Below, piece after piece: positions 1-44,891 of a DNA stretch of 44,891 nucleotides. The stretch covers positions 1-44,891 of the forward strand of contig QIAB01000069.1 in assembly GCA_003225455.1 (NCBI GenBank). Direction: 5' to 3'. Origin of the DNA: Acidobacteriota bacterium (GTDB lineage: Bacteria; Acidobacteriota; Terriglobia; Terriglobales; Acidobacteriaceae). The translations under genes were made by a program, and so were the position numbers. The notes below the pieces were generated by a model. It was not told the DNA's origin and did no database searches. It was given only the letters and a program-made list of their open reading frames with translations. Position 1 is the stretch's first letter. Every line of letters starts with the position of its first letter.

Positions 1-390
1 GTGGCTCCCCAGCGCGCGCTGCACCGTCACTTTGATCATCGGATGCAGCCGGCGAAATTCCGCGAGAACCGGAAGCAGATAAAGAGCGGTGAACTCGTTC
101 GCCGCGATGGCGAGCTTGCCTTTGTGCAATTCTCGCAACTCGACGAGAGCTGTCTGCGCATCATTGCGCAAATTGAGCAGCCTCTCGGCGTACTCCTGAA
201 GCACGCCTCCGGCATCGGTGAGCAGGCCATCACGCGACGAGCGATCAAACAACGGCTCGCCGATCTCCTCTTCCAGCTTGCGGATCGATTGGCTTACAGC
301 CGATTGCGTCCGATACAGCTTTTCCGCCGCGCGAGAAAAACGCCCCTCCCGCGCTACCGCCAAAAAGACTTCCAGTTGCGATAGGTCCAT
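1..390 (-). CDS. LysR-family transcriptional regulator, N-terminal part
   Basis: The reverse strand from an ATG at 390 reads a typical LysR-type N-terminus of 130 residues and runs off the left edge. It starts MDLSQLEVFLAVAREGRFSR, followed by a winged helix-turn-helix with the family signature AAEKLYRTQSAVSQSIRKLE at about residues 21-40. The linker helix and the first strand of the substrate-binding domain (KGKLAIAANEF) follow. The effector domain is mostly outside the window. It is divergent from leuA across a 216-base gap. Local activators of this family usually control the divergent gene, so regulation of leuA is a reasonable inference, but the co-inducer cannot be told from what is visible. 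Confidence 0.9.
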   Translation of the reverse strand, partial: MDLSQLEVFLAVAREGRFSRAAEKLYRTQSAVSQSIRKLEEEIGEPLFDRSSRDGLLTDAGGVLQEYAERLLNLRNDAQTALVELRELHKGKLAIAANEFTALYLLPVLAEFRRLHPMIKVTVQRALGSH

Positions 391-606
391 ATGAGCCCTC
401 AATGCACCATGTCATTCCTCGCGACACACGGAATCGGAAGCCCGCCCGCGCAGGGAACCGAATCAAGAGCATCAGTATTGCTTATATATGTAGTGCATCT
501 AATAGTAACGATAACCATTATAAGCTTTGCTTTAGCCTGCTGCCCTACGTAGCATGGAATTGGGTACGTAGCGCCAGCGTCGCGCGTACGACCAACGAGG
601 AGAACC
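391..606. promoter_or_regulatory. Divergent LysR-leuA intergenic control region
   Basis: This 216-base gap between the divergent LysR gene and leuA has an AT-rich core at about 478-530, in contrast to its GC-rich flanks. The core contains the dyad ATAA-CCA-TTAT at 511-521, and CTTATA (481-486) is mirrored by TATAAG (519-524). LysR regulators commonly bind interrupted dyads with T/A ends, so this is the likely operator/promoter core. A GAGGAGA ribosome site lies just before the leuA ATG at 607. No leucine-rich leader peptide or T-box-like structure was seen. The operator call is inference. Confidence 0.45.
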
Positions 607-1915
607 ATGGAGCGCATCACGGTATTCGATACTACCCTTCGAGATGGCGAGCAGTCGCCGGGTTGCAGCATGAATGTGCAGGAAAAACTGCGCCTGGCCC
701 ATCAGCTCGACCGCCTCGGCGTAGACGTGATCGAGGCCGGTTTTCCGATCGCTTCGGAAGGCGATTTCGCGGCCGTGCAGGCAATTGCGGCAGTCGTTCG
801 CCGGCCGATTATCGCGGGTCTCGCCCGTGCTTGCACTCAAGACATCGAGCGTGCCTGGCAGGCGCTCAAGAGCGCAGCCCGTCCCCGCATTCACGTGTTC
901 CTGGCGACCTCCGACATTCATTTGCAGTACAAACTGAAGATTACGCGTCAGCAGTGCCTGGAGCGGGCGCGCGATTCGGTACGCCTGGCCAAATCCCTGT
1001 GCAACGACGTGGAATTCTCGCCCGAAGATGCCACCCGCACCGATCCAGAATTTTTGTTTCAGATTCTAAGTGCCGTCGTCGAAGCGGGAGCAACCACGCT
1101 CAATATTCCTGACACAGTCGGTTACACCATGCCCGCCGAGTTCGCCAGCCTGATTCAGGCGATCCGCCAACGGGTAAGGGGAATCGAGAATGTCACCATC
1201 TCGGCCCATTGCCACAACGACCTGGGGTTGGCGGTGGCGAATTCTCTGGCCGCGATCGAAGCCGGCGTGCGCCAGGTGGAGTGCACCATTAATGGGATCG
1301 GCGAGCGTGCGGGCAATGCGTCGCTGGAAGAGATTGTTATGGCGATGCGGGTACGTCCGGATCACTACGCCTATGACACCGGTGTTGTGGGCGAACAACT
1401 GTACCCCGCCAGCCAGATGCTTAGCGAAATCACCGGTGTACCAGCGCAATGCGTTTGCTCACGAAGCCGGCATTCACCAGGATGGCATGCTGAAGAATCC
1501 GCTGACCTACGAGATCATGATGCCGCAGTCAGTTGGGGTCCCCGATTCGAGGCTGGTGCTTGGCAAACACTCCGGACGTCATGCGCTCGGTTTGCGCTGC
1601 GAGCAACTCGGATATCAATTCGATCGGCGCGAGCTGGATGAAGTCTATCGCCGGTTCGTGATTTTGGCGGACAAGATCAAGCACGTCGCCGATCATCATC
1701 TGCTTGACCTGATACGCGAAGCCCACGGCTCAGCCCGACACATTCCTCCAGCGCATACGGAACCGCGACCGGCGGCCATCGGAGCGGCAGTCGGACAAAA
1801 CTTTGCTACGCCGTTTCCCGTTCCGTTCGCCACCGACCTCAATGGCGCAAGACTGCCAGTGAACTCCATGGCCGAGCACCACGCTGAGCAGGAAGATTAC
1901 CTGTGGGGTGTGTAG
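607..1915 (+). pseudogene. leuA: 2-isopropylmalate synthase, frameshifted by an internal deletion
   Basis: LeuA condenses acetyl-CoA with 2-oxoisovalerate in the first committed step of leucine synthesis. The first frame (607-1440) has the TIM-barrel signatures [12 protein letters not shown] at residues 8-19, HCHND at 201-205 (metal ligands) and GIGERAGNA at 230-238. At 1441-1445 the reading moves to another frame, which continues with [18 protein letters not shown] and [12 protein letters not shown]. Family members carry a stretch like PVQPNKAIVG between the two parts; here it is missing, so about 26 bases appear to be lost. The joined product, about 436 residues, also lacks the usual C-terminal LeuA dimer/regulatory domain of roughly 130 residues; a 50-residue unrelated tail ends it. 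A good GAGGAGA site precedes the ATG. It is followed by leuB. Either the gene is broken or the assembly is. Confidence 0.85.
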
Positions 1916-1944
1916 GCTCTTGTGGGTGTGTAGGCTCTTGTGGG
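1909..1944. repeat. Perfect 18-bp tandem duplication at the leuA-leuB junction
   Basis: The unit TGTGTAGGCTCTTGTGGG occurs twice head to tail (1909-1926 and 1927-1944) with no mismatch. The first copy contains the leuA stop codon TAG (1913-1915) and the second copy repeats that TAG. The unit is a multiple of three, so the frame leading into leuB is unchanged. Confidence 0.95.
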
Positions 1945-1967
1945 GACGGTCCCGTGAAATAGCCCCC

Positions 1968-3074
1968 ATGCTGCTCAAACTCACCACCCTTCCCGGTGAC
2001 GGCATCGGTCCTGAGGTCGTCGACCAAGCAGTCCGCGTCGTGGAAGAAGTAGCGCGAGCTTTCGGCCATCAGCTCAGCATCACGCGAAAGCCGATCGGCG
2101 GCGCTGCTCTGGTCGCCAGCAAGAATCCGCTTCCCGATGACACCTTGCAGGCCTGTCTCTCGTCATCCGCCGTTCTTCTGGGCGCGGTAGGTGGGCCGTC
2201 ATTCGACAGCTTCCCGGCTCATCTTCGTCCGGAAAGCGGTCTGCTTCGCCTTCGCCGCGAACTGGGGGTTTTCGCGAACCTCCGTCCTGCAGTCTGCCTC
2301 CCGGCTCTGGAAGATTGTTCTCCGCTCCGTCCGGAAGTGGCCCGCGGAACCAACATTCTGATTGTGCGCGAGCTTCTGGGCGGAATTTACTTCGGCCAGC
2401 CCCGCCAGACCGAAGGACCGGCCGGCAACCGCTCCGCCGTGGACACCATGCGGTACAGCGAACCGGAAATCGAGCGCATCGCGCATGTGGGGTTTGAACT
2501 GGCACGCTCCCGACGCCGCAAGGTGACTTCTGTTGATAAAGCCAACGTCCTGGATTGTTCACGCCTGTGGCGTGATGTTGTGACTCGGGTGGCGCAGCAA
2601 TATCCGGATATTAAGCTTTCTCACATGTATGTGGATTCCGCAGCGATGGCGCTGGTCGCTCATCCTGCCGAATTCGACGTCCTGCTCACCGAAAATATGT
2701 TTGGCGACATTCTCTCCGACCAGGCAGGCGGAATCATGGGTTCGCTAGGAATGCTGGCGTCTGCCAGCATTGGAGGATCCGTTGGCTTATACGAGCCAGT
2801 CCACGGTTCCGCCCCAGATATCGCCGGACGGGGCGTCGCCAACCCCTTGGGAGCAATTCTCTCCGTAGCCATGCTGCTGCGTCATTCCTTTAAGTTGGAG
2901 CGTGAGGCTGCTTGCATCGAATCGGCTGTGTCCGAAGTGTTGGCCGCAGGGAATCGCACCCGCGATCTGGTCACGCCCGGTCAACCCGCGCTCAGCACGA
3001 GCCAGATGGGAGAGAAAGTTGCCGAAGCCGTCGCGCAGCGCGCCCGGGTCGACCGCGGCAAAGTGGCAATCTAG
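1968..3074 (+). CDS. leuB: 3-isopropylmalate dehydrogenase
   Basis: LeuB oxidises and decarboxylates 3-isopropylmalate with NAD+ in leucine synthesis, in the cytoplasm. The 368-residue product begins MLLKLTTLPGDGIGPEVVDQ and carries the characteristic substrate loop RRELGVFANLRPA. A central metal/substrate region includes VDKANVLDCSRLWR. The family signature is MFGDILSDQAGGIMGSLGML, followed by the NAD-binding stretch LYEPVHGSAPDIAGRGVANP. The length is normal for the family. I chose the ATG at 1968 because the conserved N-terminus starts there; an in-frame GTG further upstream would only add residues encoded by the 18-bp tandem repeat. The ribosome site is weak, so translation may be coupled to leuA, which ends 52 bases upstream. 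No leuCD genes are in view. Confidence 0.95.
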   Translation: MLLKLTTLPGDGIGPEVVDQAVRVVEEVARAFGHQLSITRKPIGGAALVASKNPLPDDTLQACLSSSAVLLGAVGGPSFDSFPAHLRPESGLLRLRRELGVFANLRPAVCLPALEDCSPLRPEVARGTNILIVRELLGGIYFGQPRQTEGPAGNRSAVDTMRYSEPEIERIAHVGFELARSRRRKVTSVDKANVLDCSRLWRDVVTRVAQQYPDIKLSHMYVDSAAMALVAHPAEFDVLLTENMFGDILSDQAGGIMGSLGMLASASIGGSVGLYEPVHGSAPDIAGRGVANPLGAILSVAMLLRHSFKLEREAACIESAVSEVLAAGNRTRDLVTPGQPALSTSQMGEKVAEAVAQRARVDRGKVAI

Positions 3075-3193
3075 AACGCCGTTCCAAGATATTGAGCCCG
3101 AGATTTTCCACAAGAGAAATCCCTTGCTAATTTCCCAACCGGAGTAAACTAACCCCATCCCGCAAAGATCTTCTTCGCGCGATGGGAGGCCAT

Positions 3194-3448
3194 ATGGTTT
3201 CCAAATGCGCTAACCCGCAGTGCGGCGCAGCATTTCTTTATCTCCATCAGGGCAAGCTTTTTCGCATAGAAACCGACGCTGGCTGGCCTCAAGATCCCCC
3301 TGATCCTAGTGCTCGAAAGCCCATCCGTCGCCTCGAGTATTTTTGGCTATGTGATGATTGTGCCGCGCAGATGACGCTGGCCCGCAAAGATGGCGCAGTC
3401 GTGACTGCCCCCAATGTGGCGACGCGATCTGCGGCTACAGCCTCGTAG
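3194..3448 (+). CDS. Small zinc-ribbon-like protein
   Basis: An 84-residue protein beginning MVSKCANPQCGAAFLYLHQG. It has one cysteine pair spaced C-x4-C near the N-terminus (CANPQC) and a second pair spaced C-x2-C near residue 60 (LCDDC), a pattern that fits a single zinc ribbon. The tail is Ala/Thr rich. The start at 3194 is preferred over the ATG at 3182 because GGGAGG sits five bases before it. The role is unknown. I infer a structural zinc site and possible nucleic-acid or protein binding, nothing more specific. Its 3' end overlaps the convergent glycosyltransferase gene by 14 bases. Confidence 0.75.
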   Translation: MVSKCANPQCGAAFLYLHQGKLFRIETDAGWPQDPPDPSARKPIRRLEYFWLCDDCAAQMTLARKDGAVVTAPNVATRSAATAS

Positions 3449-4247
3449 GTTCGTTCGCCTGAGGCAGTGAGTACCGGTCGGTCATCGCATTCCAGCGAAT
3501 CTTCAACATCTCTGCAAACATGCGAATCCCATCGCGAAGTGGACTAATACGTGTGTCCTCACGATGTGCCCATGCCACCGGTACTTCGGCAATCTTGAAG
3601 CCGAACTTTTTCGCCAGGTAAAGCAGTTCGGGATCGAACCCCCAGCGCTCGATTGTCTGCAAGGGAAAAATTGCCTCCGCCGCCCTGCGTGTGAACGCCT
3701 TGAAACCGCACTGCGTGTCTTTGAAAGTCAAGCCCAGCGTGATGCGCAGCATCAAATTAAAAGCTCTGCCGAATAATTGCCGGTATAACGGCTGCCGCTG
3801 AGTTTGCAGATCACTGCGCAGCCAGCGCGAACCGATCGCGACGTCCGCGCCACCGGCAATTGCGGCAAATAACTTCTCTGCCTCCTCAATTGGGGAAGAA
3901 AGATCGGCGTCGGTGAACAGCAATACTTCTCCACGCGCGTGCAGCATTCCATTGCGCACGCTATATCCTTTGCCACGATTGCCTGGGTTCTCCACCAGCC
4001 GCAGCGCGGGGTTCACCGCGGCGTATTGCTGAACGATCTCAACCGTGTTATCGCGGGAGCCATCGTTTACGACGATAACTTCAGCATTCCAGCCACGCTC
4101 GATGGAGTACTTCAGAACTCTATCCAACGTTGCTCGAATGCGGGCGCTCTCGTTATATGCGGGAATGATGATGCTGAACGGGCAGTTGTTAGTCGCTGGT
4201 CGTTGGTAGTTGGCCAAGGTCTGCAAGCCGGCCTTTGTTCTCGGCAT
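3435..4247 (-). CDS. GT2 glycosyltransferase, dolichol/polyprenyl-phosphate hexose synthase type
   Basis: A 270-residue GT-A fold protein resembling DPM1/ALG5-type enzymes, which transfer a hexose from a nucleotide sugar to a polyprenyl phosphate at the membrane face. Visible motifs are FSIIIPAYNESARI at about 24-37, VIVVNDGSRDNT at about 57-68, the DxD-containing LLFTDADLSSP near 113-123, and GFKAFTRRAAEAIFP further on. No C-terminal membrane domain is present, so it is the short, soluble or peripheral type. The first 23 residues precede the conserved fold. Residues 13-22 are encoded by a degenerate heptad repeat (4184-4211), so the true start is uncertain. The exact sugar and lipid cannot be read from the sequence. 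Confidence 0.85.
   Translation of the reverse strand: MPRTKAGLQTLANYQRPATNNCPFSIIIPAYNESARIRATLDRVLKYSIERGWNAEVIVVNDGSRDNTVEIVQQYAAVNPALRLVENPGNRGKGYSVRNGMLHARGEVLLFTDADLSSPIEEAEKLFAAIAGGADVAIGSRWLRSDLQTQRQPLYRQLFGRAFNLMLRITLGLTFKDTQCGFKAFTRRAAEAIFPLQTIERWGFDPELLYLAKKFGFKIAEVPVAWAHREDTRISPLRDGIRMFAEMLKIRWNAMTDRYSLPQANEPTRL
4184..4211. repeat. Degenerate 7-base repeat inside the glycosyltransferase leader
   Basis: Four successive 7-base units are visible on the plus strand: AGTTGTT, AGTCGCT, GGTCGTT, GGTAGTT. On the minus strand they encode residues 13-22 of the glycosyltransferase leader, immediately before its conserved first strand. The units resemble those of the heptad repeat at 38154-38188. 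Confidence 0.75.
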
Positions 4248-4300
4248 CCCCTAGAATAGGGCACTAACGAAAAAAAGCGGAGTGGAAACAAGGGAGGCGT

Positions 4301-4717
4301 TCACGCCGTCCAAGGATTAACGATGGAAGCAGAAATATCTTGAAAATGGGTCGTATTGCGGGTCGCCAAAGCGGCATGATGAGCGAGCACGATACCAGCG
4401 ATCATGCTGTCGCGCAGGTCGCCCGTCCGGCCCGTCCTTTGCCGGGACGCCATGAGGTCAGCCGCGTGCTGCGCGGCATCCGCGTCGAACGGGGCGACCC
4501 GGCGCCCAATTTTGTCGAGAACAGCCTGGAAGGCTTGAATCAAGGCCGACCTTCGTCTTCCGACGGCCATAATTTCCAACCCGAACCGGATTTCAAGAGT
4601 GGTCACCGACGTGGTCCAAACGGAGGTGCGAGGCTGCCTGTCAAGCCAGGAAATGACATGTTTGTCTGGCCCTTGCTGCATGAGAGCGGAGAACACGTTT
4701 GTGTCCAGAATAATCAC
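4301..4717 (-). CDS. PIN-domain toxin ribonuclease (VapC/FitB-like)
   Basis: A 138-residue PIN-domain protein, the toxin half of a type II toxin-antitoxin pair; such proteins are Mg-dependent endoribonucleases. The acidic catalytic set is visible: D5 in MIILDTNVFSAL, E42 in TTLEIRFG, and D100/D103 in TGDLRDSMIAG. The C-terminal LATRNTTHFQD matches the usual end of VapC/FitB proteins. The start ATG overlaps the antitoxin stop by four bases (ATGA), which indicates translational coupling. The length is normal and all catalytic residues are present, so it is probably functional. The RNA target cannot be inferred. Confidence 0.92.
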   Translation of the reverse strand: MIILDTNVFSALMQQGPDKHVISWLDRQPRTSVWTTSVTTLEIRFGLEIMAVGRRRSALIQAFQAVLDKIGRRVAPFDADAAQHAADLMASRQRTGRTGDLRDSMIAGIVLAHHAALATRNTTHFQDISASIVNPWTA

Positions 4718-4962
4718 GACTCAAAAGATGGCAGCTTAATTTCATGTCCCCTCAGTTCCGGAATATCCGATTCCAGGCCGACTTTGGTAAATAAGGCAGA
4801 GATTTCCGTTCCCAGCCCGCCTGCCGGAATGTCCTCTTCGTTTGTGGCATTCCGGAGGATATCGCGCACTTCCTCCTCCATGCTGCGGCCATGCCGTTTG
4901 GCGCGGCGCTGCAGCCGGGCCTTAACTGCATTTTCCAAATTTCGAACGATAAGTTGTGCCAT
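4714..4962 (-). CDS. Antitoxin, FitA/VapB-type ribbon-helix-helix protein
   Basis: An 82-residue protein starting MAQLIVRNLENAVKARLQRR, which matches the FitA-like antitoxin N-terminus: a ribbon-helix-helix DNA-binding module in which the first strand reads LIVRNL. The sequence RRAKRHGRSMEEEVRDIL forms the two helices. The C-terminal half is the likely toxin-wrapping tail. It is the first gene of a two-gene operon with the PIN toxin. Antitoxins of this type bind their own promoter, alone or with toxin. The palindrome at 4987-5002, 25 bases upstream of the start, fits that role. Confidence 0.9.
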   Translation of the reverse strand: MAQLIVRNLENAVKARLQRRAKRHGRSMEEEVRDILRNATNEEDIPAGGLGTEISALFTKVGLESDIPELRGHEIKLPSFES

Positions 4963-4986
4963 AAGCTAGATTGTCCGTCCCTATTT

Positions 4987-5002
4987 TGATATCATGATAT
5001 CA
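4987..5002. promoter_or_regulatory. Palindromic operator of the toxin-antitoxin operon
   Basis: The 16-base sequence TGATATCATGATATCA is a perfect palindrome and also two tandem copies of the self-palindromic octamer TGATATCA. It lies 25 bases upstream of the antitoxin start in an otherwise unremarkable gap. Ribbon-helix-helix antitoxins bind short inverted half-sites of this kind, so this is the best candidate autoregulatory operator. Function is inferred. Confidence 0.7.
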
Positions 5003-5140
5003 GATTGGGCCCGGCAATTGCAGCTAGAGGGGTGTAAATTCAATCCGGCGAGGCCTGAGAACAGACAATTCGAAAGGCTGAGAACTGAATTAGAACCGAG
5101 TGATTCCTCATGGCCGCGAGGAATCCCGACCAGGGAATCA

Positions 5141-6190
5141 TCAAGCCACCTGCCACTGCTTCTCCAGCATGGTGAAGAACGCCGCCACCAGTTGCTCGTC
5201 CCAAAGCCCAGAGCGGGCTTCTTCACGCATAGTGACGGTAGCTTGTTCGTGGCTTAAAGCGGGCTTATAAGGACGCGCTGTGCGCAACGCATCATAGACA
5301 TCGACAACTTGCAGGATTCGCGCCAGCAAAGGTATTTCGCCCTTGCGTAAGCCGTCCGGGTAGCCGCTGCCATCCGAGTGCTCGTGGTGGTTGCGAATAA
5401 TGGGCAGCACGAGCCGCAGCGACTTCAGCGGCCGGCAGATATTCTCTCCCGTGACCGGATGCTGCTTCATCACCGCCCATTCTTCGGAAGTAAGGTGCGA
5501 ATCTTTCTTCTTCAGAAGAATCTCATCCGGCACGGCAATTTTGCCGAGATCGTGCAAATAGCCGCCCCGGCGCAGCGCCACGATAGATTCTTCGTCCAGC
5601 CCAAGATATCTGCCGAGAGCGCTCGCGTTCTGCGCCAGTCGCTCGCAATGCCCCTCAGTATAAGGATCACGGCTCTCTACGGTTAGCCCCAGCGTGCACA
5701 GAACTGATTCCGCCGTCTCCAGCTCGTCCGTGAAGTCTTTCAGTTTCAGCAATGACTTCACGCGCGCAAAAAGCTCCTCGGCATAGATGGGCTTATTGAG
5801 AAAATCATCGGCGCCGCATTCAATCCCCTTCAGCCGGTCGTCGCGGTCGGTCAGTCCGGTGATAAGCACGAAAGGAATGAGCCGCGTGACCGGGTCGTCC
5901 TTAAATTCCCGGCATAGTTCGTAGCCGGATTTACCCGGCATAATGACATCCGAGAGGATCAGGTCGGGGGCCTGGCGGCGCACTTCGGCTTCCGCCTGCA
6001 CCGCGTCCGGAGCGGCGACTACCTCGTAGCCGCGCGTTGCCAGCAGCTCCTGCATCAACAGCATGATGTCGGGATTGTCATCGATCACCAGAATGCGGGG
6101 GACGCGGCGGCGTCCTCCAACTTCACTTATCTCGCGCAAAGGCTGGGTGCGAGAAAGAACGGTTGTACGGAACCTCTGGGAGGAATCCAT
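5141..6190 (-). CDS. Response regulator with HD-GYP output domain
   Basis: A 349-residue two-domain signalling protein. Residues about 31-150 form a receiver domain (ILVIDDNPDIM, phospho-acceptor D81 in DLILSDVIMPG, and the conserved Lys in FLNKPI). Residues about 160-345 form an HD-GYP domain with GHCERLA at 180, YLHDLGK (HD at 213-214) and NHHEHSDGSGYPDGL (GYP at 276-278). HD-GYP proteins with intact motifs hydrolyse cyclic di-GMP, so phosphorylation by an unseen histidine kinase probably tunes c-di-GMP levels. No kinase is adjacent, so this is an orphan regulator. A 30-residue leader precedes the receiver domain and a shorter start is possible. Confidence 0.93.
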   Translation of the reverse strand: MDSSQRFRTTVLSRTQPLREISEVGGRRRVPRILVIDDNPDIMLLMQELLATRGYEVVAAPDAVQAEAEVRRQAPDLILSDVIMPGKSGYELCREFKDDPVTRLIPFVLITGLTDRDDRLKGIECGADDFLNKPIYAEELFARVKSLLKLKDFTDELETAESVLCTLGLTVESRDPYTEGHCERLAQNASALGRYLGLDEESIVALRRGGYLHDLGKIAVPDEILLKKKDSHLTSEEWAVMKQHPVTGENICRPLKSLRLVLPIIRNHHEHSDGSGYPDGLRKGEIPLLARILQVVDVYDALRTARPYKPALSHEQATVTMREEARSGLWDEQLVAAFFTMLEKQWQVA

Positions 6191-6375
6191 GAACTAGTTG
6201 TCCGTTCCCTATTGTAACCAACTGTAATTATTCGTAAAGGATACAAAAGTTGCCTTTTCCACAACGCCCCTAGAAAGGATTCGGCTGCGAGAGCTCAAAG
6301 CAGATTTGGACCGAGGTTCGACGGGCTGATACCGTACTGGCACTAGCTAAAGGCTGCTTTTGCTAGACTCATCCC

Positions 6376-7475
6376 ATGCTGGCCGGCTACGCGGTGCAGG
6401 TGGAGAAATCGCGCGGACGCCGCCATCCCGAGCCTCAGCATCCTTACCGCAACGATTTTCAGCGTGATCGCGACCGCGTCATCCATTCCCGCGCTTTCCG
6501 TCGATTGGAAGCGAAAACCCAGGTCTTCACCCGCCGCTATTCTGATCATTTCCGCAATCGCCTGACCCACACCATTGAAGTCGCGCAGATCGCGCGAACC
6601 GTTGCCCCCCAGCTCGGGCTCAATGTTGACCTGGTTGAAGCCCTCGCGTTAGTGCACGATGTTGGCCACCCGCCTTTCGGCCATGCGGGAGAGAAAGCTC
6701 TCGATGCTGCCATGCGTCGCCACGGCCTCTTCTTCGATCACAATCTCCACGCGCTGCGCATCGTGGAAGATTTCGAGCTGCGCTATGCGGCATTTCGCGG
6801 TTTGAATCTGACGTTTGAGAGGGAATTATTAAGCATTCCCGCGATTACTCTGCGGATGAATATCCAGAATTATCCGAGTATCTGCTCGACCAGCGCCCGC
6901 CGCTTGAAGCGCAAGTCATCGATCTAGCCGACGAAATTGCCTACAGCACCGCCGATCTCGACGACGGCTACGAAGCCCGCCTGCTGACACTGGAACAGAT
7001 TCGCGCCGGGGTTCCTGTATTTGAGCGCTTCTATCGCGAAGTGGAGCAGGTTTATCCGGACGCGATCGACAAGCTCAAGTTCAATGAGGCCCTCAAGCGG
7101 ATGCTCGATCGTTTTGTGGGCGATGTGATAAGCAACACACAAGACCGGATCAGGGCCGCAAGGATGCGTGATCTGGAAGATGTTCGCATCTGCCCGGATA
7201 GGCTAGTGAGACTGAGTCCCGAGGTGGAAAACGAAAGGCTCGCGGCGAAGCAGTTCCTCTACTCGAATTTATATTTCAGCGCTACGCTCGATCCGGAAAA
7301 GAACGATGCCGAGCGCGTGATCACAGAATTGTTCGACTTCTGGATGAAGAAACCGGATGCCTTACCCTCAAGCTATCGGGAAAAAGCCAAGCAGGAGCCC
7401 TTGCCTAGAATCATTTGTGATTACATCGCCGGTATGACGGACAACTATATCTACGAGCAGTATGAGAGGTATTGA
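6376..7475 (+). pseudogene. dgt: dGTPase-like HD triphosphohydrolase, frameshifted
   Basis: Deoxyguanosine triphosphate triphosphohydrolase family. The first frame (from the ATG at 6376) carries [15 protein letters not shown], the HD ligand motifs [13 protein letters not shown] and [15 protein letters not shown], and [11 protein letters not shown]. After LNLTFE, at about 6817-6821, the reading must move to another frame. There it gives [17 protein letters not shown], then [20 protein letters not shown] and a normal C-terminus ending at 7475. Relatives have roughly VREGIIKHS at this point, so about seven bases seem to be missing between two GAG triplets. Apart from this the gene is intact over about 365 residues, which argues for a recent mutation or an assembly error. 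Confidence 0.85.
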
Positions 7476-7502
7476 GGTTAGTTACTGAGCGCGCCCTGAC
7501 AA

Positions 7503-7576
7503 GTAGCGCCGGCCTCTGGCCGGCTGTCCGGCGGGCGTCCCGCCCGCCCATCGAGCCGCCGAGACGGCGGCGCTAC
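7503..7576. repeat. REP-like element with three nested hairpins
   Basis: The outer arms GTAGCGCCG (7503-7511) and CGGCGCTAC (7568-7576) are perfect inverted complements. Between them lie CCGGCC-TCT-GGCCGG (7509-7523) and GGCGGGCG-TCC-CGCCCGCC (7530-7548), and GCCGCC-GAGAC-GGCGGC (7555-7571) overlaps the right arm. It lies in the gap between the dGTPase gene and the VOC-PP2C gene. REP-type elements of this style are common in intergenic DNA of this group; it could also act as a transcription barrier or an mRNA stabiliser. Confidence 0.8.
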
Positions 7577-7691
7577 GATTACCAGGCATCCTTCTTCAGC
7601 TATTGATTTCCAAAAGGGTTTCCCATGGGCACGAATTTCAAATCAGGATCGTGTCAGCAGAGGGAGCAGAGTTCGGATTTATAATCGCGAC

Positions 7692-8948
7692 GTGAGCAGC
7701 TCGCCTTCTCATGATTCGTTAGGCCACTCTGCATTTCGGCCGGATCGGCAGGACCCGTACCTTCGCGTTCTCTGTGTCAACATCTTCGTCCGCGATCAGG
7801 ACCGAAGTTTGCGGTTCTATGTCGACCAGCTTGGATTCGGCCTGGTCATTGATGAGAGCTACGAGTCCGGTGGCCGTTGGGTGGCGGTCGCGCCTCCAGA
7901 TGGCAACACGGTTCTCGCGCTCATCACTCCCAAGCGCAACTCCGCAGAATCCAAGCTGATTGGCCGCTGCAGACATACTGTGTTGGTTACCGAAGATGTT
8001 ATGGCCAAGTTCGACGAGTGGCGGAGGCACGGGGTTCGGTTTCATCATCCGCCGCAGACCACGCTCTGGGGCGGAATTTTCACCCGCTTTGACGATTTGG
8101 ATGGAAACTCCTTTGCACTTGTGGGACGGGATGACTTTGTTCGCGAGATCGAAGCGCAGCGCCGGGCGGCTGCCGAGAAGATGGAGGCCGAACGCCGCAT
8201 CACCCAGGAGCTGGAAATTGCAAAACAGGTCCAGGCAAGGCTCTTTCCGCAAGCGCTGCCTCAACTCCAAACCCTCGACTACTCGGGTATTTGCGTTCAG
8301 GCCCGTGAGGTCGGCGGCGACTATTACGATTTTCTAGACCTGGGCCGAGAGCGGCTTGGAATAATCATCGGGGACACTTCCGGAAAGGGTATCGGGGCCG
8401 CCCTCTTGATGGCCAACTTACAAGCGAACCTGCGGAGCCAGAGTGCAATCGCTTTGGATCAGCCGCAGCGCTTCTTGCGATCTGTGAACCAGCTTTTTTA
8501 CGAGAATACAACCGACAGCGCCTATGCGACGCTCTTCTTCGGCGAATACGATGATACAGCGAGGCGCTTGCGCTACGCGAACTGCGGGCACTACTCCCCT
8601 CTTCTCCTCCGCCGCGACGGCACTCTCGAACGGCTCGACTCGACGGGGACAGTGTTGGGGATGTTCCAGGAATGGGATTGCTCCGTCGAGGAACGCGAGC
8701 TCTTCCCCGGAGACACTCTGGCACTCTACACTGACGGAATAACCGAATCATTCAACGATGCGAGAGAGGAATTCGGCGAGCAGCGCTTGAGCGAAGCGTT
8801 GGGACGAAATCGTGAGCGGTCTGCCCAGGGTTTGATGGCGGCGATCGTTGATGAAGTTCGCCAGTTTAGCCCCCGCGAACAGCACGACGATATAACTCTA
8901 ATAGTTGCCAAATGCAGGGGAGATAGTGCTCGTGCGAATCGAGTTTAG
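7692..8948 (+). CDS. VOC-domain and PP2C-type (SpoIIE/RsbU) phosphatase fusion
   Basis: A 418-residue fusion. Residues about 22-148 form a glyoxalase/VOC domain (VNIFVRDQDRSLRFYVDQLG, then HTVLVTEDVMAKFDEW, and FDDLDGNSFALVGRDDF at the end). A charged, probably coiled-coil linker follows (about 150-178: REIEAQRRAAAEKMEAERR). Residues about 185-410 form a PPM/SpoIIE serine phosphatase with VGGDYYDFLDL, IGDTSGKGIGAALLMANLQA, YANCGHYSPLLL and QHDDITLIVAK. The phosphatase metal-binding Asp positions are present. The VOC part probably senses a small ligand and steers dephosphorylation of an anti-sigma-factor antagonist; that is inference. The start used is a GTG at 7692 with no strong ribosome site. 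No anti-sigma or antagonist gene is adjacent. Confidence 0.88.
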   Translation: MSSSPSHDSLGHSAFRPDRQDPYLRVLCVNIFVRDQDRSLRFYVDQLGFGLVIDESYESGGRWVAVAPPDGNTVLALITPKRNSAESKLIGRCRHTVLVTEDVMAKFDEWRRHGVRFHHPPQTTLWGGIFTRFDDLDGNSFALVGRDDFVREIEAQRRAAAEKMEAERRITQELEIAKQVQARLFPQALPQLQTLDYSGICVQAREVGGDYYDFLDLGRERLGIIIGDTSGKGIGAALLMANLQANLRSQSAIALDQPQRFLRSVNQLFYENTTDSAYATLFFGEYDDTARRLRYANCGHYSPLLLRRDGTLERLDSTGTVLGMFQEWDCSVEERELFPGDTLALYTDGITESFNDAREEFGEQRLSEALGRNRERSAQGLMAAIVDEVRQFSPREQHDDITLIVAKCRGDSARANRV

Positions 8949-9054
8949 GGAAGGGCCTGGTCCAGGCTTTCTTATCCTACATCTGCTTTAGAACGCGTGG
9001 GTCCCCCGGGGCCTCTCTCCTGCGGTTGGAGAGACGGGCTGCCATTGGATTACC

Positions 9055-10366
9055 ATGCTGGCGACCACAGCAAGGGAGTTGCGTGCACTCCGCATGAAGA
9101 CCTCCGGCAAACCTCTCGTCCCCGTATTAGCTTTCTTTTTGGCCCTTTCGATGTGGGGGTATTACGCGCATACCCGTCAACTCATAGCACAGCGGCTGGC
9201 TGCTAACGGATTTCCAGAACGGAATTTTTCTGATTTATTCCCGCGCTGGCTGGCTACGCGGGAACTGCTGCTCAATGGTTGTGATCCCTACTCCGCAGAG
9301 GTCACCAGGGACATTCAGCGAGGGTATTACGGGCGTCCGCTTGACAGGAGCCGAGCCACTGATCCTATCGACGAACAGCGCTTTGCCTACCCACTATTCG
9401 TTGTCTTTTTGCTGGCTCCCACCATTGGCCTGCCATTCACTGTGGTCAAATCACTATTCACCCTGCTTCTGTCTGCATGTTTGGACAGTTCTCCTCTGGA
9501 TTCAGGTCATGGGACTGAAAGCGGGACGAGACAAAATCGTCGCTTGCATTCTCCTCGCCCTCGCCACCATCCCATATGCTCAAGGAATACAACTCCAGCA
9601 ACTTAGTGTGCTGGTTGCGTTCCTCCTGGCCGCGTCAGTGTACGCATTGGCAAAGGAGAAATTCATCGTCGCAGGATCGTTGCTGGCGCTTGCGCCAACT
9701 AAGCCGCAACTCTCCATCTGGTTTATCGGTTTTGTGCTGCTCTGGTCGGTGTCGGGGTGGAGGTCGCGAAAGTGGGTCGCGATCAGCTTCTTCACGGTCC
9801 TGATTGTGTTCATGCTAGCTTCAGAAGTCTTGCTGCCCGGATGGTCGTTTCAATTTCTCGCTGGTATCCTGCCATATCTTCGCTATACCCAGGCAACTAC
9901 AAGCGTCCATCAGCTCTTTGGTCGGATTGGGGAAACAATTGTCCTAGTTCTCCTCGCAGCAATGGTCGCACTCGCAGCCTGGCGTGCCAGATTCGAGGCG
10001 GTCGATTCCGGTCGTTTTAGACTAGCCGTCTCACTGGTTCTCGTTTTCACCTGCGTTTTTATTCCAAGCCTAGCACCGCATAACCAGGTCTTGCTGGTGC
10101 CAGCCTACCTGCTCCTGGTGAAAGAGCGAAAGTGCATATGGGCAGGCGGACGGATCGCCCGCTCGCTCTGGTCTGCTGCTTGGCTCACCGTCGTCTGGCC
10201 CTGGGTGGCCGGGACGTTACTTGCGACAACACTCGTATTTGATCTCGCAAACTCCCGCCTGTGGGACCTGCCTCTTGCCACGAACCCGCTCATCCCGATC
10301 GCAGCATTCGCAGCCCTAGTACCGCTGCTCGTCCGACAAGCAGATCGGGCTACGTCGTTCGGTTAG
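9055..10366 (+). pseudogene. GT87/DUF2029-type membrane glycosyltransferase, frameshifted
   Basis: A polytopic membrane protein of the GT87 (mannosyltransferase-like, GT-C fold) family, which uses lipid-linked sugars on the outer face of the membrane. The N-terminal part has a first membrane segment (PVLAFFLALSMWGYY) and the characteristic periplasmic loop FSDLFPRWLATRELLLNGCD followed by PYSAEVTRDIQRGYYGRPLD. After TVVKSLFTLLLSA the sense continues in another frame from about 9480 (TVLLWIQVMGLK), then QGIQLQQLSVLVAFLLAASV and a series of hydrophobic segments to 10366. Dropping one T from the TTT run at about 9480-9482 restores one frame of about 436 residues. The sugar and acceptor are unknown. 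Confidence 0.8.
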
Positions 10367-10534
10367 GCAAAGACCGAATCCGACAGGACAATGGATGAAA
10401 TTCCGACAGCCGGAAACCTGGTGCGCCTCAGTTGATGCAGTCAAGGCGATTACACTCAGAACTCGCTGACTTAGGTGCAAAAATCTTTCGTGCTTGCCTT
10501 TTTGCCGCACACCGACGATAAATAGAAGCAAGCT

Positions 10535-13500
10535 ATGATTAGGTGTTGGGGCGCTTTTTCTCTTACTGTCGCGTTGGCGACGTCACTAGCCGGCCGCGCG
10601 CAAACTCCACCGCTTCGCCCTCCTGCCAAAGATGACTATTCGCGAGAGCCCGCGATCATTGAACAGATGTCAACCAGGATTGCCTTTGACAACGGTGGAA
10701 GTTTTACCCGTGATCAAACCAGCCGCGTACGCGTACAAACCGACGCCGGAATTAAGCAATGGGGCCTGCTGAGCTTTCCGTTTCAATCTGCAACGCAGAT
10801 TGTGGAGATTGATTACGTGCGGGTCCGCAAGGTTGACGGCAGCACCATCGTTACCCCGGCCGATAACATCCAGGACCTAGATTCGGAGATCACACGCAGT
10901 GCTCCCTTCTACAGCGATCTGCGGGAGAAACATGTCGCTGTCAAGGGCTTGGGCAACGGCGACATTCTCGAATACGAGGCGCACTGGCACACTACTAAGC
11001 CACTGATTCCGGGGCAATTCTGGTTCCAGTACAATTTTCACCGCGACGGCATCGTGCTCGACGAGCGCCTCGAAATCAAGATGCCCGCCGAACGCGCGGT
11101 CAAGGTGAAGGGACCGCAAGCCACCCAGACAATCCGTATGGAGGCGGGTTCCCGCGCCTATACCTGGACGTATTCGAGGCTGCAAAGCGTCAAGGACCCT
11201 GAGAGCGACCAGAAAAACGAAATTGATACAGCGCTCGGCCGCCTTCCCTCGGCGGACGTGCAAATCAGCAGTTTCCAAAACTGGGAAGAAGTGGGCCGCT
11301 GGTACTGGAATCTCCAAAAAGACCGTATCGAACCCACCCCCGCCATCCGCGCCAAAGCGTCAGAGCTCACTAAGGGCATGACGGACGACGACGCCAAGCT
11401 GCGTGCCCTTTACAGCTTCGTGAGCACGCAGTACCGCTACATTGGAATCGCGTTCGGCATCGGACGATATCAGCCGCACGCGGCCGACGACGTCCTCAGC
11501 AACAACTACGGCGACTGCAAGGACAAGCACACGCTGTTGGCTTCTTTGCTCCAGGCATCTGGCTTTACGATCTATCCCGCACTCATCAGTTCTAGCTGGA
11601 AAATCGATCCTTGGCTATCTGCCGCATGGCAAAGAAAAAGATGTCGTCTGGCTCGACACCACGCCGGAGGTTGCGCCCTTCGGCTATCTAATGACTCCTT
11701 TGCGCAACAAGCAGGCATTGGTTATGTCGGGAGAGAAATCGATTCAGCTACTCTCCACGCCCGCCGATCTGCCTTCCCCCAGCACTGAAGCCTTCAAAAT
11801 CGATGGCAAGCTCAGCGACGACGGCACGTTCCAAGCCAAGGTCGAGGACACAACTCGTGGAGATCCCGAAGTCATTATGCGCGCGGTTTTCCGCCAGGTG
11901 CCGCAACCCCAGTGGAAAGATTTGGTGCAGCGGATCTCCTACGCGCTAGGCTATGCCGGCACCGTGAATGATGTCAGCGCGAGCATTCCCGAAGCAATCA
12001 GCGAGCCATTTCACTTTTCTTATTCCTACAACCGGAAGGACTATCCCGACTGGAGCAACCGGCAGTTTACTGTTCCTGGGCTGCCGTTCTATACGCCCCC
12101 AGTCAAAGACGATGCCAAATATCCGATCTGGCTTGGATCTCTAGCAGAGACAATGTCAGACTCCACGGTAAGGCTCCCGCAGGGCTATAAACCGCAATTG
12201 CCATCGAACCTGGACCTGAAGTATGACTTCGCGGAATACCATGCCTCTTATTCGCTGGATCGGGGTGCGCTTGTGGCAAAACGCCGTTTGCTCATCAAAC
12301 TGCACGAGGTCTCCGTGGCCAAGTTCGAGGACTATCGGGCCTTCGTCAAAAAACTGCAGAACGACGTGAATCAGTACGTGCAGACCTCGTCCTCGTCCTT
12401 GGGTGCGCCCGGTATCCAGAATGCTTCGCCATTGCCGAACTCTCCGCTTCCAGGAACAATCCCTTCATTCGTGAGCAGCATTCGGGAGCTGCCGGCGAGC
12501 GATTCTTCTGAAGCGAACCGGCTGGAAGCCGATGCGCGGGACAAGATGACGAGCCGTGACCTGCAGGGTGCCACGTCTTCTTCTATATCGTGCAGTGTCA
12601 GCCGACCCTAAGTTTACGCGGGCCTGGGTGTTACTGGGAGTGTTGCTGCTCGGGCAGAAACAAGTGGATGCCGGGATGGACGCGTTTCACAAGGCCATGG
12701 CCGCCGATCCTGCGCAACCCGCAATTCCCAAAGCTCTGGGTTACAGTCTGATGGCGGATTCAAGGTTCGAAGATGCGGTTCCGGTTTGGCAGGATTATAT
12801 GAAGGCGCATCCCGACGACGTGGACGGCCCGGCGAATCTGGGTAATTGCCTGCTCAAGTTGAAGCGATATTCGGAAGCGGCGGCGACCTTTGAGGCGGCG
12901 GTAAAGATCAGGGGAGATCGGGCCAACCTGCAAGCGAGTTTGGGTTCGGCCTACCTGCTCGCAGGAGAGCGTGAGCAAGCCATAGCCGCGTTCACCAAAC
13001 TGGCTGACGTGGATGGGGAGGGGATCTATTTCAACGACGTAGCCTACGAGATGGCAAATGACGATTTGCAGCTGCCCCTCGCCTTCGACTATGCAAAGAG
13101 AGCGGTGCGAGCGGCGGAAGAGCAGTCACAGAAGATTGCGTTGCCAGATCTGAAGATGGAGGACGTGAGACAGATTTTCAAACTGGCAGCCTACTGGGAC
13201 ACGCTGGGGTGGGTGGATGAACGGATGTCACACTTGGACGAGGCGGAGCGATATTTGCAGGCCTCGTGGAAGCTGACGCAGGATGGAGTGGTGGCGGGTC
13301 ACCTGTGTCATCTGTACAGACGCGTCCACAAGACGGAGCTCGCTGTCCGGATGTGCCGCATGGGAATATCCCGCATGTCGATGTCACAACAGCTAACGCC
13401 GGGCCAGTATCAAACCGAGATAGCTGCGGCGCAGGAGAATCTGAATCACTTGACCGGCCATCCGGCGAAGCCAAAGAGTACAAGCGACGAATCCGGTCTG

Positions 13501-13803
13501 ATCATTCGCGAACGTGAATTCAAGCTGCCACGGTTCTTGCCTGGGACCCAGAGTGCCGAGTTTTTTGTGCTGCTGGTGACGGATGGCAAGACCAAGACAT
13601 TCGAGGTTGAGGATGTGAAGTTCATCAGTGGATCTGACAAGACGAAACTTCAGGGGAAACAACTCAAGAGCATCAATTTCAATGTACCTTCGCCGAGCGA
13701 CGTTCCCACGCGCTTCGTATGGCGCGGAATTCTGGGTTGCTACCAATACACTGGCTGTTCTTTCGTCCTGCTCGACCCGGCAACGGTAAACTCGCTGAAC
13801 TAG
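10535..13803 (+). pseudogene. DUF3857 / transglutaminase-like / TPR protein with two frameshifts
   Basis: A large exported protein of a family frequent in Acidobacteriota. It starts with a signal peptide (MIRCWGAFSLTVALATSLAG, then RAQ) and a DUF3857 domain (about 40-230). A transglutaminase-like core has the Cys motif NNYGDCKDKHTLLASLL. The frame breaks at about 11611 after SSSWKIDP and resumes in the next frame at GYLPHGKEKDVVWLDTTPEV; the usual stretch like DVPSPAQFDHVI is missing, consistent with a 35-base loss. A second break at about 12568-12585 joins SRDLQGA to YRAVSADPKFTRAWVLLG, after which TPR repeats (about 12600-13050) and a C-terminal beta domain follow. The joined length is near 1,090 residues. 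The function is unclear; the transglutaminase-like core could be a protease or a cross-linker. Confidence 0.8.
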
Positions 13804-14108
13804 CGGCAACCTGCGGAGAAAGTGGCGGACTCCTAACTACTGCGAGGGTGAGGCCCCTTTTAGCCGTGTAGGGAGTGATACAGACCGTTCGTTTGGGGCA
13901 TAGTCTGAATCGCATGAAAAGACAACCCCCATGAGATGATCGTTGAGCACCGAGGTTGAAGTAATGGGGTTCTGATGCGACGGAAAACCGCGTTCGGGGA
14001 GAGAGCGAGTAAGCGCTCTTGGGTACTTTGGTTCCATCCGTCTGCTGGCCAACGGACACCTCGTCGTGAACGTTGGGAATCCCTAAACTGTGAGTCGGAG
14101 AAGTTTAG
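13804..14108. other. 305-base gap with no gene recognised
   Basis: Short frames here on either strand show no protein-like features, and the longest antisense frame belongs to the shadow of the next gene. No clear terminator hairpin with a T-run is visible. A GGAG at 14097-14100 serves as the ribosome site of the following gene. Confidence 0.5.
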
Positions 14109-14741
14109 GTGACCATCGACGAAGAACTGAACCTTCTCGACTCGAACCTGCGACGCTTGAAGATCGAGTACGAGATTTACTTTAGCAATCCCAGCAAGAA
14201 GCCGCCGTCCGACATCGAGTGGAAAGTTCTCAGCTTGCTTCGGAAATTCAGTGACGGTGGCCGCATGAGCTTCACACAGCGGTTTCGCTACAACGAAATG
14301 GCACAGCGTTATGCCATTTACAGCGATCTGTGGCGCAAGAAGAGCCGAATTCGAGAAGAAGGCTACCGCCGTCCGCAAGATGCGCTGCTCTCCATTCAAG
14401 GCGTGCGCGAAGAAGAACATGAACCCGAGCACAAGGTTTATGGGGTGGGGCACGCCGGTGGGGCAGCGGCCGCCGCTGCGCCAGCCATTGAAGACAGACC
14501 CGTCACGGTGCAGTGCTCCGATGGGGGCGCCGAGCAAGAACAGGTACTCAGGCTGTATCAGGCGCTGACCGAAGCAAAGAAGAAGGCTGGCGAGCCGGTC
14601 TCGGGAACCATCGACAGCTTCACTTCATTCGTCCAGAAGAAAACTGCGCAGATTCGCAAACAGTATGGCTGCCAGGCGGTCGAATACAGCGTGGAAATGC
14701 AGGGTGGTCATGTGAAGCTGAAGGCGAAGGCAAAGACGTAG
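14109..14741 (+). CDS. MXAN_5187 C-terminal-domain-like protein
   Basis: A 210-residue cytoplasmic protein with no signal or membrane segment. The N-terminal half (about 1-95) resembles the helical domain named after Myxococcus MXAN_5187: DEELNLLDSNLRRLKIEYEI, then FTQRFRYNEMAQRYAIYSDL. An Ala/Gly-rich linker (about 112-128) joins it to a C-terminal helical part, VLRLYQALTEAKKKAGEPVS followed by FTSFVQKKTAQIRKQYGCQA. The second part ends in a short beta segment rich in Lys. The start is a GTG at 14109 with GGAG eight bases upstream. Its biochemical role is not known to me. It stands alone between a DUF3857 gene and purH. Confidence 0.75.
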   Translation: MTIDEELNLLDSNLRRLKIEYEIYFSNPSKKPPSDIEWKVLSLLRKFSDGGRMSFTQRFRYNEMAQRYAIYSDLWRKKSRIREEGYRRPQDALLSIQGVREEEHEPEHKVYGVGHAGGAAAAAAPAIEDRPVTVQCSDGGAEQEQVLRLYQALTEAKKKAGEPVSGTIDSFTSFVQKKTAQIRKQYGCQAVEYSVEMQGGHVKLKAKAKT

Positions 14742-14874
14742 GGACAGTTGCCCTCGGCCGTCCGTCCGAGCGAAGTCGACAGTTTCCAATTTCCTGGCAT
14801 CCACAGTCATCCTCTCTGCTGATAGAATTTTCCGTGACAGAATCTCCCTGACATCCCAGCCTTCGAGGTCATCC

Positions 14875-16446
14875 ATGCCAGAGACCCTATCCCCGATTCG
14901 ACGCGCCATCCTCAGCGTCACCGACAAGACCGGGATCGTCGAGTTCGCCCGCGAGCTTGCAGCCATGGGCGTGGAACTGATTTCGACCGGCGGCACGGCC
15001 AAGTTGCTGCGGGATTCAGGAATCAGGGTGAAAGATGTTTCTGAGCTAACTGGATTTCCAGAGATGCTGGATGGCCGCGTGAAGACGCTCCACCCCAAGG
15101 TTCACGGAGGCATTCTGCATCGGCGTGAGAATGCCTCGCATCGCAGCGCGGTTGCGGAACATGGTATTGAGCCGATCGACATGGTGGTTGTAAATCTTTA
15201 TGCCTTTGAGAAAACTGCAGCCAAGCCGGGCGTGCACTTTGAAGAGCTGATTGAAAATATCGATATTGGCGGGCCGTCCATGATCCGTTCCGCGGCGAAG
15301 AATTTTCAGGATGTCGCTGTGGTTACTTCGCCGGCTGATTATCGGCTGATTGCCGATGAGATGGCGAAATCTGGTGGCGTGCTTTCCTCGACTACAAAAT
15401 GGCGGCTCGCGCAAAAGGCTTTCGCCACCACGGCGGCATACGATTCCGCGATCGCTTCTACTTTGGAGCGAGTGAGCGCGAATGGCCGGTTCGAGTTGCA
15501 CGCCCTCGAAGAAGGATTCCCGCAAACTCTGCGGCTTTCGTTCAACAAGGTCATGGATCTCCGTTACGGCGAAAACCCCCATCAGAAAGCCGCGATGTAT
15601 TCGGATGGATCGGGCACAGGCGTAGCCAACGCGCGCCAATTGCAGGGCAAGGAGCTTTCCTATAACAATATTGCCGACCTGCAGGCGGCGTGGGATTTAG
15701 CTCAGGAATTCGACGAGCCAGTATGCGCGATTATTAAGCACACGAACCCTTGCGGCACGGCGACCGGCAAGACTCTGGCGGAAGCCTATAAGAAAGCTCT
15801 TGAATGCGATCCCGTGTCGGCGTTTGGTGGTGTGATCGGCGTGAATCGCCCAATTGATGGCGATGCCGCTGAAGAAATGGCCAAGCTTTTTCTGGAAGTG
15901 ATCGCCGCGCCGGCATTCGATGAAGCTGGTACAGCTAGATTTGCGGCCAAGAAAAATCTCCGCCTGGTTGAAATATCGAACGCGTCGCAGAAGTGGATTT
16001 TGAAAAATGTCTCAGGCGGAATTCTGGTGCAGGATGCGGACGTGCGCCCGCTTTCTGAAACTGACCTGAAGGTCGTGACCAAACGCCAGCCCACAACGGA
16101 AGAAAAGCGCGCACTGCTCTTTGCCTGGAAGGTCTGCAAGCACGTCAAATCGAACGCGATACTCTACGCGCGTGACGGCCAAACCGTTGGCGTAGGCGCA
16201 GGCCAGATGAGCCGTGTGGATTCCTGCAAAATCGGCGCGCAGAAAGCCGTGCTGCCGCTGAAGGGTACCGTCGCGGCTTCCGATGCGTTTTTTCCGTTTC
16301 CCGATGGAGTCGAAGAGATCGCCAGAGCCGGCGCGACTGCAATCATTCAGCCAGGAGGATCAGTACGCGACCAAGAGGTGATCGAGGCCGCGGACCGGTT
16401 TGGATTGGCGATGATTCTTACGGGAGTGAGGCACTTCCGACACTGA
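14875..16446 (+). CDS. purH: Bifunctional AICAR formyltransferase / IMP cyclohydrolase
   Basis: PurH carries out the last two steps of IMP synthesis. The 523-residue product has an N-terminal MGS-like IMP cyclohydrolase domain (RRAILSVTDKTGIVEFAREL, ELISTGGTAKLL, GRVKTLHPKVHGGIL) to about residue 200. The AICAR transformylase domain follows, with LRYGENPHQKAAMY, IIKHTNPCGTA (catalytic Lys-His), CDPVSAFGGVIGVNRPI and a C-terminal end at SVRDQEVIEAADRFGLAMIL. Length and motifs are complete. CGAGGT lies just before the ATG. It converges on trmFO with only 20 bases between the stop codons. Confidence 0.97.
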   Translation: MPETLSPIRRAILSVTDKTGIVEFARELAAMGVELISTGGTAKLLRDSGIRVKDVSELTGFPEMLDGRVKTLHPKVHGGILHRRENASHRSAVAEHGIEPIDMVVVNLYAFEKTAAKPGVHFEELIENIDIGGPSMIRSAAKNFQDVAVVTSPADYRLIADEMAKSGGVLSSTTKWRLAQKAFATTAAYDSAIASTLERVSANGRFELHALEEGFPQTLRLSFNKVMDLRYGENPHQKAAMYSDGSGTGVANARQLQGKELSYNNIADLQAAWDLAQEFDEPVCAIIKHTNPCGTATGKTLAEAYKKALECDPVSAFGGVIGVNRPIDGDAAEEMAKLFLEVIAAPAFDEAGTARFAAKKNLRLVEISNASQKWILKNVSGGILVQDADVRPLSETDLKVVTKRQPTTEEKRALLFAWKVCKHVKSNAILYARDGQTVGVGAGQMSRVDSCKIGAQKAVLPLKGTVAASDAFFPFPDGVEEIARAGATAIIQPGGSVRDQEVIEAADRFGLAMILTGVRHFRH

Positions 16447-16466
16447 AACCCCGACGATTTCGATTT

Positions 16467-17819
16467 TCAATCCGCGATTACGAGAGGCGCAGTTCTTATC
16501 GCGAGGCTCAAATCCACTTTTTCTTGCCAACGGCAAAATTCCGTCAATGCCAACTCACATTGCCTGCGATGGCGCTCTTGCCTATTGCGAATTTTCTCGG
16601 AAGGTGGCGGCAGCAGGTCGAACGTGATATTCGCTGGCTGAAAATTCTTTGCATCAGCGTGTGTCACGTAGTGGACCAGTGATCCGAATGCGGTCTCTCG
16701 CGGCGGTGGTATGGGTTCTGCGCCAGACGCAAGCACTGCGCCATGAATTCCCGCCATCAGCCCCGTGGCAATTGATTCGACATAACCTTCTACTCCGCAG
16801 ATTTGGCCGGCGAACAGCACGCGCGGGTGTGCCTGCATCCGCAGCGTTTCACGCAACAGCGTGGGAGCATTGATATATGTGTTGCGATGAATCTGGCCGT
16901 AGCGGATAAACCGGGCGTTTTCGAGGCCAGGAATCAGCCGCAGAATCCGAGCCTGTTCGCCAAACTTCAAGTGATTCTGAAATCCGACCAGATTGTACGA
17001 ATCTGCGCGCAGGTTTTCCTGGCGTAACTGAACGACCGCATACGGCATCAGTCCAGTTCGTGGATCTTTTAATCCAACCGGCTTCATTGGACCGAAGCGC
17101 AGCGTATCACGTCCACGACGGGCGATCTCTTCGATCGGTAAGCAACTCTCGAAATAGTTCAACTTCTCCCAATCGCGATCTTCGACCGATTGCGCTGAGA
17201 CCAGTGCTTCGTAGAAGCGATCATACTCATCTTCCGACATTGGGCAGTTGATGTAATCGGCAGAACCTTTGTCGTAGCGGGCGGCCAGGTACACCTTTGA
17301 CATGTCAATCGAGTCGGCTTCGACAATTGGACTGATTGAGTCATAGAAGTACAGATGTGACGACCCGCTCAGGCGGGCGATCTCTTGCGAAAGAATGTCG
17401 GATGTCAACGGCCCAGTGGCGATGATTGTGATCAGATCTTCATCGATGCTCGTGACCTCTTCTCGCCGAATCGTGATCAGCGGCTCACGCGAGAGGGCTT
17501 CCGTGACTTGCGCGGCAAACTTCGCACGATCGACAGCCAGCGCATGTCCAGCCGGAACTGAGCACTCACGAGCAATCTCCATCAGCAACGATCCTGCCCG
17601 CCGCATTTCCTCCTTCAGCAGCCAGGGAGCAGTGTTCTCCGTGTCGGATTTCAATGAGTTTGAGCAGACCAACTCGGCGAAGTGGTCGGTCTGGTGCGCT
17701 GGAGTCGAGCGCACCGGCCGCATTTCAAATAGTTCGACAGCAATGTCGCGCTGCGCAATTTGCCACGCGGCCTCCGATCCAGCCAGGCCCGCGCCGATAA
17801 CTCTAATTTTTGCGTTCAC
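16467..17819 (-). CDS. trmFO: Methylenetetrahydrofolate-tRNA-(uracil-5-)-methyltransferase
   Basis: TrmFO makes 5-methyluridine at position 54 of tRNA using methylene-THF and FADH2. The 450-residue protein starts with the FAD dinucleotide fold IRVIGAGLAGSEAAWQIAQR and continues with ELFEMRP and the motif FAELVCSNSLKS (Cys near residue 52, equivalent to the reactive Cys of the family). Further family stretches are NTAPWLLKEEMRRAGSL, FGPMKPVGLKDPRTG, VQLRQEN and LFAGQICGVEGYVESIATGL. Length is normal. The ATG overlaps the stop of the upstream GNAT gene by four bases, so the two are co-translated. Confidence 0.97.
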   Translation of the reverse strand: MNAKIRVIGAGLAGSEAAWQIAQRDIAVELFEMRPVRSTPAHQTDHFAELVCSNSLKSDTENTAPWLLKEEMRRAGSLLMEIARECSVPAGHALAVDRAKFAAQVTEALSREPLITIRREEVTSIDEDLITIIATGPLTSDILSQEIARLSGSSHLYFYDSISPIVEADSIDMSKVYLAARYDKGSADYINCPMSEDEYDRFYEALVSAQSVEDRDWEKLNYFESCLPIEEIARRGRDTLRFGPMKPVGLKDPRTGLMPYAVVQLRQENLRADSYNLVGFQNHLKFGEQARILRLIPGLENARFIRYGQIHRNTYINAPTLLRETLRMQAHPRVLFAGQICGVEGYVESIATGLMAGIHGAVLASGAEPIPPPRETAFGSLVHYVTHADAKNFQPANITFDLLPPPSEKIRNRQERHRRQCELALTEFCRWQEKVDLSLAIRTAPLVIAD

Positions 17820-18295
17820 GCCGCTTTCTCCGCCAGCCGCCGCACTTCCTCGCTTGGCAACAAAACCAACCGCCAGTCATCGAGAAACGTTGCCCCGAGT
17901 GATTGGTAAAGCTCGATGGCTGGCTTGTTCCAGTCCAATACTTCCCAACGCATGGCGCGGCAGTTCTCGTTTCTGGCAATGTTTGCGACGTAACTCAGTA
18001 GGGCTCTTCCAATCCCTCTACCACGAAATTGAGGACGCACGAAGAGATCCTCGAGAAACAACTGCCGTCCTTGCCAGGTGCTGTAGAAGTGAAAGAAGAA
18101 GGCGTACCCGGCGGCTTGTTTATCCCATTCCGCTATCAGCGCACGAAATTTTGGATCGGCGCCAAATCCGTCCCGAACCAAATCCGTCTCGGTGATCGAA
18201 ACGGAATCCAGTTCACGCTCGAAATCAGCCAATTCGCGGATCAAGGTTCTAAGTAGGCCCGCATCTTCGGCGCTTGCGGGGCGGATTGAGAGCAC
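17816..18295 (-). CDS. GNAT-family N-acetyltransferase
   Basis: A 159-residue GNAT protein beginning with LSIRPASAEDAGLLRTLIRE. The acetyl-CoA-binding loop is FVRPQFRGRGIGRALLSYVA at about residues 92-111, followed by the C-terminal MRWEVLDWNKPAIELYQSLG typical of spermidine/diamine-type acetyltransferases. The GTG start at 18295 is chosen because AGGAGGT lies just upstream (18300-18306 on the minus strand); a longer frame from an ATG at 18340 would include the ribosome site itself. The gene overlaps trmFO by four bases. The substrate is not determinable, although polyamine-like small amines are plausible. Confidence 0.88.
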   Translation of the reverse strand: MLSIRPASAEDAGLLRTLIRELADFERELDSVSITETDLVRDGFGADPKFRALIAEWDKQAAGYAFFFHFYSTWQGRQLFLEDLFVRPQFRGRGIGRALLSYVANIARNENCRAMRWEVLDWNKPAIELYQSLGATFLDDWRLVLLPSEEVRRLAEKAA

Positions 18296-18373
18296 ACTGA
18301 CCTCCTGTGGGGAACATCGAAAAGTGGCGGCGATTAGCAAGTATTATACGGTCATCCATCTCAACGAGGGCAC

Positions 18374-18901
18374 ATGGCGCGCATCTCTTTAATCGAACCT
18401 CAACTAGCTTCTCCCGAAGTCAAAGAGATTTACGATGGCACGCTCCGCGGCAAACCCGGCAATGCGCAAAAAGCGCTGGCGCACCGTCCGGAGATGCTCA
18501 AAAATTTTCTCAGCTTCTACGCCAGCGTGGGCCGCTCGCTTGATCGCAAGCTGTATGAACTTATTTATCTTCGCGTCTCGCTGATCAATGGCTGCCATTA
18601 TTGCACTCAGCACCATGTAGCCTCATCGAAGCGTGCTGGCTTAACCTCGGATGATTGGAGCGACCTGAAGCACGGCAACTATGCGCGATTCAGCGAAAAA
18701 GAACGGGCTGCCCTGATCTATGCGGAGAAATTGACGCGCAGCCCGCACAATGTGACAGATCAAGATTTCTTAGACTTGAAAAAGCATTTTCCTGACGAGC
18801 AAATCGTTGATTTGCACCTTTTGACCGGACTTGCTAATTTGACGAACCGCTTTACCGATCCGCTTGGCCTGGAATTGGAATTCCCCGAGCAAGAAATTTA
18901 G
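18374..18901 (+). CDS. Carboxymuconolactone decarboxylase / AhpD-like protein
   Basis: A 175-residue all-helical AhpD-like protein. The diagnostic feature is a C-x2-C motif, NGCHYCTQHH, with Cys at residues 74 and 77 and a nearby His, as in peroxidase-related CMD proteins that use a redox disulfide. It is preceded by LYELIYLRVSLI and followed by the helix HVASSKRAGLTSDDW. The C-terminal half contains LLTGLANLTNRFTDPLGLEL, common in this subgroup. No peroxiredoxin is next to it, so its electron partner is unknown. The start ATG at 18374 matches the conserved N-terminus. Confidence 0.88.
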   Translation: MARISLIEPQLASPEVKEIYDGTLRGKPGNAQKALAHRPEMLKNFLSFYASVGRSLDRKLYELIYLRVSLINGCHYCTQHHVASSKRAGLTSDDWSDLKHGNYARFSEKERAALIYAEKLTRSPHNVTDQDFLDLKKHFPDEQIVDLHLLTGLANLTNRFTDPLGLELEFPEQEI

Positions 18902-19113
18902 CGCCTCAAGGAGACTAAAGCACTTCAGATGCAGACGCCTCCTCGCTGTTATTTGAGACCACTTAACTTTGCAGTGTCGCAGCCGCTTATTTCATCCAGT
19001 TTTCCTTGCCTTTCCACAAGGAATTTCTGTCCTCCACAGTTTCTGCACAAGGCAACCCCAATTTTCCATTGCGCGAAGAAAAAGACTGCCGCACATTGTC
19101 AACAGTGCATGCG

Positions 19114-19327
19114 TGAGATGTTCCGAAGCACTGCCGGGATTGCGACAGAGCTGGCGGTACCTGACGGTTCTCGAGGGTGAACCGGCAGGAGGGTTTCCAA
19201 AAACGCGCTTCGCGCGTTCCGGTACCCGGGCGTTGCGGCCTCCTCAGATGGTCTGCCTGAAATGGCGGGACCGAGCCGCTGGCTCGAATCAATCACTGCG
19301 GGTCGCGAGTTGCAAGCCGCCATCTCA
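19114..19327 (+). ncRNA. Candidate structured RNA resembling 6S RNA
   Basis: A segment of the 700-base gap 18902-19602 with strong pairing potential. A 7-bp closing stem pairs TGAGATG (19114-19120) with CATCTCA (19321-19327). Inside it are GCGAC (19142-19146) with GTCGC (19302-19306), AGGAGG with CCTCCT (about 19187-19192 and 19239-19244), the hairpin AACGCGC-TTC-GCGCGTT (about 19202-19218), CGGTTC/GAACCG, and GAGCC-GCT-GGCTC on the 3' side. The ends resemble E. coli 6S RNA as I recall it (TGAGATGTTC near the 5' end, GGCATCTC near the 3' end), and the rod-like layout fits. 6S RNA binds RNA polymerase holoenzyme. This rests on eye inspection only; alternative identities remain open. Confidence 0.4.
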
Positions 19328-19346
19328 GGATGAATGATTGCAATCA

Positions 19347-19485
19347 GCGATGTGCAGGAGTGCGCTAAGAAACGGCATTCCCCAGAGTGCTGGTTTCAAG
19401 AGCGCACATCTCATCGCCGCGAGCGATGAACGTGCGCAGAACATCACACGAGCAATGCGGCCCGGGTGGCTGGCCCGGGCCGCAT
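19347..19485 (+). other. Structured segment with alternative stems and a terminator-like hairpin
   Basis: CATCGC (19412-19417) can pair with GCGATG upstream (19347-19352) or downstream (19423-19428). Likewise GCGCAC (19402-19407) can pair with GTGCGC upstream (19360-19365) or downstream (19432-19437). A perfect 12-bp stem follows: ATGCGGCCCGGG (19455-19466), a 7-base loop, CCCGGGCCGCAT (19474-19485), then GTATTTTGC. This could be the 3' part of the candidate RNA with its terminator, or a separate switch-like element. The rest of 18902-19602 shows no gene; a REP-like GC-rich stretch occupies about 19558-19608. Confidence 0.45.
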
Positions 19486-19490
19486 GTATT
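19455..19490 (+). terminator. Perfect 12-bp GC-rich hairpin followed by a short T-tract
   Basis: The stem ATGCGGCCCGGG/CCCGGGCCGCAT with loop TGGCTGG has no mismatch. It is followed on the plus strand by GTATTTTGC, a weak T-tract. It would stop plus-strand transcripts from the structured region, and may also act on the minus strand downstream of the hydrolase gene that ends at 19603. Confidence 0.5.
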
Positions 19491-19602
19491 TTGCAGCGTC
19501 ACTTGGCATGCAGAGCAGCCTCTCGCATATAGCGTCGGCGTCTTGAGTGTTAAGAGCCCGCCGGAAGGGACGTCCACTCGACAGCCGGCGAGGACGCCTG
19601 CG

Positions 19603-20568
19603 CTACTCATCTTTCGGTTCCGGCGGCTGCGGCAGATCAGGAACTGCCGCGATCAGTTTGGGATCCAGCGACTTCAGATTCAATTGCTCTGTTAGAAACG
19701 CTATGCGATCACGACGCGCTTCTGCATTCAGCGCGTGCGGTGCATCATATTCTTTGAAGCGCTTGGGCTCGCTCGCCAGAGCCGCGTATCGCTGAGCGCG
19801 CTCAGGTGTAAGAAACCTTTCCTGACTAGCGTATTGTAAAAAGACCATGGCGGGCGCCGCATGCGAAACAAACTTACCTGGATCGAGCCACGCATTTTTC
19901 GCTGTAAACGCGTCGAACTTCTCAGGGCCAATTTTCTGCCGGTAATCTTGAACTTCCTTGGTTTTCAAGTCCAGCTCATCTGACAGACCGCCCGCCATGA
20001 GCACGAATGCTTTGAAGCGTTTGTCAATTCCGCTGAGAAAACCACCGACGCTGGCGTTGTAGCTGTGACCGACATAAGCGAGCCGCTTGGGATCGACGTC
20101 CTTGCGGGCGAGTAACAAGTCGGCTCCTCGCCGCATGTCCACAATCTGCTGAATCAAATCCGTCACCTGCTGCTGGTTGAGCGGCGTCTTGTCTTCCACG
20201 TGTCCGGGCCGAGCGATCGGGCCATCGGTGAGCAGAGAAACGACGCCAGCGTGCGCCAATGCGATCGCTTCCTCCAAAAATTCTTTGCGATTCCGGAATT
20301 CCGAGTTCTCCCAGTACCAGTGCCCCCAGATCACCGCTGCGAATGGCCCTTTGCCAGTCGGAACAACAAGATATGCCGGGACGCGCCCGCCTTTGGGACT
20401 GGCATAAGAGATGTCATGAACGGCAACGCCGCCACGTTGTTCAACGCCAGCTTCTCTGATGTCGAGCGGCGCGTTCCGGTCGTAGTCGAAGTTGTGAGCG
20501 GGGCCAGCATCCTGGGCCGCTGTTATCGAGCTGATCGCGAAGCTCATGACAAGAAGCCGGATGATCAT
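19603..20568 (-). CDS. Exported alpha/beta hydrolase, dienelactone hydrolase-like
   Basis: A 321-residue protein with an N-terminal signal peptide (MIIRLLVMSFAISSITAAQD). An alpha/beta hydrolase core follows: GRVPAYLVVPTGKGPFAAVI near the start, the nucleophile elbow GHSYN (Ser) in RLAYVGHSYNASVGGF, and a C-terminal His in EYDAPHALNAEARRDR. Helical insertions lie between. The ATG at 20568 is preferred over a longer frame because GGAGAGG sits directly upstream and the hydrophobic leader begins there. The substrate is unknown; esters or lactones are typical of the family. It stands alone, divergent from dnaB across about 250 bases of AT-richer DNA. Confidence 0.85.
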   Translation of the reverse strand: MIIRLLVMSFAISSITAAQDAGPAHNFDYDRNAPLDIREAGVEQRGGVAVHDISYASPKGGRVPAYLVVPTGKGPFAAVIWGHWYWENSEFRNRKEFLEEAIALAHAGVVSLLTDGPIARPGHVEDKTPLNQQQVTDLIQQIVDMRRGADLLLARKDVDPKRLAYVGHSYNASVGGFLSGIDKRFKAFVLMAGGLSDELDLKTKEVQDYRQKIGPEKFDAFTAKNAWLDPGKFVSHAAPAMVFLQYASQERFLTPERAQRYAALASEPKRFKEYDAPHALNAEARRDRIAFLTEQLNLKSLDPKLIAAVPDLPQPPEPKDE

Positions 20569-20817
20569 GAATGCCTCTCCGGTAGCACAACAAAGTCTGC
20601 GCTTGGAAATTAGGTATTCGTATTTTATTCGCTTTATGCCATACTCGCAAAGCAACTTGGCGAAGCACAAATTTTTCTAAGCGTTCTTTCGCTGCAAACA
20701 TGCAACCAGAAAAAATAAATTTCTCACCGCGTTTTCCTATGACGTACTTCGCATCCACAAGCGATCCGACGCTAGTATGCAACTTACCTTCGCAACTTAT
20801 CCCAGCAAATAAAAACT

Positions 20818-22188
20818 TTGGCGATCGCTGACTACAGTCTCGCGCACACCCTTCCGGCGAACGTCGAAGCCGAACGCTCCATTCTGGGCGCGATTCTTCT
20901 GGACAATTTCGCATATAACCAGGCCGCCGAACATCTCAAGCCGGAAGACTTCTCTCTCGACTCACATCGCCGGATTTTCTCGCGCATGGTCGATCTGTCG
21001 GAATCTTCGCGCGCAATCGACATTATCACGTTGCCCGAGGAACTCGATCGCCGCAATGAACTGGAGACCATCGGCGGCGTTTCCTACATTTCCAGCCTCT
21101 TGGATGGCGTTCCCGACCGGCCAAGTATCGAGCATTACATCAAGATTGTCCGTGACAAGGCGCTGTTGCGGGGACTGATCCATGCCGCTAATGCTGCGAT
21201 CGGGCGCGCCAGCGAGCAAAGTGATCCTGCGGAAGAGATCCTCAACGACGCTGAAGCCTCGATTCTCCAGCTTTCCGAGAAACGAATCGGCCGCGGCTTC
21301 CTGGGCGTGCAGGACATCGTAAAAGAATCGTTCGGCTCGGTAGACGCATTGCTGCAGCGCGGTCAACGGATCACAGGTCTCGCCACCCACTATACCGATC
21401 TTGACGAGATCACCAGCGGACTGCAGCGTTCCGATCTGATCATCATCGCCGCCCGACCATCGATGGGCAAAACTGCTTTCGCCATGAACATCGCGGAGAA
21501 TGCCGCCATTCTCGATCAAAAGACGGTCGGAATCTTCTCGCTGGAAATGTCGCGCGAGGCGCTGCTGCTTCGCCTCCTCTGCTCCCGCGCCCGCGTGGAC
21601 TCGCATAAAATGCGCACCGGTTCGCTTTGGCGTGATGACATGAACAAGGTGGTTCGCGCCATGGAGGAGCTCGCTCACGCTCCGATCTTTATCGACGACA
21701 CCCCCGGCCTGGCGCTCAGCGAAATGCGCGCCAAGGCGCGACGATTGAAGCAATCTCAAGGCACGCTCGATCTGATTATCGTGGACTACCTGCAGCTCAT
21801 GTCCGGCAGTAGCCGGCGTTATGAGAATCGAACCCAGGAAGTCTCAGCAATTTCGCGGGGCTTGAAAGCTCTGGCAAAAGAATTGAGCGTGCCAGTGGTC
21901 GCGCTTTCGCAATTGAGCCGCGCCCCAGAAAGTAGAGGCAGTGGAGATCATCGCCCGCAGCTTGCCGATCTTCGCGAGTCCGGCTCAATTGAGCAGGATG
22001 CCGATGTGGTCGCTTTTATTTTCCGCGAAGAAGTGTACAAGCCAGACCAGCCGGAGTTGGAGGGCGTAGCCGAGATTCTCATCCGCAAGCAGCGCAACGG
22101 CCCTACCGGAACCATCCGCATGGCTTTCCTGAAGAGCTCCACGCGTTTCGAGTCTATGGCTGACGGAGCAATGCCGCCACCGGAATGA
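20818..22188 (+). CDS. dnaB: Replicative DNA helicase DnaB
   Basis: A 456-residue hexameric 5'-3' replication-fork helicase. The N-terminal helical domain (LPANVEAERSILGAILLDN to about 155) joins a RecA-like ATPase domain. That domain has Walker A ARPSMGKTAFA (Lys 218), the H1a stretch IFSLEMSREALLLRLL, Walker B LIIVDYLQLM and the C-terminal arginine-finger region LRESGSIEQDADVV. Length is normal. The only start fitting the family N-terminus is TTG at 20818; an in-frame TAG at 20773 closes the frame upstream and no ATG lies between. No strong ribosome site is visible, unusual for an essential gene. It converges on ligA with 17 bases between stops. Confidence 0.96.
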   Translation: MAIADYSLAHTLPANVEAERSILGAILLDNFAYNQAAEHLKPEDFSLDSHRRIFSRMVDLSESSRAIDIITLPEELDRRNELETIGGVSYISSLLDGVPDRPSIEHYIKIVRDKALLRGLIHAANAAIGRASEQSDPAEEILNDAEASILQLSEKRIGRGFLGVQDIVKESFGSVDALLQRGQRITGLATHYTDLDEITSGLQRSDLIIIAARPSMGKTAFAMNIAENAAILDQKTVGIFSLEMSREALLLRLLCSRARVDSHKMRTGSLWRDDMNKVVRAMEELAHAPIFIDDTPGLALSEMRAKARRLKQSQGTLDLIIVDYLQLMSGSSRRYENRTQEVSAISRGLKALAKELSVPVVALSQLSRAPESRGSGDHRPQLADLRESGSIEQDADVVAFIFREEVYKPDQPELEGVAEILIRKQRNGPTGTIRMAFLKSSTRFESMADGAMPPPE

Positions 22189-22205
22189 TTCGGCTGACGA
22201 TCCCC

Positions 22206-24239
<2,034 letters not shown>

Positions 24240-24253
24240 TTATATTCTCGGGC

Positions 24254-24781
24254 ATGCAGGCTCATCGCATGGCGCCGGTGATTGAGACCGACCGTCTTCT
24301 CTTGCGTCAGTTCGTCGTAGAAGACTCACTACCTCTGGCCCGTATTCTGTCTGATCCGGAGACGATGCGCTTTTATCCCGCACCGCTGGACGATTCGGGT
24401 GTTTTGGATTGGATCACGCGCAATCAGACTCGCTACCAGAAAGATGGCCACGGCCTGTGGGCCATGGTTTCGAAAACTACTGGGGAGTTAGTGGGTGACA
24501 GCGGTTTGATCCGGCAAGAGGTTGACGGTAATGTCGAAATCGAAATCGGATATCACCTGCGCCGCGATTTGTGGGCAAAAGGTCTGGCTTCGGAAGCCGC
24601 ACGGGCCTGTCGAGACTACGGATTTGCGCAGTTGAAAGCCAATCGTCTCATCTCCCTGATTCGCCCTGAAAACCTGCCTTCCCGCCGGGTCGCGGAAAGG
24701 ATTGGCATGGTGCTTTGGAAGCAGGTGATGTGGCGAGGCCTGCCGCACGACGTCTTCGACGTAGTTCGGTCAGCTGCGTAA
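24254..24781 (+). CDS. GNAT acetyltransferase, RimJ/RimL-like
   Basis: A 175-residue acetyltransferase. It opens with IETDRLLLRQFVVEDSLPLA, the classic N-terminus of RimJ/RimL-type enzymes that acetylate protein N-termini or small molecules. It continues with FYPAPLDDSGVLDWI, GELVGDSGLIRQEVD, IEIGYHLRRDLWAKGLASEA (the acetyl-CoA loop region) and NLPSRRVAERIGMVLWKQV. The start may be the ATG at 24254 or the in-frame ATG at 24269. The substrate is unknown. It is divergent from ligA with a very short shared upstream region. Confidence 0.87.
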   Translation: MQAHRMAPVIETDRLLLRQFVVEDSLPLARILSDPETMRFYPAPLDDSGVLDWITRNQTRYQKDGHGLWAMVSKTTGELVGDSGLIRQEVDGNVEIEIGYHLRRDLWAKGLASEAARACRDYGFAQLKANRLISLIRPENLPSRRVAERIGMVLWKQVMWRGLPHDVFDVVRSAA

Positions 24782-24851
24782 AGAACTCGAAAGCCAAAGC
24801 GAAGGCGCGATCGCGCGGGACGCCGAGCTCGGCTATCCCACGCGAGTACGC

Positions 24852-26500
24852 TTACACTAAATCCTCCACTCTCAGCTTCTCGCCCGCACCCTTCCACGAT
24901 CCCGCGAACTGCTTCTGTACGAAGCCGGCATCGTAATCGCGTTTCTGTGCTTTCAGTGCCTGCTGCAAACCAAAAAGCGAACGCGGATTGCGCGGATGGG
25001 TTTCGATATCTTCGCGGAAGATTTTCTCCGCCCCAGACGCATCCCCATTCATTAGAAGGGCTGCACCCAATGACTCGCGAACGGGGAAGAACCAATCTTC
25101 AGGCTCGCTGTACTTGAGCGTGTCCTGAGTGGCTACAGCGCTTTGCAATTTTGCGATTGCAGTTGCATTGTCTTTTTTCGCCAGAGCGATCTTCGCTCCC
25201 AGTACATCTCTAGCGATTTTCAGCACGTCTTTTGCTTTGTTATACACGGGCATGGCGAAGACCACGTCAGGTGATGTAGCCTCCTCAGCGTCAGAGACGA
25301 TTTTGTATTCGGCATCAGCCTCGGCTGCTTTGCCTGTGCCGGCCAAAGCCATGCCACGGGCGAAATGCCAGAAAACGGTCGTCGTCTTCATCGCCGGATC
25401 AGGCTGGGGCATTTTCAGAATGTCGTCCCAACGGTGAAACCGCACATTCACCGCGATTGGGATAGTCATGAATCCCTCGAGCGGCGGCATTTCTTTTACA
25501 TGTGGACCGACGTGAGCAGCAAGAACGGCTGCGGTCTTGCTGGCCTCATCGTAATTTCCATTCATCGCGGAGCACATCGCGATGAAGTGCAGATTGTGGC
25601 TGTAATACATCATCGGGTAAATGCCCTGTGCGCCACTTGCCTTGATGTATGCCTCGTCGACCGACGCAGCCTTCTCGTTTGTCTTTACTGCGGCGTCGTA
25701 GTCGCCGGTGCGGATATAAATATGCGCAGGCATGTGCACGATGTGACCTGCGCCTGGAGCTAGAGCCGCCAAACGGTTCGCGCCCGCCAAAGCTCGCTCG
25801 GGGGAGCGTGAGGCTTCAACGGTGTGTATGTAATAGTGAACGGCGCCCAGATGATTGGGATCGCGCTTGATCACAGATTCGAGCGTGGCAACGATCTCCT
25901 CTGTGCCCGCCTCAGGCGAGCCATCCGGATGCCACAAGCCCCAGGGGTGAAGATCCATTCCCGACTCGGCGAAGAAAGTTGCGGCGTCGAGGTCATCAGG
26001 GAAGTGCTTTGACACTTCCCGCATGGCATCGTGATAAGCCTCTGCGGCCTGCCTGCGGTCGGCGCTACCGCCAGGAAAGCGCAGCGCCATGGCTTGGATA
26101 GATGCCTTTTCGACGGGTGAAGCGGTCGCTGAGAGAGCAACGGCCTTCTGAATGGCTTCATGCGCTTCATTGAATCGGTCGTCGCTGGCGGGATCGTTGT
26201 AGTTCGGGCCGACCCGACTGCTTCGGCGACGCCCCAATATGCCATCCCCAGCTTGGGATCAAGTTCCGCAGCATGAGTAAACGAACGAGCGGCTTCATCG
26301 TGATTGAAGGCGTAAATGAATCGCAATCCCTGATCGAAGAATTGTTGCGCCTCGGCATTGCTGGCGGAGACAGGATGATGTAAGTCACCCAGCCCGGAAA
26401 CGAGTGTTACCGGCCCGGATTGAGCATGATTCGAAGGATTTTGAGCATACAGCGCGCTGCAGAGCAGCAAAGCGAGCAAAAACGTGACCCGATACCTCAT
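24852..26500 (-). pseudogene. Exported TPR-repeat protein, frameshifted by a 5-base duplication
   Basis: The coding sense starts at ATG 26500 with a signal peptide (MRYRVTFLLALLLCSALYAQ) and continues FFDQGLRFIYAFNHDEAARS and HAAELDPKLGMAYWGVAEAV, a TPR-type pair of helices. At 26209-26218 the pentamer CCGAC is duplicated exactly (GTCGG on the coding strand). This throws the frame; removing one copy gives VGPNYNDPASDDRFNEAHEA and a continuous frame to 24852. The rest has many helical repeats, with GLWHPDGSPEAG, NHLGAVHYYIHTVE and IVHMPAHIYIRTGDYDAAV. The restored length is about 548 residues. The ribosome site is GGAGGG upstream of 26500. The role is unknown; partners are probably envelope proteins. 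Confidence 0.85.
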
Positions 26501-26621
26501 GTAATAACCCTCCTCGAAAATCGAAACACAAGAACCGCAATTGAAGGAAGCCCCTAGGCAGTCACCTAGCTTAGTTAAAAGCTGAGTAACGTGCAATTGA
26601 GATTCGGTACAATCGCGATGC

Positions 26622-27581
26622 GTGCGGAAAGCTGCGCTGTTTTTCAACCCACTCTCAGGACGACGCCGGCAGAAGCGAGTCGCGGATATAGAAGCTGCGC
26701 TGGCCATCCTCCGAGAGGGCGGTCTTGAAGTGTACGGAAAGCCAACGCTGGGACCGGCGGCTGCCGGAGAGCAGGCTCGCGAGGCAATCGCGAGGGGATG
26801 CGACGCCATATTTGCCTGCGGTGGAGATGGCACCGTCAATGACGTGCTGCAAGGCCTGGTTGGGACCGATGCCGTTCTCGGTGTGATTCCTCTAGGCACA
26901 GCCAATGCGTTGGCGCATGATCTCCGGCTGCCATTTTCAACCGCGGCAGCGGCACGTGCCGCCCTGACCGGCCAACCGCGGCGCATAGCCGTAGGACGAG
27001 TGGATTACCGAAATTTTGACGGTGGGTCTGGCTCTCGTTACTTTACGGTTGCTGCCGGCGTTGGCGTGGATGCGCATCTCTTCTACAAACTCAACATGCT
27101 GATCAAAGGCCGGCTTGGCATGGCGGCTTATTATTTCCAGGCAATGCGGCTGTGGCTCACGCATCGCATGCAAAATTTTGCTGTTGAAATTGGCGAAAAT
27201 CGTTATGACGATGTTTCACAGCTTCTCGCGGTTCGCATTCGGAACTTCGGAGGCATCTTGCGCGAACTGGCTCCCGGAGCCGACCTAGCGCGCAATGACC
27301 TTCGCCTGGTATTTTGTCGCACTACGAGCCGCGTGGCATATCTCAGATACGTGTTCCGCGGTTGGGTGGGCAGCCAGAAACAGGTCAAGGGGATCGAATT
27401 GTGTGACGCCAAGGCGGTTCTCTGCAAGCCGATTTCTGCCGTGGTTCAGCCAAGAATTTACGTTGAAGCAGACGGCGAACTGCTGGGGACATTACCCGCT
27501 GATGTATCGGTTGTAGCGGATGCCCTCACGCTCCTAGTTCCGAAACAGGTCCCGGCAAACGTTCCGGCAAAGACAAGTTGA
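26622..27581 (+). CDS. Diacylglycerol kinase / YegS-family lipid kinase
   Basis: A 319-residue DAGK-catalytic-domain protein. It shows ALFFNPLSGRRR at the N-terminus, the nucleotide-binding motif FACGGDGTVNDVLQGLVG at about residues 65-82 and IPLGTANALAHDLRLP. A C-terminal beta-sandwich follows (YFTVAAGVGVDAHLFYK, then the ending YVEADGELLGTLPADVSVV). Family members phosphorylate diacylglycerol or related lipids at the membrane. The start is a GTG at 26622. It is divergent from the TPR gene with 121 bases between. The exact lipid substrate cannot be told. Confidence 0.9.
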   Translation: MRKAALFFNPLSGRRRQKRVADIEAALAILREGGLEVYGKPTLGPAAAGEQAREAIARGCDAIFACGGDGTVNDVLQGLVGTDAVLGVIPLGTANALAHDLRLPFSTAAAARAALTGQPRRIAVGRVDYRNFDGGSGSRYFTVAAGVGVDAHLFYKLNMLIKGRLGMAAYYFQAMRLWLTHRMQNFAVEIGENRYDDVSQLLAVRIRNFGGILRELAPGADLARNDLRLVFCRTTSRVAYLRYVFRGWVGSQKQVKGIELCDAKAVLCKPISAVVQPRIYVEADGELLGTLPADVSVVADALTLLVPKQVPANVPAKTS

Positions 27582-27650
27582 ACCTGCTATGTTTCCGAAA
27601 GCATCCAACAAGTCTTCGCGTATTCTGCCCTGCTGTCGTAAAACACACCT

Positions 27651-28688
27651 TTGGAACCCGTTACTCACCTTCTGACCGGCGGATGTCTCGCCCGCGCTGG
27701 ATTTAATCGGAAAACGGCCCTTGCGACCGCCACCATGACTCTGGCGGCGGAAGCGCCTGATCTGGATGTGCTCAGCAATTTCAAAGGGCCAGTCTTCGGA
27801 TTCGCCCATCACCGCGGATTCACGCATTCCTTGCTCGGGCTTTTTCTTGTGTCTGCCTTTGTGGTCGGATTCATGTATCTGGTTTGGCGGATGCGCGGGA
27901 AACAAATCAAAAATCCCAATCTGCCTCCACGCTGGGGACTGCTGTACCTGTTCTCTTTGATTGCCGGCCTAACGCACATCCTGCTGGATTTTACGAACGG
28001 ATATGGCGTGCGCCCGTTTTGGCCGTTTTCTGAGAAATGGTATTCGTGGGACATCGTTTTTATTATCGACCCGATTATTTTTCTCTTGTTGATCGCGGGC
28101 TTAGTTGTGCCTGCGCTGTTCTCACTGATTGACAGGGAAATCGGTGTTCGCAGCAAGGGGCCTAGCGGCCGAGTTGGCGCGACTCTCGCGCTGATCGGAG
28201 TCATTGCGTTCTGGGGGCTGCGCGATTACGAGCACCGGCGCGCAGTCAACGCGCTTGAAGCCCGCGTATATGAAGGCGCTGATCCCGTCCGCGGTTCGGC
28301 GTATCCGTACTGGTGGAATCCATTTCGCTGGTTCGGAGTTGTGGAAACGCAGAATTTTTACGCCTTGACGGTCGTCGATGCGCTTGGCCCCCAGGTCGAT
28401 CCCGCCGGCGAGATGCAAACCCGCTATAAACCGGAAGAGACTCCGGTGACGCTGGCTGCAAAACGAACTTATCTGGGCCGCGTTTATCTGGATTGGGCGC
28501 AATATCCGATCACCGAAACTGAAGCGATTGAGAATCCCGAGCCGGGCTACATAGTGCAGTTCGAGGACCTTCGCTTTGCATATCCAGAGCGGAGGGGAAG
28601 CAACCTCTTGCGAGGCCGAGTACGGTTAGATCGTAATCTGAACGTGGTGGCAGAGACTTTCGGTTCGCGGGGAAAACCTCCCGACTAG
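27651..28688 (+). CDS. YdjM-type membrane-bound metal-dependent hydrolase
   Basis: A 345-residue inner-membrane protein of the YdjM/DUF457 type. The N-terminus PVTHLLTGGCLARAGF carries the conserved His, followed by EAPDLDVL and FAHHRGFTHSLLGLF, the His/Asp motif of the family. Several membrane segments lie in the first 180 residues (LFLVSAFVVGFMYLVW, GLLYLFSLIAGLTHILLDFT, FLLLIAGLVVPALFSL, LALIGVIAFWGL). A soluble periplasmic-type C-terminal part of about 150 residues follows. The TTG start at 27651 fits the family N-terminus; no better start is in frame. The natural substrate is unknown. Confidence 0.88.
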   Translation: MEPVTHLLTGGCLARAGFNRKTALATATMTLAAEAPDLDVLSNFKGPVFGFAHHRGFTHSLLGLFLVSAFVVGFMYLVWRMRGKQIKNPNLPPRWGLLYLFSLIAGLTHILLDFTNGYGVRPFWPFSEKWYSWDIVFIIDPIIFLLLIAGLVVPALFSLIDREIGVRSKGPSGRVGATLALIGVIAFWGLRDYEHRRAVNALEARVYEGADPVRGSAYPYWWNPFRWFGVVETQNFYALTVVDALGPQVDPAGEMQTRYKPEETPVTLAAKRTYLGRVYLDWAQYPITETEAIENPEPGYIVQFEDLRFAYPERRGSNLLRGRVRLDRNLNVVAETFGSRGKPPD

Positions 28689-28710
28689 GGGCGTTGGGTA
28701 GTAGGGGTTA

Positions 28711-28810
28711 CTTTGCCCCTTTGGCGTATGCTCCGCGGCCTTTGCGGTTAAGAGCTTTGACCGCAAAGCTCACAAAGGACTCGCAAAGTACGCAAAGATG
28801 TCTTTCGTGT
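28711..28810. repeat. Degenerate 9-base repeat with CGCAAAG core and an internal hairpin
   Basis: Copies of a CRCAAAG core recur at roughly 9-base spacing (CCGCAAAG, CTCACAAAG, CTCGCAAAG, TACGCAAAG at about 28760-28797). On the left side lie inverted CTTTGC copies. TTTGCGGT (28741-28748) and ACCGCAAA (28760-28767) form an 8-bp hairpin. It lies in the gap between the YdjM-type and DUF6580 genes. Related units occur at 33789-33880 and within 39362-39545. Confidence 0.7.
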
Positions 28811-28918
28811 GCCGCGGCTTTTCATCATCACCCTCAAACTGACCCACTTCCCGTCGGGCGCGACTTGACCTTCGGCCCAGCCGAGCGCCACAATCTTCAT
28901 GCGTAGCGAGGTGAATCC

Positions 28919-29449
28919 ATGCTGGCTTACATTTTTGTAGTGGTTGCGCTGGCGGTACGCTTCATGCCTCACCCTTGGACGTTCACGCCAGTTGTGGCGT
29001 CTCTGCTCTTCTTTGGCGCGCGTGGACGGCGTCGCCGCATTTGGATTCCCTGGGTTTTGCTGGCCGCATCGGATGTGGTCCTGACTAAGCTGGTCTACCA
29101 CTATCCTTTCTTCACCTGGGATCACTACGTAACCTGGGCCTGGTACGCGGCAATTTTGTGGTTGGGAACGAAGCTGCGCGAGAGCACCAAGCCGCTGCAT
29201 GTGATCGGGGCGGCTCTGGCCAGTTCGGTTTCTTTTTACCTGATCAGCAACTTCGACGTGTGGGCCGCGACGAATTTATATCCCAAGACCTTTGCGGGCC
29301 TGATGACGTCCTATACGTTGGCTTTGCCGTTCTTCCGGAATGCAGTTGAGGGAGATTTACTGTTCACCGCAGTGATGTTCGCGACTCCAATAGTGCTGCA
29401 CAAATTCGCGGAGACCGTTGGACAGGGCGATCACACGGCAGCGGCTTGA
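28919..29449 (+). CDS. DUF6580-family membrane protein
   Basis: A 176-residue polytopic membrane protein with about five hydrophobic segments (MLAYIFVVVALAVRFMP, FTPVVASLLFFGA, IPWVLLAASDVVLTKLVY, VIGAALASSVSFYLISNFDV, AGLMTSYTLALPFFRNAVEG). The NFDVWAATNLYPKTFAGLM stretch and the final GDLLFTAVMFATPIVL match the DUF6580 family as I know it, which looks like small ECF-transporter S components. GAGGTG precedes the ATG. No energising ATPase is nearby. A transport role is inference. Confidence 0.8.
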   Translation: MLAYIFVVVALAVRFMPHPWTFTPVVASLLFFGARGRRRRIWIPWVLLAASDVVLTKLVYHYPFFTWDHYVTWAWYAAILWLGTKLRESTKPLHVIGAALASSVSFYLISNFDVWAATNLYPKTFAGLMTSYTLALPFFRNAVEGDLLFTAVMFATPIVLHKFAETVGQGDHTAAA

Positions 29450-29471
29450 GAACTTAATTAAGCTGCTACCA

Positions 29472-30149
29472 TCATGCCGTTCGCTGCGACCCTAGCGAAT
29501 CCTTCGGGCGCTTTGCGGTTGAATTCTTTCTTGCCAATTTCGCTCTTCTGATCAGCAACCAGATTCCAAGTCCCACAGCCGCAGCCGCCAGCACCCAATG
29601 AAAGTGCCGCCGAAACACTGCGCCGGAGAATTGCACAAATCCGGGGCCAAATTTCAGGGTCAGGAACGAAAGTACTAGAAATCGCACGCAGCGCCCGGAA
29701 AATATGGCTAGTAGGAAGTGTCCGAACTGCATCTCCGAAACCGCTGCTGCCAGCACGAACAGTTTGAAGGGCGTCGGCGGCGGCAGCATGGCAGGGAACA
29801 TCAGGCTCCAGAACGGATGCTCATCAAATGCTCTGTGGAATTTCTCGAAGCGTTCGGGAGAAATGCGCTTCCGCAGCAATTCCTCGCCGCCCTTGTAGCC
29901 GATCAGGTAAATAACAATGCTGCCTAATGCTGAGCCTGCTGAAGCCAGAAAGACGTATAGCAAGAAACGCCCACGGTTCTGGTAGACATAGGTGGCGACG
30001 ACGGGGTCCATCGGCAAGCCGAGGAAAGCGGCGTCTACCGCGGAGATCAGGAACACGCCCCACGCACCGAGAGGCTTCAGCAGCGCCCACAGAAAGGCGC
30101 TATAGCGGAAAAGGATGTGTTTGATGGTCTTCAATGCGTAAGAATTCAA
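29472..30149 (-). CDS. DedA/VTT-domain membrane protein
   Basis: A 225-residue membrane protein of the DedA/SNARE-associated (VTT) family, linked in other bacteria to lipid flipping and membrane homeostasis. Visible are the segment LGAWGVFLISAVDAAFLGLP, the re-entrant-loop region LYVFLASAGSALGSIVIYLI and GYKGGEE. The family core is FWSLMFPAMLPPPTPFKLFV, and a final membrane helix (VLAAAAVGLGIWLLIR) is followed by a basic tail. The start used is the TTG at 30149; a nearby TTG at 30134 is also possible. It diverges from a truncated amidohydrolase gene. Confidence 0.85.
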   Translation of the reverse strand: MNSYALKTIKHILFRYSAFLWALLKPLGAWGVFLISAVDAAFLGLPMDPVVATYVYQNRGRFLLYVFLASAGSALGSIVIYLIGYKGGEELLRKRISPERFEKFHRAFDEHPFWSLMFPAMLPPPTPFKLFVLAAAVSEMQFGHFLLAIFSGRCVRFLVLSFLTLKFGPGFVQFSGAVFRRHFHWVLAAAAVGLGIWLLIRRAKLARKNSTAKRPKDSLGSQRTA

Positions 30150-30216
30150 GTGTACGCGAAAGCTGGGTAGCCGGTCTTGCGCGGCATACTTTCGTGTATG
30201 TAGTATCCGGCTCGCT

Positions 30217-30495
30217 ATGCGAACGCTTGCTTTTGTTCTCTCCCTATTTTTGTTCCCGCCGCTCCTCTGCGCTCAACAATATGATCTCGTGCTTGCCGGC
30301 GGCCGGGTCATCGACCCTGAAACTGCTTTGGATGCGATACGCAACGTGGGCGTGACTGGCGGCAAAATCGCGCGAATATCGGCTGAGCCTCTTTCCGGCA
30401 AGCGAGAGCTGAATGCGCGCGGGTTAGTGGTCGCCCCAGGTTTCATTGATCTTCATCAACACGGACAAGAAGGAGTGATTCTTTACCAAGTGTAG
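30217..30495 (+). pseudogene. Truncated amidohydrolase (D-aminoacylase/dihydroorotase-like), 5' fragment
   Basis: Only the first 92 residues remain of a protein that would normally be around 480-550 residues. It has a signal peptide (FVLSLFLFPPLLCAQ), then YDLVLAGGRVIDPETALDAI, a beta-sandwich strand region and the metal-binding segment GFIDLHQHGQ with the H-x-H pair. The conserved sense stops right after this motif. The last eight residues run into the 3' end of the convergent DUF4139 gene, with a 13-base overlap (30483-30495). The rest of the enzyme has been deleted or lost in assembly; a fragment of this size cannot be catalytic. Confidence 0.8.
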
Positions 30496-32000
30496 TGCGC
30501 CGTATAGGTAATCGTCTTCTCTCCATCGGGCGCAATTGTTACCGGGAATTCGATGCTCTGGCTATCGAGCTTCCTGTAGGAATCTGATTTCGCAGTTACG
30601 CTCCAGGTCAGCCAGCGATAAAGATGTTCTACCACTCGCACGTCCGCCAGCTCCTTCTTGTGGTTGCGCACCTTGATTTCAAACGACTCGTCCAGATAAT
30701 GCTGGTTAAGTTCCAGCCTGTAGTCGGTGCGGCGGCGTTCGCCAATCATGTCAAACGCGTTACCGGTATACACACGGACATTTTCGTCACGTGGGGTGTG
30801 GTCGATTACGTTCTCGCCGGTGAACTCGATCTGCCCATCGTCATTGCGCCGATAGAAGCGGACGCGCCCCTTGGGAAGCGGCATCCCAAGATGGTTCGCT
30901 TCGGAGTTGGCAAATTCGCGCATCACCCAAATTTTGGGATTCGATTCAGTGCCATAGGAATAATCGTTGCGAATATTTTCCCAATTCCACCCGTTGTAGC
31001 GGTTGGAATCGATTTTGACGCCGTCGTAAACATAAATGCGTTTGCTGGAAACCCCCGCCGCATGGATGAATTCCACCTGCTTAGTTTCTCGATCGTGCAA
31101 GGTGGTGGGCCGAGCCAGGGTGTAGAGGTGATATTCGTCGAAGGTTCTCTCGGTCACCGCCGGAGCTGGAGCTTCCATGGAAATTGCGCCCGCCATACCT
31201 CTAAACCTCAAATCGTTCATCTGGTTGGGTTGAATCTTGCTCACATCACCGGCCATCAACTTGATGCGCGCATTTTCAAATGCCTTGCCGCTCTGGTTGT
31301 CCATGGTGACCCAGCCAACCAGATCGACAGCATCGCCTTTATCGGGCGCGACGATGTTGTAGTCGGCTTCCCAGGTCAGCCCTCCGGTAACGTAGGAGAA
31401 CTCCGTGCGTATCGGTCCCGCCTGATCGGACGACAGCAGCCATTGCAGCGTGGGTTTGAGAATCGTCTCATCGCCAAGCGACGGAAATAGCGGCACACCA
31501 GGAAGGCCAAAGCGCAACTTGCCATCGACTTCAATGATCGGCTGCTCGTTGCCACCCTGCGCGTAGGCCATCTGCGCCTGGTAATACTGCTGGCCGTAGC
31601 GGTTCATAGCCATGTAGTTGTGAGGCGTGTATCCGCTGCGAATGATCTTGCCCGTGACGACTTCCTGTTTATTCTCGCGCTGCACCAGGAAGTCGATGGT
31701 CTTGCCCTCGTTGAGGGAAAGCAGCAAGGACTCGGAAATCGGGTCGGCACGATAATTCTGCTCCAGCACTTGAATGGGGTGCTTGCCGCTGGGATCGCGC
31801 AGGATGACCGAGTCCGGCTCCAGGTGCATGGTGATGTCAGTCACCTGGAGTTTGTTGACTCCTCCCTTCAGATTCAACGGGAGTTCCTGCCGCACGACAG
31901 CAAAATTCTGGTTGTAGATGGTGAGCGACGGTGCCTGCGGCTCATCAGAAGGCAGACCTACGACGCAAAGGACAAGCACACACGCGATGTGACGGAACAC
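30483..32000 (-). CDS. Exported DUF4139-domain protein
   Basis: A 505-residue secreted or periplasmic protein. The signal peptide is MFRHIACVLVLCVVGLPSDE; the mature part opens with SLTIYNQNFAVVRQELPLNL, the standard DUF4139 N-terminal strand pattern. The DUF4139 body includes TWEADYNIVAPDKGDAVDLV, GWVTMDNQSGKAFENARIKL and the C-terminal TGENVIDHTPRDENVRVYTG and IEFPVTIAPDGEKTITY. The start is a GTG at 32000, selected because AGGAGG lies four bases upstream and the hydrophobic leader starts there. The family's biochemical role is not known. Its 3' end overlaps the truncated amidohydrolase, but its own C-terminus looks natural. Confidence 0.85.
   Translation of the reverse strand: MFRHIACVLVLCVVGLPSDEPQAPSLTIYNQNFAVVRQELPLNLKGGVNKLQVTDITMHLEPDSVILRDPSGKHPIQVLEQNYRADPISESLLLSLNEGKTIDFLVQRENKQEVVTGKIIRSGYTPHNYMAMNRYGQQYYQAQMAYAQGGNEQPIIEVDGKLRFGLPGVPLFPSLGDETILKPTLQWLLSSDQAGPIRTEFSYVTGGLTWEADYNIVAPDKGDAVDLVGWVTMDNQSGKAFENARIKLMAGDVSKIQPNQMNDLRFRGMAGAISMEAPAPAVTERTFDEYHLYTLARPTTLHDRETKQVEFIHAAGVSSKRIYVYDGVKIDSNRYNGWNWENIRNDYSYGTESNPKIWVMREFANSEANHLGMPLPKGRVRFYRRNDDGQIEFTGENVIDHTPRDENVRVYTGNAFDMIGERRRTDYRLELNQHYLDESFEIKVRNHKKELADVRVVEHLYRWLTWSVTAKSDSYRKLDSQSIEFPVTIAPDGEKTITYTAHYTW
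31288..31316. repeat. 29-base direct repeat, copy 1 (inside the DUF4139 gene)
   Basis: These 29 bases, which encode part of GWVTMDNQSGK on the minus strand, recur without mismatch at 32117-32145, upstream of the same gene's start. The copies are 829 bases apart. Confidence 0.9.
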
Positions 32001-32283
32001 GAATCCTCCTGTTTGGTTGGGGAATTCGTACCTAGCGTACTTTCCTGAGAACGCGGCAGGAAGTGCTACTTGCAATACTTCTTCGATGGAGAGATGGCTA
32101 GGCGTGGTCAGTCTTCCCGCTCTGGTTGTCCATGGTGACCCAGCCGCTCCAATCGCACGGGCGAGGCGCCCGCGCCACATCGATTTGCCACTCCACCCTT
32201 GTAAAATCGCAAATAAAGGCGCAACTAAGTCGCCTGCACGATGTTCTAATTAAAGAGGTGGTCTACCCAGGGAGGGTGGCGCC
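32001..32283. promoter_or_regulatory. Divergent gap with a repeated coding fragment and a GC hairpin
   Basis: This 283-base gap separates the divergent DUF4139 gene and the first of two exported hypotheticals. It contains the ribosome site of the former (AGGAGG on the minus strand, 32005-32010), copy 2 of the 29-base repeat (32117-32145), a hairpin GGGCG-AGG-CGCCC (32159-32171) and the ribosome site GGGAGGG of the latter at about 32269-32275. No gene is seen in it. Confidence 0.6.
32117..32145. repeat. 29-base direct repeat, copy 2 (intergenic)
   Basis: Identical to 31288-31316, which is coding sequence of the neighbouring DUF4139 gene. Here it lies outside any gene and is followed by a GC-rich REP-like hairpin. 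Confidence 0.9.
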
Positions 32284-33078
32284 ATGACGACAGAGGTTTT
32301 TGAGCATCGTTCTTTTGTGAAGCGTCTGATTCCAATAATTGTAGTCATTCTTGTTTCCTCCGCAGCACTCATCTTTTCGCCTCCAGCTTCAGCACAGTTC
32401 AACGGAGTTCCGGCCTCGGTGACGTCAATCGGTTTTGGAGGCCACTTCGATCGCGCGCCGGGTGTGCCGTCGTCGGTTACATCGTTCGGATTCGGTCAAA
32501 ACGCTGGACGGACCGGGTCGATTGTTTTTCCGGCGTCGAATGGACAATTTTTCAATGAGCCTGACTGTTGCATTAATCCGTTGTTTCCGCGCAATTCGAA
32601 TTCGCCGAGACTCTTCCGGCACCGTCGCCACGACAGCTCGTTCTTTCCAGTAGGCGGAGCGGTTTATGCGGTCCCCTATCCGGTCGTAGTCGAGCCGGCG
32701 GCGGACGATTCCATGGAGGAAGAAGATTACCGCGGTGGCCCGACGATTTTCGATCGTCGCGGCTCTGGGCAATTGGCGCGGCGTCCGCGGCAGGATTATG
32801 GCGAATCGGCGCGGCCGAGCGAGCCACCCGAGGAATCCCACGAAGCAAAGGATCTAGCTGAGAGTCCGTCCGACCAGCCGCAGACTGTGCTGGTCTTCAA
32901 GGATGGTCATCAGGACGAGATTCAGAATTATGCGGTGGTAGGACAAACGCTGTATGACCTCTCGCCCGGCCACCGTCGCAAGATTGCTCTCGCAGATCTT
33001 GACCTGGCGGCCACGGCGAAGGAGAATGATAACCGAGGCATCAGTTTCCAGCTGCCTCCGGACGCACTGGGTAACTAG
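32284..33078 (+). CDS. Exported hypothetical protein, family A, copy 1
   Basis: A 264-residue protein with a signal peptide ending near ASAQ (about residue 38). The mature start carries an internal duplication, GVPASVTSIGFG (41-52) and a near copy VPSSVTSFGFG (61-71). A Pro/Arg-rich low-complexity middle follows. The C-terminal domain (about 195-260: TVLVFKDGHQDEIQNYAVVG, KIALADLDLAAT, GISFQLP) is shared with the next gene. GGGAGGG precedes the ATG. I do not recognise a named family; the C-terminal motif looks like a small beta domain. It lies two bases upstream of its paralogue, so the two form an operon. Confidence 0.8.
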   Translation: MTTEVFEHRSFVKRLIPIIVVILVSSAALIFSPPASAQFNGVPASVTSIGFGGHFDRAPGVPSSVTSFGFGQNAGRTGSIVFPASNGQFFNEPDCCINPLFPRNSNSPRLFRHRRHDSSFFPVGGAVYAVPYPVVVEPAADDSMEEEDYRGGPTIFDRRGSGQLARRPRQDYGESARPSEPPEESHEAKDLAESPSDQPQTVLVFKDGHQDEIQNYAVVGQTLYDLSPGHRRKIALADLDLAATAKENDNRGISFQLPPDALGN

Positions 33079-33080
33079 CT

Positions 33081-33779
33081 ATGAATAGCCGATTCGTGAC
33101 AGCGATGCTTGCAGCGGCGGTTTTGGTTTCGCCGTCGCTTGCGCAAATGCGCGGCGCCGGGGTCTCGCGTGGCATTGTCGGTGGAGCTCCCGGGCGCGGT
33201 TTCCGGGTGGACTTCGGCCACGGCAGAGTGGAACACCGATTCCCACGGCAGCCCATTTTTATCGGGGATCCTTTCTGGTATTCGGGTTACGACTCGCAGC
33301 CAGTCTATGAGGCCGCAGCCCCAGAGGTCATCGTTGTGCAGCCGCCGGCAGCACCGGCTCAGACTACGCCAACCGTTCCGCCAGAACCGGTCGTGATCGA
33401 ATGGCAGGGAGATCATTTCGTCAGGATGACGCTGGCCGAAGCTTCATCTCGACAACGCGGACCGGCAGATTACTCTGAGAGATCTGCAGCGCGGTTTCTG
33501 TCTGGCAAATCGGCGCCGCGCAAACCAGAAGCCCAGTCCCCGGAAGAGCTTCCTCCCGCCGTCCTGATCTTCCGCGATGGGCACAAAGAGGAAGTAAGTA
33601 AGTACACAATTATTGGTCCGAACATGTACGCGACTTCGGACTACTGGAGCAGCGGCACCTGGAGCAAGAAGATTCAACTCGCCGACCTTGACGTTCCCTC
33701 GACGGTGAAGTTGAATCAGGAGCGCGGTGTGAAGTTCAAGCTGCCAACTTCTCCCAATGAAGTCATTATTCGTCCCTAG
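33081..33779 (+). CDS. Exported hypothetical protein, family A, copy 2
   Basis: A 232-residue protein with a signal peptide (MNSRFVTAMLAAAVLVSPSL, then AQ). A Gly/Arg-rich N-terminal region follows, then a Pro-rich stretch (VVQPPAAPAQTTPTVPPEP). The C-terminal domain (AVLIFRDGHKEEVSKYTIIG, KKIQLADLDVPST, GVKFKLP) aligns with that of the upstream neighbour, with a small insertion YWSSGTW. The shared layout of exported leader, variable proline-rich middle and conserved C-terminal beta domain suggests surface or periplasmic proteins. The function is unknown. It is translated from an ATG two bases after the upstream stop. Confidence 0.8.
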   Translation: MNSRFVTAMLAAAVLVSPSLAQMRGAGVSRGIVGGAPGRGFRVDFGHGRVEHRFPRQPIFIGDPFWYSGYDSQPVYEAAAPEVIVVQPPAAPAQTTPTVPPEPVVIEWQGDHFVRMTLAEASSRQRGPADYSERSAARFLSGKSAPRKPEAQSPEELPPAVLIFRDGHKEEVSKYTIIGPNMYATSDYWSSGTWSKKIQLADLDVPSTVKLNQERGVKFKLPTSPNEVIIRP

Positions 33780-33788
33780 AATAATTAA

Positions 33789-33880
33789 CCACAAAGGGCA
33801 CGAAGGAACACGAAGGGTGACCTTGGGACTTGCCCTTCGTGTACCTTCGTGCCCTTCGTGCCCTTCGTGCCCTTCGTGGT
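33789..33880. repeat. Inverted 9-base repeat cluster, CACGAAGG/CCTTCGTG
   Basis: The left arm (33789-33816) contains CACAAAGG, CACGAAGG and CACGAAGG at about 9-10 base spacing. The right arm (33834-33880) holds CCTTCGTG at 33834, 33844, 33853, 33862 and 33871, the last four at an exact 9-base period. The arms are inverted complements and can form a long hairpin. It sits directly after the family A gene pair and before the metallophosphoesterase gene. Confidence 0.9.
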
Positions 33881-33954
33881 AGAAAGTCGCCCTGACCGTA
33901 CATCTCCGGATCAAACCAGCAACTAAACACATCCAATCTTGAGGGAGTGTTTTC

Positions 33955-35208
33955 TTGAGACTTATGTTTCTCCTTCGCCTGGGTATCTTTCTTGCATTTC
34001 TGGCTCTGATCTACCTCAGCCAGCGTTTCTGGTTTGTAGGCTCCTGGCAGTGGATCGGAGCCATTCAGCGCAGCAATTTAAAAAACGGTTTTCAGATTTT
34101 GTGGTATGTGGCGCTGCTGACAGTGCTTGCCGGATTTCTTGATCCCATGCTCGGCCACGCGCTTTCAAAGATTGCGGGCGGAAAATGGATCACAGCCGTG
34201 ACGCGGATCTGGCTGGTAGCTTCGTTCTTCGGATTCTTCGCCGTGAAGCTGGTGGGAATCATAGGCTGGATTTCTGGCGCGGGCGCGACCTTGATCTCTT
34301 CGAAGCATGCGGCGTTTGATCCGGCACGCCGCACTTTCTTTCGCTATGCGGCATATCTCGCGGGCAGTGTGCCATTCGTTGCCGCGACTTACGGATTTGC
34401 AACCGGACGTTTGAAGTACCGGGTAGAGCGTGTGGATGTTCCGATTGAGGGTCTGCCCAAAGAGCTGGATGGAATGAAAATCGTGCAGCTCAGCGACATT
34501 CACATCGGCGACTTCATGCCGCGCGAAGAGGTGCGCCGGGCGGTGCAGATGGCGAACGGTCTTAACGCCGATCTGGCGGTAGTGACCGGGGACTTCGTCA
34601 GCAGTGAGTACGATCCTTTAGAAGATTGCATCACGGAACTGAGCCGGCTCCGCGCACCGCTGGGCACATGGGGATGCAATGGCAATCACGAAATTTACGC
34701 CGATGCAGAGGATTCTGCGCAGCAATTATTCGAGCAGCATGGCATGAAACTGCTGCGGCAGGAGAACATTGCACTAGAACATCAGGGTGGCGAGTTCAAT
34801 CTGATTGGCGTGGACTATCAGCGCGACCACATGACGCGCGGCCCACGTGGGCCGATGTTGCAAAATATCGAGCATTTGGTCAGCCGCGAGATGCCAAACA
34901 TACTGCTTTCACACAATCCCAATTCATTTCATCGTGCTGCCGAACTCGGAATTGAGCTTAGCCTGGCAGGACACACTCATGGCGGACAGGTAAAAGTCGA
35001 AATTGTGGAGCACTCCATCACTCCGGCACGGCTGATCACGGATTTTGTCGCGGGACTTTATCACCTGCCGATGGGGAATCACAATTCATCCAATGGGAAC
35101 GGCAGAAAGGCGTTCCTCTACGTCAACCGCGGCCTGGGGACTTTTGGCATGCCGGTTCGGATTGGCGTTCCGCCTGAGATCACATTGCTCACGCTGCGAG
35201 CGGCCTGA
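33955..35208 (+). CDS. Membrane-anchored metallophosphoesterase (YkuE/YaeI-like)
   Basis: A 417-residue protein with about four N-terminal membrane segments (LRLGIFLAFLALIYLSQRFW, FQILWYVALLTVLAGF, IWLVASFFGFFAVKLVGIIG and one near 140). A calcineurin-like phosphoesterase domain from about 155 has the complete metal motif set: QLSDIHIGDF, VVTGDFVSSEYD, GCNGNHEIYAD, LLSHNPN and LAGHTHGGQ. YkuE/YaeI-type proteins act on lipids or phosphoesters at the membrane; the substrate is unknown here. The TTG start at 33955 is supported by GAGGGAG about seven bases upstream; an ATG at 33964 is the alternative. Confidence 0.92.
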   Translation: MRLMFLLRLGIFLAFLALIYLSQRFWFVGSWQWIGAIQRSNLKNGFQILWYVALLTVLAGFLDPMLGHALSKIAGGKWITAVTRIWLVASFFGFFAVKLVGIIGWISGAGATLISSKHAAFDPARRTFFRYAAYLAGSVPFVAATYGFATGRLKYRVERVDVPIEGLPKELDGMKIVQLSDIHIGDFMPREEVRRAVQMANGLNADLAVVTGDFVSSEYDPLEDCITELSRLRAPLGTWGCNGNHEIYADAEDSAQQLFEQHGMKLLRQENIALEHQGGEFNLIGVDYQRDHMTRGPRGPMLQNIEHLVSREMPNILLSHNPNSFHRAAELGIELSLAGHTHGGQVKVEIVEHSITPARLITDFVAGLYHLPMGNHNSSNGNGRKAFLYVNRGLGTFGMPVRIGVPPEITLLTLRAA

Positions 35209-35319
35209 GCGATACCTTCAAAGTTTCCTGTATTGGAATTGCCTTGAGCGGCACTCTGCTGCTGAAATAACGGGCTTTTCTGCCTCCCTGAGCGCATAAT
35301 GTCGGCTCGGGGAGGGTGT

Positions 35320-35862
35320 ATGCAAAGCAAAAGAGGGCTCTCGGCTTTGCTTGCGATCGCGCTAACCGTATCCTTCGCAAACTATTCGACGCATGCGTGG
35401 TCACAAGCGGAAGACAAGTCTGCCCAGGACGAGGGCAAGGCTGATGCCAAGGCGACTTCAAACATAAAGTCTGCTCCTTCGGATGAAGGTCAGCTGGCTA
35501 CTGTAAACAACGCCAAAATACCTGCCTACGCGAAAATCTATATTGCTCCGATGCTTGGCGGGTTCGAGAACTACATCATTGCCGGACTGCGGAGCAAGAA
35601 GGTACCGCTGACCGTGGTAGTGGACCGAAGCAAGGCTGAGTACGAAATCAGCGGCGTTTCGGAAAGCGAAAAGGCGGGATGGGCGAAGATGCTCTTTCTG
35701 GGCTCGCAGCAATCGAATGAGCAGGCCAGCATCAAGGTCTCCGATCTGAAGTCGGGAGCGATCATATTTGGCTACTCCGTCCATAAGGGGAACTCGGCAC
35801 GCGGCCGGCAAAGCGCAGGGGAAGCCTGCGCTAAACATCTCAAACAAGTAGTGATCGATTGA
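35320..35862 (+). CDS. Small exported protein, family B, copy 1
   Basis: A 180-residue protein with a signal-type leader (MQSKRGLSALLAIALTVSFA). A charged linker follows, then a compact domain of about 105 residues: KIYIAPMLGGFENYIIAGLR, KVPLTVVVDRSKAEYEISGV, ASIKVSDLKSGAIIFGYSVH and a C-terminal helix GEACAKHLKQVV. The start at 35320 is chosen because GGGGAGGG lies just upstream. The layout (a strand, a helix, a nucleotide-free P-loop-like GG, then ADYEI) recalls the N-terminal folds of CsgG/LpoB-type periplasmic proteins, but this is only a resemblance. It is followed 39 bases later by a paralogue. Confidence 0.78.
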   Translation: MQSKRGLSALLAIALTVSFANYSTHAWSQAEDKSAQDEGKADAKATSNIKSAPSDEGQLATVNNAKIPAYAKIYIAPMLGGFENYIIAGLRSKKVPLTVVVDRSKAEYEISGVSESEKAGWAKMLFLGSQQSNEQASIKVSDLKSGAIIFGYSVHKGNSARGRQSAGEACAKHLKQVVID

Positions 35863-35901
35863 TGAGTGGTCCTGGTTGCCAGGACATCGAAGGGGGGACG
35901 T

Positions 35902-36354
35902 ATGTCTCATAGAAAGAGTGCGGTATGCATTCTGCTCGCTTGCATTCTCATCGCTATTTTCGGAGCACAAGCCAAGGACGCGAAGAATAACGCGCCATCC
36001 GAGAAGATTCCGAGCGGGGCGAAGATGTTCATTGGTCCCATCAAGGATGGCTTTGACACATTTCTAAAGGATGCGATCGGAAAGAAAAAAGTTCCGGTGG
36101 AACTCGTGGCCAGTCGTGATCAGGCGGATTACGAAATAACCGGTACTGCTGAAACCCAGAAGGCGGGCGCAGCGAAAAAAATTATCTTAGGCAACTGGCA
36201 TTCGCGGGAAGAAGCCAGTATCACCGTCAGTAATATCAAGAGCGGGGAGGTGGTCTGGGCGTATTCCGTCCACGAAGAGGCCTCGACTCACGGCAAGCGG
36301 AGTTCTGCGGAGGCCTGCGCCAAGCACCTGAAGGAAGCGATGGAGAGCAAATAG
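35902..36354 (+). CDS. Small exported protein, family B, copy 2
   Basis: A 150-residue paralogue of the preceding gene: leader MSHRKSAVCILLACILIAIF, then KMFIGPIKDGFDTFLKDAIG, KVPVELVASRDQADYEITGT, ASITVSNIKSGEVVWAYSVH and the tail EACAKHLKEAMESK. The shared blocks show a clear tandem duplication with high divergence. The ATG at 35902 follows a GGGGGG ribosome-type stretch. The function is unknown; the pair is probably co-transcribed. Confidence 0.78.
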   Translation: MSHRKSAVCILLACILIAIFGAQAKDAKNNAPSEKIPSGAKMFIGPIKDGFDTFLKDAIGKKKVPVELVASRDQADYEITGTAETQKAGAAKKIILGNWHSREEASITVSNIKSGEVVWAYSVHEEASTHGKRSSAEACAKHLKEAMESK

Positions 36355-36410
36355 GACTGCGCTCACGGCTTTCAAGCGGACGCGCAATTACCCGATTTTC
36401 ACGAGCCGGC

Positions 36411-37346
36411 TCACTTCGCCTCGGCCTCCAATTGCGCGTCGATTCTTACATGGCCGCTCGAGACCGCAACCTTCTTTTCCCACAGCTTAAAGCCGCTCTT
36501 CTTCACCACCAGATCGTGCTCTCCGGAGGCGACTCCCACCGAGGAGGGCGTGCTCCCAACGAACTTTCCATCGACTTCAATGTCAGCGCCATCGGGAGTT
36601 GATGAAACCTCCAACTGCGCTGCTGTGCTTTGCTCTGGCGACGCAGCGGGTGATGCATTTGAGTTTGGTGCTGCCGCAGCGGCAGGTGGCTGGGCGGCTT
36701 CAAATTTGACGCGGTCGAGTTGCGTGTCCCCGTTCACATAGGCGGTAATTTCGGTGCCCTTAGGAATGGTGATGTCTTTGCCGTGCATGAACAAGAAAAT
36801 CGGAGCAGCAGGGAAAAAAACGATCGAGGTCGCGACGATCCCGCCAGTCATAACTCCGGTATGTCCACCTCCTTTGACTTCTTTGATGGCACGCAGAGGT
36901 GCCTTTTCGTGAGTGACAAGCCGTACGGAGTCGATATTGACGTTAAGCTTGCCGCCGCGCGCCATCCTGCGCTTGGATTGCGCCTCGGTTACGGTCGCGA
37001 AGGCGATCTCACCCTTCGGAATGACGAGGAGGCCACCAACTCGCACGTCGTCCATAACCTCAAAATCCAAAGTATCTCCCACGCGCGCGTCTGCAGACGA
37101 TATGTTCCGGCCGGTCCTAAGCCGCACTGGGGTCCCATCCTCCAGCACGAAGCCCTTGGGATTTTTCGCCGCTGTCTGTGTTTGAGCTGGCGCAGCAGGT
37201 TGCGTGGGCGGCTCTTGCGCCGGTTTAGGAGGAGAATTCTGTTCAGCGCCGTTTTGTGAAGGAGGCTGTGCCGTGTCTGTCTGCGCCAAGAGAACCGAAT
37301 GCGCAACCCATAACAAAAGCGCGAAGACGATGAGGGTTCTGATCAT
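36411..37346 (-). CDS. Exported PEGA-domain protein
   Basis: A 311-residue exported protein. The leader MIRTLIVFALLLWVAHSVLL is followed by a Pro/Gln-rich linker. A central beta-rich part follows (GFVLEDGTPVRLRTGRNISS, GLLVIPKGEIAFATVTEA, IPKGTEITAYVNGD), then a second Ala/Pro linker. The C-terminal PEGA-type domain (about 245-308) reads LEVSSTPDGADIEVDGKFVG, HDLVVKKSGFKLWEKKVAVS. PEGA domains are surface or periplasmic beta domains found in envelope proteins. The start is the ATG at 37346 with AGGAGAG upstream. It is transcribed towards the family B pair. Confidence 0.87.
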   Translation of the reverse strand: MIRTLIVFALLLWVAHSVLLAQTDTAQPPSQNGAEQNSPPKPAQEPPTQPAAPAQTQTAAKNPKGFVLEDGTPVRLRTGRNISSADARVGDTLDFEVMDDVRVGGLLVIPKGEIAFATVTEAQSKRRMARGGKLNVNIDSVRLVTHEKAPLRAIKEVKGGGHTGVMTGGIVATSIVFFPAAPIFLFMHGKDITIPKGTEITAYVNGDTQLDRVKFEAAQPPAAAAAPNSNASPAASPEQSTAAQLEVSSTPDGADIEVDGKFVGSTPSSVGVASGEHDLVVKKSGFKLWEKKVAVSSGHVRIDAQLEAEAK

Positions 37347-37541
37347 GACTACTCTCCTTGCGATCTTTCGGATCAGATAACTGGGCTGCCGGGAAGGGGG
37401 TAAGTATTGCGGAAATTCGTGACAGAAGCAAGCGTAAAGAGTGCCGGGTCGCCGAGGGCATTCGCCTAAACGCCTGGGACTCCACATAGAACCGCAGCTC
37501 TTTGGCCACTTTCTTTCGGGTCCGAATGTCGCGCTTCTAGC

Positions 37542-38027
37542 CTATTGTTGGCTCTTGGCCACGGCTGGAGCGGATGCATCGGTTTTTGGGGGCCCATTGG
37601 CCGCTTTAATCAACTGCCTTGGCCAGTCTTCGGCGATGGCGGCGCAGGCGTCTTTGACTGCATTGCCCAGGATGCGCGTCGAGTGGCTCATGATCGAATC
37701 CCCTTCTTTGTTAAAGACGACGACTTTGTTGTCGCGTGAAATCAATTCTTTGCCGCCCTCATGGTCGAACAAAACAACATAGTCAGCCTTTTCCTGTTTG
37801 TTGTTGACGATCACCGCCGGACAACGTTCGCCAAAGGTCTTGATGATTTCTGCAGTTTGTGGCCGCGCGCCACCCTTGTCGGCGCCTCCGAAACCACCCG
37901 AACTCCCGCCCACGCCGCCGGAAATCTCCCAGGATTTGCTGTCCGTAACGTAAACGCGAGGCTTCTCCGCGGCCGCAACGAAAATAGCCCAAACCAGAAC
38001 GAGGCAGACTGCCAATATTGATTTCAT
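37542..38027 (-). CDS. Small exported hypothetical protein
   Basis: A 161-residue protein with a signal peptide (MKSILAVCLVLVWAIFVAAA). A Gly-rich loop follows (GGVGGSSGGFGGADKGG), then VNNKQEKADYVVLFDHEGGK, VVVFNKEGDSIMSHSTRILG and a helix NAVKDACAAIAEDW. The layout (exported leader, ADY strand, a serine or lysine turn, then a C-terminal Cys-containing helix) is loosely like the family B proteins 1.5 kb away. The start at 38027 has AGGAGT upstream. The function is unknown. Confidence 0.75.
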   Translation of the reverse strand: MKSILAVCLVLVWAIFVAAAEKPRVYVTDSKSWEISGGVGGSSGGFGGADKGGARPQTAEIIKTFGERCPAVIVNNKQEKADYVVLFDHEGGKELISRDNKVVVFNKEGDSIMSHSTRILGNAVKDACAAIAEDWPRQLIKAANGPPKTDASAPAVAKSQQ

Positions 38028-38153
38028 TCTGCACTCCTGTTCCTTGCAGAAGATAGGAGGAAAGCTATTCCTGAAAAGATTTGAACCCATGTCGAAGCGG
38101 AAAGTTGCTCGTAAGCGACGCGATCGCAGAGGGACTGGCAGTGATCCCAAGGA

Positions 38154-38188
38154 ACTGACGACTGACAACTAACAACTAGCCACTGAAC
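38154..38188. repeat. Degenerate heptad repeat directly after the moeZ stop
   Basis: Five successive 7-base units: ACTGACG, ACTGACA, ACTAACA, ACTAGCC, ACTGAAC. The array ends at base 38188, and the MoeZ-like gene's stop codon begins at 38189-38191 on the minus strand, so the array abuts the gene exactly. Confidence 0.85.
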
Positions 38189-39361
38189 TCAGTACTTGGG
38201 CATCTTGGGATCCACGCGGTCGGCCCAGGCCAGTATTCCGCCGGCAAGATTGTGAACTTTCTTAAAGCCGGCTTGCCGCAGGAAGTCCACAGCCTTGGCA
38301 CTGCGCGCGCCAGAGCGGCAGTGAGCCACGATCTCGCGGCTGGAATCGAGCTCATGCACACGCTTGGGCAGATCGCCGAGCGGGATGAGATGGCCATTGA
38401 TATTGCAGATCTGGTATTCGTGGGGCTCGCGGACGTCGAGGACAAAGATATCCTCGCCTGCATCCAATCGCCGCTTCAGTTCTTCCACTTGAATTTCCGG
38501 AACTCCTGCTTCCACGGTCTTCTCCTCGCCGCGAATTCCGCAAAACTCATTGTAGTCGATGAGCTTTGTAATGCTCGGATGCTTGCCGCACGCCGGGCAG
38601 TCAGGATTCTTGCGCAGCTTGAGTTCGCGGAACTTCATGCCCAGCGCGTCAACCAAAAGCAGACGGCCGATCAGCGGGTCGCCTTGGCCGAGGATGAGCT
38701 TGATGGCTTCGGTTGCCTGAATCACGCCGACAAGCCCCGGCAAAATGCCCAGCACTCCACCTTCAGCGCAGGAAGGGACCAGCCCCGGCGGTGGCGGCTC
38801 AGGATACAGGCAGCGGTAGCACGGGCCTTCTTCGGTGGCAAACACGCTGGCTTGCCCTTCGAAGCGGAAGATCGAACCGTAGACGTTCGGCTTGCCCGTG
38901 AGTACGCAGGCGTCGTTCACCAGGTAGCGGGTGGGGAAATTGTCGGTGCCATCGGCGATGATGTCGAAATCACGGAAAAGCTCGAGCGCGTTGTCGCTGG
39001 AAAGCCGCGTTTCGAACTTTCGGATATTCAAAAATGGGTTAATCGCTTTGAGCTTCTCTGCCGCGGAATCCAGTTTCTTGCGGCCTACATCAGCAGTTGA
39101 GTGAATAATCTGGCGCTGGAGATTGGTGTAGTCCACCACGTCGAAGTCGACAATTCCGAGCGTACCGACGCCCGCCGCCGCCAGGTACAAAGCCAGCGGC
39201 GATCCCAGTCCGCCCGCCCCGATGCACAGCACCCGCGCCGCTTTCAGCTTCTGCTGCCCTTCCATGCCCACCTCCGGCATGATCAAGTGGCGCGAATAGC
39301 GCAGGATTTCGTCGTTAGTAAGCGTTGTGGTCGCGGGCTGGACTTCGGTTAAGGTTGCCAT
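38189..39361 (-). CDS. moeZ: MoeB/ThiF-type adenylyltransferase with rhodanese domain (MoeZ-like)
   Basis: A 390-residue E1-like enzyme that adenylates and then thiocarboxylates the Gly-Gly tail of small sulfur carriers. The ThiF/MoeB domain (about 15-265) has RYSRHLIMPEVGMEGQQKLK, the nucleotide motif CIGAGGLGSPLALYLAAAGV, DFDVVDYTNLQRQIIH, and the zinc Cys pairs CYRC and CPAC. A linker leads to a C-terminal rhodanese domain (about 290-385) with LDVREPHEYQI and the active-site Cys in VAHCRSGARSAKA. The start at 39361 gives MATLTEVQPA. It follows the MoaD-like gene on the same strand after a 184-base palindromic repeat element. The two probably form a sulfur-transfer pair for molybdopterin, thiamine or cysteine. 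Confidence 0.9.
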   Translation of the reverse strand: MATLTEVQPATTTLTNDEILRYSRHLIMPEVGMEGQQKLKAARVLCIGAGGLGSPLALYLAAAGVGTLGIVDFDVVDYTNLQRQIIHSTADVGRKKLDSAAEKLKAINPFLNIRKFETRLSSDNALELFRDFDIIADGTDNFPTRYLVNDACVLTGKPNVYGSIFRFEGQASVFATEEGPCYRCLYPEPPPPGLVPSCAEGGVLGILPGLVGVIQATEAIKLILGQGDPLIGRLLLVDALGMKFRELKLRKNPDCPACGKHPSITKLIDYNEFCGIRGEEKTVEAGVPEIQVEELKRRLDAGEDIFVLDVREPHEYQICNINGHLIPLGDLPKRVHELDSSREIVAHCRSGARSAKAVDFLRQAGFKKVHNLAGGILAWADRVDPKMPKY

Positions 39362-39545
39362 ATTTAGTAATTGTGCGATTTGGTAATTGAGTAATTTGCT
39401 TCTTTGCGAACTTCGCGTATCTTTGCGTCCTCTGCGGTCACAAGCTTTTGACTTTGGGCGAGGAAAAGATTTTAAGCGCAAAGTTCGCTAAGCTGGCGGA
39501 AACGTCGCAAAGAAAAGCCAGCCTAAATTACCCAATTACCAAATT
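39362..39545. repeat. Palindromic element built of 8- and 7-base repeats between moaD-like and moeZ
   Basis: The right side carries 8-base units AATTACCC, AATTACCA, AATTTCAC, AATTGCTC and AATCCCTC from 39526 to 39565; the last two reach into the MoaD-like gene. The left side (39364-39398) is an imperfect inverted copy of the same octamers. Between them lie CTTTGCG units in both orientations. The whole 184-base gap can fold into one long hairpin. The left arm sits immediately upstream of the moeZ start codon on the minus strand. Confidence 0.8.
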
Positions 39546-39836
39546 TCACAATTGCTCAATCCCTCTCCCTCCAGCGATCGAGGGCACTATGGAAATGTTA
39601 TCAGCTTCCCTAACGGCAGTGGCTTCCTTCTGGAGATAGCGAACATCTTCGTCGTTCAGGTAAACGTTGACGAAGGCGCGCAGCTTCCCATCTTCGGTAT
39701 AAAGATGCCGTCGCAGGTCAGGATGCTGTGAGACCAGCCCGCTCAATGCCTCTCCGACCGTGGAACCTTTTACTTCAACCGCAGGTTGCTTGCCGGCATA
39801 CTGCCGCAACGGCGTGGGAATGTGGATCTTCGGCAC
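39546..39836 (-). CDS. MoaD/ThiS-like sulfur carrier protein with extension past Gly-Gly
   Basis: A 96-residue ubiquitin-fold sulfur carrier. It shows KIHIPTPLRQYAGKQPAVEV, the helix STVGEALSGLVSQHP, LRAFVNVYLNDEDVRYLQ and the C-terminal strand ADNISIVPSIAGG. In active carriers the protein ends at Gly-Gly, which is thiocarboxylated by MoeB/ThiF-type enzymes. Here GG is followed by six more residues, RGIEQL, encoded by the 8-base repeat array. It would need trimming by a JAMM-type protease, or it is impaired. The start is a GTG at 39836 and the ribosome site is weak. It is followed on the same strand by moeZ. Confidence 0.8.
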   Translation of the reverse strand: MPKIHIPTPLRQYAGKQPAVEVKGSTVGEALSGLVSQHPDLRRHLYTEDGKLRAFVNVYLNDEDVRYLQKEATAVREADNISIVPSIAGGRGIEQL

Positions 39837-40044
39837 AGATAGATGATGCCATAAGCACGCCGCAGGATTCACCTGAGCCCTTTGGTCGGATCTGTCGTCT
39901 GAGAAAGAGCCAAGGGCACAGCCTTTTGCAGCAGCATTAGACCTGTGGATTCCCATAATGGTGCTCCACTCGGTTACAATATAGATTCAAATAGTCTCGT
40001 CTTTCTGTGGCGAGTATCCCTGGCAAGCATTCCCTGCTTCAAAA

Positions 40045-41664
40045 ATGGTCCAAACCCTTTCAATGCTTGCGATGTTTCTCGCCGGGCGGGGGATCTCGAA
40101 GTACTTCCAACAGCATTTTCTCGACAAAACTTTCCAAAACCTTTATCACGCCAACGCGTTCGATCTGGCGTTGCTGATACCTTATTTTGTGGTTCTCATC
40201 CTGCTCGCGTCCTATGGCATCCATCGCTATATCCTGGTTTATCTCTATTACAGAAATAAAGAGAAACACACGGTCGAGCCGCCGGGCTATTTTTCCGAAC
40301 TGCCGCGAGTTACAGTTCAGCTCCCGATCTTCAACGAGCAGTTTGTGGTTGAGCGGCTTCTCGACGCGATCTGTCGGGTGAATTACCCCCTCGAGAAACT
40401 CGACATTCAGCTTCTCGATGACTCGACTGACGAAACGAAGGCTGTTGCCCGCGGTCTGGTCGAATACTATGCTGACCGCGGGTTCCCCATCACGTATCAC
40501 CACCGCACCAATCGCGAGGGCTTCAAAGCGGGCGCCTTGGCGGCGGGAATGAAAAGCGCAAAGGGCGAGTTCATCGCCATCTTTGACGCAGACTTCGTGC
40601 CGCCTGAAGACTTTCTGCTGCGCACCATCCACCATTTCACTGATCCCAAAATTGGCATGGTGCAAACGCGCTGGACTCACATAAACCGCAACTATTCATT
40701 TCTCACCGAGGTGGAAGCGATTCTGCTCGACGGCCACTTTGTTTTGGAGCACTCCGGCCGTGCGCGCAGCAACGTGTTTTTCAATTTCAACGGAACCGCC
40801 GGAATATGGCGGCGTAGCGCGATTGAAGAAGCCGGTGGCTGGCAACACGACACGCTTACTGAAGATACGGACCTTTCATACCGCGCCCAACTCAAAGGAT
40901 GGAAGTTCGTCTATTTGCAGGATGTCGAGTGCCCCGCCGAATTGCCGGTCGAAATGACGGCGTTTAAAACCCAACAGGCCCGCTGGGCCAAAGGCTTGAT
41001 TCAAACCGGCAGGAAGATTCTGCCGCGGGTCCTCAAGAGCAATCAGCCCTTCCACGTAAAGCTTGAAGCCTGGTATCACCTGACCGCGAATCTGAGCTAT
41101 CCGCTTATGGTTGTGCTTTCGGTGCTGCTGCTCCCCGCTATGGTGATTCGCTTCTACCAGGGCTGGTTTCAGATGCTCTACATCGATCTGCCCCTTTTTC
41201 TGGCTTCGACGTTTTCTATTTCCAGTTTTTATCTGGTCTCGCAGCGTGAACTTTTTCCGAAGACCTGGCCGCGCGCCTTCCTTTATCTACCGTTTCTCAT
41301 GGCACTCGGCATCGGCCTGACCGTCACCAATACCCGCGCAGTTCTCGAAGCGCTTCTGGGCAAACAGACAGCATTTGCCCGGACTCCGAAATACCGGGTC
41401 GAGTCAAAAAAAGACAAGATCAAGTCCAGCAACTACCGCCACCGCCTGGGATGGGTGCCGTGGATCGAGCTGCTGATCGGCAGTTACTTCGCGCTGACCG
41501 TCTACTACGCGCTGGTCAACGAAAATTACATCACAGTTCCCTTCCTGGTTCTGTTTGTGATCGGGTATTGGTACACAGGTCTGATGTCGCTATTGCAGGG
41601 CCGCCTCGCTGGTCTGTCGCTCAGTACGGAAGCGCATACCAAACCGTTTCCGGTCGGCGTCTAG
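40045..41664 (+). CDS. Processive GT2 glycosyltransferase, cellulose synthase/mannan synthase-like
   Basis: A 539-residue integral membrane glycosyltransferase of the CesA/CslA superfamily. An N-terminal membrane segment (ALLIPYFVVLILLASYGIHR) precedes the GT-A domain, which holds the D,D,D,QxxRW set: LDDSTDETK, IFDADFVPPE, TEDTDLSYR and QQARWAKGL. Five or six C-terminal membrane segments follow (LSYPLMVVLSVLLLPAMVIR and others to LLIGSYFALTVYYAL). Enzymes of this type make beta-linked polysaccharide or secreted sphingolipid-like sugars. There is no PilZ domain and no BcsB-like partner nearby, so the product is unknown. Confidence 0.92.
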   Translation: MVQTLSMLAMFLAGRGISKYFQQHFLDKTFQNLYHANAFDLALLIPYFVVLILLASYGIHRYILVYLYYRNKEKHTVEPPGYFSELPRVTVQLPIFNEQFVVERLLDAICRVNYPLEKLDIQLLDDSTDETKAVARGLVEYYADRGFPITYHHRTNREGFKAGALAAGMKSAKGEFIAIFDADFVPPEDFLLRTIHHFTDPKIGMVQTRWTHINRNYSFLTEVEAILLDGHFVLEHSGRARSNVFFNFNGTAGIWRRSAIEEAGGWQHDTLTEDTDLSYRAQLKGWKFVYLQDVECPAELPVEMTAFKTQQARWAKGLIQTGRKILPRVLKSNQPFHVKLEAWYHLTANLSYPLMVVLSVLLLPAMVIRFYQGWFQMLYIDLPLFLASTFSISSFYLVSQRELFPKTWPRAFLYLPFLMALGIGLTVTNTRAVLEALLGKQTAFARTPKYRVESKKDKIKSSNYRHRLGWVPWIELLIGSYFALTVYYALVNENYITVPFLVLFVIGYWYTGLMSLLQGRLAGLSLSTEAHTKPFPVGV

Positions 41665-41766
41665 CGCGAGTTGCGTCACGATTTCTTCCTTTTGCTTGAC
41701 CTCTCGTTTAGAATCCTACCGCCTCTACATCCAGCCCTGACGTCGGCTGCTCCCAAGGAGGATCCG

Positions 41767-42765
41767 ATGAACCACCGTAAGTTTTTCGCCTTCATTTTCG
41801 CCAGCATTGTGCTCCTGCCTCTGCTTAGCTGTGGCGGGCATGATTCTGATGAAAAGTACTTTCTGATTTCTGCCAATATCAAGATACGGTACTGGGAAAT
41901 GGCGGGCGCGGGCTTCTCCCAAGCCGCTTCCGATATAAAGGTGCGGTCCAAATTCGATGGGCCGGACGACTACAATCCGAAGGCCGAGCAAGAGGCTCTG
42001 CAGAAAGCAATTCAGCAAAAAGCCACAGGAATTTTGATCTCCGTAGTCGATCCGGCCTTAATGAAAGATGACATCGATCGCGCCATCGCCTCCGGTATTC
42101 CAGTAATCACAGTCGACTCCGACGCGCCATCCAGCAAACGCCTGTTCTTCATTGGCACCAACAATTACCAGGCTGGGGTGATCGGTGGCCAACGTCTGGC
42201 CAAAGAACTCAATGGAAAGGGCAACGTTGCGGTTTTCACGGTCCCGAGCTACGGCAATATGAGTGAGCGATTGCGCGGCTATCGCGAAGCGCTGCAAGCA
42301 AGTCCCGGAATCAAGATCACTCGCGTCGTTGATATCCAAGGCGATCCCCGCGTCGCCTTCGACACCGCAACTCAAATTATTGGGAATGAAAAGAAGGAAA
42401 AAATTGACGCCTTCGTGTGTGTGGAAGCACTCTCAGGCAAAGAAATCGCAAGCGTATTAAATAATAACGGTGTCAAAGGCAAGGTCGTCATGGCCATGGA
42501 TACAGATCAGGACACGCTGGAGTGGATTCAAAAGGGCGTGATCACCGCCGCCATTTCACAAAAGCCGTACACCATGAGCTATGTGGGACTCAAAATGCTG
42601 GACGACTTGTACCACCACAAGCTAAACAACTTGAGCGCGGACTGGTCAAAAGATGTGTTTGCCCCGATCCCCGCATTTGTGGATACCGGATCCTCGCTCG
42701 TCGATAAGAGCAACGTTGATGCTTTCATACAAGCTCAGAAATCGATGACCGGAAACCGGAAATAA
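41767..42765 (+). CDS. Orphan periplasmic sugar-binding lipoprotein (ribose-type)
   Basis: A 332-residue binding protein of the type 1 periplasmic fold. A lipoprotein leader MNHRKFFAFIFASIVLLPLL ends in the lipobox Cys at residue 22 (LLSCGG). Mature motifs include FSQAASDIKV, KAIQQKATGILISVVDPALM, IASGIPVITVDSDAPSSKRL, FIGTNNYQAGVIGGQRLAKE and VVMAMDTDQDTLEWIQKGVI. These match ABC sugar-binding or AI-2-binding-like proteins. AAGGAGG precedes the ATG. No permease or ATPase gene is adjacent, so it may work with a distant transporter or as a sensor. Confidence 0.9.
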   Translation: MNHRKFFAFIFASIVLLPLLSCGGHDSDEKYFLISANIKIRYWEMAGAGFSQAASDIKVRSKFDGPDDYNPKAEQEALQKAIQQKATGILISVVDPALMKDDIDRAIASGIPVITVDSDAPSSKRLFFIGTNNYQAGVIGGQRLAKELNGKGNVAVFTVPSYGNMSERLRGYREALQASPGIKITRVVDIQGDPRVAFDTATQIIGNEKKEKIDAFVCVEALSGKEIASVLNNNGVKGKVVMAMDTDQDTLEWIQKGVITAAISQKPYTMSYVGLKMLDDLYHHKLNNLSADWSKDVFAPIPAFVDTGSSLVDKSNVDAFIQAQKSMTGNRK

Positions 42766-42792
42766 TAGAAACAATTTGTGCCTGAGGTCTTC

Positions 42793-44106
42793 ATGCGCAA
42801 GCTGCTGCTCATTTTTTGTCTATTCGTTCAGCTATCGTGGGCCTTAGACCGCCAACCGAATGCTGATTACCACGCTCGCCGCCAGGCCCTGGCCAGCAAA
42901 ATAAAAAACGGGGTGGTGCTGCTGTTTGCGCCCAACGAGGCGGAGGGGCCCAATGATCTATTTGGATATCGTCCTGACGACAATTTCTTTTACCTTTCCG
43001 GGTGGCCAGAGCCGGGCGCGGCGCTGCTGATTGCCGCTTCGCCGGAACATCCTTATACCGAGATTCTGTTTCTTCCTGATCACAATCCATCTCAGGAAAA
43101 GTGGACCGGACCAAAACTTGGTCCCGAGAATCCCGATGCGGCCAAAATTACCGGCTTTGATCGGGTGGTGGCGATGGACAACCTGCGATCTGAACTCATT
43201 CGCCTGCTGCCCGGGCCCAAGGCGAGCGTCTATACCGATATCCCCGAGGGGCAACAGGTTTCGAATTCCACCGCGGCTTTGGACTGGCTCAAACGCGCCA
43301 ACAGCTTTCCGGTTTACGTTTCTTTTCAGGATGTGAGGCCGCCGCTCGCTTCACTTCGCACGGTCAAAGACGCCGGCGAAATCGAGCGTATTCGCAAGGC
43401 GACCGATGCTTCCATTGCTGCGCACCTGGCAGCAATGCGTGCCATTAAGCCCGGAATCACCGAACGCGAAATTTCCGCACTCATGCAGTACGAATGGGGC
43501 AAACGCGGCTGTGAGCGCTCCGCCTACGCCCCTATCGTGGGATCGGGCTTTAATTCCACCGTGCTGCACTATTCGCGGGATTCGGAAACTGTCAGAGACG
43601 GCGACGTTGTCTTGATCGATGCGGCCGGCGAATACTCCATGTACGCCTCTGACATCACTCGTACGCTGCCGGCGTCAGGAAAATTCACGGCGCGACAGCG
43701 TAAGATTTATGACATCGTGCTCGGAGCGCAACGTGCGGCCATTGCCGCGTTCCAGCCGGGAGAATCCACGCTCAAGAAGGACCACCTAAACTCGCTGCAC
43801 GATGTTGCATACAATTACATCAATACGCATGGCAAAGACTCGCATGGCGAGCCGCTGGGGAAATATTTTATTCATGGGCTGAGTCACTACGTAGGACTAA
43901 ATGTGCATGATGAAGGCGACTATGAGGTCGCTGTCGGCCCGGGAATGGTATTCACGATCGAGCCGGGGATCTACATCCCAGAAGAAAAGTTGGGTGTGCG
44001 CATTGAAGACGTCTTTTATGTGGATATCACGGGTAAGCTGATTAACCTTGCCGGCACACTGCCCCACACCGCGGATGAAGTCGAGCACGCCATGGCTGGG
44101 CAGTGA
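42793..44106 (+). CDS. Exported Xaa-Pro aminopeptidase (M24B)
   Basis: A 437-residue metallopeptidase that cleaves an N-terminal residue before proline. A signal peptide (MRKLLLIFCLFVQLSWALDR) precedes an AMP_N domain (about 25-155: LASKIKNGVVLLFAPNEAEG). The creatinase-fold catalytic domain follows. The five metal ligands are visible: DAAGEY and SDITRT (two Asp), HGLSHYVGLNVHD (His), FTIEPGIYIP (Glu) and VRIEDVFYV (Glu). The ATG at 42793 is preferred over the GTG at 42778 because the signal peptide begins there. It lies 27 bases after the binding protein and probably shares its transcript. Confidence 0.93.
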   Translation: MRKLLLIFCLFVQLSWALDRQPNADYHARRQALASKIKNGVVLLFAPNEAEGPNDLFGYRPDDNFFYLSGWPEPGAALLIAASPEHPYTEILFLPDHNPSQEKWTGPKLGPENPDAAKITGFDRVVAMDNLRSELIRLLPGPKASVYTDIPEGQQVSNSTAALDWLKRANSFPVYVSFQDVRPPLASLRTVKDAGEIERIRKATDASIAAHLAAMRAIKPGITEREISALMQYEWGKRGCERSAYAPIVGSGFNSTVLHYSRDSETVRDGDVVLIDAAGEYSMYASDITRTLPASGKFTARQRKIYDIVLGAQRAAIAAFQPGESTLKKDHLNSLHDVAYNYINTHGKDSHGEPLGKYFIHGLSHYVGLNVHDEGDYEVAVGPGMVFTIEPGIYIPEEKLGVRIEDVFYVDITGKLINLAGTLPHTADEVEHAMAGQ

Positions 44107-44157
44107 GCCAGAAACTCGCATCAGCGCCTCATTTTGATATCCTAAGTCATCGTGCGG

Positions 44158-44298
44158 ATGATGTGGTGGTTCGTGATTTTGGCCTCGGGCGGAGGGGCGG
44201 TGCTGTGGGCTGGCTTATCGCTTTACATTCGTGTGCGCCGCCATATAAAGCAAGCCGCCGAAAAGGACACTTTGCAGGGCGGAAGCGAGCCACTCTGA
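44158..44298 (+). CDS. Small single-pass membrane protein
   Basis: A 46-residue frame beginning MMWWFVILASGGGAVLWAGL. It has one membrane helix (about 2-24), a basic stop-transfer segment YIRVRRHIKQAAEKD and a short polar tail ending GGSEPL. The topology would be N-out, C-in. It fits the space between the aminopeptidase and bioY with 51 bases after the former and 27 before the latter. The start could be the GTG at 44152 or ATG at 44158 or 44161, and no strong ribosome site is visible. The good hydrophobic and positive-inside pattern supports a real gene. The role is unknown. Confidence 0.6.
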   Translation: MMWWFVILASGGGAVLWAGLSLYIRVRRHIKQAAEKDTLQGGSEPL

Positions 44299-44325
44299 CC
44301 CAAAACTTCTAGCTAAGGACTGAAC

Positions 44326-44891
44326 ATGCCCAAATCGATCACTATGGCCGTACCTCCTGCTGATGAGGCTCTTTATTGGGCACAACAAGCAGCGCTCGTG
44401 GTGGGCGCGAGCCTATTCGTGGCTTTGTGTGCGCGCCTTACAGTGCCTCTTCCTTTCACCCCGATACCGTTGACGCTGCAAAATTTTGGCGTCCTGTTAG
44501 TCGGCTTTATGCTGGGAAGCCGGCGCGGTTTCGCGGCGCTGGCAGTGTATCTCGCGGAGGGTCTCGCCGGTATGCCGGTCTTTAATCCCACCGGACCTGG
44601 AGGGCTGGCGCAACTACTCGGCCCGACCGGGGGCTATCTGTTGGCTTATCCCTTTGTTGCTGCCTTGGCGGGCTGGATCCTCGAGAGCGGCGCCAGGACA
44701 TTCCTTCGTGCAGCTACCGCCGGTCTACTCGCGGAAATTCTATTATTCGCCAGCGGCATCTCCTGGCTGGTAGTTTTCACGCACTCTTTCGCACAGGCTC
44801 TCCGCTTCGGGTTTTACTGGTTCGTCTTCGCCGAAATTATCAAAGTGACACTGGCAGCGGGCATCACATCCGGCTGGCGTCGCCTGCGCAA
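44326..44891 (+). CDS. bioY: Biotin transporter BioY, partial at the right edge
   Basis: At least 188 residues of the S component of the biotin ECF transporter. It has ASLFVALCARLTVPLPFTPI, then PLTLQNFGVLLVGFMLGSRR, AVYLAEGLAGMPVFNPTGPG and GLAQLLGPTGGYLLAYPFVA, the conserved BioY core. Later membrane segments are GISWLVVFTHSF and FYWFVFAEIIKVTLAAGI. BioY proteins are usually close to 190 residues, so only the last few codons are cut off. AAGGAC precedes the ATG. No bioM/bioN gene is in view; solitary BioY can bind and take up biotin, or use a shared energising module. Confidence 0.93.
   Translation, partial: MPKSITMAVPPADEALYWAQQAALVVGASLFVALCARLTVPLPFTPIPLTLQNFGVLLVGFMLGSRRGFAALAVYLAEGLAGMPVFNPTGPGGLAQLLGPTGGYLLAYPFVAALAGWILESGARTFLRAATAGLLAEILLFASGISWLVVFTHSFAQALRFGFYWFVFAEIIKVTLAAGITSGWRRLR

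Follow-up and report, generated by a model that had tools for sequence, protein, structure and literature searches.

The window, by which we mean the whole stretch of 44,891 nucleotides that was analysed, carries on its minus strand a gene for a CysO-like sulfur carrier of the ThiS/MoaD family and, downstream of it, a gene for a MoeB/MoeZ-type E1-like enzyme; the junction of the two genes is occupied by an inverted repeat, here called I1 (Table 1). The start of the carrier gene was placed at the GTG at 39836 on the basis of the N-terminus MPKIHIPT at which its relatives begin, and a longer open reading frame version of 136 aa was rejected as over-long at the N-terminus. It is clear from the minus-strand codons that the protein ends in ...SIAGG-RGIEQL-stop: GGA GGG (39572-39567) is followed by AGA GGG ATT GAG CAA TTG (39566-39549) and by the stop codon TGA (39548-39546), which bears out the first-pass annotation in its claim that six residues follow the Gly-Gly.

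Table 1. Features of the carrier-moeB locus, in coordinates of the window
Feature	Position	Strand	Remarks
MoeB/MoeZ-type E1-like adenylyltransferase with C-terminal rhodanese domain	38189..39361	minus	390 aa, intact
Inverted repeat I1, moeB-side arm	39362..39397		abuts the ATG of moeB; Shine-Dalgarno motif absent
Inverted repeat I1, carrier-side arm	39525..39560		holds the IEQL codons and the stop
CysO-like ThiS/MoaD-family sulfur carrier	39546..39836	minus	96 aa, running from GTG to TGA
C-terminal tail RGIEQL (six residues), predicted to be cleaved off	39549..39566	minus	pLDDT < 50, unconserved
Conserved Gly-Gly, predicted maturation point	39567..39572	minus	motif kept in linked carriers

Residues 4-90 of the carrier matched the Pfam profile ThiS (PF02597) with 50.6 bits, and its best PDB matches were the M. 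tuberculosis carrier chain 3dwg_C/3dwm, a structure that stops at Gly-Gly, and 4n6e_B. Most of the fold was confident in the AlphaFold2 model, while residues 89-96, that is the Gly-Gly together with the tail, remained below a pLDDT of 50 and are predicted to be disordered. The neighbouring MoeB matched the ThiF and Rhodanese profiles with 286 and 59.8 bits, respectively.

The two arms of I1 are 36 nt each and 86% complementary. Read along the gene, the repeat sets in precisely with the I codon and takes in IEQL and the stop, amounting to 12 of the 18 tail bases, with the RG codons lying outside it, and a tandem array of 8-base period (39526-39553) reaches only 5 of the 18. The earlier statement that the tail codons are largely the 8-base repeat thus holds only for IEQL and the stop, and there it is I1 that contains them. 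The junction was found to fold at -80.6 kcal/mol (z = -5.4), with none of 200 shuffles folding as well, and pieces of the repeat were found elsewhere in the genome at 77-91% identity. No general palindrome rule was obtained for the junction, as strong inverted repeats (p <= 0.01) were present in just 7 of 50 junctions, and an Rfam scan of 20 junction loci gave zero matches. The window and its nearest relatives have an inverted-repeat spacer with no ribosome-binding motif before moeB, and several relatives with such repeats are likewise without a Shine-Dalgarno motif there. The carrier stop and the moeB start are drawn close together by the hairpin, and translation of moeB may depend on coupling across it.

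The carrier-side arm is an ancestral insert common to the window species and to the relatives G027, AA150 and AA144, in which it lies just after the Gly-Gly of carriers that are 91-94% identical to that of the window. From this one shared insert four tails have arisen, RGIEQL in the window, KAD in G027, SAIESCETCKWVN in AA150 and ASDWVIGKFGNCIILNLRELKGSVLV in AA144, which differ by small indels and substitutions; as judged from the sequences compared, this four-way divergence is neutral drift. The genome is a draft of 195 contigs with a repeat at this very site, as would suit an error of sequencing or assembly where the carrier gene ends, but the separate assemblies of the near relatives show the same insert in the same place, also with no stop after Gly-Gly, and such an error is hardly credible. 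The first-pass annotation had also allowed for damage, in the sense that insertion of the repeat destroyed a stop after Gly-Gly and left a defective carrier gene. The repeat origin of the IEQL codons and the stop would fit with this, and so would the moeB start without a Shine-Dalgarno motif in the window's clade. However, the carrier and MoeB are both intact and score as full families, relatives without the repeat have tails too, and the carrier body is conserved across the clade, the insert-bearing near relatives included. Since the orthologues do not end at Gly-Gly either, the claim of damage did not hold up, and we regard it as very improbable. The repeat merely supplied, by accident, the last tail codons and the stop.

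Tails were then compared among 174 distinct non-fused moeB-linked homologues, mostly from Acidobacteriota. An exact Gly-Gly end, the orthologue pattern that the first-pass annotation had set against its own reading, was found in only 3 of the 174, whereas 7 of 23 carriers without moeB linkage end exactly at this point. The 174 carriers have 124 distinct tails, with a median of 3 and a maximum of 39 aa, and at least 30 further carriers are fused after Gly-Gly via a short linker to MoeB-rhodanese. While the tails are unconserved, the Gly-Gly and the residues just before it are fixed across the relatives: the motif [IL][IV]P[SA][IV]AGG was present in 95 of the 95 linked carriers tallied, and A88 and G89 of the carrier were nearly invariant in A3. 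In counts that ignore relatedness, Asp, Glu or Pro directly followed Gly-Gly in 2 of the 171 non-empty tails, as against 15% at later tail positions; Cys stood first in 31 of the 171, and each of 30 MoeB fusions had S, A, T, N or V at this place. Such a bias is as would be expected for a cut site. All sequence counts given here are raw as to relatedness, and kinship is accounted for only in the carrier-MoeB tree described below. The linkers from Gly-Gly to MoeB are rich in A, S and P and occur in many lineages (L027, L050, L086, L109 and L127, among others).

The JAMM/Mec-type protease that the first-pass annotation had proposed to look for was found in the genome as a single Prok-JAB gene (G000:C120) with an intact JAMM motif (HSHP...SxxD). 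It adjoins a gene for a CysM-like cysteine synthase, the best match of which was TIGR01138 cysM, at 341.6 bits and thus short of that profile's curated cut-off (394.2). A JAMM gene was present in 96 of 100 relatives, the four without it (G020, G037, G042 and G071) having no close carrier, and in all of the 76 genomes with a carrier at E < 3e-24, the window's own included. Among relatives with upstream sequence, the usual gene order was cysM, JAMM, carrier, moeB; in the window's genome the operon is split over two contigs, with the cysM-like gene and JAMM on C120 and the carrier and moeB on C164. The same genome encodes a second ThiS-family carrier (G000:C134:5578-5859, L052) with the tail LS, which lies beside a threonine-synthase-like gene and shares with the first carrier the single Prok-JAB gene; it could also be a substrate of the JAMM.

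Taken together, these data point to a cysteine pathway of the CysO/MoeZ/Mec type in which the carrier arises from a capped precursor through trimming by the JAMM protease, a reading to which we assign a probability of roughly 0.83. It is known that Mec of M. tuberculosis hydrolyses the bond between the Gly-Gly of CysO and cysteine, releasing cysteine from the CysO-Cys adduct. A tail encoded in the gene is joined to the carrier by a Gly-X bond of this same kind, and the pathway would therefore already contain an activity that makes tails harmless. RGIEQL would then have no job of its own in the window species and would be tolerated because a Mec-type JAMM metalloprotease, cutting directly after the carrier Gly-Gly, is needed in any case. 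The JAMM encoded on the other contig would free the Gly-Gly, MoeB-rhodanese would adenylate and thiocarboxylate the freed end, and sulfur would pass from the thiocarboxylated carrier into cysteine synthesis. As the JAMM would cut after Gly-Gly anyway, selection on the position of the stop would be relaxed, so that the tail may drift, fuse to MoeB or, as in the window, be overwritten by intergenic repeats; in relatives, the relaxed tail would also carry a cysteine-codon leader. From co-occurrence and operon order we infer that the JAMM removes the cap, and the cleavage, the cleaving enzyme and the chemistry leading from the thiocarboxylated carrier to CysM are likewise proposed from sequence. 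The first-pass annotation had spoken of a regulated precursor: a JAMM-trimmed precursor is well supported, since tails are the rule, the Gly-Gly is kept and a JAMM gene accompanies this carrier in every genome sampled, but the word regulated finds no support in the window's genome.

What speaks against this reading is that the JAMM gene is unlinked to the carrier in the window's genome, unlike in most relatives, and that the second carrier, too, could be what the JAMM acts on. The cap might be taken off by general exopeptidases or by a protease other than the Mec-type JAMM. The lack of linkage would fit with this, and so would two contigs with the label Thermoplasmata (L123 and L124), in which a cysM gene lies 15-18 nt upstream of a fused carrier and no JAMM gene was found within the 6 kb examined. 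However, JAMM co-occurs with the carrier in every sampled genome, usually directly upstream, and QbsD is a biochemical precedent for a JAMM in this role (PMC6006322). The MoeB fusions argue against exopeptidases in particular, because an internal Gly-Gly could not be thiocarboxylated unless it was cut, and the fusions would thus need an endopeptidase acting after Gly-Gly. Removal of the cap by some other protease is therefore considered unlikely.

Further insight into the junction came from cysteine codons. A cluster was defined as at least 4 Cys codons within ten codons at the carrier-moeB junction, and such clusters were observed in 42 of 159 relative junctions (L008, L009, L011, L014, L223, L240 and 36 others). 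The first sample comprised 68 unique junctions, of which 19 had a cluster, against a mean of 0.9 and a maximum of 4 in dinucleotide shuffles, with 0 in the antisense control and 1 of 93 upstream of the carrier. For a second sample, made up of new genomes of the same family, the figure was 23 of 73, with a mean of 1.25 and a maximum of 4 in the shuffles and 1 in antisense. All 42 clusters lie at the end of their ORF, 0 to 5 residues before the stop; 27 are in separate mini-ORFs, and in many of these the start lies 2-8 nt beyond the first base of the carrier stop; the other 15 are in the carrier's own tail, as in ...LPTCCCPACCC and ...VPMRCCCPACCCR. The Cys codons comprise 172 TGT and 67 TGC. 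The stop of the cluster ORF, whether free or fused, lies 38-64 nt before moeB in most of the window's family and farther away in more distant loci, and 41 of the 42 cluster junctions have a ribosome-binding motif ahead of moeB. No conserved RNA structure was obtained with RNAalifold between the Cys mini-ORF and moeB in 13 aligned junctions. On a tree of 162 carrier-MoeB rows, the cluster trait showed at least 10 changes on well-supported branches and 21 by parsimony.

A cysteine leader ahead of cysM was rejected as a general feature, since of 82 upstream regions only 4 had a candidate and just two of these were convincing. In L127, the carrier of which is fused to MoeB, and in L120, poly-Cys stretches occur upstream of cysM or the operon (MNKPCYCFCCCVCCVCCW... 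and ...HCCCCRSSRACPSS). At another locus (L192, G052:C65), a gene for an AhpC/TSA-family peroxiredoxin is preceded by a mini-ORF that contains CCCCC and ends 134 nt upstream of it, possibly a similar leader on a redox gene. Genome-wide TGY runs were rejected as a marker of such leaders, as they fell mostly in other reading frames and coding repeats.

The junction clusters look like a cysteine-sensing leader, for which they are a candidate. No Cys cluster was found in the tail or spacer of the window or of its nearest relatives; the tree places the window's clade among cluster-bearing lineages, which makes a loss likely, and the window species probably lost its cluster. We are slightly inclined towards a joint proposal in which the carrier-moeB junction of Acidobacteriota is a cysteine sensor: the cluster would stall ribosomes when Cys-tRNA is short and thereby raise moeB expression, the form grafted onto the carrier would be cut off by JAMM, and the window's lineage would have lost the sensor, a repeat hairpin taking its place. 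It could also be argued that the tail has a function in the window species itself, in regulation, in the timing of maturation or in protection of the Gly-Gly, given that the cysteine cluster in the tails of 15 relatives looks selected and that exact Gly-Gly ends are so rare in the moeB-linked family that some tail could be favoured. RGIEQL, however, has zero Cys residues and does not resemble the tails of the nearest relatives, and we think a function of this kind quite improbable.

If the capped-precursor reading is right, the end of a carrier can evolve without constraint even though the carrier's chemistry requires a free C-terminal Gly-Gly, since a pathway protease is able to restore it; this would explain the drifting tails, the repeat-encoded tails and the repeated MoeB fusions alike. 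It is also a warning against labelling such tailed carrier genes as broken. In the relatives, the C-terminus so released from constraint seems to have been co-opted into a leader peptide that senses cysteine, a regulatory device open to testing.

The locus resembles the CysO-MoeZ-Mec-CysM system of M. tuberculosis and the class 4c operons of Iyer et al. (2006), among which that paper includes an acidobacterium (Susi) (PMC1779556). As in these, there is a beta-grasp ThiS/MoaD carrier with a conserved Gly-Gly that is nearest to CysO, an E1-like enzyme with a rhodanese domain beside it, and an intact-motif JAMM with a cysteine synthase beside it. In M. tuberculosis, however, CysO ends at Gly-Gly, whereas the window's carrier is capped and its operon lies on two contigs; the single operon of class 4c is thus lacking in the window's genome and is found in most relatives. 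Carriers with capped C-termini typically need a protease such as QbsD (PMC6006322), and the window shares with QbsE/QbsD and PtmS2/PtmS1 the residues encoded after Gly-Gly and a JAMM in the genome. Those pairs belong to natural-product pathways and their caps are stated to be one or two residues. In the window's family, by contrast, the tails vary freely and reach 39 aa, or a complete MoeB is fused on instead, and the pathway appears to belong to primary cysteine metabolism. The relatives' fusions, with an internal Gly-Gly and a predicted cut after it, are similar to MoaX, the MoaD-MoaE fusion of M. tuberculosis that is cut after the second Gly (internal Gly82), a cut needed for activity (PMC4326299); the fusion partner in the relatives is MoeB and not MoaE, and the window's carrier is unfused. 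Candidate Cys leaders have been described in Actinobacteria, where a short ORF carries runs of Cys codons close to its stop and no terminator hairpin is conserved (PMC1262725), and polycysteine short ORFs were reported by Canestrari (2020), as cited in PMC9094748 and PMC13236596. In the literature searched, such a leader was found described only for Actinobacteria, where it lies upstream of operons. The window has no such Cys runs. In its cluster-bearing relatives in Acidobacteriota, short ORFs ahead of a cysteine gene likewise close with Cys runs and show no conserved fold; unlike in Actinobacteria, the runs lie within the operon, between carrier and moeB, and are sometimes fused to the carrier as its tail.
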